This document shows, one piece after another, positions 1-64,000 of a stretch of 64,000 nt of DNA (within the stretch, counting starts at the first letter, position 1; every line of letters starts with the position of its first letter). Origin of the DNA: Lineus longissimus (taxonomy: Eukaryota > Nemertea > Pilidiophora > Heteronemertea > Lineidae). Under the pieces are notes generated by a model that made no database searches, was not told the origin of the DNA, and saw nothing but the letters and a program-made list of their open reading frames with translations. Made by a program: the position numbers and the translations under genes. The stretch covers positions 7,874,001 through 7,938,000 of the forward strand of contig NC_088314.1 in NCBI RefSeq assembly GCF_910592395.1, given 5' to 3'.

Positions 1-1321
1 CACAGCATCCCCAGTTGCGGCTTAAATACACATATGAGACAGGACACTGCATCAATATGAATGATGACTAAAGGTCACGAGTCAATAATCCGGCCCAGCA
101 TCGAGTAGCATACCGATGCTGGTCTTCAGTTCCAAGGAGAGATTTGCAAACCAAATTTTGTCGATAGCTGCCTGCCTCTGAATCAATACCGATGTGGTAG
201 TCTATTGGTTATTGAATTTGTCGTATTATTCATCTTGTTTAGTTTTGGCGTTTTTGTGACAGTCCATGTTGTGTGCAGCTCACATGATCTGATTGTAAAT
301 AATCCGCTTAGTGCTCTGGAATATCCCAACGTTTGTATAAGAGTTGGCAGTGATAGTGGTAGCCATTGCAGGGCCGTATTTGGGACTTTGGTCATTGGGA
401 GAGGCAGACCCCACCCCCACCCACCCCAGCCAGCTCAATAAGACTGATTGCAGAGGAACATTTAGATGCTAGCTTAGACGTGTTTGATTTACAAGTGGTT
501 GGTTCATCTTCCCTTTTTAGCGAGCCAGGGTGTCCCCAAAATAATGCACAGAAATTATTTAAATATTGAGTCATTAGCAGATGAGCTCTAATGTGGGACT
601 TAATAGGCTCTTTAGAGGAAGATACTGCAAATGTCATCAGAAGACACTGACAATGCTTCAGTTTTTTCGCAACGAGCTCCAAACAGAAGTTGTCATAACA
701 ACCCCTTGATCACACCAGAACAACCAGCTTCCACACCACAAACAAGCCACAGAAAATACGATCGTGTGCGCGATCGACTGAAACGTCAAATCACTTGATG
801 AGCGATCGGGATCATGACAGATTAGACTGTCAAGATGATTCTCCATGGAACATCCCGCAGGAAATATCGATTATTCCGTCAAAAATGTCGAAACTCAAGC
901 ATTCCAATGCCTGAATGGATTCTCAGCTACAATGCACTGATTTCAGAGAAAACAAATTTCTATTCAGCATTTTTGCAATGGTTTCCTGTATTTAGTACTT
1001 TCAATTATATTTTCTTTTTCGTCGCCAGATCTTTTCGTGACTGAATACAAAAATAAAAGCCACGCCATCATCAGTTCGTGTGTACGATTATGTTGGAGAC
1101 TGTAGCAGGTATCCTTGGTAACTGGTAGGATATCGTAGTCATAAAAATATCAAGATCAAGAAGATGTGAATAAGACTCCATTAAATTACTTGAAGATGAT
1201 GCTAATTTTTTATCATAACCAGCGTACAGCTCGAGAAGGAGCCTGATATCTACAGGGCAAACGACCCAGGTACCACTGACATGATTTAATGATGCCATCA
1301 AACGAAAATGGACACATCAAC
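1..1321. other. Non-coding, nothing recognised
   Basis: Short open frames only. A CCCCACCCCCACCCACCCC run lies near 410-430. No supported gene or element. Confidence 0.5.
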
Positions 1322-1830
1322 GAAGGAAGTAGAGCCATTGATTTGCTTAAAAACATACGCTCGTCTAAGACCAAATATTTAGCTGTCATGCACGGCTCAA
1401 TCAGACAGATCGAAATCTGAACAGACAAACACAGGATTTCACAGACATAAAACGACCAAAACCTATAAAGATGCTCAAAAGAAGGAAAGAGACTCCATTG
1501 GTTTACTCAAGAGCGTATGCTTAGATAGGACTATGAACCATAGCTGTCATGAACAGCCTAAAACGGCTGACTGACAGAACTCAGCACAGGTTAAACGCAG
1601 GATTTCATGGAATTAAAACACCGAAAACCTGACACATAAGATGTTTTAAAAGAAGGAAAAAGAATCCAGCTGGTTACACGACTGAAGAAAACCCCAGCAT
1701 TTTACCAGGACTGCAATATCTCAAGAAACCGACTGACTGAAATCGACATTGTACACAACAGACCATGTCACCACACCAAGAGGAACATCTCCATTTTCCG
1801 TTAGCAACAGAATAACCTTGATCTACATTC
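1322..1830 (+). repeat. Degenerate tandem repeat, period about 160-170 bp
   Basis: Equivalent points GAAGGAAGTAGAGCCATTG (1322), GAAGGAAAGAGACTCCATTG (1481) and GAAGGAAAAAGAATCCAGC (1652) are each followed by matching CATACGCTC/CGTATGCTT, AGCTGTCATG and CAGGATTTCA words. This is an old satellite-like duplication. Confidence 0.7.
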
Positions 1831-2171
1831 TATCCTCAGAATCAGCACAGATAGATCCTTAGAAAGAATCCTGAAATGAACACGATTACCGCGACGATGT
1901 TACAGTTTTCCTTGTCGGTGAAAATTGGTGATTTTACGGCAAATTGTTGAGCTTTCGACACAATGTATGTCGGGATGATTGGTGTGTGTCGGAGTGGCAG
2001 TCGGCACACATGGTACCGTAGATCAATAGATGGTGGGCGTATTAGCAACGACAGCAACCTCAATCGTTTGAGCGGAGGAGGTGGCAGAACCCAAGGCAAG
2101 ATAATGAATCAACAGATTCATTTGATGGATTGAAAATCTTGTCGCACTGAAAAATGTAGTTACAAGAGCAA

Positions 2172-2626
2172 AGCTATGATGGTTCTAAACTTTCATGATG
2201 AAATCTGTATCAAAGCGCTTCAAAGCATTGTCACAATTCTAGAAGGAAGGTCTCCACAGAGGTATTCTGGGGTATCAAGTGACTGAATTTATTTCAGCGC
2301 TTAGCTGAGCTCGTCCTGTAAAGGAAAATGTGGCAACATTTGGTTTGAGGGCTGGACACCTAAACCAGTATGCCACCACACTCCACTAAAGCTATGATGG
2401 TTCTAAATTTTCATGATGAAATCTGCACTAAGACGCTTCTCAACAACTGTCTCTTTTACAGGTCTCCACAGAGGTACTCTATCTGAGGTATTAACTGGCT
2501 GTTGTCATTCCAGCACTTAGCTGAGCTCGACCAGTAAAGGACATGAGGCCAGCAGACCGAGGTTCAAACCTGAGACCCTTGGATTGAGGCTGGGACACCT
2601 TGACCAGTGCGCCACCTCCCATACAG
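2172..2626 (-). mobile_element. Tandem pair of tRNA-derived SINEs
   Basis: Two head-to-tail minus-strand copies are seen. The upstream copy (about 2391-2626) starts with a tRNA-like head: A box TGGCGCACTGGTCAAGG and B box GGTTTGAACC, RNA polymerase III promoter elements. The copy at about 2172-2383 has the same body (AAAGCTATGATGGTTCTAAA, GGTCTCCACAGAGGTA, CTTAGCTGAGCTCG on the plus strand) but has lost the B-box segment. Confidence 0.75.
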
Positions 2627-3004
2627 AGGGACAAGCATGCAAAAGAAGAGTTCATATGATGAATTACAAATATATTGCGATGCTGACTACGCTAATTGGA
2701 AAGATTAGTGACCGCAGCTAGACTGACTTATGACTCCGAAAGAGGTCAAAACTTGATGTTGTAGTAACAAAGGATAATTATCAGCAATCATATCTGTCAT
2801 CATAATTACTGTATATTGTAGTTTGTGTAAATAGAGATATTATAACATCATGATGATACTTGGACTGTCTACCCCTGGCACATGTATCGAATGATGATTA
2901 CATTCCAGAGGTATAAGTACATTAGAACCATATCGCACAGAGACACCCAAACATGCTTAGAGGAGTACAAAACAGGTGAAGACACTGTCCATTGCCAAAC
3001 TTTT

Positions 3005-3090
3005 CCTCCCCTGATTCGGTTATCAGAAATCCCTGTAGATGGCAGGGCAGAGGCTTTCAAACCTTTGAGCACTGAGCTAACCCAAACCGA
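3005..3090 (-). mobile_element. Decayed tRNA-like/SINE head
   Basis: On the minus strand, GGGTTAGCTCAGTGCTCAAA followed by GGTTTGAAAGCC resembles tRNA A and B boxes, but the spacing is too short for a tRNA. It is a degenerate fragment. Confidence 0.35.
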
Positions 3091-5789
3091 GAGCAAAACA
3101 GCCATCGCAATGCGGGTGATATGAGCTGCACTAAAATGACGGAAAGACTCTCTGTTAATAACGGTACCCCAGGGTAAGCGAGATGGATAGCCAGCTAGGA
3201 CACCTCATATTATGGTGTCGGATGACGCATTACTGAATTATTGCAACAGGTTCCAACAATTAGGGTGCACCCCCAACAATTATCTGGAAATCTGCGGCAA
3301 CAGCCAGCTGAGGCACATCATGGGAGTATACACAGCCATCGGAAGGTCTCAGACAAAACTGATTGCGTCCAGTGGGGTCCCAGGGGATGGAACAGATTTG
3401 AATTCAAACAAGCTAATGAATATAGCCTCGTTCATCCCAATATTCCTGGAAAATGGTCTGCTGCAGCTATGTTTGTCAACAAAGTTGAGACAATATCTCA
3501 GAATATATTTGTTATATTGTGACAATTTCTAGGGGATGGTAAGATTTATACCTTAGAGATTGACCAGGAGTAATTTTGTGGTGGCTGAGAATGCACAGAT
3601 ACCATTCTGTCCCGTATCCGATAGTGCAATGAAGTGGGAACTTGTCCACTGAAGCAATAGTCTCAGCACATGCATGGCTCAAATTGCACAGTGTATTTCA
3701 CCGCTGTCGTTATACATCCAGTTAACTGAGGATATTTTATACAGACACAAGTGGACAAGAAACAACCCTTGTATTGTATAGTGCCCCAGTCAACAAGACA
3801 ATTTTTTCACCTTTCCAGCTCAGCCCACGTTGTGGAAGCCTTCTTTGATGTCATCTTCGTAGATGTATATTTAGAAACGCACGGTCTATTTTTAGATACG
3901 CGCCGCCATCCAGTTTATGGATCAAAACTGGTTGGTGTCAAAGCAGCCGATGCTAAAATCTGAAAGATAGGCGACAATTTTTATGACCAACCATGGCATG
4001 AAATATGATGCATTGATGTTGATCATGTTCACAGCATATTGGGAAGATTCGCCGGAAAATAAGCAGTCAGATTTTAACACCCAACTCTAACTGACTAACC
4101 CTCTATCTTCATTCGCCTCAGTGAGCGGTTGGAGCTAGTTGTCTGATACGTTGTGGAGTACTCCCTTGGGGGGAGGTTGCCTGGCCTCAGATTTTAACAC
4201 TCGATTTAACAAGATGCAACTCTCCCTAAAGTGAGCAGGCTTCGAGGCTTCTCAAATTTTCTCCAGGTTCTTCCTACACTAATTTCTCAAGAGACCAAAC
4301 TTGTGAACTGACATCACCCCTTCACCCCTTTTTCACCCTCATCTGTTGCTAGGGACTCTTAATACCATGGTTACAACATGAACCCTGATTAGGATCAATG
4401 CCCCTACATCTTACATTCATCTATCAGGAATGTTCATTATGCTCAGACTCCCAGGTGAAATCATGCAACCAATAAACTGAAACATGACCTAAAGTTACCA
4501 AATTTTATGCCACACTTAGCTCAAATAAACAGCTTTTGCAGTGTAAACATGATTCAGAGGATGAAACAGCAGGATGAGCAGCAGACTTATTCATTACTGA
4601 ATAGTGGTATTTATGCCGAGCATCTCGTAAAATCCAAATCGAAATACAAAATTCTCAAACTGCAAGTTGGGATTTTTTAACTGAACAGAAGGTCCTGCTT
4701 TTCTTTCTTCCTTCATGAAAATGACATGCCTCAACCCATCTCAAGTCTGATGCTACTTGTCAACAGAAGTCTATGTTTTCCTTTGTGAGTTCACCATTGG
4801 CATGATAGTATGAAGAGCCTACATTATGATATCAAACAAACAAACTGGTCAATGCGTGCACATGCACTTTGACAAATAACTTGTGACATATGGTGCGCCT
4901 GATGCAGCAGGGACAACAAAAGTTACACTTATTGATCTATTCGATCTATTCACATAACAGGCATGCTGATAATAGTCAGCCATCTATTTCACCACCAGGG
5001 GTCACCCTGAGTTTTTTCCTGTCCACCATCCCTATGGAATATTTACCGGCTGATCCCCGTCCCCTCCATCCCTTGCATGTAGGTATGACCATGTAAAATC
5101 AGAAAGGTGTTCAAACAAGGCAGTATCACAAAAGGATGAACAGGTTCTATAACCTGCAACGGAGACATCATCCAATCCAAACGAATTTACTTTTCTGCAG
5201 ACTCACGTTTATGAGTCTCCACATGAACTTGTCATGACCTATGCGGCTATAGCCCTGGGACTGGATCCATCTGTTAGACCCTCAAAGTCAGACCCAGACT
5301 CACCAAGTGTCCACATCACTGTGACACAGCTCCTCCCTAGAAACAAAGGTGGTGAATGGACCAGTCCGGTTGTTATCCGGTTACACTTTGTCACCCGGAG
5401 GTATCAAAAGATCATAATTATATCAAAACAGCCGCCTAGGTTTGATGTAACAGACAATGTGCGCCGATAATGTTGATATATGACCAGGATGTGTATTCTA
5501 TGTAAATCAAATATTAAAGCTGTCATCTTTTTTGTAAGGACTGAATGGTATTTTTTTCATAGTTTCTGTAGAGTGCACTTGATTCGGGCCAGTACAGTTC
5601 CTGGTAAAGTGTCGTGGTCATCGTCAGTTTTCTCGATCACTTCACGAAAACCATGCACTTGTCTTTCCAAATCTGAACAGCATACAGCCAAGGGCATCAC
5701 GTGCTGAGCATTTTAGAGACAGTATCCATCTGGCTTGTACCTGCAGATCTGCTAATAGCAGCAATGTTTCCCTGATCAAACAATCTTTT
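3091..5789. other. Non-coding, nothing recognised
   Basis: The longest frames are near 100 codons, with neither start context nor splice signals. No repeat structure was noticed apart from a repeated AGATTTTAACAC word (4071 and 4188). Confidence 0.5.
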
Positions 5790-5848
5790 CATAAACCCCT
5801 TTCAGTCGATCTCCCCCTTTCAGTCGATCTCCCCCTTTCAGTCGATCT
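5790..5848 (+). repeat. 18-bp direct repeat, three copies
   Basis: CCCCTTTCAGTCGATCTC occurs three times in a row. Nothing else is notable. Confidence 0.85.
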
Positions 5849-7008
5849 CGCAGTGCACCAAGCAATGTTTACAGTATCAAGCAGCCTCTATTCCGTACGA
5901 AACCTCAATACTACCCAAAGCTGTAGCTCATAAGGATGTATGGGGTGACAGGCCAGTTGAATACTGCCTTTTATTAACTGCTGCAGTGATGTAAATCATA
6001 TACACAGAGAACCACAATAGAAAACCAGTCTGCTCTCCAGCTCCACACTGACACCGAGCAGATTCTCGATCTCTCTGCAACTCATTCAGGCTCCCGGTGG
6101 CCCAAAGGACCTTACCGATAATATCCCAGTATACATGGAGGAGCAGTGTGAAGAGCAGTATTGTACAAAGCCAAGATGGTCCAAACCCTGAGAGGCCATG
6201 ATTATGTGGAAGAGGCACATCTACACAATGCACATCTACACAAAATGAAAAGACAGATTTGCAAGTGAACTCACAAGAATGATGACAACACCACCCTATT
6301 GAATGTAGAATATTATTGACATGACTGATGTCATCAGTTTGTCTTTGTCCAAAGTCTGAATAGGACTCGTGCTTAATGAGATTCACGTGGAGTTGAGATC
6401 TCATTCCGGTCAGGAATCAGAGCATGAAGTTTCAACATCTGACCATTCCGCCAATGAAATTGGAAAAATATGGAAGAATGCATCCAAGCAGGATGTTTTG
6501 GCATACATGTACTCAACTCTTTCAAAACCGGACATGTTTGTGGCATGATATCGCACAGATAGATGTCAACCCCAAAGTAGTTACCACTTCGTGACCAAAG
6601 AAAAAATATTGAAGTGTTTCATTCTGATGCAGCCTATAAGGGGCATGCTTCTTCGGATCGCTTTCCGAACTTTAGTGCAAGTACGCCATTGGTGTTGTCA
6701 CTGGCACCAAAACTACTCATTTTGACCTCGATTAAAAATCTTATTCAAGAAGAAAATCAGCTATAGATAACCTGAGAGAAAAGATACACAAATATCGAAA
6801 TGCGCAATTATTTTGAGGAGAAGTTTTTTTGGCCTATTCTCTTTATCTCATCACAATCGCCATCTGATGGCCTGATGGTGAAGAGATGCCTTCCGTTGGT
6901 CATTTCCTTAATTTGTCTATGTCATGTGGAATCCGCAACTGAAGGCCACAGGAAATCACATAAGATCCGCCAAACTGATAAACAAAAGATTCAAGATGAC
7001 AACAACTA
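5849..7008. other. Non-coding, one chance 158-codon frame
   Basis: A minus-strand frame (5928-6404) has hydrophobic stretches but no recognisable motif and is treated as chance. Confidence 0.45.
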
Positions 7009-7471
7009 CCGTATTTTCCGGCGTATGACCCGCGGCTTTTTGCCCTCAAACAGGCCCAAAAAGTGGGGGTGCGGGTAATACAAAGGTGCGGGTCTTGCGT
7101 GGATTCTGAGAGGGATAAGCCCCAACCCCAAAGAAAAAAAAGGGGACCAAACTGGTTACTTGATAAGGATTTATGTCCATCGTTTTCGCATTGTTTTCAA
7201 CCAATATTTCCGCCATGATCGCATAGTTTGTGATGTCTCCGCTAGGGAAAATAGTTACGGCCATGCTGGAATTGATCCACTTTGGTTAACAATTAAAAAA
7301 AACATGGCGGTTCTAGGATGTCAACATCAATGAATGGCTTACTATTTTTGGAGAATGCGGGTCTTGGAGCAGTGCGGGTCATAATCAGGTGCGGGTCTTG
7401 CGTGGCTTTAGGTAATGGTCAAAGGGGGTGCGGGTCATAGGGCAGTGCGGGGGATAATCCGGAAAATACGG
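7009..7471. mobile_element. TA-flanked MITE with CCGTATTTTCCGG termini
   Basis: CCGTATTTTCCGG at 7009 and its reverse complement ending at 7471 are flanked by TA. The interior repeats GTGCGGGTCTTGCGTGG-like words. Termini beginning ACCGTATTTTCCGG are, from memory, typical of a mariner-related (ISRm11-like) group seen in many animals. Confidence 0.8.
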
Positions 7472-9302
7472 TATGTTACTATGGAAACCGGAATCAACTC
7501 CTAATTGTTACCATAGCCGAATCGGGTTACAGGAAGCCTGTCCCTTCGAAATCGGATTTAAGATTCTTGTGATCTCTGAACCCAATATCGGTTATTCGTT
7601 CTCTACATCTCACAATGTCATGCTGTATCTTAGATCATTTCACCATTCATTGGCAGACATCATGAGTATTTATAGATGCATGACACTATACAAGAATGCA
7701 CACATGTTCCAGCTGTGTTAGACTGAAAGTGAAACCAATTCGAGATAATCTCTTGTCCTGGAATCATGTACATTCACATCTGATAGCATCTGGGATCCCA
7801 TGCATGCAGGAAGTACAGAAGCTGGTGTATCAAAGGCTTGTGTGTCAAGATGATATGATACTGGGATGAAATGAACATCAAAGTGGTTTTTTCTTTTACT
7901 TCTCTGTTCCGTCCTTTGTAGCCAATGTCAGCACTCTAAGGTTTCAAGCATCAGAAACAAGGCACTCCATGCCACATCAAGGACAGCAAATTGGAGCATC
8001 ACTTCTTGTCTCTTCTAATTCTTGATCTGGCAAACCAGAACTGGGGGTACATTACACAGCAGGTGTTGGTGCAAATATCTTTGCCAACCACCACCCCCTT
8101 CCGCACTTCTACAGGACAGGAAGCACTGTACCACAGAACAGATGGTCAAATCAAATAACATATGTTGCTCCAAACTAACTCAAACATCAATATCACAAAA
8201 ACTCACAAGACTTAAAGAATTCAAGAGCAAAAACACCATTGGAACACAATGAAAACCACAATCGAAGCGTTCCAAACACCAAATCTGAATGCATCAAGAG
8301 GGGATGTCACACTGAGAGAATTAAGCAGGGAATAAGAGATCAGTTTTGTCTTGAAACCACATGAGGTGAACTATGGGGATCCACAACTACTCTGCATCCA
8401 TTCAACCATTTGAACTAACACTTGAAACAATTTTTTACCACCTTACACGATTCTACAAGACAGGAGATAAGGGCGTACCAAGCTGAAAATAACTCCATTC
8501 AACCCAACACTGCTTTGTGGTCACCATTCCCAGACATCTTTTTCAAAGAAGGTGATTTCTAGGTGATCATAAATAAAACTGCATGCGGTCCATTTACAAT
8601 TCATTCTGTAGGTGGTCTGACATTTGTTTCTGTCGAAGAAGGGGACCTAGGGGAGACTTTTTTGTTCGAAATTCCCGATAGGACAAAATGTATACCCAGT
8701 CAGATTTCGGACAAGGATTTCATCCCGGCTCCTGATAGAAATGCAATGCTGGAGGAAACAAGAGCATCATAAAAATTTCACTTCAAGATTTGCATGACCC
8801 ATTGAAAAAGAAACTTCGCACCTCGACAGCACTGACCTTTTGAGTGTCTGCCAAGTAGGCTTCGAACATACATGTAGGCCCGACAAAATGTTGTGTCAAA
8901 AGGCCCTATAGTCAACTGAAGGCCAATACAATATATGTTTATCAGCACTGAGTACTAGTTTGGCATACTACGCAATACAAATACACAATTTTGAAATATT
9001 TCTGGCCATGCCCAAGGGTATTCCGCAGTTAAGGTCACAACCTTTGCGGCCACATTAGAAGCAATCATCGTTAACCATTAAACAGACGACAATCTTATCT
9101 GAAATGCCAACCAGTTTCTATTCCTGTCTAATCAAATCAATTTCATTAAAACATTTTCAATTTCATTTGTAGAAAGGATGGCCCACAGCTTGTGATAATT
9201 GACTTGCAAATGAGACAATCAAATGCAATTTCCTCCAGATAGCATCAAAAGGAAGAATCCTTTATACAAACAAAGGAGGGGCACAAGTCTTGGGATTTCT
9301 TA
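7472..9302. other. Non-coding, nothing recognised
   Basis: No repeat or supported exon was found. A 69-codon frame at 8563-8772 looks mildly protein-like but is isolated. Confidence 0.45.
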
Positions 9303-10190
9303 TGGTGTGTTCACACTGGATGCGAATTGAAACCGTATTCCGTAGAGCGCTCTCCGGAATACGAATTGGTTAATCCAGTTTCAGAACGGTCGCGTCACAC
9401 TGGCCCGAATACGCATTCAAATCGGTTTAAAACGCGCCACACTAATGCGTACTAACGACGCGCCATCTATTATCATTATTATTATTATTTATTAACCTCC
9501 CATATGGGAGAATAAAATTTACAAGTACAAAATATATAAGTATATGATATCACAGTATCACACAGTCATTATTAACAAGTTAAAATCGCGAAAGGTGCTT
9601 GACCATTTCCATCTCCCGGCCATGCCTATTGCCAAAGTTCGGGTCAAAGAGGAGTGTCCTCAGCGAGTCAACACCACCGTCGCTAAATGCGGAGAATCCC
9701 GGCCTCGCCCTCGAAAACGAGGCCAAAACCGGGGAAAACCCCGCCGCAACGATGTTGTTGACCAGCGTACCTTTGACCAACGAACCGGCGGCAACATACC
9801 TTGCCAGGAAATGAAAATGCAAGTCACGTGCAAGGGAGTTGATTTTTCCCTATTCTATGGCATAACAAAAACGATTTGAGTTAATGAATTTAAATACATC
9901 AGTTAACTAGTTCGGAGCACTAGTTCCCGCGGTCAAAGGTCACTTTCCATGCGCCGGGCGCATGCGCAGTGCGATCGAAAACCTTAATTCGTATCAAGCG
10001 CGTCACACTTGAAATCTCAATACGGTTTCGTTGATTCGGATTAGCTGATTCGCATTCAATTCGGTTTAAGAACCGTGTTGGTTAAAGCGGATTGAGATCG
10101 GTATGAACCGAATTGAGTGTGACGCCCCAATACGTATCAACGTTTTAATTCGAATTCAATTCGTGTTAAAACCCCAGTGTGACCACGGCA
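9303..10190. mobile_element. MITE with GTTCACACTGG termini carrying a ~430-bp insert
   Basis: The ends TGGTGTGTTCACACTGG and, inverted, TGCCGTGGTCACACTGG match at 14 of 17 bases. Both flanks of the interior (9330-9470 and 9955-10175) align with the 427-bp copy at 59319, including ATTCAAATCGGTTTAAAACG. The middle (about 9470-9940) is absent from that copy. It has an ATT microsatellite, then CpG-rich sequence with hairpins (GGCCTCG/CGAGGCC, GGGG-AAAA-CCCC). An open frame of 111 codons across it shows no recognisable protein. Confidence 0.75.
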
Positions 10191-10251
10191 TTTGAGCAAG
10201 ACACCTCAACCTTCACTGCTTCACCCAATGATGGACCATCAAATAGATGAT

Positions 10252-10362
10252 GAGCATGACAGAGAGCCGCACGAAGGAGACCTGCATGACGGAGAGCCAC
10301 ATGACACAGAGCCACATGACGCAGCGCTGCATGACGGAGAGCCGCAAGACACAGAGCTGCAT
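10252..10362 (+). repeat. Degenerate 18-21 bp tandem repeat
   Basis: About six variants of CATGACGGAGAGCC follow one another. The Met-Thr-rich frame across it is repeat-driven. Confidence 0.75.
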
Positions 10363-12273
10363 CACTTGTGACGTCTGGCAGAACTGCTCTGTCACCTGGT
10401 GGAATTTAACTATTTCACCAAATGTCACCAGTGACATGGCTTGGTCACCGCAAATGAGCGATGGTTGATTTAAATTGCAAGTTGCAGCAATTCAAATCAC
10501 TTGTTTGTACCTTTCCATTGAATATGCTGTATCCTACCAATTTATTTATAGTTGCCTTTGTTGATGTTCATGTAAGTCTCAAGGAAGAAGGAAGGTGAAA
10601 AAGAACATCTGGGATAATTTCGTAAGTGCAGAAATAACAAACAGTTTTGCCAAAAGAAATAACCAAACAAACACCATTAAGCAGATTATTTTGCAAATCT
10701 TAGCTGTTGGAAACATCCTCCCGCTGCAGGCCTTTGCGTTGTTACTAAAATGCCCTCAATCAAAGTCCAAGTATTAGAAATGATCCCAATGCCTGCTATG
10801 GGAGGATGGCTAGAAGGAGTGCTAAACCTATCAAGAGAGTCCAGACATTGCAGCCTGATTTTTTGGGGGCAATACCATTATGTCGGTATCAAGAAAGTAC
10901 AAGTTACTCTGCCTGAAAGACAGCAGCCAAAGAAAAGACATCAAACAAAGTCATGACTTTTATACAGGCTTGGATCTAATCCCTTTGATGGGATCTTGAC
11001 ATCAGCAGTCTCTGAGATCTCTACGGAATTATCCATGTATCAGCAAGTTTGGAAGAAACAGGATGCAAGATACAGTGTAGAATATGACTAGAAATATTTG
11101 GACTCCTGACGCAGGACAAGAAATTATGGGAATACAAAATGACCATTTTTAATATTGATGGGTGAGAGAAACCTGGACTAAGAATGACTCCTGACAACAG
11201 GGAGAGAAACTATATTGCTTTGAGACTGGTGTCAGTGCCCTTATTTTAAAGGGAGGTGGCTGACATAGCGACACGATGTGATGCTGCTTTCGACAGTACT
11301 GTGGGAATGAATAGAACCTACTTGCCCTCAGGCGTGGATGCTCAAGCCCAGTTTACAAAGGTCAATAGGCCCTTCTGGGGAGGTATACGAGGGTGGGCGG
11401 GAGGCCATCGAAGTCTGAAGTGGACCCTCACGCAAGACTAACTTATTGCTCATTCAGGCACCAGGCCTGAACATTCAACAAAATAAATATAGCCTCTTCG
11501 ACACTCTGGTCTAATAGTTACCTAGTGTCACGAACTCCACCCCATCCAAAACGTTGGTGTAGGTGCGATTTATTTGTACCTTCTCCTCTCTCTTGTCATG
11601 ATTGGAATAGTTTCCTCATTTACCCTATAGACTTAGACATGAATAATGTAAAATATGAGGCATTATGTCATTATAGAGCAGTCAGTCATGACCTCTATCA
11701 TCATTATCAGGATGTCATGGGTCAGGATGAGTAAATGCAGATAGACCATTGCCCAATCTGAACTTGAGAATGCATCAAATCTCGCTCAAAGGTCACAGGG
11801 GGGTCACCATGCACCAAGGAGACTGTTATCAAAATCCCTGGGCATGGAACTTGAAAGATGCAATTTCCTTCTGGCCCTCGAGTTTAGTGCATAATCAGGC
11901 ATTCAGTGAGAGATGAGAATTTACTGGCTTCATGCATTTCATCAAGGTTTAACAAGAAAAGATCATCAGGAAGCATGCCCTTGGGTCTCTGAAATACATC
12001 GCTTTGATTGAGCCTATTTTAGGACCGATAAAAAGGCTTGCTGTGGGAGGATGCTGACTGTCTACCATCTACCGCTCGCCATCCCGAAACTTTGACTCCC
12101 CTTATGAGCCTGCTTACAGTGTGTCGGAAAGTGGGAGGATGCCTAAAGCCATAAGCATTATCCGTGTGATAACCCTGGATCATCCCTGTCTCAAAGGACC
12201 TGCTTTTGGGACTTCTTAAACACTCTAATGGCTTTTAAACGGATTATCATTATATAAAGCTTGATTGGTGATA
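10363..12273. other. Non-coding, nothing recognised
   Basis: AT-rich intergenic or intronic DNA with no repeat or gene that I can support. Confidence 0.5.
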
Positions 12274-12276
12274 TAA

Positions 12277-12677
12277 GCTGCGCTTACACCACGAAATATT
12301 GGTGGACCAATTGCACTTACACCACCACATTGCCGCGACAAATTGGTTCGGCAATCCATTGGCGATACAAATTGCTGAGCGAATTTGTCCCACCAAGCTT
12401 GATGGTCCAAATTCGGCTGGCTTGTTAAAAGCTCGGCTTTGTCGTGGTGTACGCGCAAATGGATCGGCAATTAGCTAGTTAGATGGTTCGGCTCCAGGCG
12501 GCGCTTTCAAAATGGCGCTTTCTGCTCATGCAATTTATTGTTTGCGCGCCATCTGTAGCCGGATTTTATAACTAGCTGCAGCGCTGGTTGGTGTAAGCGC
12601 TTGGTGGATTTTCGATGGTGCGGCATTGGTTCCCGAACCAAGATTGGTGGTCCATTTTCAGGTGGTGTAAGTGCGGC
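12277..12677. mobile_element. Harbinger-like MITE, 401 bp, TAA target duplication
   Basis: The ends GCTGCGCTTACACCAC and GTGGTGTAAGTGCGGC are inverted partners, with TAA at 12274-12276 and 12678-12680. A second inverted block, TGGTGGACCA/TGGTGGTCCA, lies just inside. The interior carries GCGCCATCT (12546-12554). It is non-coding. Confidence 0.85.
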
Positions 12678-12680
12678 TAA

Positions 12681-13722
12681 TGACAAAGTAACTGTATTTT
12701 GAAACTAAGCAGTCATAACCCTGCTTCACTCAAAAATTCAAATGTTCCCCGAACTGATAGCAACTCTGCTTGTTGGGCCCATCTATCCCCAACATCAGAC
12801 CGCCACAAAAGTGAAGGAAATGGTCTTTTTCGGATCAGATGGTCCACCACCCATAATGACAAATATCGCCCCAGGGATTATCTGGCACCTTTTAACAAGT
12901 TTAGATAAGTCGTCAACTCAATGTCAACACTTCATGTGTGATTCACAGAATGGATTGAATTCTGGGTGGGTGATTTAACAGGCAAGTTTCACCTTATCTC
13001 ATCACTACCCAAGATTCCCTTGGGGGGGGGGGCGCTACTATAGAGATTATACCCTTTGACCTCCCTGGGCTCATCTGTTATCGACCGGGAAGCTGACCTT
13101 CTTTGGTTGCTCGGTGGTGCACTTGGTCAAAGTACCTACGGAAGGCCGCTACATTGGTAACTTCTTGCCTCGACTAGTACTGTGAATTGGGATACAGTTC
13201 GCATAACACCAGCATTCTAGTATACACTGTGGTATGAATTCGGGAAAAATTGTCCATGATAATAGATACATCAGTCTTTCTTATGTAAATGATATAAACA
13301 ATGGTTGTACATGTAACTTCACCCTGGTACAATTAATTATGGTCGCTTAATTACCCGGAGGACATGAAGAATGGAGTTGATTATTGCCCTAATTAATTGC
13401 CATGATATACTGTTGATCTAATAGAACTATGAACTATTTTCTGTTCACCATGTTTTTTAACCGTCACAACATCACCAGTCATAATATTTCATATAGGTCA
13501 ATCGAATACAAACACAGACATTCGAATTCCGATAAGATATCTCGACATAGGCACTCCCCTATCAACCGCTGTCTGCATTTACAATCCGGGTCAAAAGATT
13601 ATCTTTCGACAATTGAGTTAAACCCTGAAAATGTAACATCAGCACACGCAATAATGTTTACTCAGAACTCCAATCAAGACAGGAGCCATCGATAAATTAT
13701 GTACGCAAGAAATTTGGGATTT
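12681..13722. other. Non-coding, nothing recognised
   Basis: Contains a short poly-G tract near 13022. No supported gene. Confidence 0.5.
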
Positions 13723-14222
13723 TGAACTTGCTAAAGCCCGCAGCACACTAGCCGCCAACTTGGGCGACAAGAAACGTTCAGCTGACGCCTCTCGACGCCA
13801 AAGTTGGCGGCCAGCGGATCTCGGTCAGAGCACACCTGCCCAGAATCAGCGTCCAGTAGCGTCTTTTCCGCCACTTTAGGCTGCCATTTTGAAATCATGT
13901 GACATCAAGACGCAAGCTGATTGGCCATAGCCTCGCCGCCGACGCCAAGTCAGGCGGCCATCCGTAGCACACCTGGCTTCTTCTTGCATTCAAACGCGGC
14001 GACACGCGTCAACAATCAAACATGTTAGATATTTGGCGTTTAGTTGCGGCACGTCGCCTTCGCCGACGCCGTTCGTAGCAGACTAGGGATTTTTAAGGCA
14101 TTTAGGACTCTTGCGGCAAAAAAAGTTGGCGGCTAGTGTGCAACGGGCTTAATCAGGACACCTCTCTATTATGGACAGCACTTATCAGTCCTGAGAGTGT
14201 CCTTAATAGAGAGGTTCTAGTG
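13723..14222. mobile_element. Older GAACCTCTCTATTAAGGACAC-type MITE fragment split by 13735-14149
   Basis: Removing the inner MITE and one TAA joins TTTTGAACTTGCTAA to TCAGGACACC, which restores a decayed version of the terminus seen at 27783 and 34606. The right end is GAGAGGTTCTAGTGTA. Confidence 0.5.
13735..14149. mobile_element. Harbinger-like MITE, 415 bp, TAA target duplication
   Basis: The terminal inverted repeats are about 27 bp (AGCCCGCAGCACACTAGCC and its partner GGCTAGTGTGCAACGGGCT), flanked by TAA at 13732-13734 and 14150-14152. The interior is CpG-rich with many GCCGCC/CGACGCC words and no frame. It is inserted inside an older TA-type MITE fragment (13723-14222). Confidence 0.85.
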
Positions 14223-15762
14223 TATATGCAACTTTGTGGAAATTTATATTCAGTTCTAACATAATCACACAATTGGATATTTTCAAATTCAAGTTAAATT
14301 TTCAAATTTTTTAACCAGCAGAGTAGGCCTCTGTAATACTCGATTTGTTTCATACTTACTGGTCTGGAACGAATGGCGTGAGTTACTCCTCCTGACCGAT
14401 GCTTGTCTTACGAATGCCGACATTTTGCATATAGGTTTCGAAATCCAAAATATCAGAATTAAAATGCAATTTCTGTGTCACTCCACAAGGCCCGTATTAT
14501 ATATGACTCAGAAATCAATCACAAGTTATCCAAAATTTCATTTTCATTTTCATTATCCATTCAATAACTGCAAGTGTTTTTTAATGGAAACTAAGCGTAT
14601 ATAATCAATAGATTAATCTGAAACTGCATTGAAGCAGTGAACCAGGAAATGTTCAACTTGACAATGTCCAATTATTCCTGCAGATTCAGACCTGGGAAAT
14701 TCACGGAATTATGTCACAGAATTAATATGAAATGGGTCGCCAGGAAGGCAGCAACATGATAATCTGCTCATGTGTTATCCATTTCCCCGCGCTTATTCCT
14801 ATTAAGAAGTTGCACTTTGAAAACTTTACTTTTAGTCAAAGCTGATCGTCCTTTATAACAATATCTTGCACAATGTGTGTCAACTCATGTGTACATCATC
14901 AAGCAACACTCCGAACTGATTATCACAAATTATTTCGCTCTCGGGTGTGAAAATATTGGGTTTTCCAAAGCAATTATCGGTGTCTTGGGGCCATCTATGA
15001 AAACCTGAAGATATATCCGCAATATATATAACCCACCACTGGCTTCTGAAGACATTCAATGTAACACTTTGAGCCAAATTCTAACAAAGACTTCTATGTA
15101 AACAATGCATCGTCTGCTTGCAGCATTATCATGGCTTCCATGCTCGATGAATCAGGCCGTTTTAATCAAAACTTGCTGAACAAATTTAGAAATCCGAGAT
15201 GTGTTGTTAAATCCACGGTGAAGAGAATTAATCCAAACTTCCACACAAACTCGCTGATGTTATAGAAATTGAGATACCAAGCGAGGATGGGCAGATCAAA
15301 TGAGAGATACACTATAACTATCCATGTACTACTGTATGCTCATAACATACTGTATATCCAGTAGATATCCACATAGGCAATTCAAAAGTTGGTCAAGTTT
15401 ACTCCGAGTGAAATAACTGAATGAAAGTTCCACACCTCTGTACTAAAACTACTCTCGACTCTGCTCGTCATTGAATTGAATGGGCCCTTCACAAAACATG
15501 CCTTCCCTCTGCCATGAGAGTGCAGCGAATGTGTGTGTTAAGGTAGACCATTGAGGCTCACTATGGGGGGTTATCAGAGCATGTACGGAGCGAAATTTGA
15601 CCTCTTCACGTTCAGCGTGTGTTGGAGAATGGGCACTTTACTATCATTGGTGGCATAGAGTAATTGTGGGATTCTTTTAATCGATACGTGGGTTTTGTGA
15701 GTTTGAAATGATTAGGTTTTTTATGGAGCAAGAAAAATTGAAGCATCCAAGAGCTGTTGTAG
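14223..15762. other. Non-coding, nothing recognised
   Basis: Strongly AT-rich; no element boundaries or exons seen. Confidence 0.5.
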
Positions 15763-15835
15763 TGTGGTGGTGTAGCGGATAGAGTGTCAGACTCCTGACC
15801 AAGAAGTTTGGGGTTTGACCCCCTTCCGATCATCC
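15763..15835 (+). mobile_element. tRNA-like sequence, probable SINE head
   Basis: TGTAGCGGATAGAGTG (A-box-like) and GGGGTTTGACCCC (B-box-like) are spaced as in tRNA-derived SINEs. No complete acceptor stem is visible, so it is not a working tRNA gene. Confidence 0.45.
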
Positions 15836-18800
15836 TCGTTCTTTCTAGACCAGACTTCGTAGGTGAAATGATACCCTTTAAACCAACTGCACACAAGCAA
15901 TTTTATGGTAGAGAAGCAATATTAGAGCTGCGATGAGCAATAAAAGATTGTCAGTCTGTCAGTCTGCAGTATTGGTCATCGCTAGGCCTCGCCATATTTT
16001 TGGAACATCGCAGCAACGACCAAGTTAACTATTTTTAGAGAAAAAATCTTCAACACTGTATTTTGATTCCGTCAAACCAACAGTCAAGGGTTAACACCTG
16101 AATCATCAAGCGTCATGCCAGCTGTTGATGATCTTGCACATTATAAATAAACAGTATTTGAATATAAATGTGTACAACCACAAAGATTCATTCAAAGCGA
16201 CATTATCATGAACGGAATCGGAAATCGGCAGCTGTGCACATTTTCATATTTTCTCTTGTGGAACCCTCTGACCTAAATTTCACATTGTCCAGAAGAGCCT
16301 GAAGTACCATCGTGAATGGTCATGTTAGATAACTTAAAAGCCGGTGGCAAAAATGATTATCAATGGCACAAGACTTCATGTGAAGCATCCTTTTGAATGC
16401 TTACAAAAATCAATGTAACCAATTTTTAGATAAATCATTTTTTTAGCGATGCTGCCTGAGAGTAGAGTTCTTGTGATGGTAAGGGTGTACTAGCAGGCAA
16501 GTAATAGTAGGAGGAAACCAGAGTCGACGCAAGGGGAGCATCAGAAGTCTCGTCCGCTTTGGCAAGGCATTTGCGATTGGTGAGAGTTGGAAACCATCAA
16601 ATTGGTTAGTTTTGCACCAGACAAACTGATGAATTAATTATTTTCTTGGCCTATTTCCTGAGGCCTTTGCAGAGTTGATTGCCCTAATTTGGACCCATAA
16701 ACTCCTAAAAGACTGGCAGGGCTAGACAGCATAGGCTATCAGGTCATTTGCTCTTGTCAAGTAGGTAAAAAATTTCATCAGGAGGTCCACAGTTTAACAA
16801 CTTTTTTCCACTTTGTACAGTGGCTATAAAGTCAGCAGCCAGCAGAAGCCCTAGTTACGTTTGTGAGAAAACACATCGATCTGCTTTTGGTACACCCTGT
16901 ACAACATATCAAAACATTGAGAAGGCACAAATCTATGCAAAATCAAAGTATGACGGGCCAATTTCCTCTCACTGCGTGAGATGCCACTTGAGTTTGACCT
17001 ATTACATCCTCGTTAATCAGGCATTCAAGTGCTCCTCTCCTTGCATGTTCCATTACAGACTGGTATGGAAGAGTTGCCTGGCCTTACTTATGCATTTGTG
17101 CATGGCATCCCAGCATGTGTAGATTTAATATGTTCAAGTCCCTTTCTAAATCCCTAAATAAACCCAGCCTGAGCCAAAGCGAGACCTCCTGCCGGCTTGG
17201 AATTTTGGTCAACCAAAATAGAGATCTCAATAAGAACGTCTGGTAGGCCCTCTTGGAATGAACTGCTGTAAAAATATGTTTCTTTTGCAATTTGGCTGGT
17301 TTTGACAAGTGGTCGACTCAATGCTGTAGATTACTATCAAAGCAAAAAGGAAGGAAACAATCTAGACAAAGCCTAGCACTTCACATTAAAGCACAGCTTT
17401 CACTTTTAAACAAACAAGCAGTGTTTTTTTTACTTCCCAACGAACATTCGGGCACAATAACTTTATATCCTTTCAACACAAAACCAAAGATAGCTCTGGA
17501 AACCATCATTTTATTGACTGTAGGCCCGGATCATATGAGCGTAGCAGATGCACATAGTTGACAAAATTCTTCGAGACTGACCATGATTTGTAGGAAATTG
17601 GCGTAAAAACACCTTTTTCTGAGGTGCCCCATTCTTTTCATTAAGACGCCTGGATCAGCCCTCTTTGACAGGCCCTGAACTGACTGCGCTACCAAAGAAG
17701 GGTTAATCCTGATTATACCAAACTCATCCTCCCCATCCCAGACATTCACACTTCCTCATCAATACATCTCAATGAAAGCAACTCGAGTGCCATAGGAATA
17801 AATAAGTTGATAATACAAATCATGCCAACAGCTGATGGTATGAGTAATTACTTATTGGGGACTATGACGGCTGTCCCAGTATGCAAGAATAAATTGATGT
17901 GATGTGTGAGACAGTTGTAGGCCGTTTAAAAGGGCTACATGTGTAGGCGTTCCTCTTGACCGCCAAGGTCAAACTATATATTTAAAGGGAGCTGAAACCA
18001 TGAAATTCTGGACGCGAGGCTTGTGCATGCAACTAAACAAGGACACGAAAGGGCCCCACTCCAGATATGTCATCCTTGCGATACATGTATGGGGACAAAA
18101 TCAGTTTCGAGCTACATTCAAAACATTCAGAGGCATACTGCAGCAGGACGGCCAAGTCAGGCAGGGACGGAATGACATCATCAATAACTAGAGTTCCATT
18201 CAGGCGCAAGGAGGATGGACGAAAACACGCCACCAACAGACAGGAAACTGGCAAACAATATTTCGTCTCAACAAGCCTCTTAGCACAATTACCAAGCTTC
18301 CAGGACATAACCAAAGCGGAACTCACGATTCCGACCATTCTGACGGAACGATTTTATCCAACCAAGATGATGCATGTGCACCTGAACTTATGTCTGCTCA
18401 GCCAAATGAAGTACAGCACTTATCGGAAGTAACATCCATCTAGTACATTGCCTTGTGTAGGACAAAGGATCCCACCTCCCACCCGGTTCATAATCAATTA
18501 TGAGTTAGCGAGAGTTAGAGTGAATGAAATGAAGTATCTTCCCACCCTCCTGAGCCTCAATATTTAGCAGAAACATCTCCACGCCTGTTGGAAAGCTGCA
18601 GTAGTTGAAAAATCTTGGCATACTCCCCAGAAACTAATTTTGTGCTCTGCCGATCAGAGCAAACACTCAAAAACCCAATATTTTGTTGAGTCTTGTCAAT
18701 GGGCTGACAAGTAGGCAAGTTTTCAGCAAAGATAAGATAGATTTTGTATTAGATGTGACAAAATATTAGAGTAAAGTGGCAATTTTAGGCATTAGATTAA

Positions 18801-19690
18801 ACCATTTACAGACTACAGGTTTTTAACTATTTTTACTGCATATAGAGTTTAATGGTGTACTGCCATGAAATTTGGGCTTAGACACCTTCATGCAATAATC
18901 CAGTTTGAATGATCCTCCCAAAAACAATTTCTATCGAAGTCCCCTACAGTAAAAAATTGCCTGTCTGTGGTGCTCTTAAGCAACCACATGAGAGAGTATC
19001 ATGACATTGACACAGAGCCTTAAAACTTTTACACCCAATCCCAGTTCCCGTCAGTCAACGATTCCAATGAAATCAAATAAATTCTATCCTGGTCATAAAC
19101 TTCAGCATACCGATCATATCAACCATCCTGTTAGAAAGTGACATAAAACCTGCCCTGAAGCCTGTAAACTACAACTTGTGTAAAGTACAGGTGAACGCCT
19201 GACAGTTGTAGTGATGGAATTTACCTGCTAGCAAAACCAAAGCACATATTCCAATAATGGAAATTCCTAGAAGGGAAATTGTAGATTGATTTAACACTTT
19301 TCAAGTCGGTAATCGATAGCACTGAAATATGCACATATGACGTCATCAGCAACATGATCGGGATATCGATAGTTTGAAAGTTTGAAACTGTGGGATATAA
19401 GGTAAGGTAGTACAATATAAGCCCTGGTACAATTATATAGCCTTATCAACACTGACTACTGATAGCAACTAGCTACACACCTGACGTCATGGTTTGTCCA
19501 ACATAAATGAACACGGGCTGCATCAAACAGTTAGGCCAAGGTTTGGCCAAGGTTCAAATTCAACCCAAATTTCAAAATAGACATGTTGCGTTGCCTGATC
19601 TGTTTAGGCTCAACTCGTATGAGCCCCAACCCCTCCCGCTCAGATTAGTGGACATGTCCCATCTGTACTTAAAGTTAAAATTTGTATAAT
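15836..19690. other. Non-coding, nothing recognised
   Basis: Frames of up to 121 codons (18067-18432) lack any motif, and overlapping frames on both strands are equally long. No repeats noticed. Confidence 0.5.
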
Positions 19691-19726
19691 ATACGCCCCC
19701 CCCCCCCCCACACACACACACACACG
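19691..19726 (+). repeat. Poly-C followed by (CA)n microsatellite
   Basis: A C run of about 14 is directly followed by about eight CA units. Confidence 0.95.
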
Positions 19727-20700
19727 TGCCATACGCAAAACACAATAATCTAAAGTAACAATAATTTATTTTGACGGTGCAGCCACCTGGCCACTTTGGT
19801 AGAAACAACACAAATTACAATGTAATCAGAGATGATATGGTGCTGCCAGCTGTCCATGATGTTAAGAACTAACATAGGAGTTCCATGCCAGTGAAGACCA
19901 GCCGGTTGCCTGTGTTATTTATTCCGCAGGAAATCACTTCCAGTGAAGACAATAGAGTTGTTGACTATTCTGGACAGTATGAGTCCAAACTGTCAGTGTG
20001 AAATGAAATACATCTGTCACTTCTATGACAGTTTGGCCGTTTGGGATCCTCAAGCCTCAAATAACCAACAACTCAAGTAGAGACCATTCCCCTCGATGTA
20101 AAGGTTCACGATGTTGTATCCATGGAAAGCGTCCAGTTGCTCACCCACATGATCATAAAAACTGGTTCTACAAAACAAGTTAATGCTACTATAGAATCTA
20201 ATGCTACTATAGTAAGGAGACAGAATTAACAGGAAAACCGTGAATAGATTTTCATATCATACACATGATGGCAGATTCAAACACTTAAGCTTGTTTGAGG
20301 TGAATATTTAATATCAAAGCTGTGGTTGATAAAATATGCAAGGGCGTGTTCATCAGCACCTGCTCATGATTTAATAAAAACTTTGGAACATGAAACCAAG
20401 TGGAATAATTTGTGCTAAATAACAGGATGCACATAGCATGCATAGAGAAATTAACCCTCCCTTGGCGGAGAAAAAAACTTTTAGAATAAATTTCTACTGA
20501 ACACAGCACTTTCAAAGGTCTATGCCTTGTGTTAAAAATATAAATTTGTATTCGAATTAGAAAACTTCTGTGTCGTTATTTTGAGAAATTACACAAGTTT
20601 GCCATTACTCTTGTCGCGGCATACAGAGACACGACTGGGGAGAGAAGAACATAGGCATGACTGGCATCGTCGAATCAGTCGGTTTGAAAGGTGAAGACCC
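19727..20700. other. Non-coding, nothing recognised
   Basis: A short direct repeat (AATGCTACTATAG twice near 20182-20215) is the only structure seen. Confidence 0.5.
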
Positions 20701-21265
20701 TCATTGGCCTACACTGCTACAGCTCGCCCACTGGGGATCATTGGCCTACACTGCTACAGCTTGCCCACTGGGGATCATTGGCCTACACTGCTACAGCTCG
20801 CCCACTGGGGATCATTGGCCTACACAGCTACAGCTTGCCCACTGGGGATCATTGGCCTACACTGCTACAGCTCGCCCACTGGGGATCATTGGCCTACACT
20901 GCTACAGCTCGCCCACTGGGGATCATTGGCCTACACTGCTACAGCTTGCCCACTGGGGATCATTGGCCTACACTGCTACAGCTCGCCCACTGGGGATCAT
21001 TGGCCTACACTGCTACAGCTCGCCCACTGGGGATCATTGGCCTACACTGCTACAGCTTGCCCACTGGGGATCATTGGCCTACACTGCTACAGCTTGCCCA
21101 CTGGGGATCATTGGCCTACACTGCTACAGCTTGCCCACTGGGGATCATTGGCCTACACTGCTACAGCTCGCCCACTGGGGATCATTGGCCTACACTGCTA
21201 CAGCTTGCCCACTGGGGATCATTGGCCTACACTGCTACAGCTTGCCCACTGGGGATCATTGCCTG
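20701..21265 (+). repeat. 37-bp minisatellite, 15 units
   Basis: The unit is CATTGGCCTACACTGCTACA followed by GCTCGCCCACTGGGGAT. Units differ almost only at one C/T site (CTCGCCC or CTTGCCC); reading along the array this gives C T C T C C T C C T T T C T T. Unit 4 also has ACAGCT for ACTGCT. Because 37 is not a multiple of 3 and the unit lacks stops, all three forward frames stay open; the long predicted peptides are artefacts. Confidence 0.97.
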
Positions 21266-24200
21266 ACTGGTTCAGGAGATGGCCAGCTGTCATTGGGTTA
21301 ACTGTCATAGGAAACATATCTAGTTGAGGGTTAAAGGTAATCTTTTCTAAGAAACTTCCCATTCCATGGTTCCAGAGCAGACTTAAACCATCAATATCAG
21401 ACTGGATTCGATCAGGTAGATTGAGAAGTAATGACTTGAGATACCGTGGAATATCTGAAACTGGGCTAACAACTGCACAGTGCTACTAGGTTAGTGTGCT
21501 AAAGACGTCAATGATATTTAGTTAGTCTAATCATACCTTTCAGCCTCCCTTACCATGGTGACCTCACACTGTTGATTAAGGTATTTCACTTGCTGTGTTG
21601 ACCTCTATAACTAATTGGAGGTCACCTTACTCTGATGACCTCTTCTTAATCCTTATGGCCGAAGGTCAATCACACTGTGACCTTGAAAATGTCATGACTG
21701 AAAGGTCACGACTTCAACCTAAGTTAAGTCTGCATTATGCAGAATGTGTTAGCAAGTTCACCCAATACACCATTCCCTGGCCAGACTCTAACTCAACATA
21801 GGCCTCGTATATCATGAGAGATGCCAGCTGTTTATACATCTACAATGTACAATCTATAGGACAACGATACATATACCTATGATATCAGATATCTGAATCA
21901 AACAAATATCAGATTCAAACCCAACCAGTTAAACCCACATATCGGATTTGCTTTCAGGATACCAGCACCAGGCGCAGAAATGTTTCCGTTTACAGTGGGG
22001 TCAAAGGTGCCAAGAAAAAAACCCTCAAAATGAGGAGAGTGGGTCGGTCTTTCATATTCTTTGTTCAAGGTCTCAGATAAATTCGACTATGATCACCCAG
22101 GATATTCTGAGGGTCATCACTTGATCTGAAGTAGCACCAATTCTTGCTACTGGATTAATGAAGCTTGTTGTGGAGAGCATATTCCCAATATCCTCGTCCA
22201 AAAACAAGTAACACTCCTCGCCCATTCTTGTTAAGTATCGGCTTCAGTTCTGAGAGGCAGCATATTCGAGATAATGAGTTGCTGATTGCCGATATACACA
22301 TATTTAACATCGAACTTATTGCCAAGGAAGTTCACAGCGGAAATCTAAATGTACTCGATGATTGCTCGGTAAAAAACATCCCCTCAAAACAAATCCTGGC
22401 GGAAATCAAAGTGGGAAACACAGTATACATCATGTGCTCCCATCTAAATCATTCCAGACTTCACTATAATGATTGAAGTCTGAATGTGTCAAGTCAAAAA
22501 CTTGAGGGTCAAGTTGCAAATAGGGATGTCACCAGTGTGGAAAGCGAATTCAGTTCCAAGTATTGCCACTATGTGGCAGCACTGACCAACTCAAAGAATT
22601 GACACGCCTCAATCAAGAGCTGATAACACATGTATTGTAAACACACCTGATCTCATTTTAAGGCGTTCACGCAAATTTAGATATCATGCACTAACATGCA
22701 GCTGCTGACCACATTAGTTTCATTCTCAGTAGTAAAAAAAGAGCATAGTCAAAGTGGGCTAAAAGGCCTACCCAAATGACAGTAGAACACATTTTCTATA
22801 GACCAGGAAGAGATGTTCCTCCTCCTCTGATATAAATAGTGCACAACTTGTCAAACGCTTTTATGATATATAGTTGCAAAACACACCGCCGAACAATGAT
22901 TATTTCTAAATTTGAGGCCACTATATTTATTACAAGATAGAACTGGTGATCAACAACAACACACAATACAATCATTGGGGTCAGATATTTCCATCGACAG
23001 CACATGCCCGGGCATTCAATCACCAATAACTAGGCGGCTATTACGTCCTGAATTAAGACATATCAACGCTATTTTCATTTGCTTGTTTGGGGGGAGATTG
23101 GAAGCCAACTGCTCCGACACAACCTTCAATCAAGAGTCCGTAAATTCTTACACCACAAGCCTGAGATTTTGATAGTGGTTGAGGGTAAAGATGGGATCCA
23201 AAGTTTCAATTCTGGGTTTTTTCAGTTTTAGCCCGAACTGCTTCTACTGAACTTGATATGTTGGGCCGATCACCCAGAATAGGATGACTTAGGAGTGCCA
23301 TCACTATAACCACAGATCAATGCATGAGCACTGACAAGGACTATTGAGGGAGCCAGGGAGCAAATCCGTTTTTGCTCAATTTGCAGATTGATTTAGGTCA
23401 AGAAAGATGTTCTAAAGCCAGAACCTTTATTCTCAGACTATGACCATGAGTTCTAATCACAACTGAATGGCTTTCTCAGGAGTGAGGTCAAGTAGCTAGC
23501 CAAAGATCCTGTTGTAACCTGACTCACAACCTTTCCTTCTCCAAGTCAACATCTGATCCCATTAGCTCAATAATCAGTGTGTGGGCAACAGCAGTAATTA
23601 AAAACGTCCACCTAGGAAGCCAAGAACACCAATATTCAGGAATCACAACCGTGAGGGAGTGTTTCCCACGGAAGTTAGTTCATGGCAGGTCGAAGACCAA
23701 GTACTTTCGGTGTTGGTTTTCTCTGTAAAGCCTCCCACTTGATAAACGGCAGAAAAGTTCTACATGTTCTGTACGTCTGAATACAAATTCTTTAACACAT
23801 CTTGCGGTACAGGACCTCACAAAATATACAGCAGGATAACTGGCCTAACATCTCATTTTCTTGTAGGTGTACATCCATGATTTCCACCTGTTTTCAACCG
23901 TCATTACAAAACAACTCCACAATCAGCATATGTTAAGATCCCTTCACCTGTCTGTTACACTTGGAAACGCTCCATCAATATCCTGCTCCTGAATACTTCT
24001 CCTTCTGATGCTCGCTAAATTCTCGAACGCATTCCTCATTAAGAGTATGGTAACTTATTGTTTTTTTACGAATGCCAGCGGAGACTTCTCTGTTGTACAC
24101 ACAGGGATGAAGGCACACATTTTAACAGAGGAAGGTTCAGAAAATGAAAATGAAAAATGTCATACAGGTACCAACGGTGAACTGAGATAGCCCCAGAGCT

Positions 24201-24696
24201 TTGTACAAAATGAGTAAGGTGTGGCCTTCATCACTCCACTGCACTGCGTGGAGCTGGGCTCAAGCCTTGAGCAAAAGTGGCAAGGCCAGCATTCAAGCAA
24301 TGTCCACACTGCAATACAATTCTCATCCTCTGCCAACACTGGCCACTGCGCCACCGCAGACTACTTTTTTGGTCAAGACAAGGTGACTTCACTTCAGGTA
24401 GAGACTATGACACAGTCACAATCCCAGGCAAGTATTATTGTACTGATACCTTTTTTCGGTGGAAGGCCCAACCTTGAAACCTCACCATTGGTCACCAGCT
24501 TTAAAACAATGCGTCATCACCATCCCCATCAATGGATGACAATGGACAGAGTAAGCCACTCACCTGGAACGATAGAAAGACAGAAGATGTTACAAAAGGG
24601 AGAATATGCTGTGCTGTTTAGGGGCCCAACGACAGACTGGGACATCATGAAAGGAAATAAGTGTGCTTGTATGGTATCAGTTACAGATCTAGCGCC
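21266..24696. other. Non-coding, nothing recognised
   Basis: Only short, unsupported frames; no clear element termini. Confidence 0.5.
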
Positions 24697-24985
24697 ATTG
24701 TAGCACAACCTCCCACAGCACCATTGTAGCACAACCTCCCACAGCACCATTGTGGCACAACCTCCCACAGCACCATTGTAGCACAACCTCCCACAGCACC
24801 ATTGTGGCACAACCTCCCACAGCACCATTGTAGCACAACCTCCCACAGCACCATTGTGGCACAACCTCCCACAGCACCATTGTGGCACAACCTACCACAG
24901 CACCATTGTAGCACAACCTCCCACAGCACCATTGTAGCACAACCTTACCTACCACAGCACCATTGTAGCACAACCTACCACAGCA
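24697..24985 (+). repeat. 26-bp minisatellite, 11 units
   Basis: The unit is CCATTGTAGCACAACCTCCC followed by ACAGCA. Units vary as GTAGC or GTGGC (A A G A G A G G A A A along the array) and CTCCC or CTACC; one unit carries a 5-bp insert. The open frames on both strands come from the repeat and are not genes. Confidence 0.97.
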
Positions 24986-27780
24986 GGCCATAGTATCGTG
25001 AGTAAAATACACTCAAGCAAAGCCCAGATTTGGTGAGAGATCTAGGACACTACATCAGATGTGCATGGATGGATGGTTGTCCATATTTGAGTCAGTTGGG
25101 GTTGGGACGAGTTGGGTTGCAGGAGGGGAAATGACCCTCAGGCAGAACTGGTTATCTTGTTTCAGGGTAAACTGATCGATTATTAACCACTTTCTTCAAG
25201 CAGGAATAGAGACTTGACAACCTCCATCATACTCTCTTCTGGTTGGTCAAAGGATGTCCCAAATTGATTCATGAGGAGAGTGGTGAATTCCCATCATACA
25301 TGATAATCACATACCACTAATTGGCACTCGGATAGGATATGTGTTTAAAGCAAATACCACTAAAAAATCAGATGACTATTAAAACAAGTACTCCACACGC
25401 AATAATTGATTTGGGAGAATATGTGATTGCGTGGAGTCTACTCAATGTCGGGCACAAGAGCAAACCAACTCCGCAACCAATATAAGTGCTGTGCTGAATA
25501 GCACACAGGGTAATTGATTTCTGCAAACCCAAATTTTCAGTTCTACATTGTATTTATAGTACTGGAGAGATGACTGCCAGAATGACTGACATCAAGATAG
25601 ATATCACTTCAAACAGTGCTGCTTTCACCAACTTCATAGACAAGGCCAAGTCTCCATATAACAACAGCGTACAGCGCACTGCAGACTCCACCAGCACCTG
25701 AAGAGACTAGGGCTCAATCCAACTGCTTCCTGCAAATAGGGACCAAACGCCAAGATACAAACGCCCCCCGGCCCCCCAAGCTGGCCCAGGCGCTGGGGTT
25801 GAGCATTGCATGAGAATGGCAATGCTATCGAAACCATTCCCATGCAAACTACGGGGTCTTTACCAGCCCATCAACTACAGACAAATCGGACAGAATTTTG
25901 AAAAATATTATTCTCTGTTAATACGACCATAACAACAAATTGAGCAGACACTAAAATATCATTACAGTAACCGACGTCAGCCGACAAATTGAATATTTGC
26001 GATAATGAGGGCTTAATTGCCTCTGAAGACATTGTACAAAATTGTTTCTAGCGAGCATTTAATTACAGTAGAGTGAGTTATGATGATTTATCTGAACTGA
26101 CTGCTATGGTGACCCCAAGCACGTGCTCCGTGAAGCTGACAGTCAAACGTCCCTGGCATATTGCAGTGTGAATGGGTTGTGATGAGGAATCATTGCTGCT
26201 ACCGTCACAACTGCTTCTTCATGTATAATGTGTCTCCTCGTATGATCATCATGGACCAGGCTATGATGTACTACATTTGCGACCAAGTAATCCTATTTCT
26301 TGCTTCATTTGGTCCTTTGTGGCGAACTTCTGCTTACAGTATCTGAACAGCACAACATATGGTCAACTGTTAAGTTACTTGTTGTGCTGAGCAGGAACAC
26401 AATAGTTTAGCAGACCAGCATTAAGCTTGATACCTTGGATGTCAAGGCCAATTTGTTGTCAAAATCCGACAACAGAACACTAGTAGGAAACTTGATGGCA
26501 AAATGGTAAATTCATCAAAAGAATCCCAAGGTCTCAGAGATCAGAGGTGGAAAGTATGATTTACGTTGGACGTACTCCGCCAGATGATTGGCTCCATACA
26601 CCTTGATTACCAATTAGAAACTACGCCAGATGTGATTCGTTGACTTATGCAACCTCCAATCAATACGTAGGTTGACACAAATCCTTTGGTGCAACTCTAA
26701 TTACATTACTTACTAGTCTTACATAAGATATTGAGATGATGTATCGATTCCTAATTGATTGAAATGGAGCTTTGTGTTGTGGCTCAGGGCTGTAGTCTTT
26801 GTTCATCAGATTATCGAGTCTACCATACGTGACAATGAAAAACATGTGGGAAAACCAATTCGTCGATATTGTGACATATTTTTTTGATGCAGATCGTGTT
26901 TTTTTGCAACAATAGGATGTATCGCAAAAACGTCAGATCCTCTTGCTCAAACTTGATTTGGCAATTAAATCATGACATCAAGCCATCAAATTGCCAAAAT
27001 AGTGCATAACGGTCGAGAGGGGGCTTACAGGAAGGTGCCACAGTCAGGTGACAGGAAGGCTGTACACAGGCATGTGAAATAGCTCAATAGCCCTCCACCC
27101 CACCCCCTCCCCACTCGACTGACTAACACCCCCCACTGACACCACACACGAAACACAGAAATAAAATTCATAGGTGTTGTCAATGGGGATATGTTTGTCA
27201 GTTGAGTTGTTGAGGGCAATAGAGCTCTTACTTCCACATGCTTGCAGGAAGTACCGAACAATTCAATTTCAAGGCAAAAAGTCACGCGATATAGTAGGCC
27301 TACCCAATGATATTGTAACCAACATTGTATCCTAATAAGGGGGTGCTGCTGTATCAACTGCTCAATTACATGCAGTGACCTAATTACTCTGCATGTATTA
27401 GTCGATTATTTCCGGAATAATTCCTCTTCGTCACCATTATTTCCTATGTGTCAGTTTTTCAGGCCAAAATGGCACTCAATGCCACAAACAATGAACACTG
27501 TACTGTGATGCTGGCTCATACTGCACTATCATCAGTGTTTCAGCCATGATTGACTTAAAGGGGAGTACAGGATGTAGTTGGCTATATCGTCAAGATGGGG
27601 GTCATTTTAAAAAATATTGGTACAAGCACTGCCCGACCAGCCCTTAGATTTGATGAGTGGATGGGGCGGTTAGAAAACAAGCCGTTGACTGATGCCCATG
27701 AAAAGCTAATGTATATCCCTTTCACATCAAATAGGTGCTCAACTTCTGTGCAGCAATGCAATCTAACTTCCAGTAGAAAC
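24986..27780. other. Non-coding, nothing recognised
   Basis: A G/C-skewed stretch near 27095-27140 is C-rich. No gene or mobile element supported. Confidence 0.5.
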
Positions 27781-27782
27781 TA

Positions 27783-27948
27783 CAGTGGAACCTTTCTATT
27801 AAGGACACCCTTGGAACTGTCCCTAATTGAGAAGTGTCCTATTTACAGAGATCAACTTCAATGGAAAATACCAATATTGGACCAAATGCAGTGTCCTTAA
27901 GAGAGGGTGTCCTTGATAGAAAGGTGCCCACTAAGAGAGGTTCCACAC
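27783..27948. mobile_element. TA-flanked MITE, CAGTGGAACC termini, 166 bp
   Basis: CAGTGGAACCTTTCTATTAA at the left and AGAGAGGTTCCACAC at the right are inverted partners between TA dinucleotides. Internal GTGTCCTTAA-type words recur. It is the same family as 34606-34765, 13723-14222 and the fragment at 36303. Confidence 0.7.
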
Positions 27949-27950
27949 TA

Positions 27951-30900
27951 ATAGCCAGCTTGCTATTAGTTTCTGCTTTCAGAGATACAGCAGAAGCACA
28001 CCAGAAAAAACAGAACAAGATTAGAAGATAACGTCCAAGCCAGAATGGCAGATTCACTGATGCTACAAGTGATCAGCTGGGACAAACATCAATATGGTGA
28101 ATCACTAACGATTCGTACCACAGCATTGGGAGGGCGATGGGTCACAATTCTGAGTCAATAATTGATGGAGTAAGGAAGGATTTGGCTGGTGATTCGATCG
28201 CAACCAGAAATAGCACCACTGGAGCTTTCTTGGGAAGAGGAGATCAATGGTGGTGTCGTGCTCAAAACCATACTATAAAGCTATCCGAACTTATATTTTG
28301 CGCTCCAGATCCCAAAATGATGCGGACAAAACATTTACGAATGTAAGTTAAGTATGGCTACATAAGATGCTTTATTCGGAGTCACTACATTTACACGGAA
28401 AAGAGCTCGACTAAAGTGTGGATTGGTTTCTAAGGAAACCTGTTGTCAAGTATGGCCAATCGTTTACATTCAAATATATCAAAACATTGGTGAAAAAAAC
28501 ATGAATCGATGCAAGCGTCGACAGAAACCACTACAGAGTGAATTAATGTCCAATGTCGATTATTTTCTAAAATCACACTGCTGCATTCATACTTTTGGCT
28601 ACCTGGGAAGCTGGTGGTAGTGTTGTATGAAATGTGGCATTTTGTAGTGAATGTTAGACTGGAGACCATTCACTGGGACTGCATTTGATTATGCTGGTGA
28701 AAGCGGTTTTCACCAATCCAAGACATCTCATCTAAATAGCTTCATTTTCTGCTGCTTCTTGGTGACATCTCTTTAAAATAGCTTCATTTTGCTGCCACTG
28801 CATTGATACCTTTCAGCACAGCATCATAACGACTGTGAAAGCCTTTTGTGTCAAGATGCTGACAGTGTACCAACCTAACAGGCTACTGTTTTGTGAATTG
28901 TTCATGGACCACGAACAACAGAGATTTGAAGGCAGACAGACACTGCACTATGGGAAAGACTCACTGTACCGGTGAGCCCAAAAGCATCATTTGGTGACTA
29001 AACCTTTTCCGACTGTGCCAGGCTTTTGCAGGGTTAGGTTCTGAAAACTCGCTGTTTTTTATAACACTCTATAGATTTTAGTTGATGCCTGACCTATGAA
29101 AGCAAGAGTGAGATCAGAAACCAGTGACACTCCTGACAGTTGTTGCCTCATGACCCAAGGTGACACAACTCGGTTGCAGCACAACATAATCATGATTCTC
29201 TCTCCCAAGTCACAGATGATGACATCATATCAACTCATAGCAAAGATGTAATCACTGCAGCAAATAAACTGGGGTCCTTAGTCTAGAATGCGGGATCGTG
29301 TTAGTCATAAAACATTAACCACCTTGGTTTCAGTTGACATTAGACACATTATCTGAGGACTTTTGACCAGATTTTGTTGGCAATGAGGTGATCGGAATGA
29401 GCATTTTATCAGTGCAAAACAATATCCATAATTTGAGTTACCATTACAAAAGCTAGCAATACCAGCAAGTTACTTCTCTGAATAAAGGATCCAAAGACGA
29501 AGCAAATTTGTTGAGACCCACTGACTCAGTGCATCCAGGCCTCCTATGGCTTTTGGAGCTAATATCCAGTAGAGCAGTCTCGCTGTGTCAAAGACTTTAT
29601 CAACGCTCATCCTCAGCATCTCATCATCATCATCATCCTCAGCAACGTGATCCTTCGTAAAGTGCATAGAATCGTCAGACTGATTCTCTGAACATCTTTG
29701 ATGACATCAGCACAGAACAGACGAGGCGGAATATCCCACTGGAGACAACCAACTTCACTGTCTAATTTATTAATTTGATGACGGGACGGAATGTGCCATC
29801 ACTGATATTCCATTAAGGAAACGTATCCGTCTTGTAGCGTGTTAGCAATTAAAGCTATATTTAATGTCTAGTGGGGAAAGCGAGGCAAGTTGTTGCTAGC
29901 TGGTGTTATCGTGGCCAATTCTAATGAACGTTATGGTGCAGTTTGATGAATTTGAATTAATTTGTTGACATCAAGATTGCCAATTACAGCGTTGCTAAAG
30001 TAATGTGCAACAGCTCTCTTTATGAGAGAAAACTATGGGAGTTGCCACACCGAACAAGGAATCAGAATGGTAGCATGACCGTGAAATATTTGTTTTGACC
30101 AAATGGTTGTAAACATTGATGCTAACTCAAAAATTCCAAAAGCACAAAAAGAAGAAGACCACCCATGACATGCAAGGGCCAAGGTTCCAAAACATGATAG
30201 AGGCACAGAAGGCTATTAACAAACAGAACATGATACAATATCGGCAAAACAATTTCGCTCCGGAACGGTCGGTGTTTTTTCTGGCACCAAGATGCGTTGT
30301 TGGGATGTTTCCACACGTTACTCATCTGCTGCTCCGGTGGGAAGTGGTTAGCCTCTGACTGACGGAGAGGCTTGTGTGGTAGATTGAGTGAACAGTACAA
30401 ATAGGAAAACCATCAAAAAGGAATCATTTTTGTCATCGACCGTCTAATGTGTTCAAATTTACCTGAGCCACGTAAATACAATGTACAATGAACACAGACA
30501 GCGTCCAATCGTTTTTCGTCTTATTTTACAGGCTTCAAATACACCTTGGCAATGGAAATTATTTCTGATAAGCACTGTAGATATTTCAAAATCTACACTG
30601 GCATTCTCATCAATCAATTTGATTCCAATATTTGATGATTCAAAAAGAGAAGCACTTTTCTTTCATTTGCTGATGCAGACCAGACTCGGAAAAGCTATCT
30701 CTCCAGGAGCTGAGACGTAATGGCTAGCATTTCTTGAGCACATGGGCAGTTGGTCTTCCTTCAATTGTTTCGTCAGCTGAGTGAAAACGAATCCAATTTG
30801 CTAAAGATGGTACGAAATGTTAGTTTGATTCAGCAAAAGTTGAATGAAGTATCGCATGCCTCCGTCTACAGTATCTAATATAAAATGCACAGGCAGTTTC

Positions 30901-31108
30901 GGCAAATTAAGTTGGAGTTAACTTTCTGTCTAGCACTTGGCCTGTTCCTAGTTCAATACCTACAGTGAAGGTATTTCAGTATTTCTTCAACCAGTGAGAG
31001 TTCCGAGTAAAAAATATTCGCCTATAAATACTTCATGACTAAGGTAGTAGAACATGCATGATTTCTTTGCCAAGATTTTTAAAAGATTTTTGCCGGCTCT
31101 TAGTGTGG
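27951..31108. other. Non-coding, one weak exon candidate
   Basis: A 65-codon minus-strand frame (29470-29667) contains an Asp run from an ATC microsatellite and is not otherwise supported. Nothing else recognised. Confidence 0.45.
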
Positions 31109-31188
31109 TATGGCTCTCGGCAAATCAGTGCAGATCGGGTAAGAGTGCCAGGCTTGTAATCAGGAGGTCGTGGGTTCAACTCTCAGAA
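31109..31188 (+). mobile_element. tRNA-Thr-like sequence, probable SINE head or pseudogene
   Basis: The stretch GGCTTGTAATCAGGAGGTCG followed by TGGGTTCAACTCTCA resembles the anticodon arm (TGT loop) and T arm of tRNA-Thr, preceded by a weak A-box-like stretch. The 5' acceptor arm does not pair. Confidence 0.4.
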
Positions 31189-34100
31189 GGATAACCACTG
31201 TTTCATCAAAGTACCGGCAGTGTAAATTTAACCAACGCCTTTCCCTACAGATGCAAGGAGCAATAGATACCGTTGTTTATGATCTGTCAGTCAAAGATAA
31301 ACCAAGTTGTATGAAACATCCAATACTGTCTAGATAACACCAACACAGAACTTTTTAGAGATGTGTATGAGATTGGAACACCACTATATTCACCACTTTA
31401 CAAGTAGTTCAAGATTCATTCATTCATTGCATGATTAGAACAGTACTGTTCAGAAGTGACATCCCATGTCTTGAAAGTGGACTGCACTGTGGAGAGGACA
31501 ACTCAATGTCAACTCAGATATATCACTTATCTTTTTTTTATGGTTCAGCTGGGTCAAGAGTAGTCTTACATGTCTAAGATGGTGTAGTGTTGACCTGGGC
31601 CCAAGGTAAGCAGTAATGTTGGCGTTAAGTCCTAACGCTAGTTAATCCGAAGGAGCTAACACCGGCATTAGTCTCTAATGCCGATTGAGCACCTGGACCA
31701 TTTTTTGCATGCCACACCCAACTCCTTTCATCTTGGTAAATCTGTAATCGACAGGGTGTTTTGAGAATACTGGCAAGTCCAAAACGTTATGCCGATCTAA
31801 TAGCCATTTCTTTAGACTTGGACTTCAAGATGATAAAGGCAAGCTGGACAAGTCATCACTGTAATCCTTCCAAAGCAACTTCCGAAGCTTTCGTCAAGCT
31901 CCAATCGCTTGTGACACCAGCATATTCATTGTACAATGTTGACATTTTGTTCAAACAATAGTTTTATAAATATTGAACTTGGTTCAGGATCGACAGCTGA
32001 ACATTTTGCCAAAGACTTCATCAATCTGTCTCGTTTGATTAGATAGAAGATCAATACACACAACAGAACACAATCACTGCATACCACATGACAAAATATT
32101 TATTGCACATATTTCGCACTATGAAAGGCAGTGAATATGAATGATATTAGGCCCGGGCCCTATGATAAGTACAGGAGACGACTCTTAAGCCGAACACGAG
32201 TAGAAAAACTCGAATGTATGGACACCCGAAAGCCTGACTCAAAACATTCCTATGTGGTCACAACACTTTTTTTTCCAGTTCAGCTTCAATCAATCAATCC
32301 TTTTTGGCTTCTTGCCCCTTTTAGGAGTCAGCTGGAGATTTTAAAGTCCACTATGTACAGGACACACTTTTACCTCCTGTGATGGGTCACTTACTTGCCC
32401 GGGCATAGACACTAAGTTACAAGGTCAAGGGCACACAGCTTTTTGTTTCATTTGACTCGAGTTGGTTCTTTTATTGGTTGAGAAGAACCGGGAATATTTG
32501 TAGTTCTTCGTATCACTAACAGATGGTCTGTGCCTCCACAACTCTGGATACAGAGTTGGGGACGGACATCCCCTAAGGATGCCCTGGGTTGTTCATAAGA
32601 TTTTTTTAAGGATCCAAGACGACTCCCTTGTGGCAGGACCACCGTCAGAACGTCCATAAGCATATTGATATTTGATCCAACTATCAACAACTATCACAGG
32701 CTCTACACATCCTTCCAGAAGACGGATGAGTAACTCATCATGCTTGTCTATTTCATTACATACTCCTTAACGAAGCAGCTCACGTCTTCGCCAGATAAAG
32801 CTGGCCTGACTCAGAGGCAAGCGAATCTATGAGCTGTTGCCTCATACAGTATGTTGGATGGAAAGTTAACTTTAACCCCAAGAGACTTTCAGGCATAAAT
32901 TGCCAATTCCTAATTTTGTTTTAAGATATTTTGGGTTCTGCAGCGAAAGGGTGAACCTGACTGATAGACTTCCTTTTTTTCAGGCTTTGGCTAAGAATCT
33001 GACAGGACTGCCTTGTAATTGTATACAAGTTTACCATCAGGTAACAAAGTATCACCTCACTACATCACGTATGCAACTTGTACAGATCAATTAATAATAC
33101 TCCATTCGTTAATTAGATCCCCTAAGACAGGAAAGTAATTAGGGAGAACTTATGCTGCCCAAAGTATTTTTCTTGCACATGAGTAAGGGCCAACCTGGGC
33201 CAGGTAAACATATGCAGACAACCTGCGTTATGGTTGCACTTGTAAGAAAGTCACTCACAAACGGAAGAGGATATAAGTCAGAATTGGCAATCAATTTGTG
33301 AGATCAGACGTTCAGACCTCGCCTCCAGGTTTAGGCAGTTTTGCCAGTCTAACCCACTGAATGAAACAGACCTGGTTAATTTCAGACATAACGTCAATAA
33401 TCATGAGCGCAATTGTGATGGCCTGGAGTTGAGGAGTCAAGATCACATTTCACTGTTACATGTAAGTTTGAGGTGTTTTAGAACAGAAATTGACACCACA
33501 CTGCAGATGATACCTCACTGCTGATCGGAGATGTCATTTCACCCAAGGCCTAGGCTGCTGCCTTTTTTTTGGACTACATTTCAGCTCCACCCTCACAAGC
33601 AAGCAATAGGCTACCTCCAGTTTTGTATGAATCCCACCACAAGCTATCACCTGAGTTAGATGTTTGTGGGAAAAGATCAGGATTTCTTCGACAGGGTCAG
33701 GTTCAGAATAATAAATCAGCAAGCCAGGCATGCAGGGGGATAGCAACCTTTGATACAAGTTTTCCCAAACATGTCATCATAAAATGAATAAAATTTACAT
33801 TGTACGATACATCTTGGTGACACTTTTATTGTAGAAATTAAAATTAGGCCTATATGTAGTGCAAATACATCCTTATCATTTTTATCAAAATAAATACTTG
33901 ACACATACAATACATGTAAGACAGACAATAACAGAAATATTCTGCTTCAATATGCATCGGAAATTTGAAATATAATTCAAAGCACGAATCAAAAACCTTC
34001 CGGAATTTCATAAAACTGTCTCAACAAGGAACAACAGGAATTAAGGGAAGTAAGTAGAGGTATTTTTTATCTCCAGAGGCCTACAAAACATAAAAGATAG

Positions 34101-34605
34101 AAAAATACATGACATCCAATGAGAACTTTACAACATGTAGTAACACCACTTGCGCATTAGAGCCGACTATTTAAAATGTTGTGTATTGTCATTTCTGCAC
34201 AAGACCCTCACAAAGTTTTAATTGTTTGACCCCATGGAAAGTTCATGATCTCATTTCTATCCAACACATTTCAACAGTTCACAAAAAAAGTCAATTCCGG
34301 CCGGTATGCTGTAACAAAGTTAAAAGTCATGCTATCAGGAAATGCATGATTTTCTTATGTTGCTTCTGTAAGAGTAATTGTGCGGGCCATTTAATTGTAT
34401 CAAGTAATTGTCAAGTCATATTTCATACATAGTAGACTATAATGCCATACTATGCCCGGCTTTATATGGGCCAATGACTGGGCTAAAGCACTGTGCCAAT
34501 GCTATTTATCAGGTTGAGGGACAACTGTCTGCTTGGCCAAGCTTATGTGTAATAGGCCTGTGTTGAACAGACACACCAAACCAGCTTTAGCATCGACACA
34601 GTTCT
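31189..34605. other. Non-coding; two small stem-loops only
   Basis: Two adjacent short inverted repeats occur at 31622-31638 and 31663-31683. The rest shows no supported feature. Confidence 0.45.
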
Positions 34606-34765
34606 ACAGTAGAACCTCTCTATTAAGGATACCCACGGACTGACAACTGCTGTCCTTAATAGAGAGGTGTACTGATTAGAGAGGTCAAATTGAATGGCAA
34701 CATCCTGTTTAGGACCAAAGCTAGTGTCCTTAATAGAGTGGTGTCAACTTAGGGAGGTTCAAGTG
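34606..34765. mobile_element. TA-flanked MITE, CAGTAGAACC termini, 160 bp
   Basis: CAGTAGAACCTCTCTATTAA at the left and GAGGTTCAAGTG at the right lie between TA dinucleotides. GTCCTTAATAGAG is repeated inside. It is the same family as 27783-27948. Confidence 0.65.
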
Positions 34766-34929
34766 TATTCCCCCTGAAATAAAAGTGCCTGGAAGAAGGT
34801 TATGGTGGGGTTGTCGATTCCCAGCTCCCCCTTTGGCGCAACGCATGGCCCCAAGGCCTCACTAAACCAAGAAGTCACACACAATGGCCGGAGTAGGGGA
34901 GGGAGGGCCCGCGGGGCTCACTGCGGAGC

Positions 34930-35045
34930 AACTGCAGAATAACCGGGACACTCTGTGCTAAATGATAGGAATGTGTACATAATGTACAGAGGGACAGAGT
35001 GTACATAATGAACAGAGCTACTACTGTCCCGGCTATTCTGCAGTT
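34930..35045. repeat. 116-bp foldback palindrome in the candidate first intron
   Basis: AACTGCAGAATAACCGGGAC at 34930 pairs with GTCCCGGCTATTCTGCAGTT ending at 35045, with one mismatch. The centre has two copies of TGTACATAATG. Confidence 0.8.
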
Positions 35046-35208
35046 AGGCCAAGGTATAGACTTAGAGTAACTAATATACATCAGTATGAGTACATTATTG
35101 TTATTCCATGAAGGTAGATACATGTATGTACACTTGCTTGTACAAAACCCCTGTACAAATACAAATGTACAGAAGCCAAAACATAGTATTTTGATATTGA
35201 AAACTCAC

Positions 35209-35275
35209 CTCTAACTTGAGAATCCAACTCGACCAACGCCTCCTTCTCCTTGCGAGACCTTCTCTCAGACATCAT
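35209..35275 (-). CDS. First coding exon of an unidentified minus-strand gene
   Basis: An ATG at 35273-35275 opens 22 codons (MMSERRSRKEKEALVELD then SQVR) and one further base before a near-perfect donor, AGAG|gtgagt, leaving the frame in phase 1. The peptide is strongly charged and helix-prone, unlike the surrounding random open frames. The upstream 250 bases are relatively GC-rich and include a CTCF-like AGATGGCGCC, as expected near a promoter. The gene must continue toward lower coordinates, but I could not find a convincing phase-1 acceptor and second exon by eye. The intron begins by reading into a 116-base foldback (34930-35045). I do not recognise the protein. A chance ATG plus donor remains possible. 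Confidence 0.4.
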
Positions 35276-35530
35276 TGCTGTCTTTCAATTGATAAAATCG
35301 TTTAGAACCGCATGAGATCAAAGTTTTCCCAATAATAATCCACACCAACCCCTCCACGGAAGTACACAACACACACACTGCATACACACTCGGATGTACA
35401 AGCAGGTGTATGTGTTTTCTACATTCGCCATTTGTACGTTAGATGGCGCCAGCAAACGGTGTGGAGGTTTCACTTCGTTTTGCAACTTCGACACTTATTT
35501 TAGGCCCATACGAACATTCTTCGATTTCAG
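35276..35530 (-). promoter_or_regulatory. Possible promoter/5' UTR of the gene starting at 35275
   Basis: This stretch lies immediately upstream of the 22-codon first exon. It includes AGATGGCGCCAGC at 35441-35453, which fits the animal CTCF core AGRKGGCRS. There is no clear TATA box at a useful distance. The promoter call is positional inference only. Confidence 0.25.
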
Positions 35531-38050
35531 AATGAAAAGCAACATTTAAAAAAAAAACCTCCATATAAGAATCTTTTCGATATATATTGTAAGAATTATG
35601 ACCCATCAAATGTCTAATAATATCTTGAAATTTAAGTTTAAAAGAACAAATAAATATATGCTCCCCTTACTTCTAAACCAAATGATTGAATAAAGTACTT
35701 TGGATTGGGTTCGCCCAGTTCCACAATTTGGTTACTCTGGTTTCTCTTCAATCCCACGCATAAATCTTTCGCCTTTTACTAAAGATTTCCGTGGAGAGGA
35801 ACACTCTAATGAGTCTATAGACATTTTTTGTAGCCCTACTGAAAAGTGGGGTAATACACCAAATAAAAGTAGAAATATGCTCTGGTAAAAGTACTTCGGT
35901 TCATTAGGTTTCTAGTTAGGTCTTATGCTTCTAGTGTCAAAGGTCTTAGGTTTCTACAAATGTAGTTGGGTCTTATGTTTCTAGTATCAAGGGTCTTAGG
36001 TCTAAGCTTTCTATATGCCAAGGGTAGTCAGTAATGACTCAATATTTCATACCGTTGTTTCTCAGTCGTCCATCTTGATGTCATCGTCGTCAGCCCTCAA
36101 GACTTAGTCCCTTCCTCTTTCAAGGAGACTTCAGGAGCCCTGATCTCTCTTTTACTTCAAAAAGCAAGTCACCAAATGATAATTTTGTTTTCCTTCGCAC
36201 GCTTTTAGTGTGGATACTATGTCAGGGGCAGAGTAAGGGGAACCAATCGGTAGGCTGAGCCTTGAAACCACATCTCATTTGGAAATGATTTCAATTCAGA
36301 TACAGCAGAACCTACTCATTAAGGACACCTTTGGAACTTACAAAGGGAGGCCCCACTGTAGTTTGCTCTTTATGAAGAAGATCTTTGAAGTCAAATCTGG
36401 ATGGCTTCAGCCCTATCAAGGGATGACTGCCCCGTCCAAATGAGTCAAGAGCTCCAATAGGCAAAGCTCAGAAACCGAAAGATGAAACAAAAAACAAGTC
36501 ATAATTAAAAGATACATTGGGTTTATTCATAGAAAAATGCCTGTCAAAACCTAAATGACTCATTGTGACCTAATTTACAAAATATACCCATGACTGTCCT
36601 TGCAACTCAATGCCATCTCTTGATGAAGCCCTTTAATTACAATGTGTCAACCAACATACTGAAGTCTGAAACTATTTACAAACCTCATTATGTGGTGCAC
36701 TTCCTCCTGTTGCATACATTCAAAATAAACTACCCCTCATTCCGAGGCAGGAAAGCACTTAACACATGCACGTTGGACTATCAGGAGATTCTATACACAT
36801 ATCATTTAACCCTTGGCACCTTTTGCCATTTCAGCTCAAATTTTCTGCTCAAAATCGGTAAATACCGGGTGCGGTAGCTAGGGTTAAACACAAATGAGAT
36901 ATATATTCCATTACAACCCTGCAAACTTCCAGGAAACAAACAACTCACTTTCACCATTTCTTTACTCTGTCACACAAAATGCTGTATTCATTCCTCTACA
37001 AATGCCAAGATTTTAGATTTTTTAGACATATAAAGCAGTGTTTACATCAAATATGAATGAAGTGAACCTAAAAATGCCAGCAAACCCATCGGGTCACCCT
37101 TTCCCAACAAGTGAGCAAAGCAACACTCCTTAGATTTCTCCGGTTTTTGATTTGACACTGATGCAAGAGATTGAACATCAGTCTGAAAACTTAAATAAAC
37201 AGAGCAACTTGGGTGTGTCCTGGCTCATTCTCACTACAAATTGAACATATCTAGTCCATAGAAGGACTTGGAACCACAAATTTGAAGCTGGAGGCATTCA
37301 GTCACAGAGGTTGAACTGTTAGGCATGACTTGGTGTGGTTGCTGTCGATTCCAAGGCAGAGTGAGAGAGAGTCTCCCCAACTTAACTACCCAGGTTTTGA
37401 TATTTTCATCCCACTGACAACAATTCTGCTGCCCCTAAAGGAAACAATCCTGGGAGTTTTCATCAAAACAACTGAACAATGTTTCTCCCCTTTCAAAAAA
37501 GTGACTCTGCTCCTGCATTCATTCACACTTCTACATTCATCAACCAATCAAACACAAGCACACAATCGGTGTTATCAAAATTGAACATTGAGAGTATTAT
37601 TTTATAAAGTGTGAGGAAAAGTAGAACGAATATGAAGTGGCTTTATAGGGAAGCTATTGGCGGATCAAGCTACATGACATCACAAACAGGGGTCTCTCTC
37701 ATCTCGAAGTACATTGAAACAATTCACGCTTGATATGATGAAAATATTTTGTCTCCTGACTGCATACTATAGTCTCCCTTAATACGCCTAGTACACATCA
37801 GACTCACCAAGCGTCAAAAATAAACAATACAGTAATTTTTTAAGTATATCAGTATTATTGATAACCACTGTGTAGTGGAACTATTGCCCCGTAGACGTTT
37901 GAGATTATTTTCAACCATGCTAAAACACAAGGCTAATTTTTTTATACTTGTAAGCTTCCTGTATCATCTTGACCTATCAAAGAGAAAGGATAGTACGTTT
38001 TGACGATTTATTCCACTGACGTAGGCATATATCCCCCTCCCCTTCCCCCC
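35531..38050. other. Non-coding intergenic stretch
   Basis: A short imperfect duplication (GGTCTTATG...CTAGT.TCAA.GGTCTTAGG) lies at 35915-36010, and a MITE fragment at 36303. No exon supported. Confidence 0.45.
36303..36360. mobile_element. Fragment of the CAGTAGAACC MITE family
   Basis: CAGCAGAACCTACTCATTAA then GGACACC matches the terminus of the 27783/34606 family. The other end is short and decayed (CCCCACTGTAG). Confidence 0.45.
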
Positions 38051-38371
38051 CCCCCCCTTTGAGCTGGTTATCGGAGTCTCATGGACTTCATGAGAACTAT
38101 GCCATCGCCATATTCAGGGCAAGGTAGGAACTGAATAGACCGTAGGAACTGAAGTTTACAGTTCCTACCATGCCCTGAAGATGGCGATGGCGTAGTTCTT
38201 TCATGAAGTCATTAAAGTTCTGAACTACGCCATCTTCAGTGCACAGCAGGAACTGAAAAGACCGTTTGGTGTTTACCTTGGTCTTTTCAGTTCCTACCGT
38301 GCCCTGAAGATGGCGATGGCGTAGTTCTTCCATGAAGTCCATAAGACTCCGATAACCAGCTCAAAGGGGGG
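38051..38371. mobile_element. Foldback palindromic element, ~320 bp
   Basis: CCCCCTTTGAGCTGGTTATC followed by GGAGTC at the left is mirrored at the right end (GACTCCGATAACCAGCTCAA then AGGGGG). Inside are nested smaller palindromes: GTAGGAACTG/CAGTTCCTAC pairs, and GCCATCGCC, GGCGATGGC and GCCATCTTCA arms. Nearly every base has an inverted partner. No target duplication is clear. Confidence 0.75.
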
Positions 38372-39007
38372 ATTTGGGCCACGTCGATCAACGTGGTTCG
38401 GCGCTGAAGGTGTTAATAGATCAAGATAACACATGACAAAGTTAGAGATTTTCAAAGTAAATGTACTGCAAACCACCAAATTTTCGCGAGTGTTTTCTTT
38501 TCGCAGAATTTTACATGTCATGAAAATCTTTTTGTAGGAAAAACCTTTGAAAAATTCACAGCGAGGCACAAAATTTTGGCAGCTGGCAGTATCTATTAAG
38601 AGTATATAACATGTTATGTATCATAAGTACAGGTGTTAAGGAGGAGTGCAAAAATTATTTTTGCAAATAACTATGATTACACTTGGTGTAAAGAGACAAT
38701 ACGTCAATAGGTGGAGACATTAGTCATGGATGACAATCACTACAAAATTTTGATTATTAGATTTGAAATATCTTCTTGAACATAGTCTAAAAATTTGAAA
38801 GTTCTGGAACAAAAGGATTCAGGCTGCTTCCAAAATACTACCAAATTTTTACAACATAGTCATGAGGCAGGCTTTTTTCAGTCCAATTTAAAAGGAATGC
38901 GGCAGGGTAATTATACATTTGTAGTGTATTTACAAGATACGTACACAGACCTCTAGTTTCAACAATGTAAGAACGTACCTGATCATTCAAGAAATGTACG
39001 TAATTAA

Positions 39008-39359
39008 AGTGATACTATGATGTGTTTTACAACTTTGCGGAAATACGTCAGTTTTTAATTGTTGATCACAAATGTAAAGCTCAAATTTTCCATTTTTGAT
39101 TAGATTTATTATAAAATCGCTGAATGTAAACCACCGCGACCGCGAAAATGTTCATGTTGTGACATCATCAACGAAAACGTCGTCGGCGTAGCACAATTTC
39201 AACGGCATTGAAGCGAGCCATCCGGGTGGGATTAAACCATCAATTTCTAGAAAATGTGCATTTCGATTCGAAAACCTTACCGATTTATGAAAAAGTGACG
39301 TAGTCATTTGTCAAAAACAGCTAAAACATTATATGGTGAAATTTGACACGAGTTACCCT
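39008..39359. mobile_element. TTAA-flanked MITE, 352 bp (piggyBac-like by target site)
   Basis: AGTGATACT at the left and AGTTACCCT at the right are imperfect inverted partners directly bordered by TTAA (39004-39007 and 39360-39363). The interior contains CGTCGTCGGCG and other CpG-rich words and no frame. Confidence 0.6.
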
Positions 39360-39363
39360 TTAA

Positions 39364-40699
39364 GCACATGGTTGTTTGATGCCATTGAAAATGTCTCAAT
39401 TTGGATAGACAATGGGTTGGCGAAACTAAGTTGTCAAATGGTCATGACGTCATATTCCAACTTGGGATTTTTATCAATCATTTGATATATGAAGCGGTCT
39501 TACTCTTATAAGGGTGAAACTAGAGAATATAGATATATTAGAATAAACAGAAATACTCTCATTGGTGCTAACAGTAAAACAAAATTCCCCTTCAACAAAT
39601 GGATTTTAAAATGCTCATTGCCAAACAAAACAAATCAGCTTTTCCAATCAACATTTTTTAGAAACCTGATGTGGTACCAATTACATGTATCATTAATCAT
39701 AAGCAATCTGTCCTCAATTAATCTTTGTGGACCGCTCAACTTTATCAGTGAGTGTCTGCATCACTCACGGACTCAGTTCCGAATCATTTATAGTCGAAAC
39801 CCAAATAATGATGAAGAAAGGCAAGGCTAGACCAGAATTTAAGATTTTTGTGAAGACAAAAGCTGCACAACACAATCATAGCAACAGCAGTCGTTTTAAA
39901 ACTAGTCAGAAAAATGCACAGGAATTTGGCATTTTTTTGCTAATGCAAAAGTCACCTCAATGGAAACAACAGAATAAAACACATAGACAAGAATAGTGAA
40001 AAGATTGGCACATTTGGATTGGGAAAGATTATCGAAGGAGAACAGTTGTAAGAATGTAAGTATTGTAAGTATTGTAAGAATGAGTATTCTTTTTTCCAAA
40101 TAACAGAATAGGTTCACAGTAGCTTGACATACCGACAACCCCCCTCCCCCCAAACAAACCAACCAAATGGAATTTTTAAGTTGATGCCGCCTTCACGAGC
40201 TACCCATCAATTCATATTATGGCATACGAGGAAAGATCTGTCATCCTCAGTCATAGGATTAGAACACCGAACTGAGAGGGGAGATTCAAGAGGGCCTGAT
40301 AACACCTTGGCATAGTTTCATATTTTCACAAACAATCACCATGGATTGAGGAATTTACAAAAAGGTGCCAACAGGGGTCTCTCTTAACTCAACACAACTA
40401 TCAGTCCCAAAAACTGTTTATATAATTCACCTGAGGACAAACAATTTGACCCTGGAGTCTCCCTTTAACAGATCCACCTTTAACAGAAAGCTCACTTGAT
40501 TTCAGACATGGCATTTATCGTGTTTTGGAACCAAATACTTTCTATTATACAAGTACAACCTTTAGAAGTGAAAATTAGTTGAATATGCCCATACATTTTT
40601 AAAACGCTTTATAACTTGTGAAATGATTCTTACTCTCGTCCCTTACATCTTATGAACTTAACAAATACAGCAAACATTCAGAAGTAGTCTGTCTAAAAA
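39364..40699. other. Non-coding, nothing recognised
   Basis: Lies between the TTAA MITE and the zinc-finger gene's end; may include 3' UTR. No repeats noticed. Confidence 0.45.
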
Positions 40700-41117
40700 T
40701 ATAGTCTGTACAGAAATATACAATTTTAGTATGTAGCATACATGTAGCACATGATACGTGGAACTATGAATCATTTTGGTGCTTTTATTGGTGCTCCATT
40801 CAAAGTGAATCAGACATGACAAGACACCATAATCAAATGCCACAGATATAACTCTTAACCCCACAATGTCCCGATGAATTAATGTAAAACACTTTTGAAG
40901 ACCATATGGTCAAATTAGTCCGGATTTTTTACAGGTCCGGAAATTCATTTTTGGTTTTCAGGACATTTTTTGGAGATTTTTGGACTCAGTGGACACACTG
41001 TCATCGGAAAGCACTCTGGAGTGATCGAAAACAACCTGATCCATCAAAACAGGAAAACGGCTGTAGAATTTTCATGCACTCTGGTAATAAACATCTAAAT
41101 GTACAACAGATATCTCG
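40700..41117 (-). other. Probable 3' UTR of the zinc-finger gene
   Basis: This is the sequence just downstream of the TAG at 41118. On the minus strand an AATAAA lies at 40784-40789, a candidate poly(A) signal, but others occur farther on, so the transcript end is not fixed. Confidence 0.35.
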
Positions 41118-43948
41118 CTAACTGATGCATATAACGTCATCATCCAAACACACTACATCATCATCATCAACAATGAAAGAGCGCGACACGTTCGACTTGG
41201 TCCCAGAAAAGTTCGACTTTGCCCCAGAAAAGTTTGACTTACTCCCGGAATGATTGAACTTTGTACCCGAAAAGCTTGATTTCACCCCAGAGTAGTTTAT
41301 CCGTGGCAGGGATCGCCGTGACAGAACTGACTGATGACTCTGACTTGGTGGAGTGGTGGGGGGTGTCGGCTGTCCAAATGACTTTGGCGGAGTCACCTGG
41401 CTATACGATTTTGGTGGCGTCTTTGGCCGAAGGGAATACTGTGGCGACACCTTCCCACGCATTTGAGGCACATTTCGTGGACTAATATTATTATTATTAT
41501 TAGTAAACGATTTATTTTTCATGTTATTGTACCAAGCACCTTCAACAGAAGGGACGGATGAAATGCAATTGGTATTCGGTGGACCCTGACCAAGGGTAGG
41601 TTCTGAGGATATCCCATAATAAGCTGGGGGATTGGGCATAGAACGTTGACCTGAATCAACACGATCCAACGGTTTTGAGAAATTTGACGTGCGAATCATA
41701 GTGGGCGGCTGTCCCATGGCCTCAACCAAGTGAACTTCTCCTTGCGTGTTGTAGTCAACAATATGAATAACTTCCTCCTTATGAACTGTATGGAGATGGT
41801 TGTAAATCTTGTTGGTCGCATTCACACTATATTGTTCCTCCAAGCCACACAGATGGCACTTGAATAAGAAGTTATTGTCCTCTACTTTACCACTTTCATG
41901 TACACCAAGCTTGGGTAGATTGTCCGTATTGATGTCACCCTGACTGATGCCAGCATTGGAACCACGTCTCAAACCATGACTACTCGTCTTAGCAAAATCG
42001 TTCCTTGGCGATGCATGATTGGCAAGGTTGATATTATGAGCTTGCCGCGTACCTAAATTAATCCGTGGATTCATAGCAACATTGTTCTGTGTCGATCTGT
42101 TCGGTTGGACACTGGCACATGGCTTCGAGTGATTCATACCAGGATTGTCAAAGGACAGTCTCTTGACTACTTGGCGAGGCTGAACAGCATTGACATTTTG
42201 CCTCCCATGGTCCAACCGCGGCATCTTGGCGCTTGGACCCGACATCTCACTCCCCATCAATGGTCGTTTTGTTCTCGAGGGGAGAGGCGCGGTGTTCAAC
42301 GTAGGAGACGTGTCATCGCAGACAGGCACCATAATCGAGATCTCATCATCAATTTTTTTCTCAATGTGGCGAGTACGACCAGAACGGCGGACCAAATGAT
42401 TGTTGCTCGCTGACTGCGAAGAAGCATTGTGCGATGGCTGGAAAGGAGGAACAACAGGTTTATTCGACAGTCCTATCTGTCTAGATTGTGATAGCATGGC
42501 CTTAGAACGATATGGAGGAAACTGTTGACTTGCGAGGCCCAGCTGACTGCGCGGGACATTCTGATGTGACGTTTGGTTAGTCGAGTTCCTTGGAGCCGAC
42601 TTCTCGGGACTCAAGCTACTCAGCATTTTCGGAACATACTCTGCTTTTTTCTCTTGCGGTTTCTCTTTCGGCTGACTTTCCATTCCTGGGCTATTAGAAG
42701 AAAACACCCAATCATCGTCCGTGCCTTCCATTGCAAGCTTTGCACGTGTCTGTTGTGATGTCGGCAAGGGATTAGGATTTCCCCGCCTCAACAGAGACCT
42801 CATAGCAACAAATTGTCCATTAGGTCGACTCGGACCGGATTCACCCTCGGAGTCCTGCATAGCATCTGCAAGAATGGCCTTGTACACAATCACCCTGTTT
42901 CGAGTGTGTTCATCAACCTCTTCAGAGTTTTTATCTAGAACGGCCAACCTAGACGGAGTCGCTCCAAGCAGTGATTTAAGATCATAACACTTAACGACAG
43001 GGGTAGAGGGGAAGGTGCAAGACAGATCTGGTAGAGAATCTGGACTTGACGACCGCGAACACATTTCAGTTTTCTCCGGAGACAGCGGTGCTGGCAAGAG
43101 GGAAACATTTGACTTCTTAGCATCTAGTACACTTTGATGCATCATAAGGCGTTTCAGTACAACGCGACACGGTTTCATATGTTTAAGCCTATCCCGACTC
43201 TGACGGTTCAAACCAGTCTTAGCAAGTTCCATGAACTCTCTTGAATCATCTTTTGAGAACCGATATGTGTGATAGAATTTTCTAAAATGTCGCTTGTGTT
43301 TGAAAGTAACTGCAGCAAACGAATCACGCTCTCGGAGCCGTTCTTTGAATCGATTTTTAACTGGCGTCCGACAGAATTTTTCGTAGTCATTAATGTTTGG
43401 TTTATTGACCTGTTTTATATGACCTTTGATCCTCACACCCAGAGGTGAACTGAAGTCGATTGTCATCAGGGGTGCCTGACAGATATAGTCCTGCCTGCCC
43501 AACAGTGAACCATCGGAACTACCCGCGTCGCTGTCATCGTCACTAGACACTAAACAAACTTCTTGTTGCTTACTGATAGAGGGCGTATTGAAAGATATCA
43601 ACGATTTCGGCGTCCGCGGTGTTGTCGGTGTCCTGGGAGTAATCACAGGCGCCTGATCAACCTCGATCAGATCGCAATCGATCTGACTATCCCGCCTGAT
43701 TCGATGAGCCAGTTCCATATGTTTTGCTTTCTCAGCTGGTAGCAACCCAAGCGTTGTTACGTACATATTTTTCCTCGGGTCAGCAATATTGACTCTTGGT
43801 CGTGACTGTTTGTTCGGTGTGCAGAGATCCTGTAAATGGGCAGGACGCAGCGTGCAGATCTTCTGGTGCGTTTGTAACATGTCTTTGTTTTGGAAGTCCC
43901 TCTCACAGAAAAAGCAGACATAAAGCTGTACAACAGGTTTTTCAGCAT
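41118..43948 (-). CDS. Large terminal coding exon of a disordered nuclear zinc-finger protein
   Basis: This exon is open for 943 codons and ends with TAG at 41118-41120. It begins after a clean acceptor (tctcattccag) with a phase-1 codon completed by the G of the upstream exon. Numbering assumes a 1071-residue protein starting at 48500. Visible elements in order are: a C2HC finger (C140, C143, H156, C160); a TP-rich stretch (232-242); an SUMO-interaction-like VCLV followed by SSDDDSD (259-269); a basic region rich in R/K/H (about 299-396); a bipartite NLS-like stretch (688-706); a C2H2-type finger (C826, C829, H846 or H848, H851); repeated TPPK sites (972-997); five heptads (1013-1047); and a C-terminus with VVCL and VICI embedded in aspartates. 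A nuclear chromatin or transcription role is inferred. I do not recognise the orthologue. An AAT run at about 41485-41502 encodes a short poly-Asn tract. Confidence 0.9.
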
Positions 43949-44360
43949 CTGGAATGAGATATAAATTAAGTCAAATTTTAAGGGCACGTCATTCAATCAT
44001 GCAAAATGCTTTTATATAAACATTAACCTCCGATTTCTTCAAGATGTCCTTACCTTTTACCTCATACGCATAGCACCAGTCACCATGCATAGCCCTAGTG
44101 GTCAAGTTCTGGGTATTACGGAAAGATTTTTGATCAGTGTTACAGCAACACCAGTCACCATGCTTAGGGGTCAAGTTCTCGCAATATAAAGAAAGATTCT
44201 AGATCAGTGTTAAAGTACACCAACACTGAGAGATTGGAAGCGGACATCACCCAACGACTTGTTTGAACAGTGTGATCCACTGACCTTTCAAAGAGAGGCC
44301 TTGATTTGAGCATAATCTCGGGAGCCCAAATGATATCGAGGGTTAATTTGTCTATCTTAC

Positions 44361-44421
44361 CTTTGAACTGCGGTTGAGATCTAGTCATTCCATTCATTTG
44401 GAGGTTCACGTTTTCTTGCAA
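44361..44421 (-). CDS. Small internal exon of the zinc-finger gene
   Basis: This 61-base exon encodes 20 residues (starting LQENVNLQ, ending SQPQFK) plus one base. The acceptor is ttacttaaatttctag and the donor is CAAAG|gtaagata, both strong. It starts in phase 0, matching the phase-0 end of the upstream exon at 48177. It ends with a single G that joins AT of the downstream exon to make an Asp codon, so the reading frame closes perfectly on both sides. No domain is seen; the peptide links the N-terminal exon to the first zinc finger. The exon lies about 50 bases from the foldback element 44469-45373. It could be an alternatively used exon, but skipping it would break the frame. Confidence 0.75.
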
Positions 44422-44468
44422 CTAGAAATTTAAGTAAAAGAAGCTATTGTAAAAAGCAATCAGGCAAG

Positions 44469-45373
44469 TATGGCAAGCCAAAGCGGAATTTATTCAAGAC
44501 TTTAGAATTACCATTCAAGAAGTTAAATATAAGTTCAAGAAGGAAATATATGTTCAATCAAGACTAAAATATGTTCAACCTTGAATCAAATGTTTTCAAC
44601 CTTGAATAAAATATGTTCAACCTTGAACAAAATATATTCAACTTTGAACAAAATATATTCAAGACTCACGTGACCATATTCAAGACGCACGTGACCACAA
44701 AATTGATGACGTAATTGCTCATGTTTTGATGCTTTACGGACTTTCCCGAACCCGCGTCCGGACTTTCCCGAACCCATGGTACTCGTGTTGCGTTTCGGAG
44801 CTCGAATTGTTCGCACGAGGTTTTGACACATGGTTGTACACGTACCTAGCCGCCTACACCTGACATGTACTGTAATCCTACACATCATGACATGGATACC
44901 GAGTGAATGTCAGAGTCGATACATGTTTCACAGACATATCAGGCAAATTATAGGTTCAAAATGCGCAATGCCTCTCACCTTTCATTCTTAAGGCCGACAC
45001 CACTGTATCGGATTCCCGTTGTCTTTTGACATGTTTGAGTGTTTAGGCTATACAGGCAATCAATCATGTCGTGAAACAGAACGCATCAGAAGTACCACAG
45101 ATTCTACGCTCTACGTCATCAATTTTGTGGTCACGTGCGTCTTGAATATGGTCACGTGAGTCTTGAATATATTTTGTTCAAGGTTGAATATATTTTGTTC
45201 AAGGTTGGACATATTTTATTCAAGGTTGAACATATTTTATTCAAGGTTGAAAACATTTGATTCAAGGTTGAACATATTTTAGTCTTGAACATATATTTCC
45301 TTCTTGAACTTATATTTAACTTCTTGAATGGTAATTCTAAAGTCTTGAATAAATTCCGCTTTGGCTTGCCATA
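44469..45373. mobile_element. Foldback-type non-autonomous element in the zinc-finger gene's first intron
   Basis: The two ends are reverse complements over about 230-260 bp, starting TATGGCAAGCCAAAGCGG. They are flanked by identical GGCAAG (44463-44468 and 45374-45379), a clear 6-bp target duplication. Each arm contains several degenerate copies of a 21-22 bp unit around TTCAACCTTGAATAAAATAT, and CACGTGACC boxes toward the inside. The central 400 bp has no credible frame. It lies about 50 bp upstream of a 61-bp exon, so the transcribed arms could form a long hairpin beside the splice site. Confidence 0.9.
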
Positions 45374-45489
45374 GGCAAGGTCCAACTGTCTTAGAGAGTT
45401 CAACTGTCTTAGAGAATGAGAAAGTGGCATTCTGACACTGATATCAATTATCAGTCAATCTCCTTATGCAGCGGTCAAAGTAATCCCTG

Positions 45490-45510
45490 TACCCCCCCCC
45501 CCCCCCCCCC
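45490..45510 (+). repeat. Poly-C tract
   Basis: An uninterrupted run of about 19 C bases lies just outside the foldback element in the zinc-finger gene intron. Confidence 0.95.
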
Positions 45511-45814
45511 GTTAGGGTTCACCCTTGCTGCATTAGTGTACATGACCAGTGTGATATGCTTGCGTATCGAGGGTTATTTTCTTTCACAGACACCATTCCT
45601 GTAAGACTGAATTTTCCCACTAAGTGAAATACTACAGGTTAAAACATATCGCAGAATAAATCCCATTCATAAAAAATGTCACAATAGTCACCAAATTTGT
45701 TGATCATTTTTACATCAATTAGCAAACCCAATCAACATAACCTATTAACAGCATACGTCTGTGTACATTCCCAGCATAATTGTGACTCATCAGTATCACA
45801 CCAAATCAGGCATA

Positions 45815-46254
45815 AGTCATAGTTCCACCTATCATAAAACCGCGAGTTTTTTCAAGACCCGTGTCTTCGCCGTGTGTCAAAAAACCTGGAGCGCACTCAC
45901 ACCTATCAGTGGTGTTAGATAATGGTTAATAGCCCCGGCGACAGGTGCGCTGTAGGTAGGGAGCTCTCCTGTCTTTCTTTTCCTGTTGGAGGGGAATTTC
46001 GCATGCGCAATACCGAGGCAACTACACCGCGCCATCTGTCGCCGGATCGTAGAACTTGCAATTGCCGTGTCTATTCAGATTCCACCTATCAAAAAACCTG
46101 TGTTGAACACGGGTCTAAATAAGCCCCCGATTAGCCCCATCGAGCTCGATGGGGCTAATAGACACGGGGATTTGACACACGGGACCATTTAGACACGGCA
46201 ATTCATAGGTGTAAGCGCAAAAGACACGGGGATTTGATAGGTGGAAGTACGACT
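45815..46254. mobile_element. TA-flanked MITE (mariner-type), 440 bp
   Basis: The ends AGTCATAGTTCCACCTATCA and, inverted, AGTCGTACTTCCACCTATCA are flanked by TA on both sides. The interior has repeated GACACGGGGATTTG words, an internal 30-bp perfect palindrome (46130-46159), a GCATGCGCAA box (46001-46010) and GCGCCATCT (46029-46037). It has no coding capacity. Confidence 0.75.
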
Positions 46255-46399
46255 TAAGTATTGAGCCATCATTGACATAAAATCGCCTTATCTAAGTAGG
46301 ATTTATACATTTTTTACATTTTACATTTTAACTCCCTTTCATTATCAAATATCATCATATTCACAAATATATCACTTTCTCGTTCATAGACAAATCAAT

Positions 46400-47454
46400 T
46401 TTAAGATGAAATGGCCAGGGCCATTGTGCTCACCTCATGTGGAGGAAAGATGGATAAAGAGCATGGTATTGTGTCATGTAGTGTTAGGTTTGATGTAGGT
46501 CCAAGCAATTACAATTTCCCCAAAATGGCCAATTTACAGTACATTCGACCTCTGTGACCTTGAAAAGTAGGTCAAATCAAAGAAGACCCGGGTGACACAT
46601 TGAATGGTTGTTAGAATTAGATGTACCTATGATATAAAATTGGTGCCAATCGGGCAAGTCATTACTAGGAATAATGGCATTTTGAAGAATTTAGGATTTG
46701 GCCCCCTCCCTGGAGGCCAAACGGCAAATCAGATTGCACCAAACTTCGGTACCTGAGATCACCTGACCAAGGGGTACATGTGTACTTAATTTGTGATCAA
46801 TAGTCATTGCAGTTAAGAAACGTGCCATAGTTACGGCCTGACGGCGAATTAACGCCATTTGACCTCTGTGACCTTGACAAGAAGGTCAAATTAAAAACCT
46901 GTGTGACATATACTGTATGGTGGTTAGATGTACCCATGATATCAAATTGGTGGCAATCGGGCAAGAAGTTAAGGAATAATCACATTTTTAAGGTTTTTGG
47001 ATTTTGCCCCCTGGTGGTCAAGTGGTGAATCATATTGGACCAAACTTCGGTCCCTGAGATCACCTGACTAAGGGGTAAATGTGTACCAAATTTGGTATCA
47101 ATAGTCATTGCAGTTTAGAAACGTGCCATCGTTACATCCTAACGGCCAATTTACACCATTTGACCTCTGTGACCTTGAAAAGGAGGTCAAATCAAAAACC
47201 CGGAGGATATATGATGCACCTTTGCTAGAAGTACCTACCATATTTTTTTCAAAATTTCCCGACTACTATTAAGGGAGATATTGCATATTTTTACTTTTAA
47301 CGTTTGGCCCCCTGGTGGCCAAACCATGAAACGAATCGGACCGAAACTTGGTCTCCAAGGTGTCATTACATAAGGGTACATGTGTACCAAGTTTCAACTC
47401 AATAGCTCTAACAGTTACGAAACGTGCCCTGCTAACGGACGACGGACGACGACG

Positions 47455-47507
<53 letters not shown>

Positions 47508-47563
47508 ACGACGGACGCCACGGTATGGGATAAGCTCACCTCTGCTAAGAGGTGAGCTAAAAA
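46400..47563 (+). mobile_element. Dispersed 1.2-kb repeat with three internal ~300-bp units and a GAC-rich tail
   Basis: It starts near GGCCAGGGCCATTGTGCTCA and ends ...AGAGGTGAGCTAAAAA, with short inverted GCTCACCT/AGGTGAGC near both ends. Inside are three units of about 300 bp (46547, 46860 and 47161 mark equivalent points). Each has TGACCT-CTG-TGACCTTGA (first base substituted in the first unit), a wording like GTGCCAATCGGGCAAG and a closing GAAACGTGCC. A (GAC)n microsatellite follows at about 47438-47516. A second copy starts at 63926. From memory this architecture is common in molluscan-type genomes; its superfamily is unresolved. Confidence 0.8.
47438..47516. repeat. (GAC)n microsatellite
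   Basis: About 25 GAC/ACG triplets with a few GGAC interruptions form the 3' part of the dispersed repeat. Asp-, Thr- or Ser-run open frames across it are artefacts of the triplet. Confidence 0.95.
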
Positions 47564-48176
47564 CCAGTAACTCAGCCTCAGGAGACACATTTTTGATACA
47601 TTTCCAAAGCACTGCCACGGTGATTAGCTTTGTCTTATACAATAGGCAATTCTAATGTAAATGCTGGCTATTTGTTCGAGACATACCCCAGGGCTGTTAC
47701 AGTGTATTCCAATTATCGCCGGAGGCTAGTTACTTTCAACCATATATTTACTTTTGTACCTCATGAAAAAGAATCAGAAACTGAATTGGGTTGATTGTTG
47801 CTTTTTCTGCTCTTGAAAGAATATATATTACAGTAATAAAATCAAATAGAATAGAATTTATTCCGATTGGACAAAATTTTCCAAATATAAACATGAAAGT
47901 AGGCCTACCATGAGGCCCAATTAAAAACAACAGTTCTGTCATGAATAAACCGTCGGAGACAGAACTTCAGAACTCCTAATTCCTCTGAATACACGAAAGA
48001 ATTGTACTGTCATGACAATTATAAAACGAACAGTACTTGGAAAGGCTAATTCTTAGCCGTCATTACTAGTGACAATCCCATGTTGTAGGCCACTTCTAAT
48101 ATAAGCATTCGTGAGAGCCATCCAAGATACGAAGAATTTATAAAGACTATTCTTATTGATTCTTGAAGATACTGAC

Positions 48177-48500
48177 CTCTTTCCTCTGAATTGGCGGCGA
48201 AGAGTGACTAGTTAACGATGTTGACGTCTGCCACCAATCTTGCCGGTTCGTCTTCTCCCACGTGGGAGCCATCCCAGTGAGGTCGACCAACTGTACATCT
48301 GGCGTGGTCATCTTCTTTTTGGCAATGTTGGGAAGGTTGCAAGTGCCCGCCAGAGGTTTCGTGTTTTCAGAACCTTCCCTACCCGTTGGTGCCACAGGCA
48401 TCATGCGGCGGGATAACCTGTAAAGACAGAGAGGAGGCAACGATGAGAAAATCTTGCTCGGACTTCGCCATTTAATCAACATACTGTCATCAAACACCAT
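48177..48500 (-). CDS. N-terminal coding exon of the zinc-finger gene
   Basis: The exon ends at a GAG|gtcagt donor in phase 0, matching the next exon at 44421. Reading upstream, the frame stays open to an ATG at 48500 in a fair context (A at -3, G at +4), giving 108 residues starting MVFDDSM. An acceptor-like ttattcttttcag sits 3 bases before this ATG, so the 5' UTR is probably spliced. A second acceptor, ctgtctttacag, lies inside at 48418-48419; if it is used, the exon would start at 48417 in phase 2 and need another upstream coding exon. The peptide contains a VQLVDLTG stretch that resembles a hydrophobic SUMO-interaction core, and no folded domain I recognise. The intron to the next exon is about 3.75 kb and full of mobile elements. 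Confidence 0.6.
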
Positions 48501-48504
48501 AATC

Positions 48505-49189
48505 TGAAAAGAATAATCTTAGGGAGGACTGTCTGGAGAGAACGCTGGGATGTCATTTATCATACAGAGTGCTCTGGTAGAGGCTGCCTCAGATATCCAT
48601 CCAAAGATCTGAACCAATAGTTGTTAGAACATTTGTGTTCATTCTGTCATGTCTGTGAATACTGCCAAGAACCAATAAAGATTAGTCTTTATTTGTTCTT
48701 GATACTGCCTATAGTCATGAAAGTGTGCAATAAGTGCGATGATATTTCGAGGTCCCAATGACCAATCTCAAACCAGAATACAAACCTAAAAGCAAGAAGA
48801 TATATAGTTGCACAATTTTGAGAACTGAAGAAATTGAGGTGTGCAATACAACCGATTGTTGATAAGCTGAAGAATGTCTTCACGCCACATCAGTGAAACT
48901 GAAAGTGAGCATGAAACTAAACATTATTACAAAACCGAAACCCATAAATACACACTGGAAGTTTTAAACAAACCGAAAACAAAAGATATGAATGACATGA
49001 TATTCCTCAAACAATACCTGCAGTCGGCAAGTGACTATAAGACTGATTCAATAAAACAACAACATAGGTGCTTTCTTTTTACATTTTTGATACTTAACTG
49101 ATTGTCTGGCCGGACGCGACAGACAATAAACAAGTAGTAATCAGAGTGATAAGTTACAGGGACATTATCCCAAAGTACCAAGATAGTAC
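48505..49189. other. Upstream of the first zinc-finger coding exon
   Basis: Probably an intron within the 5' UTR, because an acceptor directly precedes the ATG at 48500. The non-coding first exon and promoter were not located. Confidence 0.35.
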
Positions 49190-49450
49190 CAAGTACCAGC
49201 AGAATCAGACCAAATGTCTAGACACCAAACAGAATCACCAAGTGTCTAGACAACTAACTATTCAACAAGTGTCTGGACAACTAATCAACGAGTGTCTAGA
49301 CACCATCACTAACAGAATCATCAACATAGAGCACAGACAGTCAACGAACAAAATCACCAAGTGTCTTCACTGCAGGATCAATGAGTGGCAAAAGAAAACA
49401 GTCTCCTATATTGTCTATAGACAACAAACAAAAGCACCAAGCATAGAGAC
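49190..49450 (+). repeat. Degenerate array around GTGTCTAGACAC
   Basis: GTGTCTAGACA or a close variant recurs about five times, spaced about 35-50 bp and separated by CAGAATCA/ACTAATCA words. It is a decayed short satellite. Confidence 0.55.
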
Positions 49451-50389
49451 AATAACATGAACCATAAGCAAGTGGTGGGAACAAAACGAGTCCCCAGTGT
49501 TGTCTCAACTACTAAACATAATTATCATGTGTCCTAACAACTAACAGAATCATCAGCTCAGACAATATCAATTTATTATAGCAAGGCAAACACCACAACT
49601 CAGTATCAGGACAAACTAAATAAAGCATCACATCACAATTATGTTATGCAACATAAACATGTCAATCAAACAAAGCAGCAAATGACGACCAATTGCTCGG
49701 CTCCTCGATCCAATATCAAGCATTATATATGAATCCCACAAGTGCTCGTCCAACCCAACCCTGCACAACACAGTCCAATCTACCTTCTTGTCGGAGGAAC
49801 ATGACACACAGCAACAGCTTTCTTCCTTCCTCGGAGCTTCATCACTGATAGCTAGAGCCACACTTTCTTCAAGCCAAGCCACACCTGTCCTTTACGTATA
49901 GTAGTGAGCTCAACACTACTGCTTTCCATATAACCACGAGCCTATTCACAGCACAGCAGTGTACAATAGATCCAACCTGATTACAGTACTGGCTGACAGC
50001 CAACTTGTGTGGCGTCATAGAATTTTCTGTTGAACTCGGCTCAATCAATGGCTGCCAGTGACGCATACAGCCGTTGAGACGTAGAAGGCTCACATGACAA
50101 AGGAACGACTAAATATGGAATGAGCATTGTTGTAAAATGGCTGAAGGTTCAATTTGTGGCTACAGCAAAGGAAATGGGTGAATTTAATGATGTATTTGAA
50201 GGTATGCCTGAAACTGCTTACTGAAAAGCAAGAACATTGAATTCACGACTGTGCAATTGACAGACATGGACGTTTCACAACAACAGGCAACAAGGCAGAC
50301 TGCAAAATGCTGATGAAAAAAAAAATGTGTTAAGCCAAGAGACAGTCTTTGTTCCCCACAGGAATAAATGATGCATGGAATCACTAATT

Positions 50390-50850
50390 GGGATGATGTC
50401 TCAAGTCACTCATACAGGTGTGTGTGGTGTTATGCGTCAAATTACTAATGGGAAAGAAATTTGACTCCACTTGGAAATGGTATGCCGAGTCACTACTTAG
50501 TCATGCAAGGTCATTACGGTGTGTGGAGTCACTATTGGAAATGGTATGCGACTTCGGAGTCATCATTTAGTGACTCATCGTGTGTTGAGTCACTATTGGG
50601 TAATGGTATGTTGAATCATTACTTACTAACTTAGTAAGGCCATAATGCATGGTTATAACGGTGTGTGGAGTCACTATGGAAATGGTACGTTACTTCCGAG
50701 TCACTATTCAGTGATGCATTGTGTGCCGAGACTCCACTTGGAAATGGTATGCCGAGTATACTTCACTATTGGAAAGAGGATGTGGAGTCATTATTGAGTA
50801 ATGTATGGAATGCTGAGTCACCATTTAGAAATGGTATGTTGACCAACCAT
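50390..50850 (+). repeat. Degenerate array around GAGTCACTATTGGAAATGGT
   Basis: Some eight or more decayed copies of a 40-60 bp unit containing GAGTCACTATT and GGAAATGGTATG fill this region. Confidence 0.65.
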
Positions 50851-51411
50851 TTCGCAATGGTGCACTGTGTGATTATTCGAAAATAGTGTTGAGTTACTGA
50901 ACTTTTCCTGATCAGTCTATCCTCGGGAAAACAAGCAAGATCAGTTATTGCATTTGGATGTTCTCATCCAAACGCACAGCGATAGAGACCCTTGTAACAC
51001 ATTGTGTTGCCTAGTAACCAGATGACTGGTTTGATGTTTTCATGTGCTAAGGCCTTAACACCATGTAACAGGTTGCTAAGCTACCAAGAGCTTTCACTTT
51101 CACATCTTTTGGAATAGCAACCAAGGTAGAAGAGAGAGTAACTACCAATTGCTGTAGCTGTATGGAATTAGCACCAACAATACCCGCTGCAGCTGTGGTG
51201 AATGCCTGTTGCAAAGGCTGGCAAGAACTGCCTTTGGTCTTGCCAAGTTTATTGTCATGGGTATTGGCATGCCGACTCACCGGCAGTGAACCTCAGTCCA
51301 TGTAGTCTCCTCTGGATAGTACGCACAACGCTGGTAGATCGGCATGGGTATTGGTAGCTGTACTTAGGTGCTTGTGACCAAGTTTTTTTGCAGCAAATGG
51401 CTGTTGCCTAG

Positions 51412-51654
51412 TATTACTTCAACTATCAGTCATGCAAAAACTGCAGCCATCAGTTCAGATGCTTCCATTTCAATGCTGACTGCATAGGTACGCAGCTTCC
51501 TTTTAGTGTTGCAAAAGTAGCTGGAACACCATTTCTAACTAATTGTAGATGCAAATGTACAGGAACAGGTCGCCCCGCTGAAGCTGCAGCAACCTTCTGC
51601 AATGAATGCATCAGCCAAGAATGCTGTACTTATCACAGCAGGGCCAACTACTAA
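51412..51654 (+). other. Cysteine-rich 80-codon open stretch, possible exon or exon relic
   Basis: Following an acceptor-like tgttgcctag, 80 codons stay open to TAA. They contain 11 cysteines in a spaced pattern: CxxC near the start, then CRCKC, CNEC and ECC. A diverged relative of its 3' half is seen upstream (about 51140-51230, with ACCAATTGCTGTAGCTG against CTAATTGTAGATGCAAATG). No ATG, signal peptide or neighbouring exon was found. I do not recognise the family; it may be a relic or chance. Confidence 0.2.
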
Positions 51655-51976
51655 ACCGCTGGCATACTTGCTTCGATATGAAGCAGGCATCAGAAATGTG
51701 TATGCAAGAACAGCTACATTTATCTGCCTTGTCGCTGTCGATTTCTATCCACTGAACTACAGTTCCACCACAATGCCATTCAGCAATGTTTGTGTGGTCT
51801 TACTTATGCTTGGAAATGGGGGCGACAACTGCTCAGAAGGTCGATGACATAGCAGAGCAGTTAATTGCCTCAAATACGCCGCATGATGCAATACGGTTTC
51901 CTGCAATTTGCTAACTGCCACGCTAAATTACTAAATAAATATTATTTAACTATAACCAACCAGAATGGGAAATCCT

Positions 51977-52077
51977 GCCACCACAACTACAATGTACATT
52001 TCAAATATATGTACATGTAATTGCAATAACAACTACAATGTACATTTCAAATATATGTATATGTAATTGCAATAACA
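51977..52077 (+). repeat. 45-bp duplication
   Basis: Two adjacent copies start AACTACAATGTACATTTCAA and end TAATTGCAATAA, with about one difference. Confidence 0.85.
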
Positions 52078-53883
52078 CTTATGACAAGATGATTTTATCT
52101 GATAAATCAAAGCAAATTAGGTCTTCTTCAGATTGAACTAATCATCTTTTGTGTCGTCACTTCCTCTCCAGTTAAGCACATATTTTTCTTCGGCAAATCG
52201 TTACCTTTACCCACCGTGATGAAGTGCAAACGGAAAATCAGGATGCTTCATCTGCCATCATGATGTCATCAGTATGATTCATCATCCATGAACACAAAAC
52301 GAGGGTGGTCACTTATGCAACGCTTGGGTCTGCCGCTAGGTAGACAGGTTAGCGGATGATCAGCACAGGAATCATCCTGAGCTTCAGGTTTTTGATACTC
52401 CTACGTCCCATACAAAACCCTGAGAAAATCCATTAGAATCGACAGCGAAGGGTGGCTGTTCTGATAACCTGATACACTGTGCGTAATGTATGTATATATA
52501 GTGTTTTATATGACAATAAAATGTATATGAATAAAGTTTAAGATAATCCTATCGTTAAATCGTTTTATACTTCATCGATTCTATGCTGTTAAACATTGTG
52601 TAGACGTGTAATTGTGTTTTAATTAAGTAATGAAATAAATTTGCAGCGGGTGCGCGCAATACGAAGGAACAGCACTGAAAAATTCAGAATTTTCATAAAT
52701 ACCCGGATGTTCTAAAAATAGCAGCTAATGAAAATACGCGTTTCATGGCGCTGATTGAAATTTAACTAACCTACCTCGGACCCGAGCCCTATGGCGCAAA
52801 AGTCTATACAATTGATAGTGCATCTGAGAGCATTAATTCCTGGGTTCGTGGTTTACGAATTTCCGAGACTCAAATACAACCGACGCTCTGATTGGGCGCT
52901 TTTTTTTCTACCGCTACAATCCGTCTGAAGGGCATGGATTTCCCCAGGGGTTTGTAATAGCGAGAGCTGGAGCATATGGAAAACCACTGGGTGCCGAGGA
53001 TGCACAGGAATCAACACAGGAATAAATGGTTGAGGCATGACACAGAAACAGGAACATTTCTGAAGAGAACAAGCAGTTGATTCCATTGTTTGTCATGTAT
53101 TTTCATGCCTTCTTCATGCAGTTGGTCACACATTTACAGTGAACATGCCACGGGTCTGAAAGGTGAGAAGGTACTAACAATTTACGTAACTTCACAAAGT
53201 TTGAAGAGAAAGCAGAGTCGATGGAAGTTGACATGCTTAAAAGATTGGTTGATTTCATTATCGACTGATCAAAAGTTGATACTTAAAAAAATGACTTGCA
53301 TGTTCACCCTCTAAAGTATTTGGTGCAAACCCACTAAAAACAGGGTACAAGCAAAACAATATTATAAGATAAAAACATCAGCACCAATGAACAAATTCCA
53401 ACGAAATAACTTGGTACATTCATGAAACAACCACTTGATTATGCAATATTAAAATCAAAATTTTCACATTCCAAGTCACTGTAATTTAAAGAATATAAAA
53501 AATCTACGATAACAAATAAACAGACAATAAACATACAACAAGTGTCTTCTGTACTTCAACAACGGGACCAGGCAACAATGACTTCAACAATCAATGGGAT
53601 TCATTCAACATTAAGTAACACTTTACAACCACCTGCTCATGCTGTGAAAAGGACATTTATCTATTGACGATTGTCATCAGTTCATCACCTTATTGACAAA
53701 TATCAAACTTACACAAAAGGATTAGTCTCATAACCAGCAAAATTGGCTCAAAATCAAGGTCGACACTTGTGATTTTTGAGTAAATTGAGAATATTTATGA
53801 CTGTGGGTCAAATCAGTTGGCACTTTCACAAGGGCCGATATTCTGAAACATCTCTCAAATGTTAAGTTCAGCAACTGGAACCT
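52078..53883. other. Non-coding, nothing recognised
   Basis: No supported gene up to the left end of the 53884 transposon. Confidence 0.5.
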
Positions 53884-54365
53884 TAGTAGAGTCAATTTAT
53901 GAAAAATAAGGCCTAACCTCAAAAAAATTGCAAGCAAACGTTTTATGGTTGTTTATTGTAGTATTGGGTCTTGTGAACAACATATCAAAAGTTTACAAAA
54001 ATTTATGCCCGGGAAAGGGTCAAAAAGTGACGTCAAAAACAAGATGGCCGCCAAATCATAAAAGTGGCTATATCTCACTTCATATTTGACATAGAGTGAA
54101 AATATTGGTGCCTAGGTATAGGTTTTAGGGGTCAAGGAATCCATTAAGCCTATTTATGAGGTTGTAGGAGAATTGCATAATGGGAAATCCAAGATGGCCG
54201 CCACGACGGCCCCAGATTATGTCTTTGGCCACAACTCAGTTCATACTAAACGAAACTGACAGTTGTGTGGTGTCTTTTCATAGGTTTTAGGGGTCAAGGA
54301 ATCCATTAAGACTATTTATGAGGTTGTAGAAGAAGTGCATCATTGCAAATCGATGCTGACCGCAA
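53884..54365 (+). repeat. Left terminal inverted repeat
   Basis: It pairs with 57212-57688 in reverse complement. It contains two direct copies of a block beginning ATAGGTTTTAGGGGTCAAGG (54118 and 54281) and copies of AAGATGGCCGCC at about 54042 and 54191, with a decayed third near 54350. The subterminal repeats are likely protein-binding sites for the element's own product (inference). Confidence 0.9.
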
Positions 54366-54438
54366 TACACCCAAGACTTAAAAATAGCTCAGTTTATGTT
54401 ATTGGTCATCAAGCGACAAAACATGCATTTTCTCCACG

Positions 54439-55827
54439 TTGGAGTACGTATGCAACCTAGCCGCTAAGCAAAACATCCCACCAATCGTTACATTCGACCA
54501 GCCGCTCTTCTGGAAGGCATCGGAGATCGTAAATGAAGTACCAGACAATAGTCCGATTAGAAATGTTGTGTTGTTACTAGGCAGTTTCCATACCTTCATG
54601 AATCTTCTTGGGGCAATAGGAACATTAATGGATGGGAGTGGGCTGAGACAGATCCTAGAAACAGTCTATGGAGAAAACGCGGTTGTGCATATGATGAGTG
54701 GTAAATCTGTACAACGTGCATTTCGTGGACATCTTCTTGTGGATCAATGCCTTACGCATCAGATAGTGGCTAAAATCATCAAGGACGAGACTGGTTTTGA
54801 AAACGTCTTGAAAGAGCTTGAAACGCTCTACGCTCTTACGGAAACTGGTGAACGAGAGATGGAGTCGTTGCTGAAGTCGGATTGCATCGCAACAATCGCT
54901 CATCAGCTCAAATCGAAAGAATGTGAACTATCCAATGATTCAAAGACAAGTAAACTGTGGATAAACTATCAGAAAATGTTGGGAGTTGCACGCGAGCTCA
55001 TTGAGGCTGATCGCACTGGGTCATGGGAGATGCACCTCCATGCCATCGCAGATTGTTTGCCAATATTTGCAGCAGCTGGACACCCTAACTATCTCAAGTC
55101 GGGTTATCTGTATCTACAGAAGATGAACAGCTTAGAAGCTGAAAACCCTACTGTTCATCAGAAGTTTATGAATGGCTTCCATGTCATACGCCGCAGCAAC
55201 CAATACTGGGCTGGCCTAAGCTCTGATCTTGTTATAGAGCAGACGCTCATGCGTTCTCTTAAAAGCACAGGCGGGCTAACAAGAGGAAGTGGCTTCAGTG
55301 AACACCAAAGAACACTTTGGACCATGTCTCGCCCTGTAACCTCAGCCTACAACTATGCCATGCAAGAGTTCAGCCAGATGGTATACACAACAAGTGAACA
55401 GCACAAAGAGGCTACGCCTTCAAGGATGAACAGAGATAAAGCAGACGGAGAAAAGCTAATAGAAAAACTTGCAGACTTTTCTCCCTTTACAGGGGATGCC
55501 ACCTTGCGCAACATTATAACAAGGATAAATGCTAATGAAGATGTGAACGTGCATGATCTTTTCACGGTTGGCAAAAGCGTAGTAAAAGCAATGGAAGGAC
55601 AGTCTATATTTTCGTATTCGCACAAGAGAAATACTAGAGTGAAGACATTAGCTACTGCCCGGGCCATCAAAATAACTGGCGATCGAACCATCGACCCAGC
55701 TCTGTTGTTTCAGAGGTTCTTGGTTGTGTCACAGTCAGGAGAAGATCTTAGTCTAAGTGAGGTGATGGACTATGAACTCAGCCCTCATCCTCCATCGTTA
55801 TTTGAAGCAAAGCACTGCTTGCGCTAA
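54439..55827 (+). CDS. Transposon protein, N-terminal part (5'-incomplete, ends at an in-frame TAA)
   Basis: This is 462 codons of convincing coding sequence with no ATG at its beginning: the frame is open back to a TAG near 54382, the codon at 54439 is TTG, and the first in-frame ATG is at 54598 within the conserved-looking SFHTFMNLLGAI. The protein start is therefore missing, either deleted or in a lost exon. Notable motifs include SGKSVQRAFRGHLLVDQC, ADCLPIFAAAGHPNYLKS and WAGLSSDLVIEQTLMRSL. I cannot assign a fold. The frame ends CLR-stop, and the same frame resumes at the next codon as PDKAQL, so this and 55846-57111 are one gene split by a single nonsense codon. It may hold the DNA-recognition or recombinase part. 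Confidence 0.75.
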   Translation: MEYVCNLAAKQNIPPIVTFDQPLFWKASEIVNEVPDNSPIRNVVLLLGSFHTFMNLLGAIGTLMDGSGLRQILETVYGENAVVHMMSGKSVQRAFRGHLLVDQCLTHQIVAKIIKDETGFENVLKELETLYALTETGEREMESLLKSDCIATIAHQLKSKECELSNDSKTSKLWINYQKMLGVARELIEADRTGSWEMHLHAIADCLPIFAAAGHPNYLKSGYLYLQKMNSLEAENPTVHQKFMNGFHVIRRSNQYWAGLSSDLVIEQTLMRSLKSTGGLTRGSGFSEHQRTLWTMSRPVTSAYNYAMQEFSQMVYTTSEQHKEATPSRMNRDKADGEKLIEKLADFSPFTGDATLRNIITRINANEDVNVHDLFTVGKSVVKAMEGQSIFSYSHKRNTRVKTLATARAIKITGDRTIDPALLFQRFLVVSQSGEDLSLSEVMDYELSPHPPSLFEAKHCLR

Positions 55828-55845
55828 CCAGACAAGGCACAACTG

Positions 55846-57111
55846 ATGGAAGCTATAAGAAACCATGTCACTCCTAAATCCGAGGATGCCGTGCTCGATA
55901 CAATCCCAGTCACTGATCACTACGTTTTAGACGGGGGCTCACTTTTGCATAGAACGAAATGGACCGAAGGGTCCACATACAGCTCGATCGCCGAGGCATA
56001 TGCAAAGCTCACTGGTGATTTATACGGACATGCCACAGTTGTCTTTGATGGGTACAGCGGAGGGCCAGGAATTAAGGATAATACTCATCAGCGACGAGGT
56101 GCTAACAAGACTGCAAACAAGGTCGATATATCAGATGCTACCAAGTTCGTTGGAAAAAAGGAAGACTTCCTCTCAAATGTGGAAAACAAACAGGCTATGA
56201 TTGATCTAATCGCAAACTGTTTGCGACAGAAAGGCTGCGATGTCATTCAAGCTGAGGGAGATGCAGACGTGGACATTGTAAAAGCTGCAGTTTCGATGTC
56301 TAGGTACAAATCTACAACGCTCATTGGTGAAGATACCGACCTGTTGATTCTCCTCTTGTATCATGCGACAGTTGAGGACAGCCATGAGCTGTACTTCCGT
56401 TCAGACAAAAGTGGTAATAAAACAAAACATGTGTACAACATCAGTGTTCTGAAACATATATTAGGTGATGACATATGCACTGATCTGCTGTTTTTGCACG
56501 CATTCACGGGTTGTGATACGACTTCAAGAATCTTTGGCATTGGAAAGAAATCCGTGTTCGAAAAGATTCTGAAGGGAGACACCGTGTTACGCTCATGTTC
56601 AAAGGTGTTTTGTTCCCCTGACAGAGACAAAAAAACTATCGAAGGTGCTGGCTCTAAAGCAATGATTTCATTGTTTAATGGGAATCAAAGCGAATCTCCT
56701 GCAGCCCTTAGGTACAGTTTGCTCTGTAAGAAAGTTTCAAGAGCCAAGGCATTTGTGACACCTGAACGACTTCCACCAACTGCTTCTGCCACCAGATTTC
56801 ACTCACTTAGGGTGCATTACCAAGTGCTTGTCTGGATGGGCATGAGTGAGGACATGGTTCCAACTGACTGGGGATTCAAAGTCCAAGGGGATACACTCAT
56901 TCCGATCATGATGGATAATGACCTTGCTCCCGAGGCTCTCCTCAAAATGATCCACTGCAACTGCTCCGCTACATGTAACACACTAAGGTGTACCTGCAAA
57001 AAGCATGGGCTTGAGTGCACGAATGCATGCGGATCTTGTCAAGAGGGGAACTGTGACAACATGACTCTGGACCCAATACCAGACGAAGAAGACGTTGATG
57101 AAGAACAATGA
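55846..57111 (+). CDS. Transposon protein, C-terminal part: FEN1/XPG-like (PIN/FLAP) nuclease plus CXC domain
   Basis: This part has 421 codons from ATG to TGA. In its own numbering, the motif order matches flap endonucleases: an early Asp in YVLDGGSLLH (D29); VVFDGY (D68) followed by HQRR (81-84); EGDADVDIVKAA (E137, D139, D141, D143); IGEDTDLLILL (E162, D163, D165); and TGCDTTSRIFGIGKKS (D224 plus the G-x-G turn). The last closely parallels the GCDY..GIGP..A segment of FEN1, where metal-binding acids and a helix-turn-helix contact DNA. The tail (C371, C373, C377, C382, C384, C391, C395, C398, C403) is a tesmin/CXC-like zinc-binding pattern, likely DNA-binding. The end is acidic. All expected acidic residues are present, so this half looks catalytically intact although the gene is broken upstream. 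The family assignment is by eye. Confidence 0.75.
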   Translation: MEAIRNHVTPKSEDAVLDTIPVTDHYVLDGGSLLHRTKWTEGSTYSSIAEAYAKLTGDLYGHATVVFDGYSGGPGIKDNTHQRRGANKTANKVDISDATKFVGKKEDFLSNVENKQAMIDLIANCLRQKGCDVIQAEGDADVDIVKAAVSMSRYKSTTLIGEDTDLLILLLYHATVEDSHELYFRSDKSGNKTKHVYNISVLKHILGDDICTDLLFLHAFTGCDTTSRIFGIGKKSVFEKILKGDTVLRSCSKVFCSPDRDKKTIEGAGSKAMISLFNGNQSESPAALRYSLLCKKVSRAKAFVTPERLPPTASATRFHSLRVHYQVLVWMGMSEDMVPTDWGFKVQGDTLIPIMMDNDLAPEALLKMIHCNCSATCNTLRCTCKKHGLECTNACGSCQEGNCDNMTLDPIPDEEDVDEEQ

Positions 57112-57211
57112 GATATAGAGGCTATTTCCACAGTGACTAAAAATAAAATATTACTATGTACATATAGTCGTTGCTAAATATAGTTCTTTAATATTCCCAA
57201 CTTACGCACCA

Positions 57212-57688
57212 TATCTGGTGGCCATCTTAGATTCCCTATCATGCACTTCTTCTACAACCTCATAAATAGTCTTAATGGATTCCTTGACCCCTAAAACCTA
57301 TGAAATGACACCACACAACTGTCAGTTTCGTTTAGTATGAACTGAGTTGTGGCCAAAGACATAATCTGGGGCCGTCGTGGCGGCCATCTTGGATTTCCCA
57401 TTATGCAATTCTCCTACAACCTCATAAATAGGCTTAATGGATTCCTTGACCCCTAAAACCTATACCTAGACACCAATATTTTCACTCTATGTCAAATATG
57501 AAGTGAGATATAGCCACTTTTATTATTTGGCGGCCATCTTGTTTTTGACGTCACTTTTTGACCCTTTCCGGGACTTAAATTTTTGTAAACTTTTGATATG
57601 TTGTTTACAAGACCCAATACTACAATAAACAACCATAAAACGTTTGCTTGCAATTTTTTTGGGGTCAGGTGCTATATTGACTCTACTA
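57212..57688 (-). repeat. Right terminal inverted repeat
   Basis: This is the reverse complement of the left end, with a few substitutions and a gap of roughly 9 bases near the tip. GGCGGCCATCTT occurs at about 57529 and 57379, and a GGTGGCCATCTT variant at about 57217, mirroring the left end. Confidence 0.9.
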
Positions 57689-57691
57689 CCT

Positions 57692-58756
57692 ACCTTATCC
57701 TCTTTTTGATAGATCGGCTCCGAAGCCGCAACATTTCTCCAGTCATTTTTAAAAACTCCTCAACAAGTTTTAAGAGCATCGACAATCAGTACAGATGACA
57801 CACAGCACGTCCCACACACACTGACACAGTGCACTTCTACGGGACAAAGACTTCCGTTAAAAGGAGTTTTATGAAGCACATAACTGTCCTGTACTGCAGT
57901 TCAGAATTCTCAATATATGACAAATCACCAACCAAAACAAAAGGGAACCAGAGATAGAAATCTAGAGTATAGGCAGATTTAAATTCCCCTATATATTTAA
58001 AGGCAGAATCAGTCAACAGTTTTTCTTTTCCAAACGAAATTGCTCTCGTCTTTGTGCAGCAGTGATGGCCTATGGGTACACAGGCTACAAAAGGTTGAGG
58101 CGGGAGCCATTGTCAAACTTGGGTGATCGGTATGCCAACTCTCAAGAAGAGCTGGCGCTCAGCTTAAATTAGGGCAGTCATTGTCACTTTAGGAAGCTTT
58201 CGATAGCCTTCGATATGAAAGATTCATTGGTGCCAGGCAAACATTGGGTTGAAATTGACAAGAATTTTATAAGTAGTTTTTTTCTTAATTGGAAAGAGGT
58301 AAAATGTGACACCAGAATTTTTAATTTTCTGAGGGCAAATCAGACAACAAGATCATTCTAAAACAGGAACAGGAAGAACAAAGCAGCATTATTTGATAAA
58401 TTTTGATAAGCACCAGAGGCAAACTCCTATATAAACCTAACCTAAACTTGTTTTTACCAGTATGTGTTGGAATTGATGATATTGATAATTCAATAGTCAC
58501 TTTTTCTTGATAACACCAACCTTTGTTCCAGAAGTGCTGGATCATGTTCCCCACCCAAGGTCTCTTTATCAACTAAAAAGTATTTTGAACATCATCAGGC
58601 CTTTCAAATTCAGTACATGTGTCTAATTCCTATAACACTATCAGAACACAAAACTGAGGTCAACATTTCCCTGACAATGCAATGTGCAATTTGAGCACAT
58701 ATAATTAGTTCACCCACAGACAACGAGCAGCAGCTATGAGATACAAGGCATGGCCA
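57692..58756. other. Non-coding, nothing recognised
   Basis: Sequence between the large transposon and the inverted-array element; no exons or repeats noticed. Confidence 0.5.
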
Positions 58757-60138
58757 GCAATTTCGGTTTATGCCTGTTTCCCCTATTCCTGTTTCGCCTA
58801 CAAAATTCCTGTTTCGCCTATTCCTGTTTGGCCTATTTCCTGTTTCGCCTATTTCCTGTTTGGCCTATTCCTGTTTCGCCTACTTTCCAGTACCCCTACA
58901 ATAAATCGACTCTCCCAGGGGGAACCTTAGGGATGCATGTCCATTTTATGGGGAAAATGTGAGGGGACAATTGGATGATGTTAACGATGTGATGACAATT
59001 TGACTAATCAAATGCCATCAACTTTGTTAACAAACCATGCCATGACCGTTTTGAAAGAGTCACCTTGAAAGCGGGGACAGTCCGGGACTTTACTTGACCA
59101 TAGGACCATACTGACACACAGTAAAAACTAATAGATTAAGTAGAGTAAAGCAGTCGCTTATTTTATAAAAACAGGAATTCATGAGTTTTTGATAAAAATA
59201 CATTATACTGTACATTCTCATAATTATTTGATCAAAATCAGCTGTAAAACCCATGTCATAATAAAGAACAATGTAGCTATAGGTATCCTTTCTATTAAGA
59301 AGCCAGTTACTGACTAATACTACGTTCACACTGAAGGCGAATTCAAACCGTCTTCCGGAGAGCGCTCTCTGGAAAGCGGTTTGTAAAATCCGGTCGCGTC
59401 ACACTTGGGTCTTAAAGCGCATTCAAATCGGTTTAAAACGGGTCACAATGAATACGCATTAACGATGCGCCATCTATAATTACATGGTTGAACTCACTCA
59501 CAGTTATGCTGTGGGCATGCGCAGTGCGAACGCACTGCTTAATGCGCATTAAGCGCGCCACACTACGAATTCCAAAGCGGCTTCAATGCGAATTAACCAA
59601 AGCGACTTCGTTGATGCGCATTAAAGAACCGTATTTGTTAAAGCGGTTTGAAAACGGTTCAAACCGACCTGAGTGTGAACACCCAATACGTATTAAAGGT
59701 TTAAAGCGGATTCAATTCGCTTTATAACCCCAGTGTGAACACAGTTTTAGATAAAAGAAAGAGAATCCAAAATATAAAATGCAGGCCTAAGAAACCTTTC
59801 TCAAATCTAATGAAAGGGTAAAACTTTCTTACTATTTTTTTTCTTGCCTTTTAAAATAAGCTAAAACATAAGCCTATGTAAGCTATGTATAATTTTCCAA
59901 AGTTATTCCGAATGATACTGAAATAATTGACATGTCGCTAAATCCATTATTTCAGACTTTATTCTTAATGATAGCCTTTAACACTATAGTAAGGGACGGT
60001 TCATATTCCTACGTCTGTGGCGAAACAGGAATTAGGTGAAACAGGAAGTAGGCGAATCAGGAATAGGTGAATAAGGAATTAGGCGAAACAGGAATAGGCG
60101 GAACAGGAATAGGCGAAACAGGAATACACCGCAATTTC
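58757..60138. mobile_element. Element bounded by inverted tandem arrays of a ~17-bp unit
   Basis: CCTATTCCTGTTTCG-type units repeat about seven times at 58772-58883 (+), and the reverse complement (GGCGAAACAGGAATA) repeats about seven times at 60019-60127. Outside the arrays the termini also pair (GCAATTTCGGTTTATGCC versus GAAATTGCGGTGTATTCC inverted). A 427-bp MITE is nested between them. This is a foldback-like structure; the superfamily is unknown. Confidence 0.6.
59319..59745. mobile_element. MITE with GTTCACACTG termini, 427 bp, same family as 9303
   Basis: The ends ACTACGTTCACACTG and, inverted, ACTGTGTTCACACTG bracket the element. The interior shares CTCTCCGGAGA-like, GGTCGCGTCACACT and AAACGGTTCAAACCG words with the 9303 copy. 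It contains GCGCCATCT (59467-59475) and GGGCATGCGCAGTGCG (59513-59528). The target duplication is not clear. It is nested in the inverted-array structure 58757-60138. Confidence 0.75.
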
Positions 60139-61405
60139 ATGCAATGAAAGTCTGATTAGAGTTTTAACCAACCCTGAAAAGAGGATTAGGTTAAACAAAT
60201 AGTACTAATTCAGATACCTGTTGTCCAAACACTGCAACCATCCAAACTATTCTTTAATTCTCTTGCACCCAGTAAGTCCTTTTATATAGAAAATATCAAT
60301 TTGACCTTGATTTTTTAATGAATTTGGACATCCTTGAGTGTTCAGCATGGTATGACAAAGGTCATTGCCAGCCGTGCTTGGGTGACCCAAATCATATATA
60401 TATATGTGACCCATCACACCAAAATGGGATTGTAAATTGCCAGACTAAGTATTGAGCAATCGGAGAAAATATAAAATGTTGCAAATATTAATCGACTTTC
60501 AGATTATGAAATAATGAGCCTCATATACACCATATCTACCTAAGTATTTTTTCTGTCAGTCAATTAGGCACAAAATATCATACAAAATAGAGGTAAACTT
60601 TTTAAACGTTTAATATTACTTGTATACAAATCCTCTATGCATTATGTCAGAGAGTACGATTTGTAACTTGTAACTTGAATAACGTAAGTTTCTAGAGTAA
60701 ATCACACGATAAATTCACCTCTCATTCATCAGCAATACTACATCACTAGCATTATACCCGTGGCGCAGGCAGGTTCAAATGGGCTATATCTTGAATAGAT
60801 TGAATTGCAATGAAAATCTAATGCAATATCAAAGGAGCAATATTGAAGAGGCAAATTAAACCAACCATTTGTCCACAGACTCGGACCTAGCTGTGGCGTG
60901 CTGTATGTGTGCATAAAAAGTGTATCAATTGGTCCGATAGAGATGATGAGGCAATGTCAATATGCCTCGTTCCTCAGTCAGCAATATGCCCCTTTTTATA
61001 CGGAGAAGAAGGAGAACTCAGATAGGCCTTCACATGTCGGCTTCCAAATGTCTCGGGCAAGGCACTTAGTCGAAAGGCAAGCTAGAAGTTCAGCATCGTG
61101 AGCAGCTCCTTGATAAGGCCATGCCAAGTTCAGAGTGCCTCTTCAGATACATCAAGTATTGAAAGCTGTGGTGAGCACATAAACAGACCATGGTCACCTT
61201 CATTTGAAAATTCCTTCATAATCAAGGGCTAGCTCTGACTAAAACAGCACCCATAAACAATAGACCATCAATTTGACCCCAGCTCCTAACTGCGGGAAAA
61301 CCCAAGTCCAGCAACCAAAGTACCAAAAATACATTTTTGTTTACATTTGAACTGCACACATGCGTTTGTTTATAATTTCATTTCCCACGAAATCGTGGAT
61401 TGAAA
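60139..61405. other. Non-coding, nothing recognised
   Basis: A short (TA)n lies at about 60396-60407. Nothing else supported. Confidence 0.5.
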
Positions 61406-61624
61406 ATAACATTAACCTGGGTTCAGCAGGTCAGCAGGTATAACGGCTGTTCCAATCATCCCCCTACAGCCAGCTGTTCAAAAGGTAATGTTATTCACCC
61501 CAGAGGGAGTGCAGATAACATTAACCTGGGTTCAGCAGGTCAGCAGGTATACCGGCTGTTCCAATCATCCCCCTACAGCCAGCTGTTCAAAAGGTAATGT
61601 TATTCACCCCAGAGGGAGTGCAGA
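61406..61624 (+). repeat. Recent tandem duplication of 109 bp
   Basis: Two copies starting ATAACATTAACCTGGGTTCA at 61406 and 61515 differ at one base (ATAACGG versus ATACCGG). Each copy also has inverted ends, ATAACATTA and TAATGTTAT. Confidence 0.95.
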
Positions 61625-62159
61625 TAATTGATTAAGCCCCTGCATAATTTAACAGCAATGGCTTGGCTTCTGTTAGTGGTAAGGAGAATTGACAGTGTCC
61701 GATTAAAAATCCCTCATTACTGCTCCGCTGAAGTATATTTTTGAACAAAACCAAGACGTTGCATCAGGGTAAGTGTCACCACAATTCATGCAAAATTTCA
61801 AGGCAATCCAACGCCTCTAAGTGTGACTTTATTCGTCCCCCTTCCAGTATTATTATATAGATTCTTAAATGATATCCCGAATTTGTTAAAGTTGGTTCCG
61901 GCATCATCCCATCCCATTCCTCCACTGGATGTCCTCAAACTTTCCGATTAATTCCATGATTTTGGTCCTTCAACCACAAACAAGAAGAAACAGGAAGATG
62001 ATGATGCCAATGGCTGGGGACAGCAGACAATAAATAAACTGCAAACTTCCGTTTTTATACTGCAAATATTCTCCATGTCCACATGTCAGCATGAGTTCAG
62101 AAGATCACAAAGTTGCATTTTTTTATTCCATTTAAAATGTTAACTCCTCAGCACAGCAC

Positions 62160-62640
62160 AGCTCTCTCACTTAATGTTCACCAAGTTAGTGCAATAACAA
62201 ACCACATCCTGAGAACAAATCACCTTTAGCCAAGATTAAGACTCAACATCTGCATCCTGAACACAAATGTTCACCAAGATAAAAGGACAACTAACCACAT
62301 TCTGAACACAATTGTACACCAAAATTAAGAATACTAATCAACGATATTAAGAACACAAATGGCACAAAGAATAAGAACATTTAATCAACTAAAACAAGAA
62401 CAAAACTGCGGGCAACTAATCAATAAAATCATGAACACATGTTCTCCAGGATTAAAGGACAACAAACCAGCCACATCCTGAACACAAATGTTCACAAAGA
62501 TTAAAGGACAACAAGCCACCAACATTCTGAACACAAATGTGCACAAAAAAAAGAGCAACAAAGTTTTAAACACAAATGTTCAGTCTGAGCCTGCACTAAA
62601 TGAATGTTCACAAAGATTAAATTGCAATTAATCACCTAAA
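62160..62640 (+). repeat. Degenerate 45-60 bp tandem array
   Basis: Repeated words CCTGAACACAAATGTTCACC and AAGATTAAAGGACAAC occur about eight times with decay. No frame crosses it. Confidence 0.65.
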
Positions 62641-63925
62641 TTATTAACATGGCCATGGGACTATTCAATGACATTCTGAACACCCATCTTCAGCAAAGTT
62701 AAGAGCCACCAACAAGCTACACACCGATTTAACTGAACAAAATTTTTTTTTTAATAATAACAAATTTACTAAACTCGGCAGACTACAAATACAAATGTAT
62801 AACCAATAATTTGTCGAGAACGTGTAACCATATTTCAATTCGATCCTAAACTTACCAATATTCCATAACGCAGCAGGCAATGACATGTCTACCTAACAAA
62901 TTCCAATACGGCTATGAACACATCTGTCATAACACACCTCTACTTATAGCCTCGACCCAGACAATGCCAGGCACCTTCTTCACCGATTGGCTAACACACA
63001 TCAGGTCATCCGGCCAACCAATCACAACAGGCAGGCACACAGTCATGCACAACACTCATGACTCACTCATGCTCAGACAAAGCACACCCAGATAGATCCG
63101 GTTAGATCTGTCAGGGTTGCCATAGAGACACTGGCAATGTGCCATTAGTCGGGCAATACATCTGCTGCCTAGACTAAACCAATCTTATGCCTCAGCTTTA
63201 CAGGATATGGAAAAACAGGTATGAGGATATTACAATACACTAAATATAAGCTGTGGATGGTACATGTGATGTAGCTGGCCTTAATTCTGAATTCATTGAT
63301 GGGGAAAATGTTGTACCAATGCAAGACACACACTGGTATTTCATGAGTCCAACCATGGAGGTACAGGTATTATTAAGAATGCCTCCATGGTCTAACCTAC
63401 ATGTGTTAACTGCATACACTAAGCAAACAATAAAGCCTTGATAAGCCCCAATGGACGTCTATTGTGTAAAGCAAGTGCACCTTGCTTGACCTTTGTGAAG
63501 TATGCCAATCCCATGTGCTGTAAATTACCAAACCATTAGTCACCACTCAAAGTTCCATTTACATGTAAGTGTTGAATAGCCAACCCATATAGATAGGTGT
63601 ACATATGAATAACACACTGGTACTGGGTATTGATCCATTTTACCATAGTGAAGTCATAGCCATATGGGATTGCCATAGGACTGGAAGTGTTATAGAGCGG
63701 TATCAGTGTTGAATAAATAAATAAAATGAATAATCTATATGTGTGTGGCTATACTGAATCTATAGTCAAAATCCAAGGTTGGAGTGTTTTGTTCAGTATA
63801 TATGCCAGCTGTCATCATAAATAACGCATCATGACTATAGGTCCACTAATGAATGTACAAACTCCATAAAAATATACTGACTGTAGGATTACTTATAAAA
63901 TGAACTCATATTGTAGTGGACTTCA
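62641..63925. other. Non-coding, nothing recognised
   Basis: Short frames only; ends at the start of the second dispersed-repeat copy. Confidence 0.5.
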
Positions 63926-64000
63926 TTTTTAAATGAAAAGGCCAGGGGCCATTGTGCTCACCATATAGTTATTTGGTGGTTAGGAATTCATCCTGGTTAA
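63926..64000 (+). mobile_element. 5' end of a second copy of the 46400-type dispersed repeat, cut by the window edge
   Basis: The string GGCCAGGGGCCATTGTGCTC followed by ACC matches the start of the element at 46400, preceded by a similar TTTAAATGAAAA. It runs off the end of the window. Confidence 0.7.

Follow-up and report, generated by a model that had tools for sequence, protein, structure and literature searches.

The element at positions 53884-57688 of the window (the whole 64,000-nucleotide stretch of Lineus longissimus DNA analysed here, C7:7874001-7938000 of the host genome G000) is, with high probability, a multi-copy DNA transposon that likely belongs to the Academ superfamily, within its nuclease-bearing lineage AcademX, and is likely non-autonomous. 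Its intact relatives join a predicted DDE transposase core, a predicted FEN1/XPG nuclease and a CXC tail in one protein. The element is 3805 bp long. Its boundaries, together with the target-site duplications (TSDs) read from the sequence, are as follows.

53881-53883, no strand: left TSD, CCT
53884-54361, + strand: left terminal inverted repeat (TIR), starting with TAGTAGAGTCAAT
54106-54363, + strand: two direct subrepeats of about 96 bp in the left TIR (54106-54201 and 54268-54363), 84% identical
57216-57475, - strand: two direct subrepeats of about 98 bp in the inner right TIR (57216-57313 and 57378-57475), 87% identical
57220-57688, - strand: right TIR
57689-57691, no strand: right TSD, CCT

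Inverted repeats of about 450-480 bp around the coding frame, described in the initial annotation, are confirmed. An ungapped comparison pairs 53903-54361 with 57220-57678 (459 nt, 95% identity), and an alignment with a short gap takes the arms to the exact ends at 53884 and 57688, giving TIRs of about 470 bp with TAGTAGAGTCAAT present at both element ends.

The host genome (391 Mb, 30 contigs) contains at least 11 full-length 3.8-kb copies that are 99-100% identical, a count that is a lower bound with 40 of 129 candidates scored. Since the whole 3.8 kb recurs at this identity, the element is not a chance arrangement. The ends are the same in all 11 copies, and each copy is flanked by a perfect 3-bp TSD (CCT, CTA, TGT, CTT, TTA, ATA, CCA, TTA, CTT, TTA and CTA). 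Perfect 3-bp TSDs also flank each of the 13 sister elements with located ends (L021-L027, L033 and L034-L038), and hence all 24 elements for which both ends were located. The fetched relative L020 lies outside this set, no TAGTAGAG ends having been found in it, and L028-L032, which are shorter fetches of elements L034-L038, are counted once.

Empty sites were sought in the window and in the loci fetched. For copy L011, the two flanks joined around a single TSD align without gaps over 300 columns, at 99% identity, to a paralogous site in L020 that is not interrupted. Spanning matches were also found for three sister elements: L021 (98.7%, ungapped; one of its empty sites lies in the window, as listed below), L033 (94%) and L035 (82%), the last two with small gaps; the joined flanks of L024 were rejected as an empty site because the match was gapped and 74% identical. 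The earlier proposal of a multi-copy DNA transposon with clean target duplications is thereby upheld, and the element family is recently mobile.

46602-46901, + strand: paralogous empty site of sister element L021 (joined flanks with one TSD copy, 300 columns, 98.7%)

This site lies in a tandem or dispersed repeat of about 300 bp (46527-47322), another copy of which, elsewhere, took in L021. Other parts of the window contain a 37-bp minisatellite at 20701-21261 (15 copies, 97%), which is open in more than one frame and whose open reading frames of about 200 aa are likely spurious, and tandem units of 15-16 bp at 58755-58898 and 60019-60126, first TTCCTGTTTCGCCTA-like and then, further on, GGCGAAACAGGAATA-like (the reverse complement). 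A U5 spliceosomal RNA gene or copy is located at 35732-35852 (Rfam RF00020, 95.6 bits), and a 920-aa open frame on the - strand at 41118-43880 matches no Pfam family at E up to 0.1. Short palindromic matches to the TIRs only occur on both strands of the host genome, for example at G000:C7:4014651-4015029, and are likely MITE-like derivatives of the same elements.

The coding region had been described as a single long frame, which is correct when it is read across a stop but not as an uninterrupted frame: it consists of two pieces, 54439-55827 (462 aa) and 55846-57111 (421 aa), with one in-frame stop between them.

55825-55827, + strand: in-frame stop between the halves, common to 10 of the 11 copies

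The eleventh copy lacks this stop and is broken at another place, and the same N-terminal part is missing from all 11. The nuclease frame is open to its normal end in five copies (L009, L010, L011, L012 and L015), several of the others contain frameshifts, and the codon for one nuclease acid position is changed in two. Because its frame is without the N-terminal part kept by intact relatives, the window element is likely non-autonomous, and it is judged to be decaying. Upstream exons supplying the missing N-terminus were considered and rejected, as no further match lies within the window.

The first piece of the frame, with the catalytic residues located from the sequence, has the following features.

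54439-55827, + strand: what is left of a predicted DDE transposase domain, the second part alone, lacking the first Asp and beta strands 1-3 and running up to an in-frame stop
54496-54498, + strand: second catalytic Asp predicted for the DDE triad, within an FDQP motif; conserved as D in 172 of 174 relatives aligned
55237-55239, + strand: catalytic Glu predicted for the DDE triad, within a DLVIEQ motif; conserved as E in 228 of 231 relatives aligned

The alignment of the window frame starts at residue 170 of protein P0122, residue 565 of P0241 and residue 566 of L022. Upstream of this match, P0122 has predicted strands 1-3 (residues 36-44, 59-67 and 157-164) and the first Asp, D42; their loss from the window copy explains why no DDE enzyme was in sight. 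Structure prediction gives an RNase H-like, P-element/hAT-like core in which a large, entirely helical insertion precedes the catalytic Glu. The D, D and E of this core are conserved among full-length relatives, and the window copy lacks the first D. Foldseek alone was not significant for this model, and a VIA second look was used instead. The N-terminal half is accordingly predicted to be the second part of a DDE transposase whose first catalytic stretch is kept by full-length relatives in the same genome. The view that no DDE transposase is involved was not borne out, and one of two options offered initially, the pairing of a nuclease with an unrecognised recombinase fold, agrees with the predicted DDE core fused to the nuclease.

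The second piece encodes the predicted nuclease.

55846-57111, + strand: predicted FEN1/Exo1/XPG-type nuclease domain and CXC tail, 421 aa
55930-56517, + strand: seven conserved nuclease acids (D29, D68, D139, D141, D163, D165 and D224)
56956-57054, + strand: nine-cysteine CXC-like tail (weak Pfam match to preSET_CXC, E 0.96)

All of the nuclease motifs quoted initially are there, as are the nine cysteines of the tail. Conservation of the seven acids is 97-99% among the relatives aligned at these positions, and in the structure model the acids lie at or just after beta-strand ends or before a helix. The proposed FEN1/XPG-like nature of the C-terminal half is thus supported by a predicted FEN1/XPG (FEN/PIN-like) fold, with a GCD..GIGKK loop like that of the helix-two-turn-helix region in FEN1/Exo1/XPG. 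A Pfam scan of both window halves returned the weak CXC match and nothing else, and a phmmer search of the C-terminal half against the PDB gave no useful match. A search of the PDB with a profile of the nuclease family did not find FEN1/XPG, so the assigned fold rests on structure prediction. The element protein resembles the FEN1/Exo1/XPG (Rad2) nucleases in its predicted fold and seven conserved acids, but differs from them in having no detectable sequence-profile match and in its C-terminal CXC tail and transposase fusion. A captured host FEN gene was rejected as an explanation, since transposase and nuclease motifs share one protein in several animals: Mytilus (P0294, P0295), Nymphon (P0187, P0303), Lytechinus (P0281) and Dysidea (P0279).

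In a pattern search, the first-Asp motif and the nuclease GCD motif occur together in 27 of 347 fetched proteins, which are up to 1355 aa long. In the Lineus genome itself, L022 has a single open frame of 1449 aa from the first Met, with a Cys-rich N-terminus followed in order by ADNVDHN (437), FDQP (592), IEQ (837), the nuclease motifs (1065-1255) and the CXC tail (1403); the predicted triad is D438, D593 and E838. L034 and L036 have 1488-codon frames, and the motif order of L034 is that of L022; the first Met of the L034 open frame lies within it, and an upstream exon is therefore possible. The ends of the sister elements read TAGT[A/C]GG[A/G]TCAA, and the left ends of L022 and the window element are 78% identical over 172 columns. 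L023-L027 form a second N-truncated family, likely of Academ type, with five copies, a different start point and frames that are all broken, at least one break being at the same place in all five. That they moved despite broken frames favours movement in trans. A scan of viral contigs found no relative.

Academ proteins have a Cys-rich N-terminus, and the nuclease of AcademX is called XPG. P-element and hAT transposases such as Hermes resemble the present proteins in the RNase H-like core predicted here, with its large all-helical insertion before the catalytic Glu; they differ in TSD length, which is 8 bp in those families and 3 bp here, and we know of no fused nuclease among them. Academ is listed among DDD/E superfamilies (PMC9587614) and among Repbase superfamilies (PMC5753468), and PMC10045372 (citing Kojima 2020) describes AcademX as a nuclease-bearing lineage whose TSDs are 3 or 4 bp long, each as excerpted; in the excerpts of PMC10799480, PMC9587614 and PMC5753468, AcademX is not tied to a nuclease and TSD length. 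The element shares with AcademX a DDE-class transposase (here predicted by model in full-length relatives), a nuclease encoded in the same open frame (here of predicted FEN1/XPG type) and a TSD length within the 3-4 bp range, and differs in that the window copy is an N-terminally deleted, stop-containing derivative. Because architecture and TSDs fit, it is filed as a damaged copy of a likely known kind; membership is likely, judged by anatomy and 3-bp TSDs against printed descriptions rather than Repbase sequences. AcademH, with a helicase and 9-10-bp TSDs, does not fit the 3-bp TSDs, and hmmscan of L022, P0239, P0241 and P0242 at E values up to 0.1 returned no helicase family. The initial statement that no named superfamily has such a design is most likely wrong. 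A DDE transposase-flap nuclease fusion of the same anatomy could instead represent an unnamed superfamily distinct from Academ, which we consider unlikely. In its favour, no named family model exceeded the cut-off in the scanned proteins, and the likeness to Academ is drawn from printed descriptions; against it, an Academ lineage that carries a nuclease and has TSDs of this length is already in print (PMC10045372, as excerpted).

Two further readings concern the broken frame and the mode of movement. The shared stop might be functional, with the 421-codon frame making a separate nuclease protein and the N-terminal part dispensable. Its presence in 10 of 11 copies, the Met just after it and the five open nuclease frames would suit this reading, but full-length relatives are fused in one frame, several copies have broken frames, two have the altered acid codon, and 99-100% identity implies one recent source, from which a shared stop is expected by descent; we regard it as very improbable. 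Movement by the structure-specific nuclease alone, without DDE chemistry, was the first option of the initial annotation and is barely credible. Amplified copies that lack the first Asp, five of 11 with an open nuclease frame, count in its favour; against it, the predicted triad is nearly invariant in relatives, the truncated L023-L027 moved with broken frames so that movement in trans is enough, and fixed 3-bp TSDs fit DDE strand transfer.

We therefore favour a damaged AcademX-like element, the copies of which were most likely moved in trans by the protein of a full-length relative. On this reading, the DDE core would both cut the transferred 3' ends and insert them into target DNA at a 3-bp stagger, a step that follows from DDE chemistry and the TSDs, and the fused flap nuclease may cut or trim the 5' strands, that is, the donor flaps left at the junctions. 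In Tn7, the DDE enzyme TnsB acts on the 3' ends and a second nuclease, TnsA, on the 5' ends; by analogy only, the flap nuclease would aid the DDE core as TnsA helps TnsB, although TnsA is a separate, restriction-enzyme-like protein and not a FEN1-like fusion. It is a tentative proposal, somewhat less probable than its negation, that AcademX transposases are natural two-nuclease machines, with a P-element/hAT-like DDE core for making and joining 3' ends and a fused FEN1-like nuclease, aimed by the CXC tail, for cutting 5' donor flaps at strand-transfer junctions.

If this proposal is true, AcademX would be a eukaryotic single-chain counterpart of the Tn7 TnsA-TnsB division of labour. The analysis takes this element off the list of candidates for transposition by a nuclease alone and illustrates how a DDE enzyme can go unseen in a partial copy. 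Open full-length frames of a predicted transposase-predicted flap nuclease fusion (L022, L034 and L036) are present in a single host genome, along with near-identical copies, exact ends and empty sites, and the role of the nuclease in such elements is thereby open to direct test.
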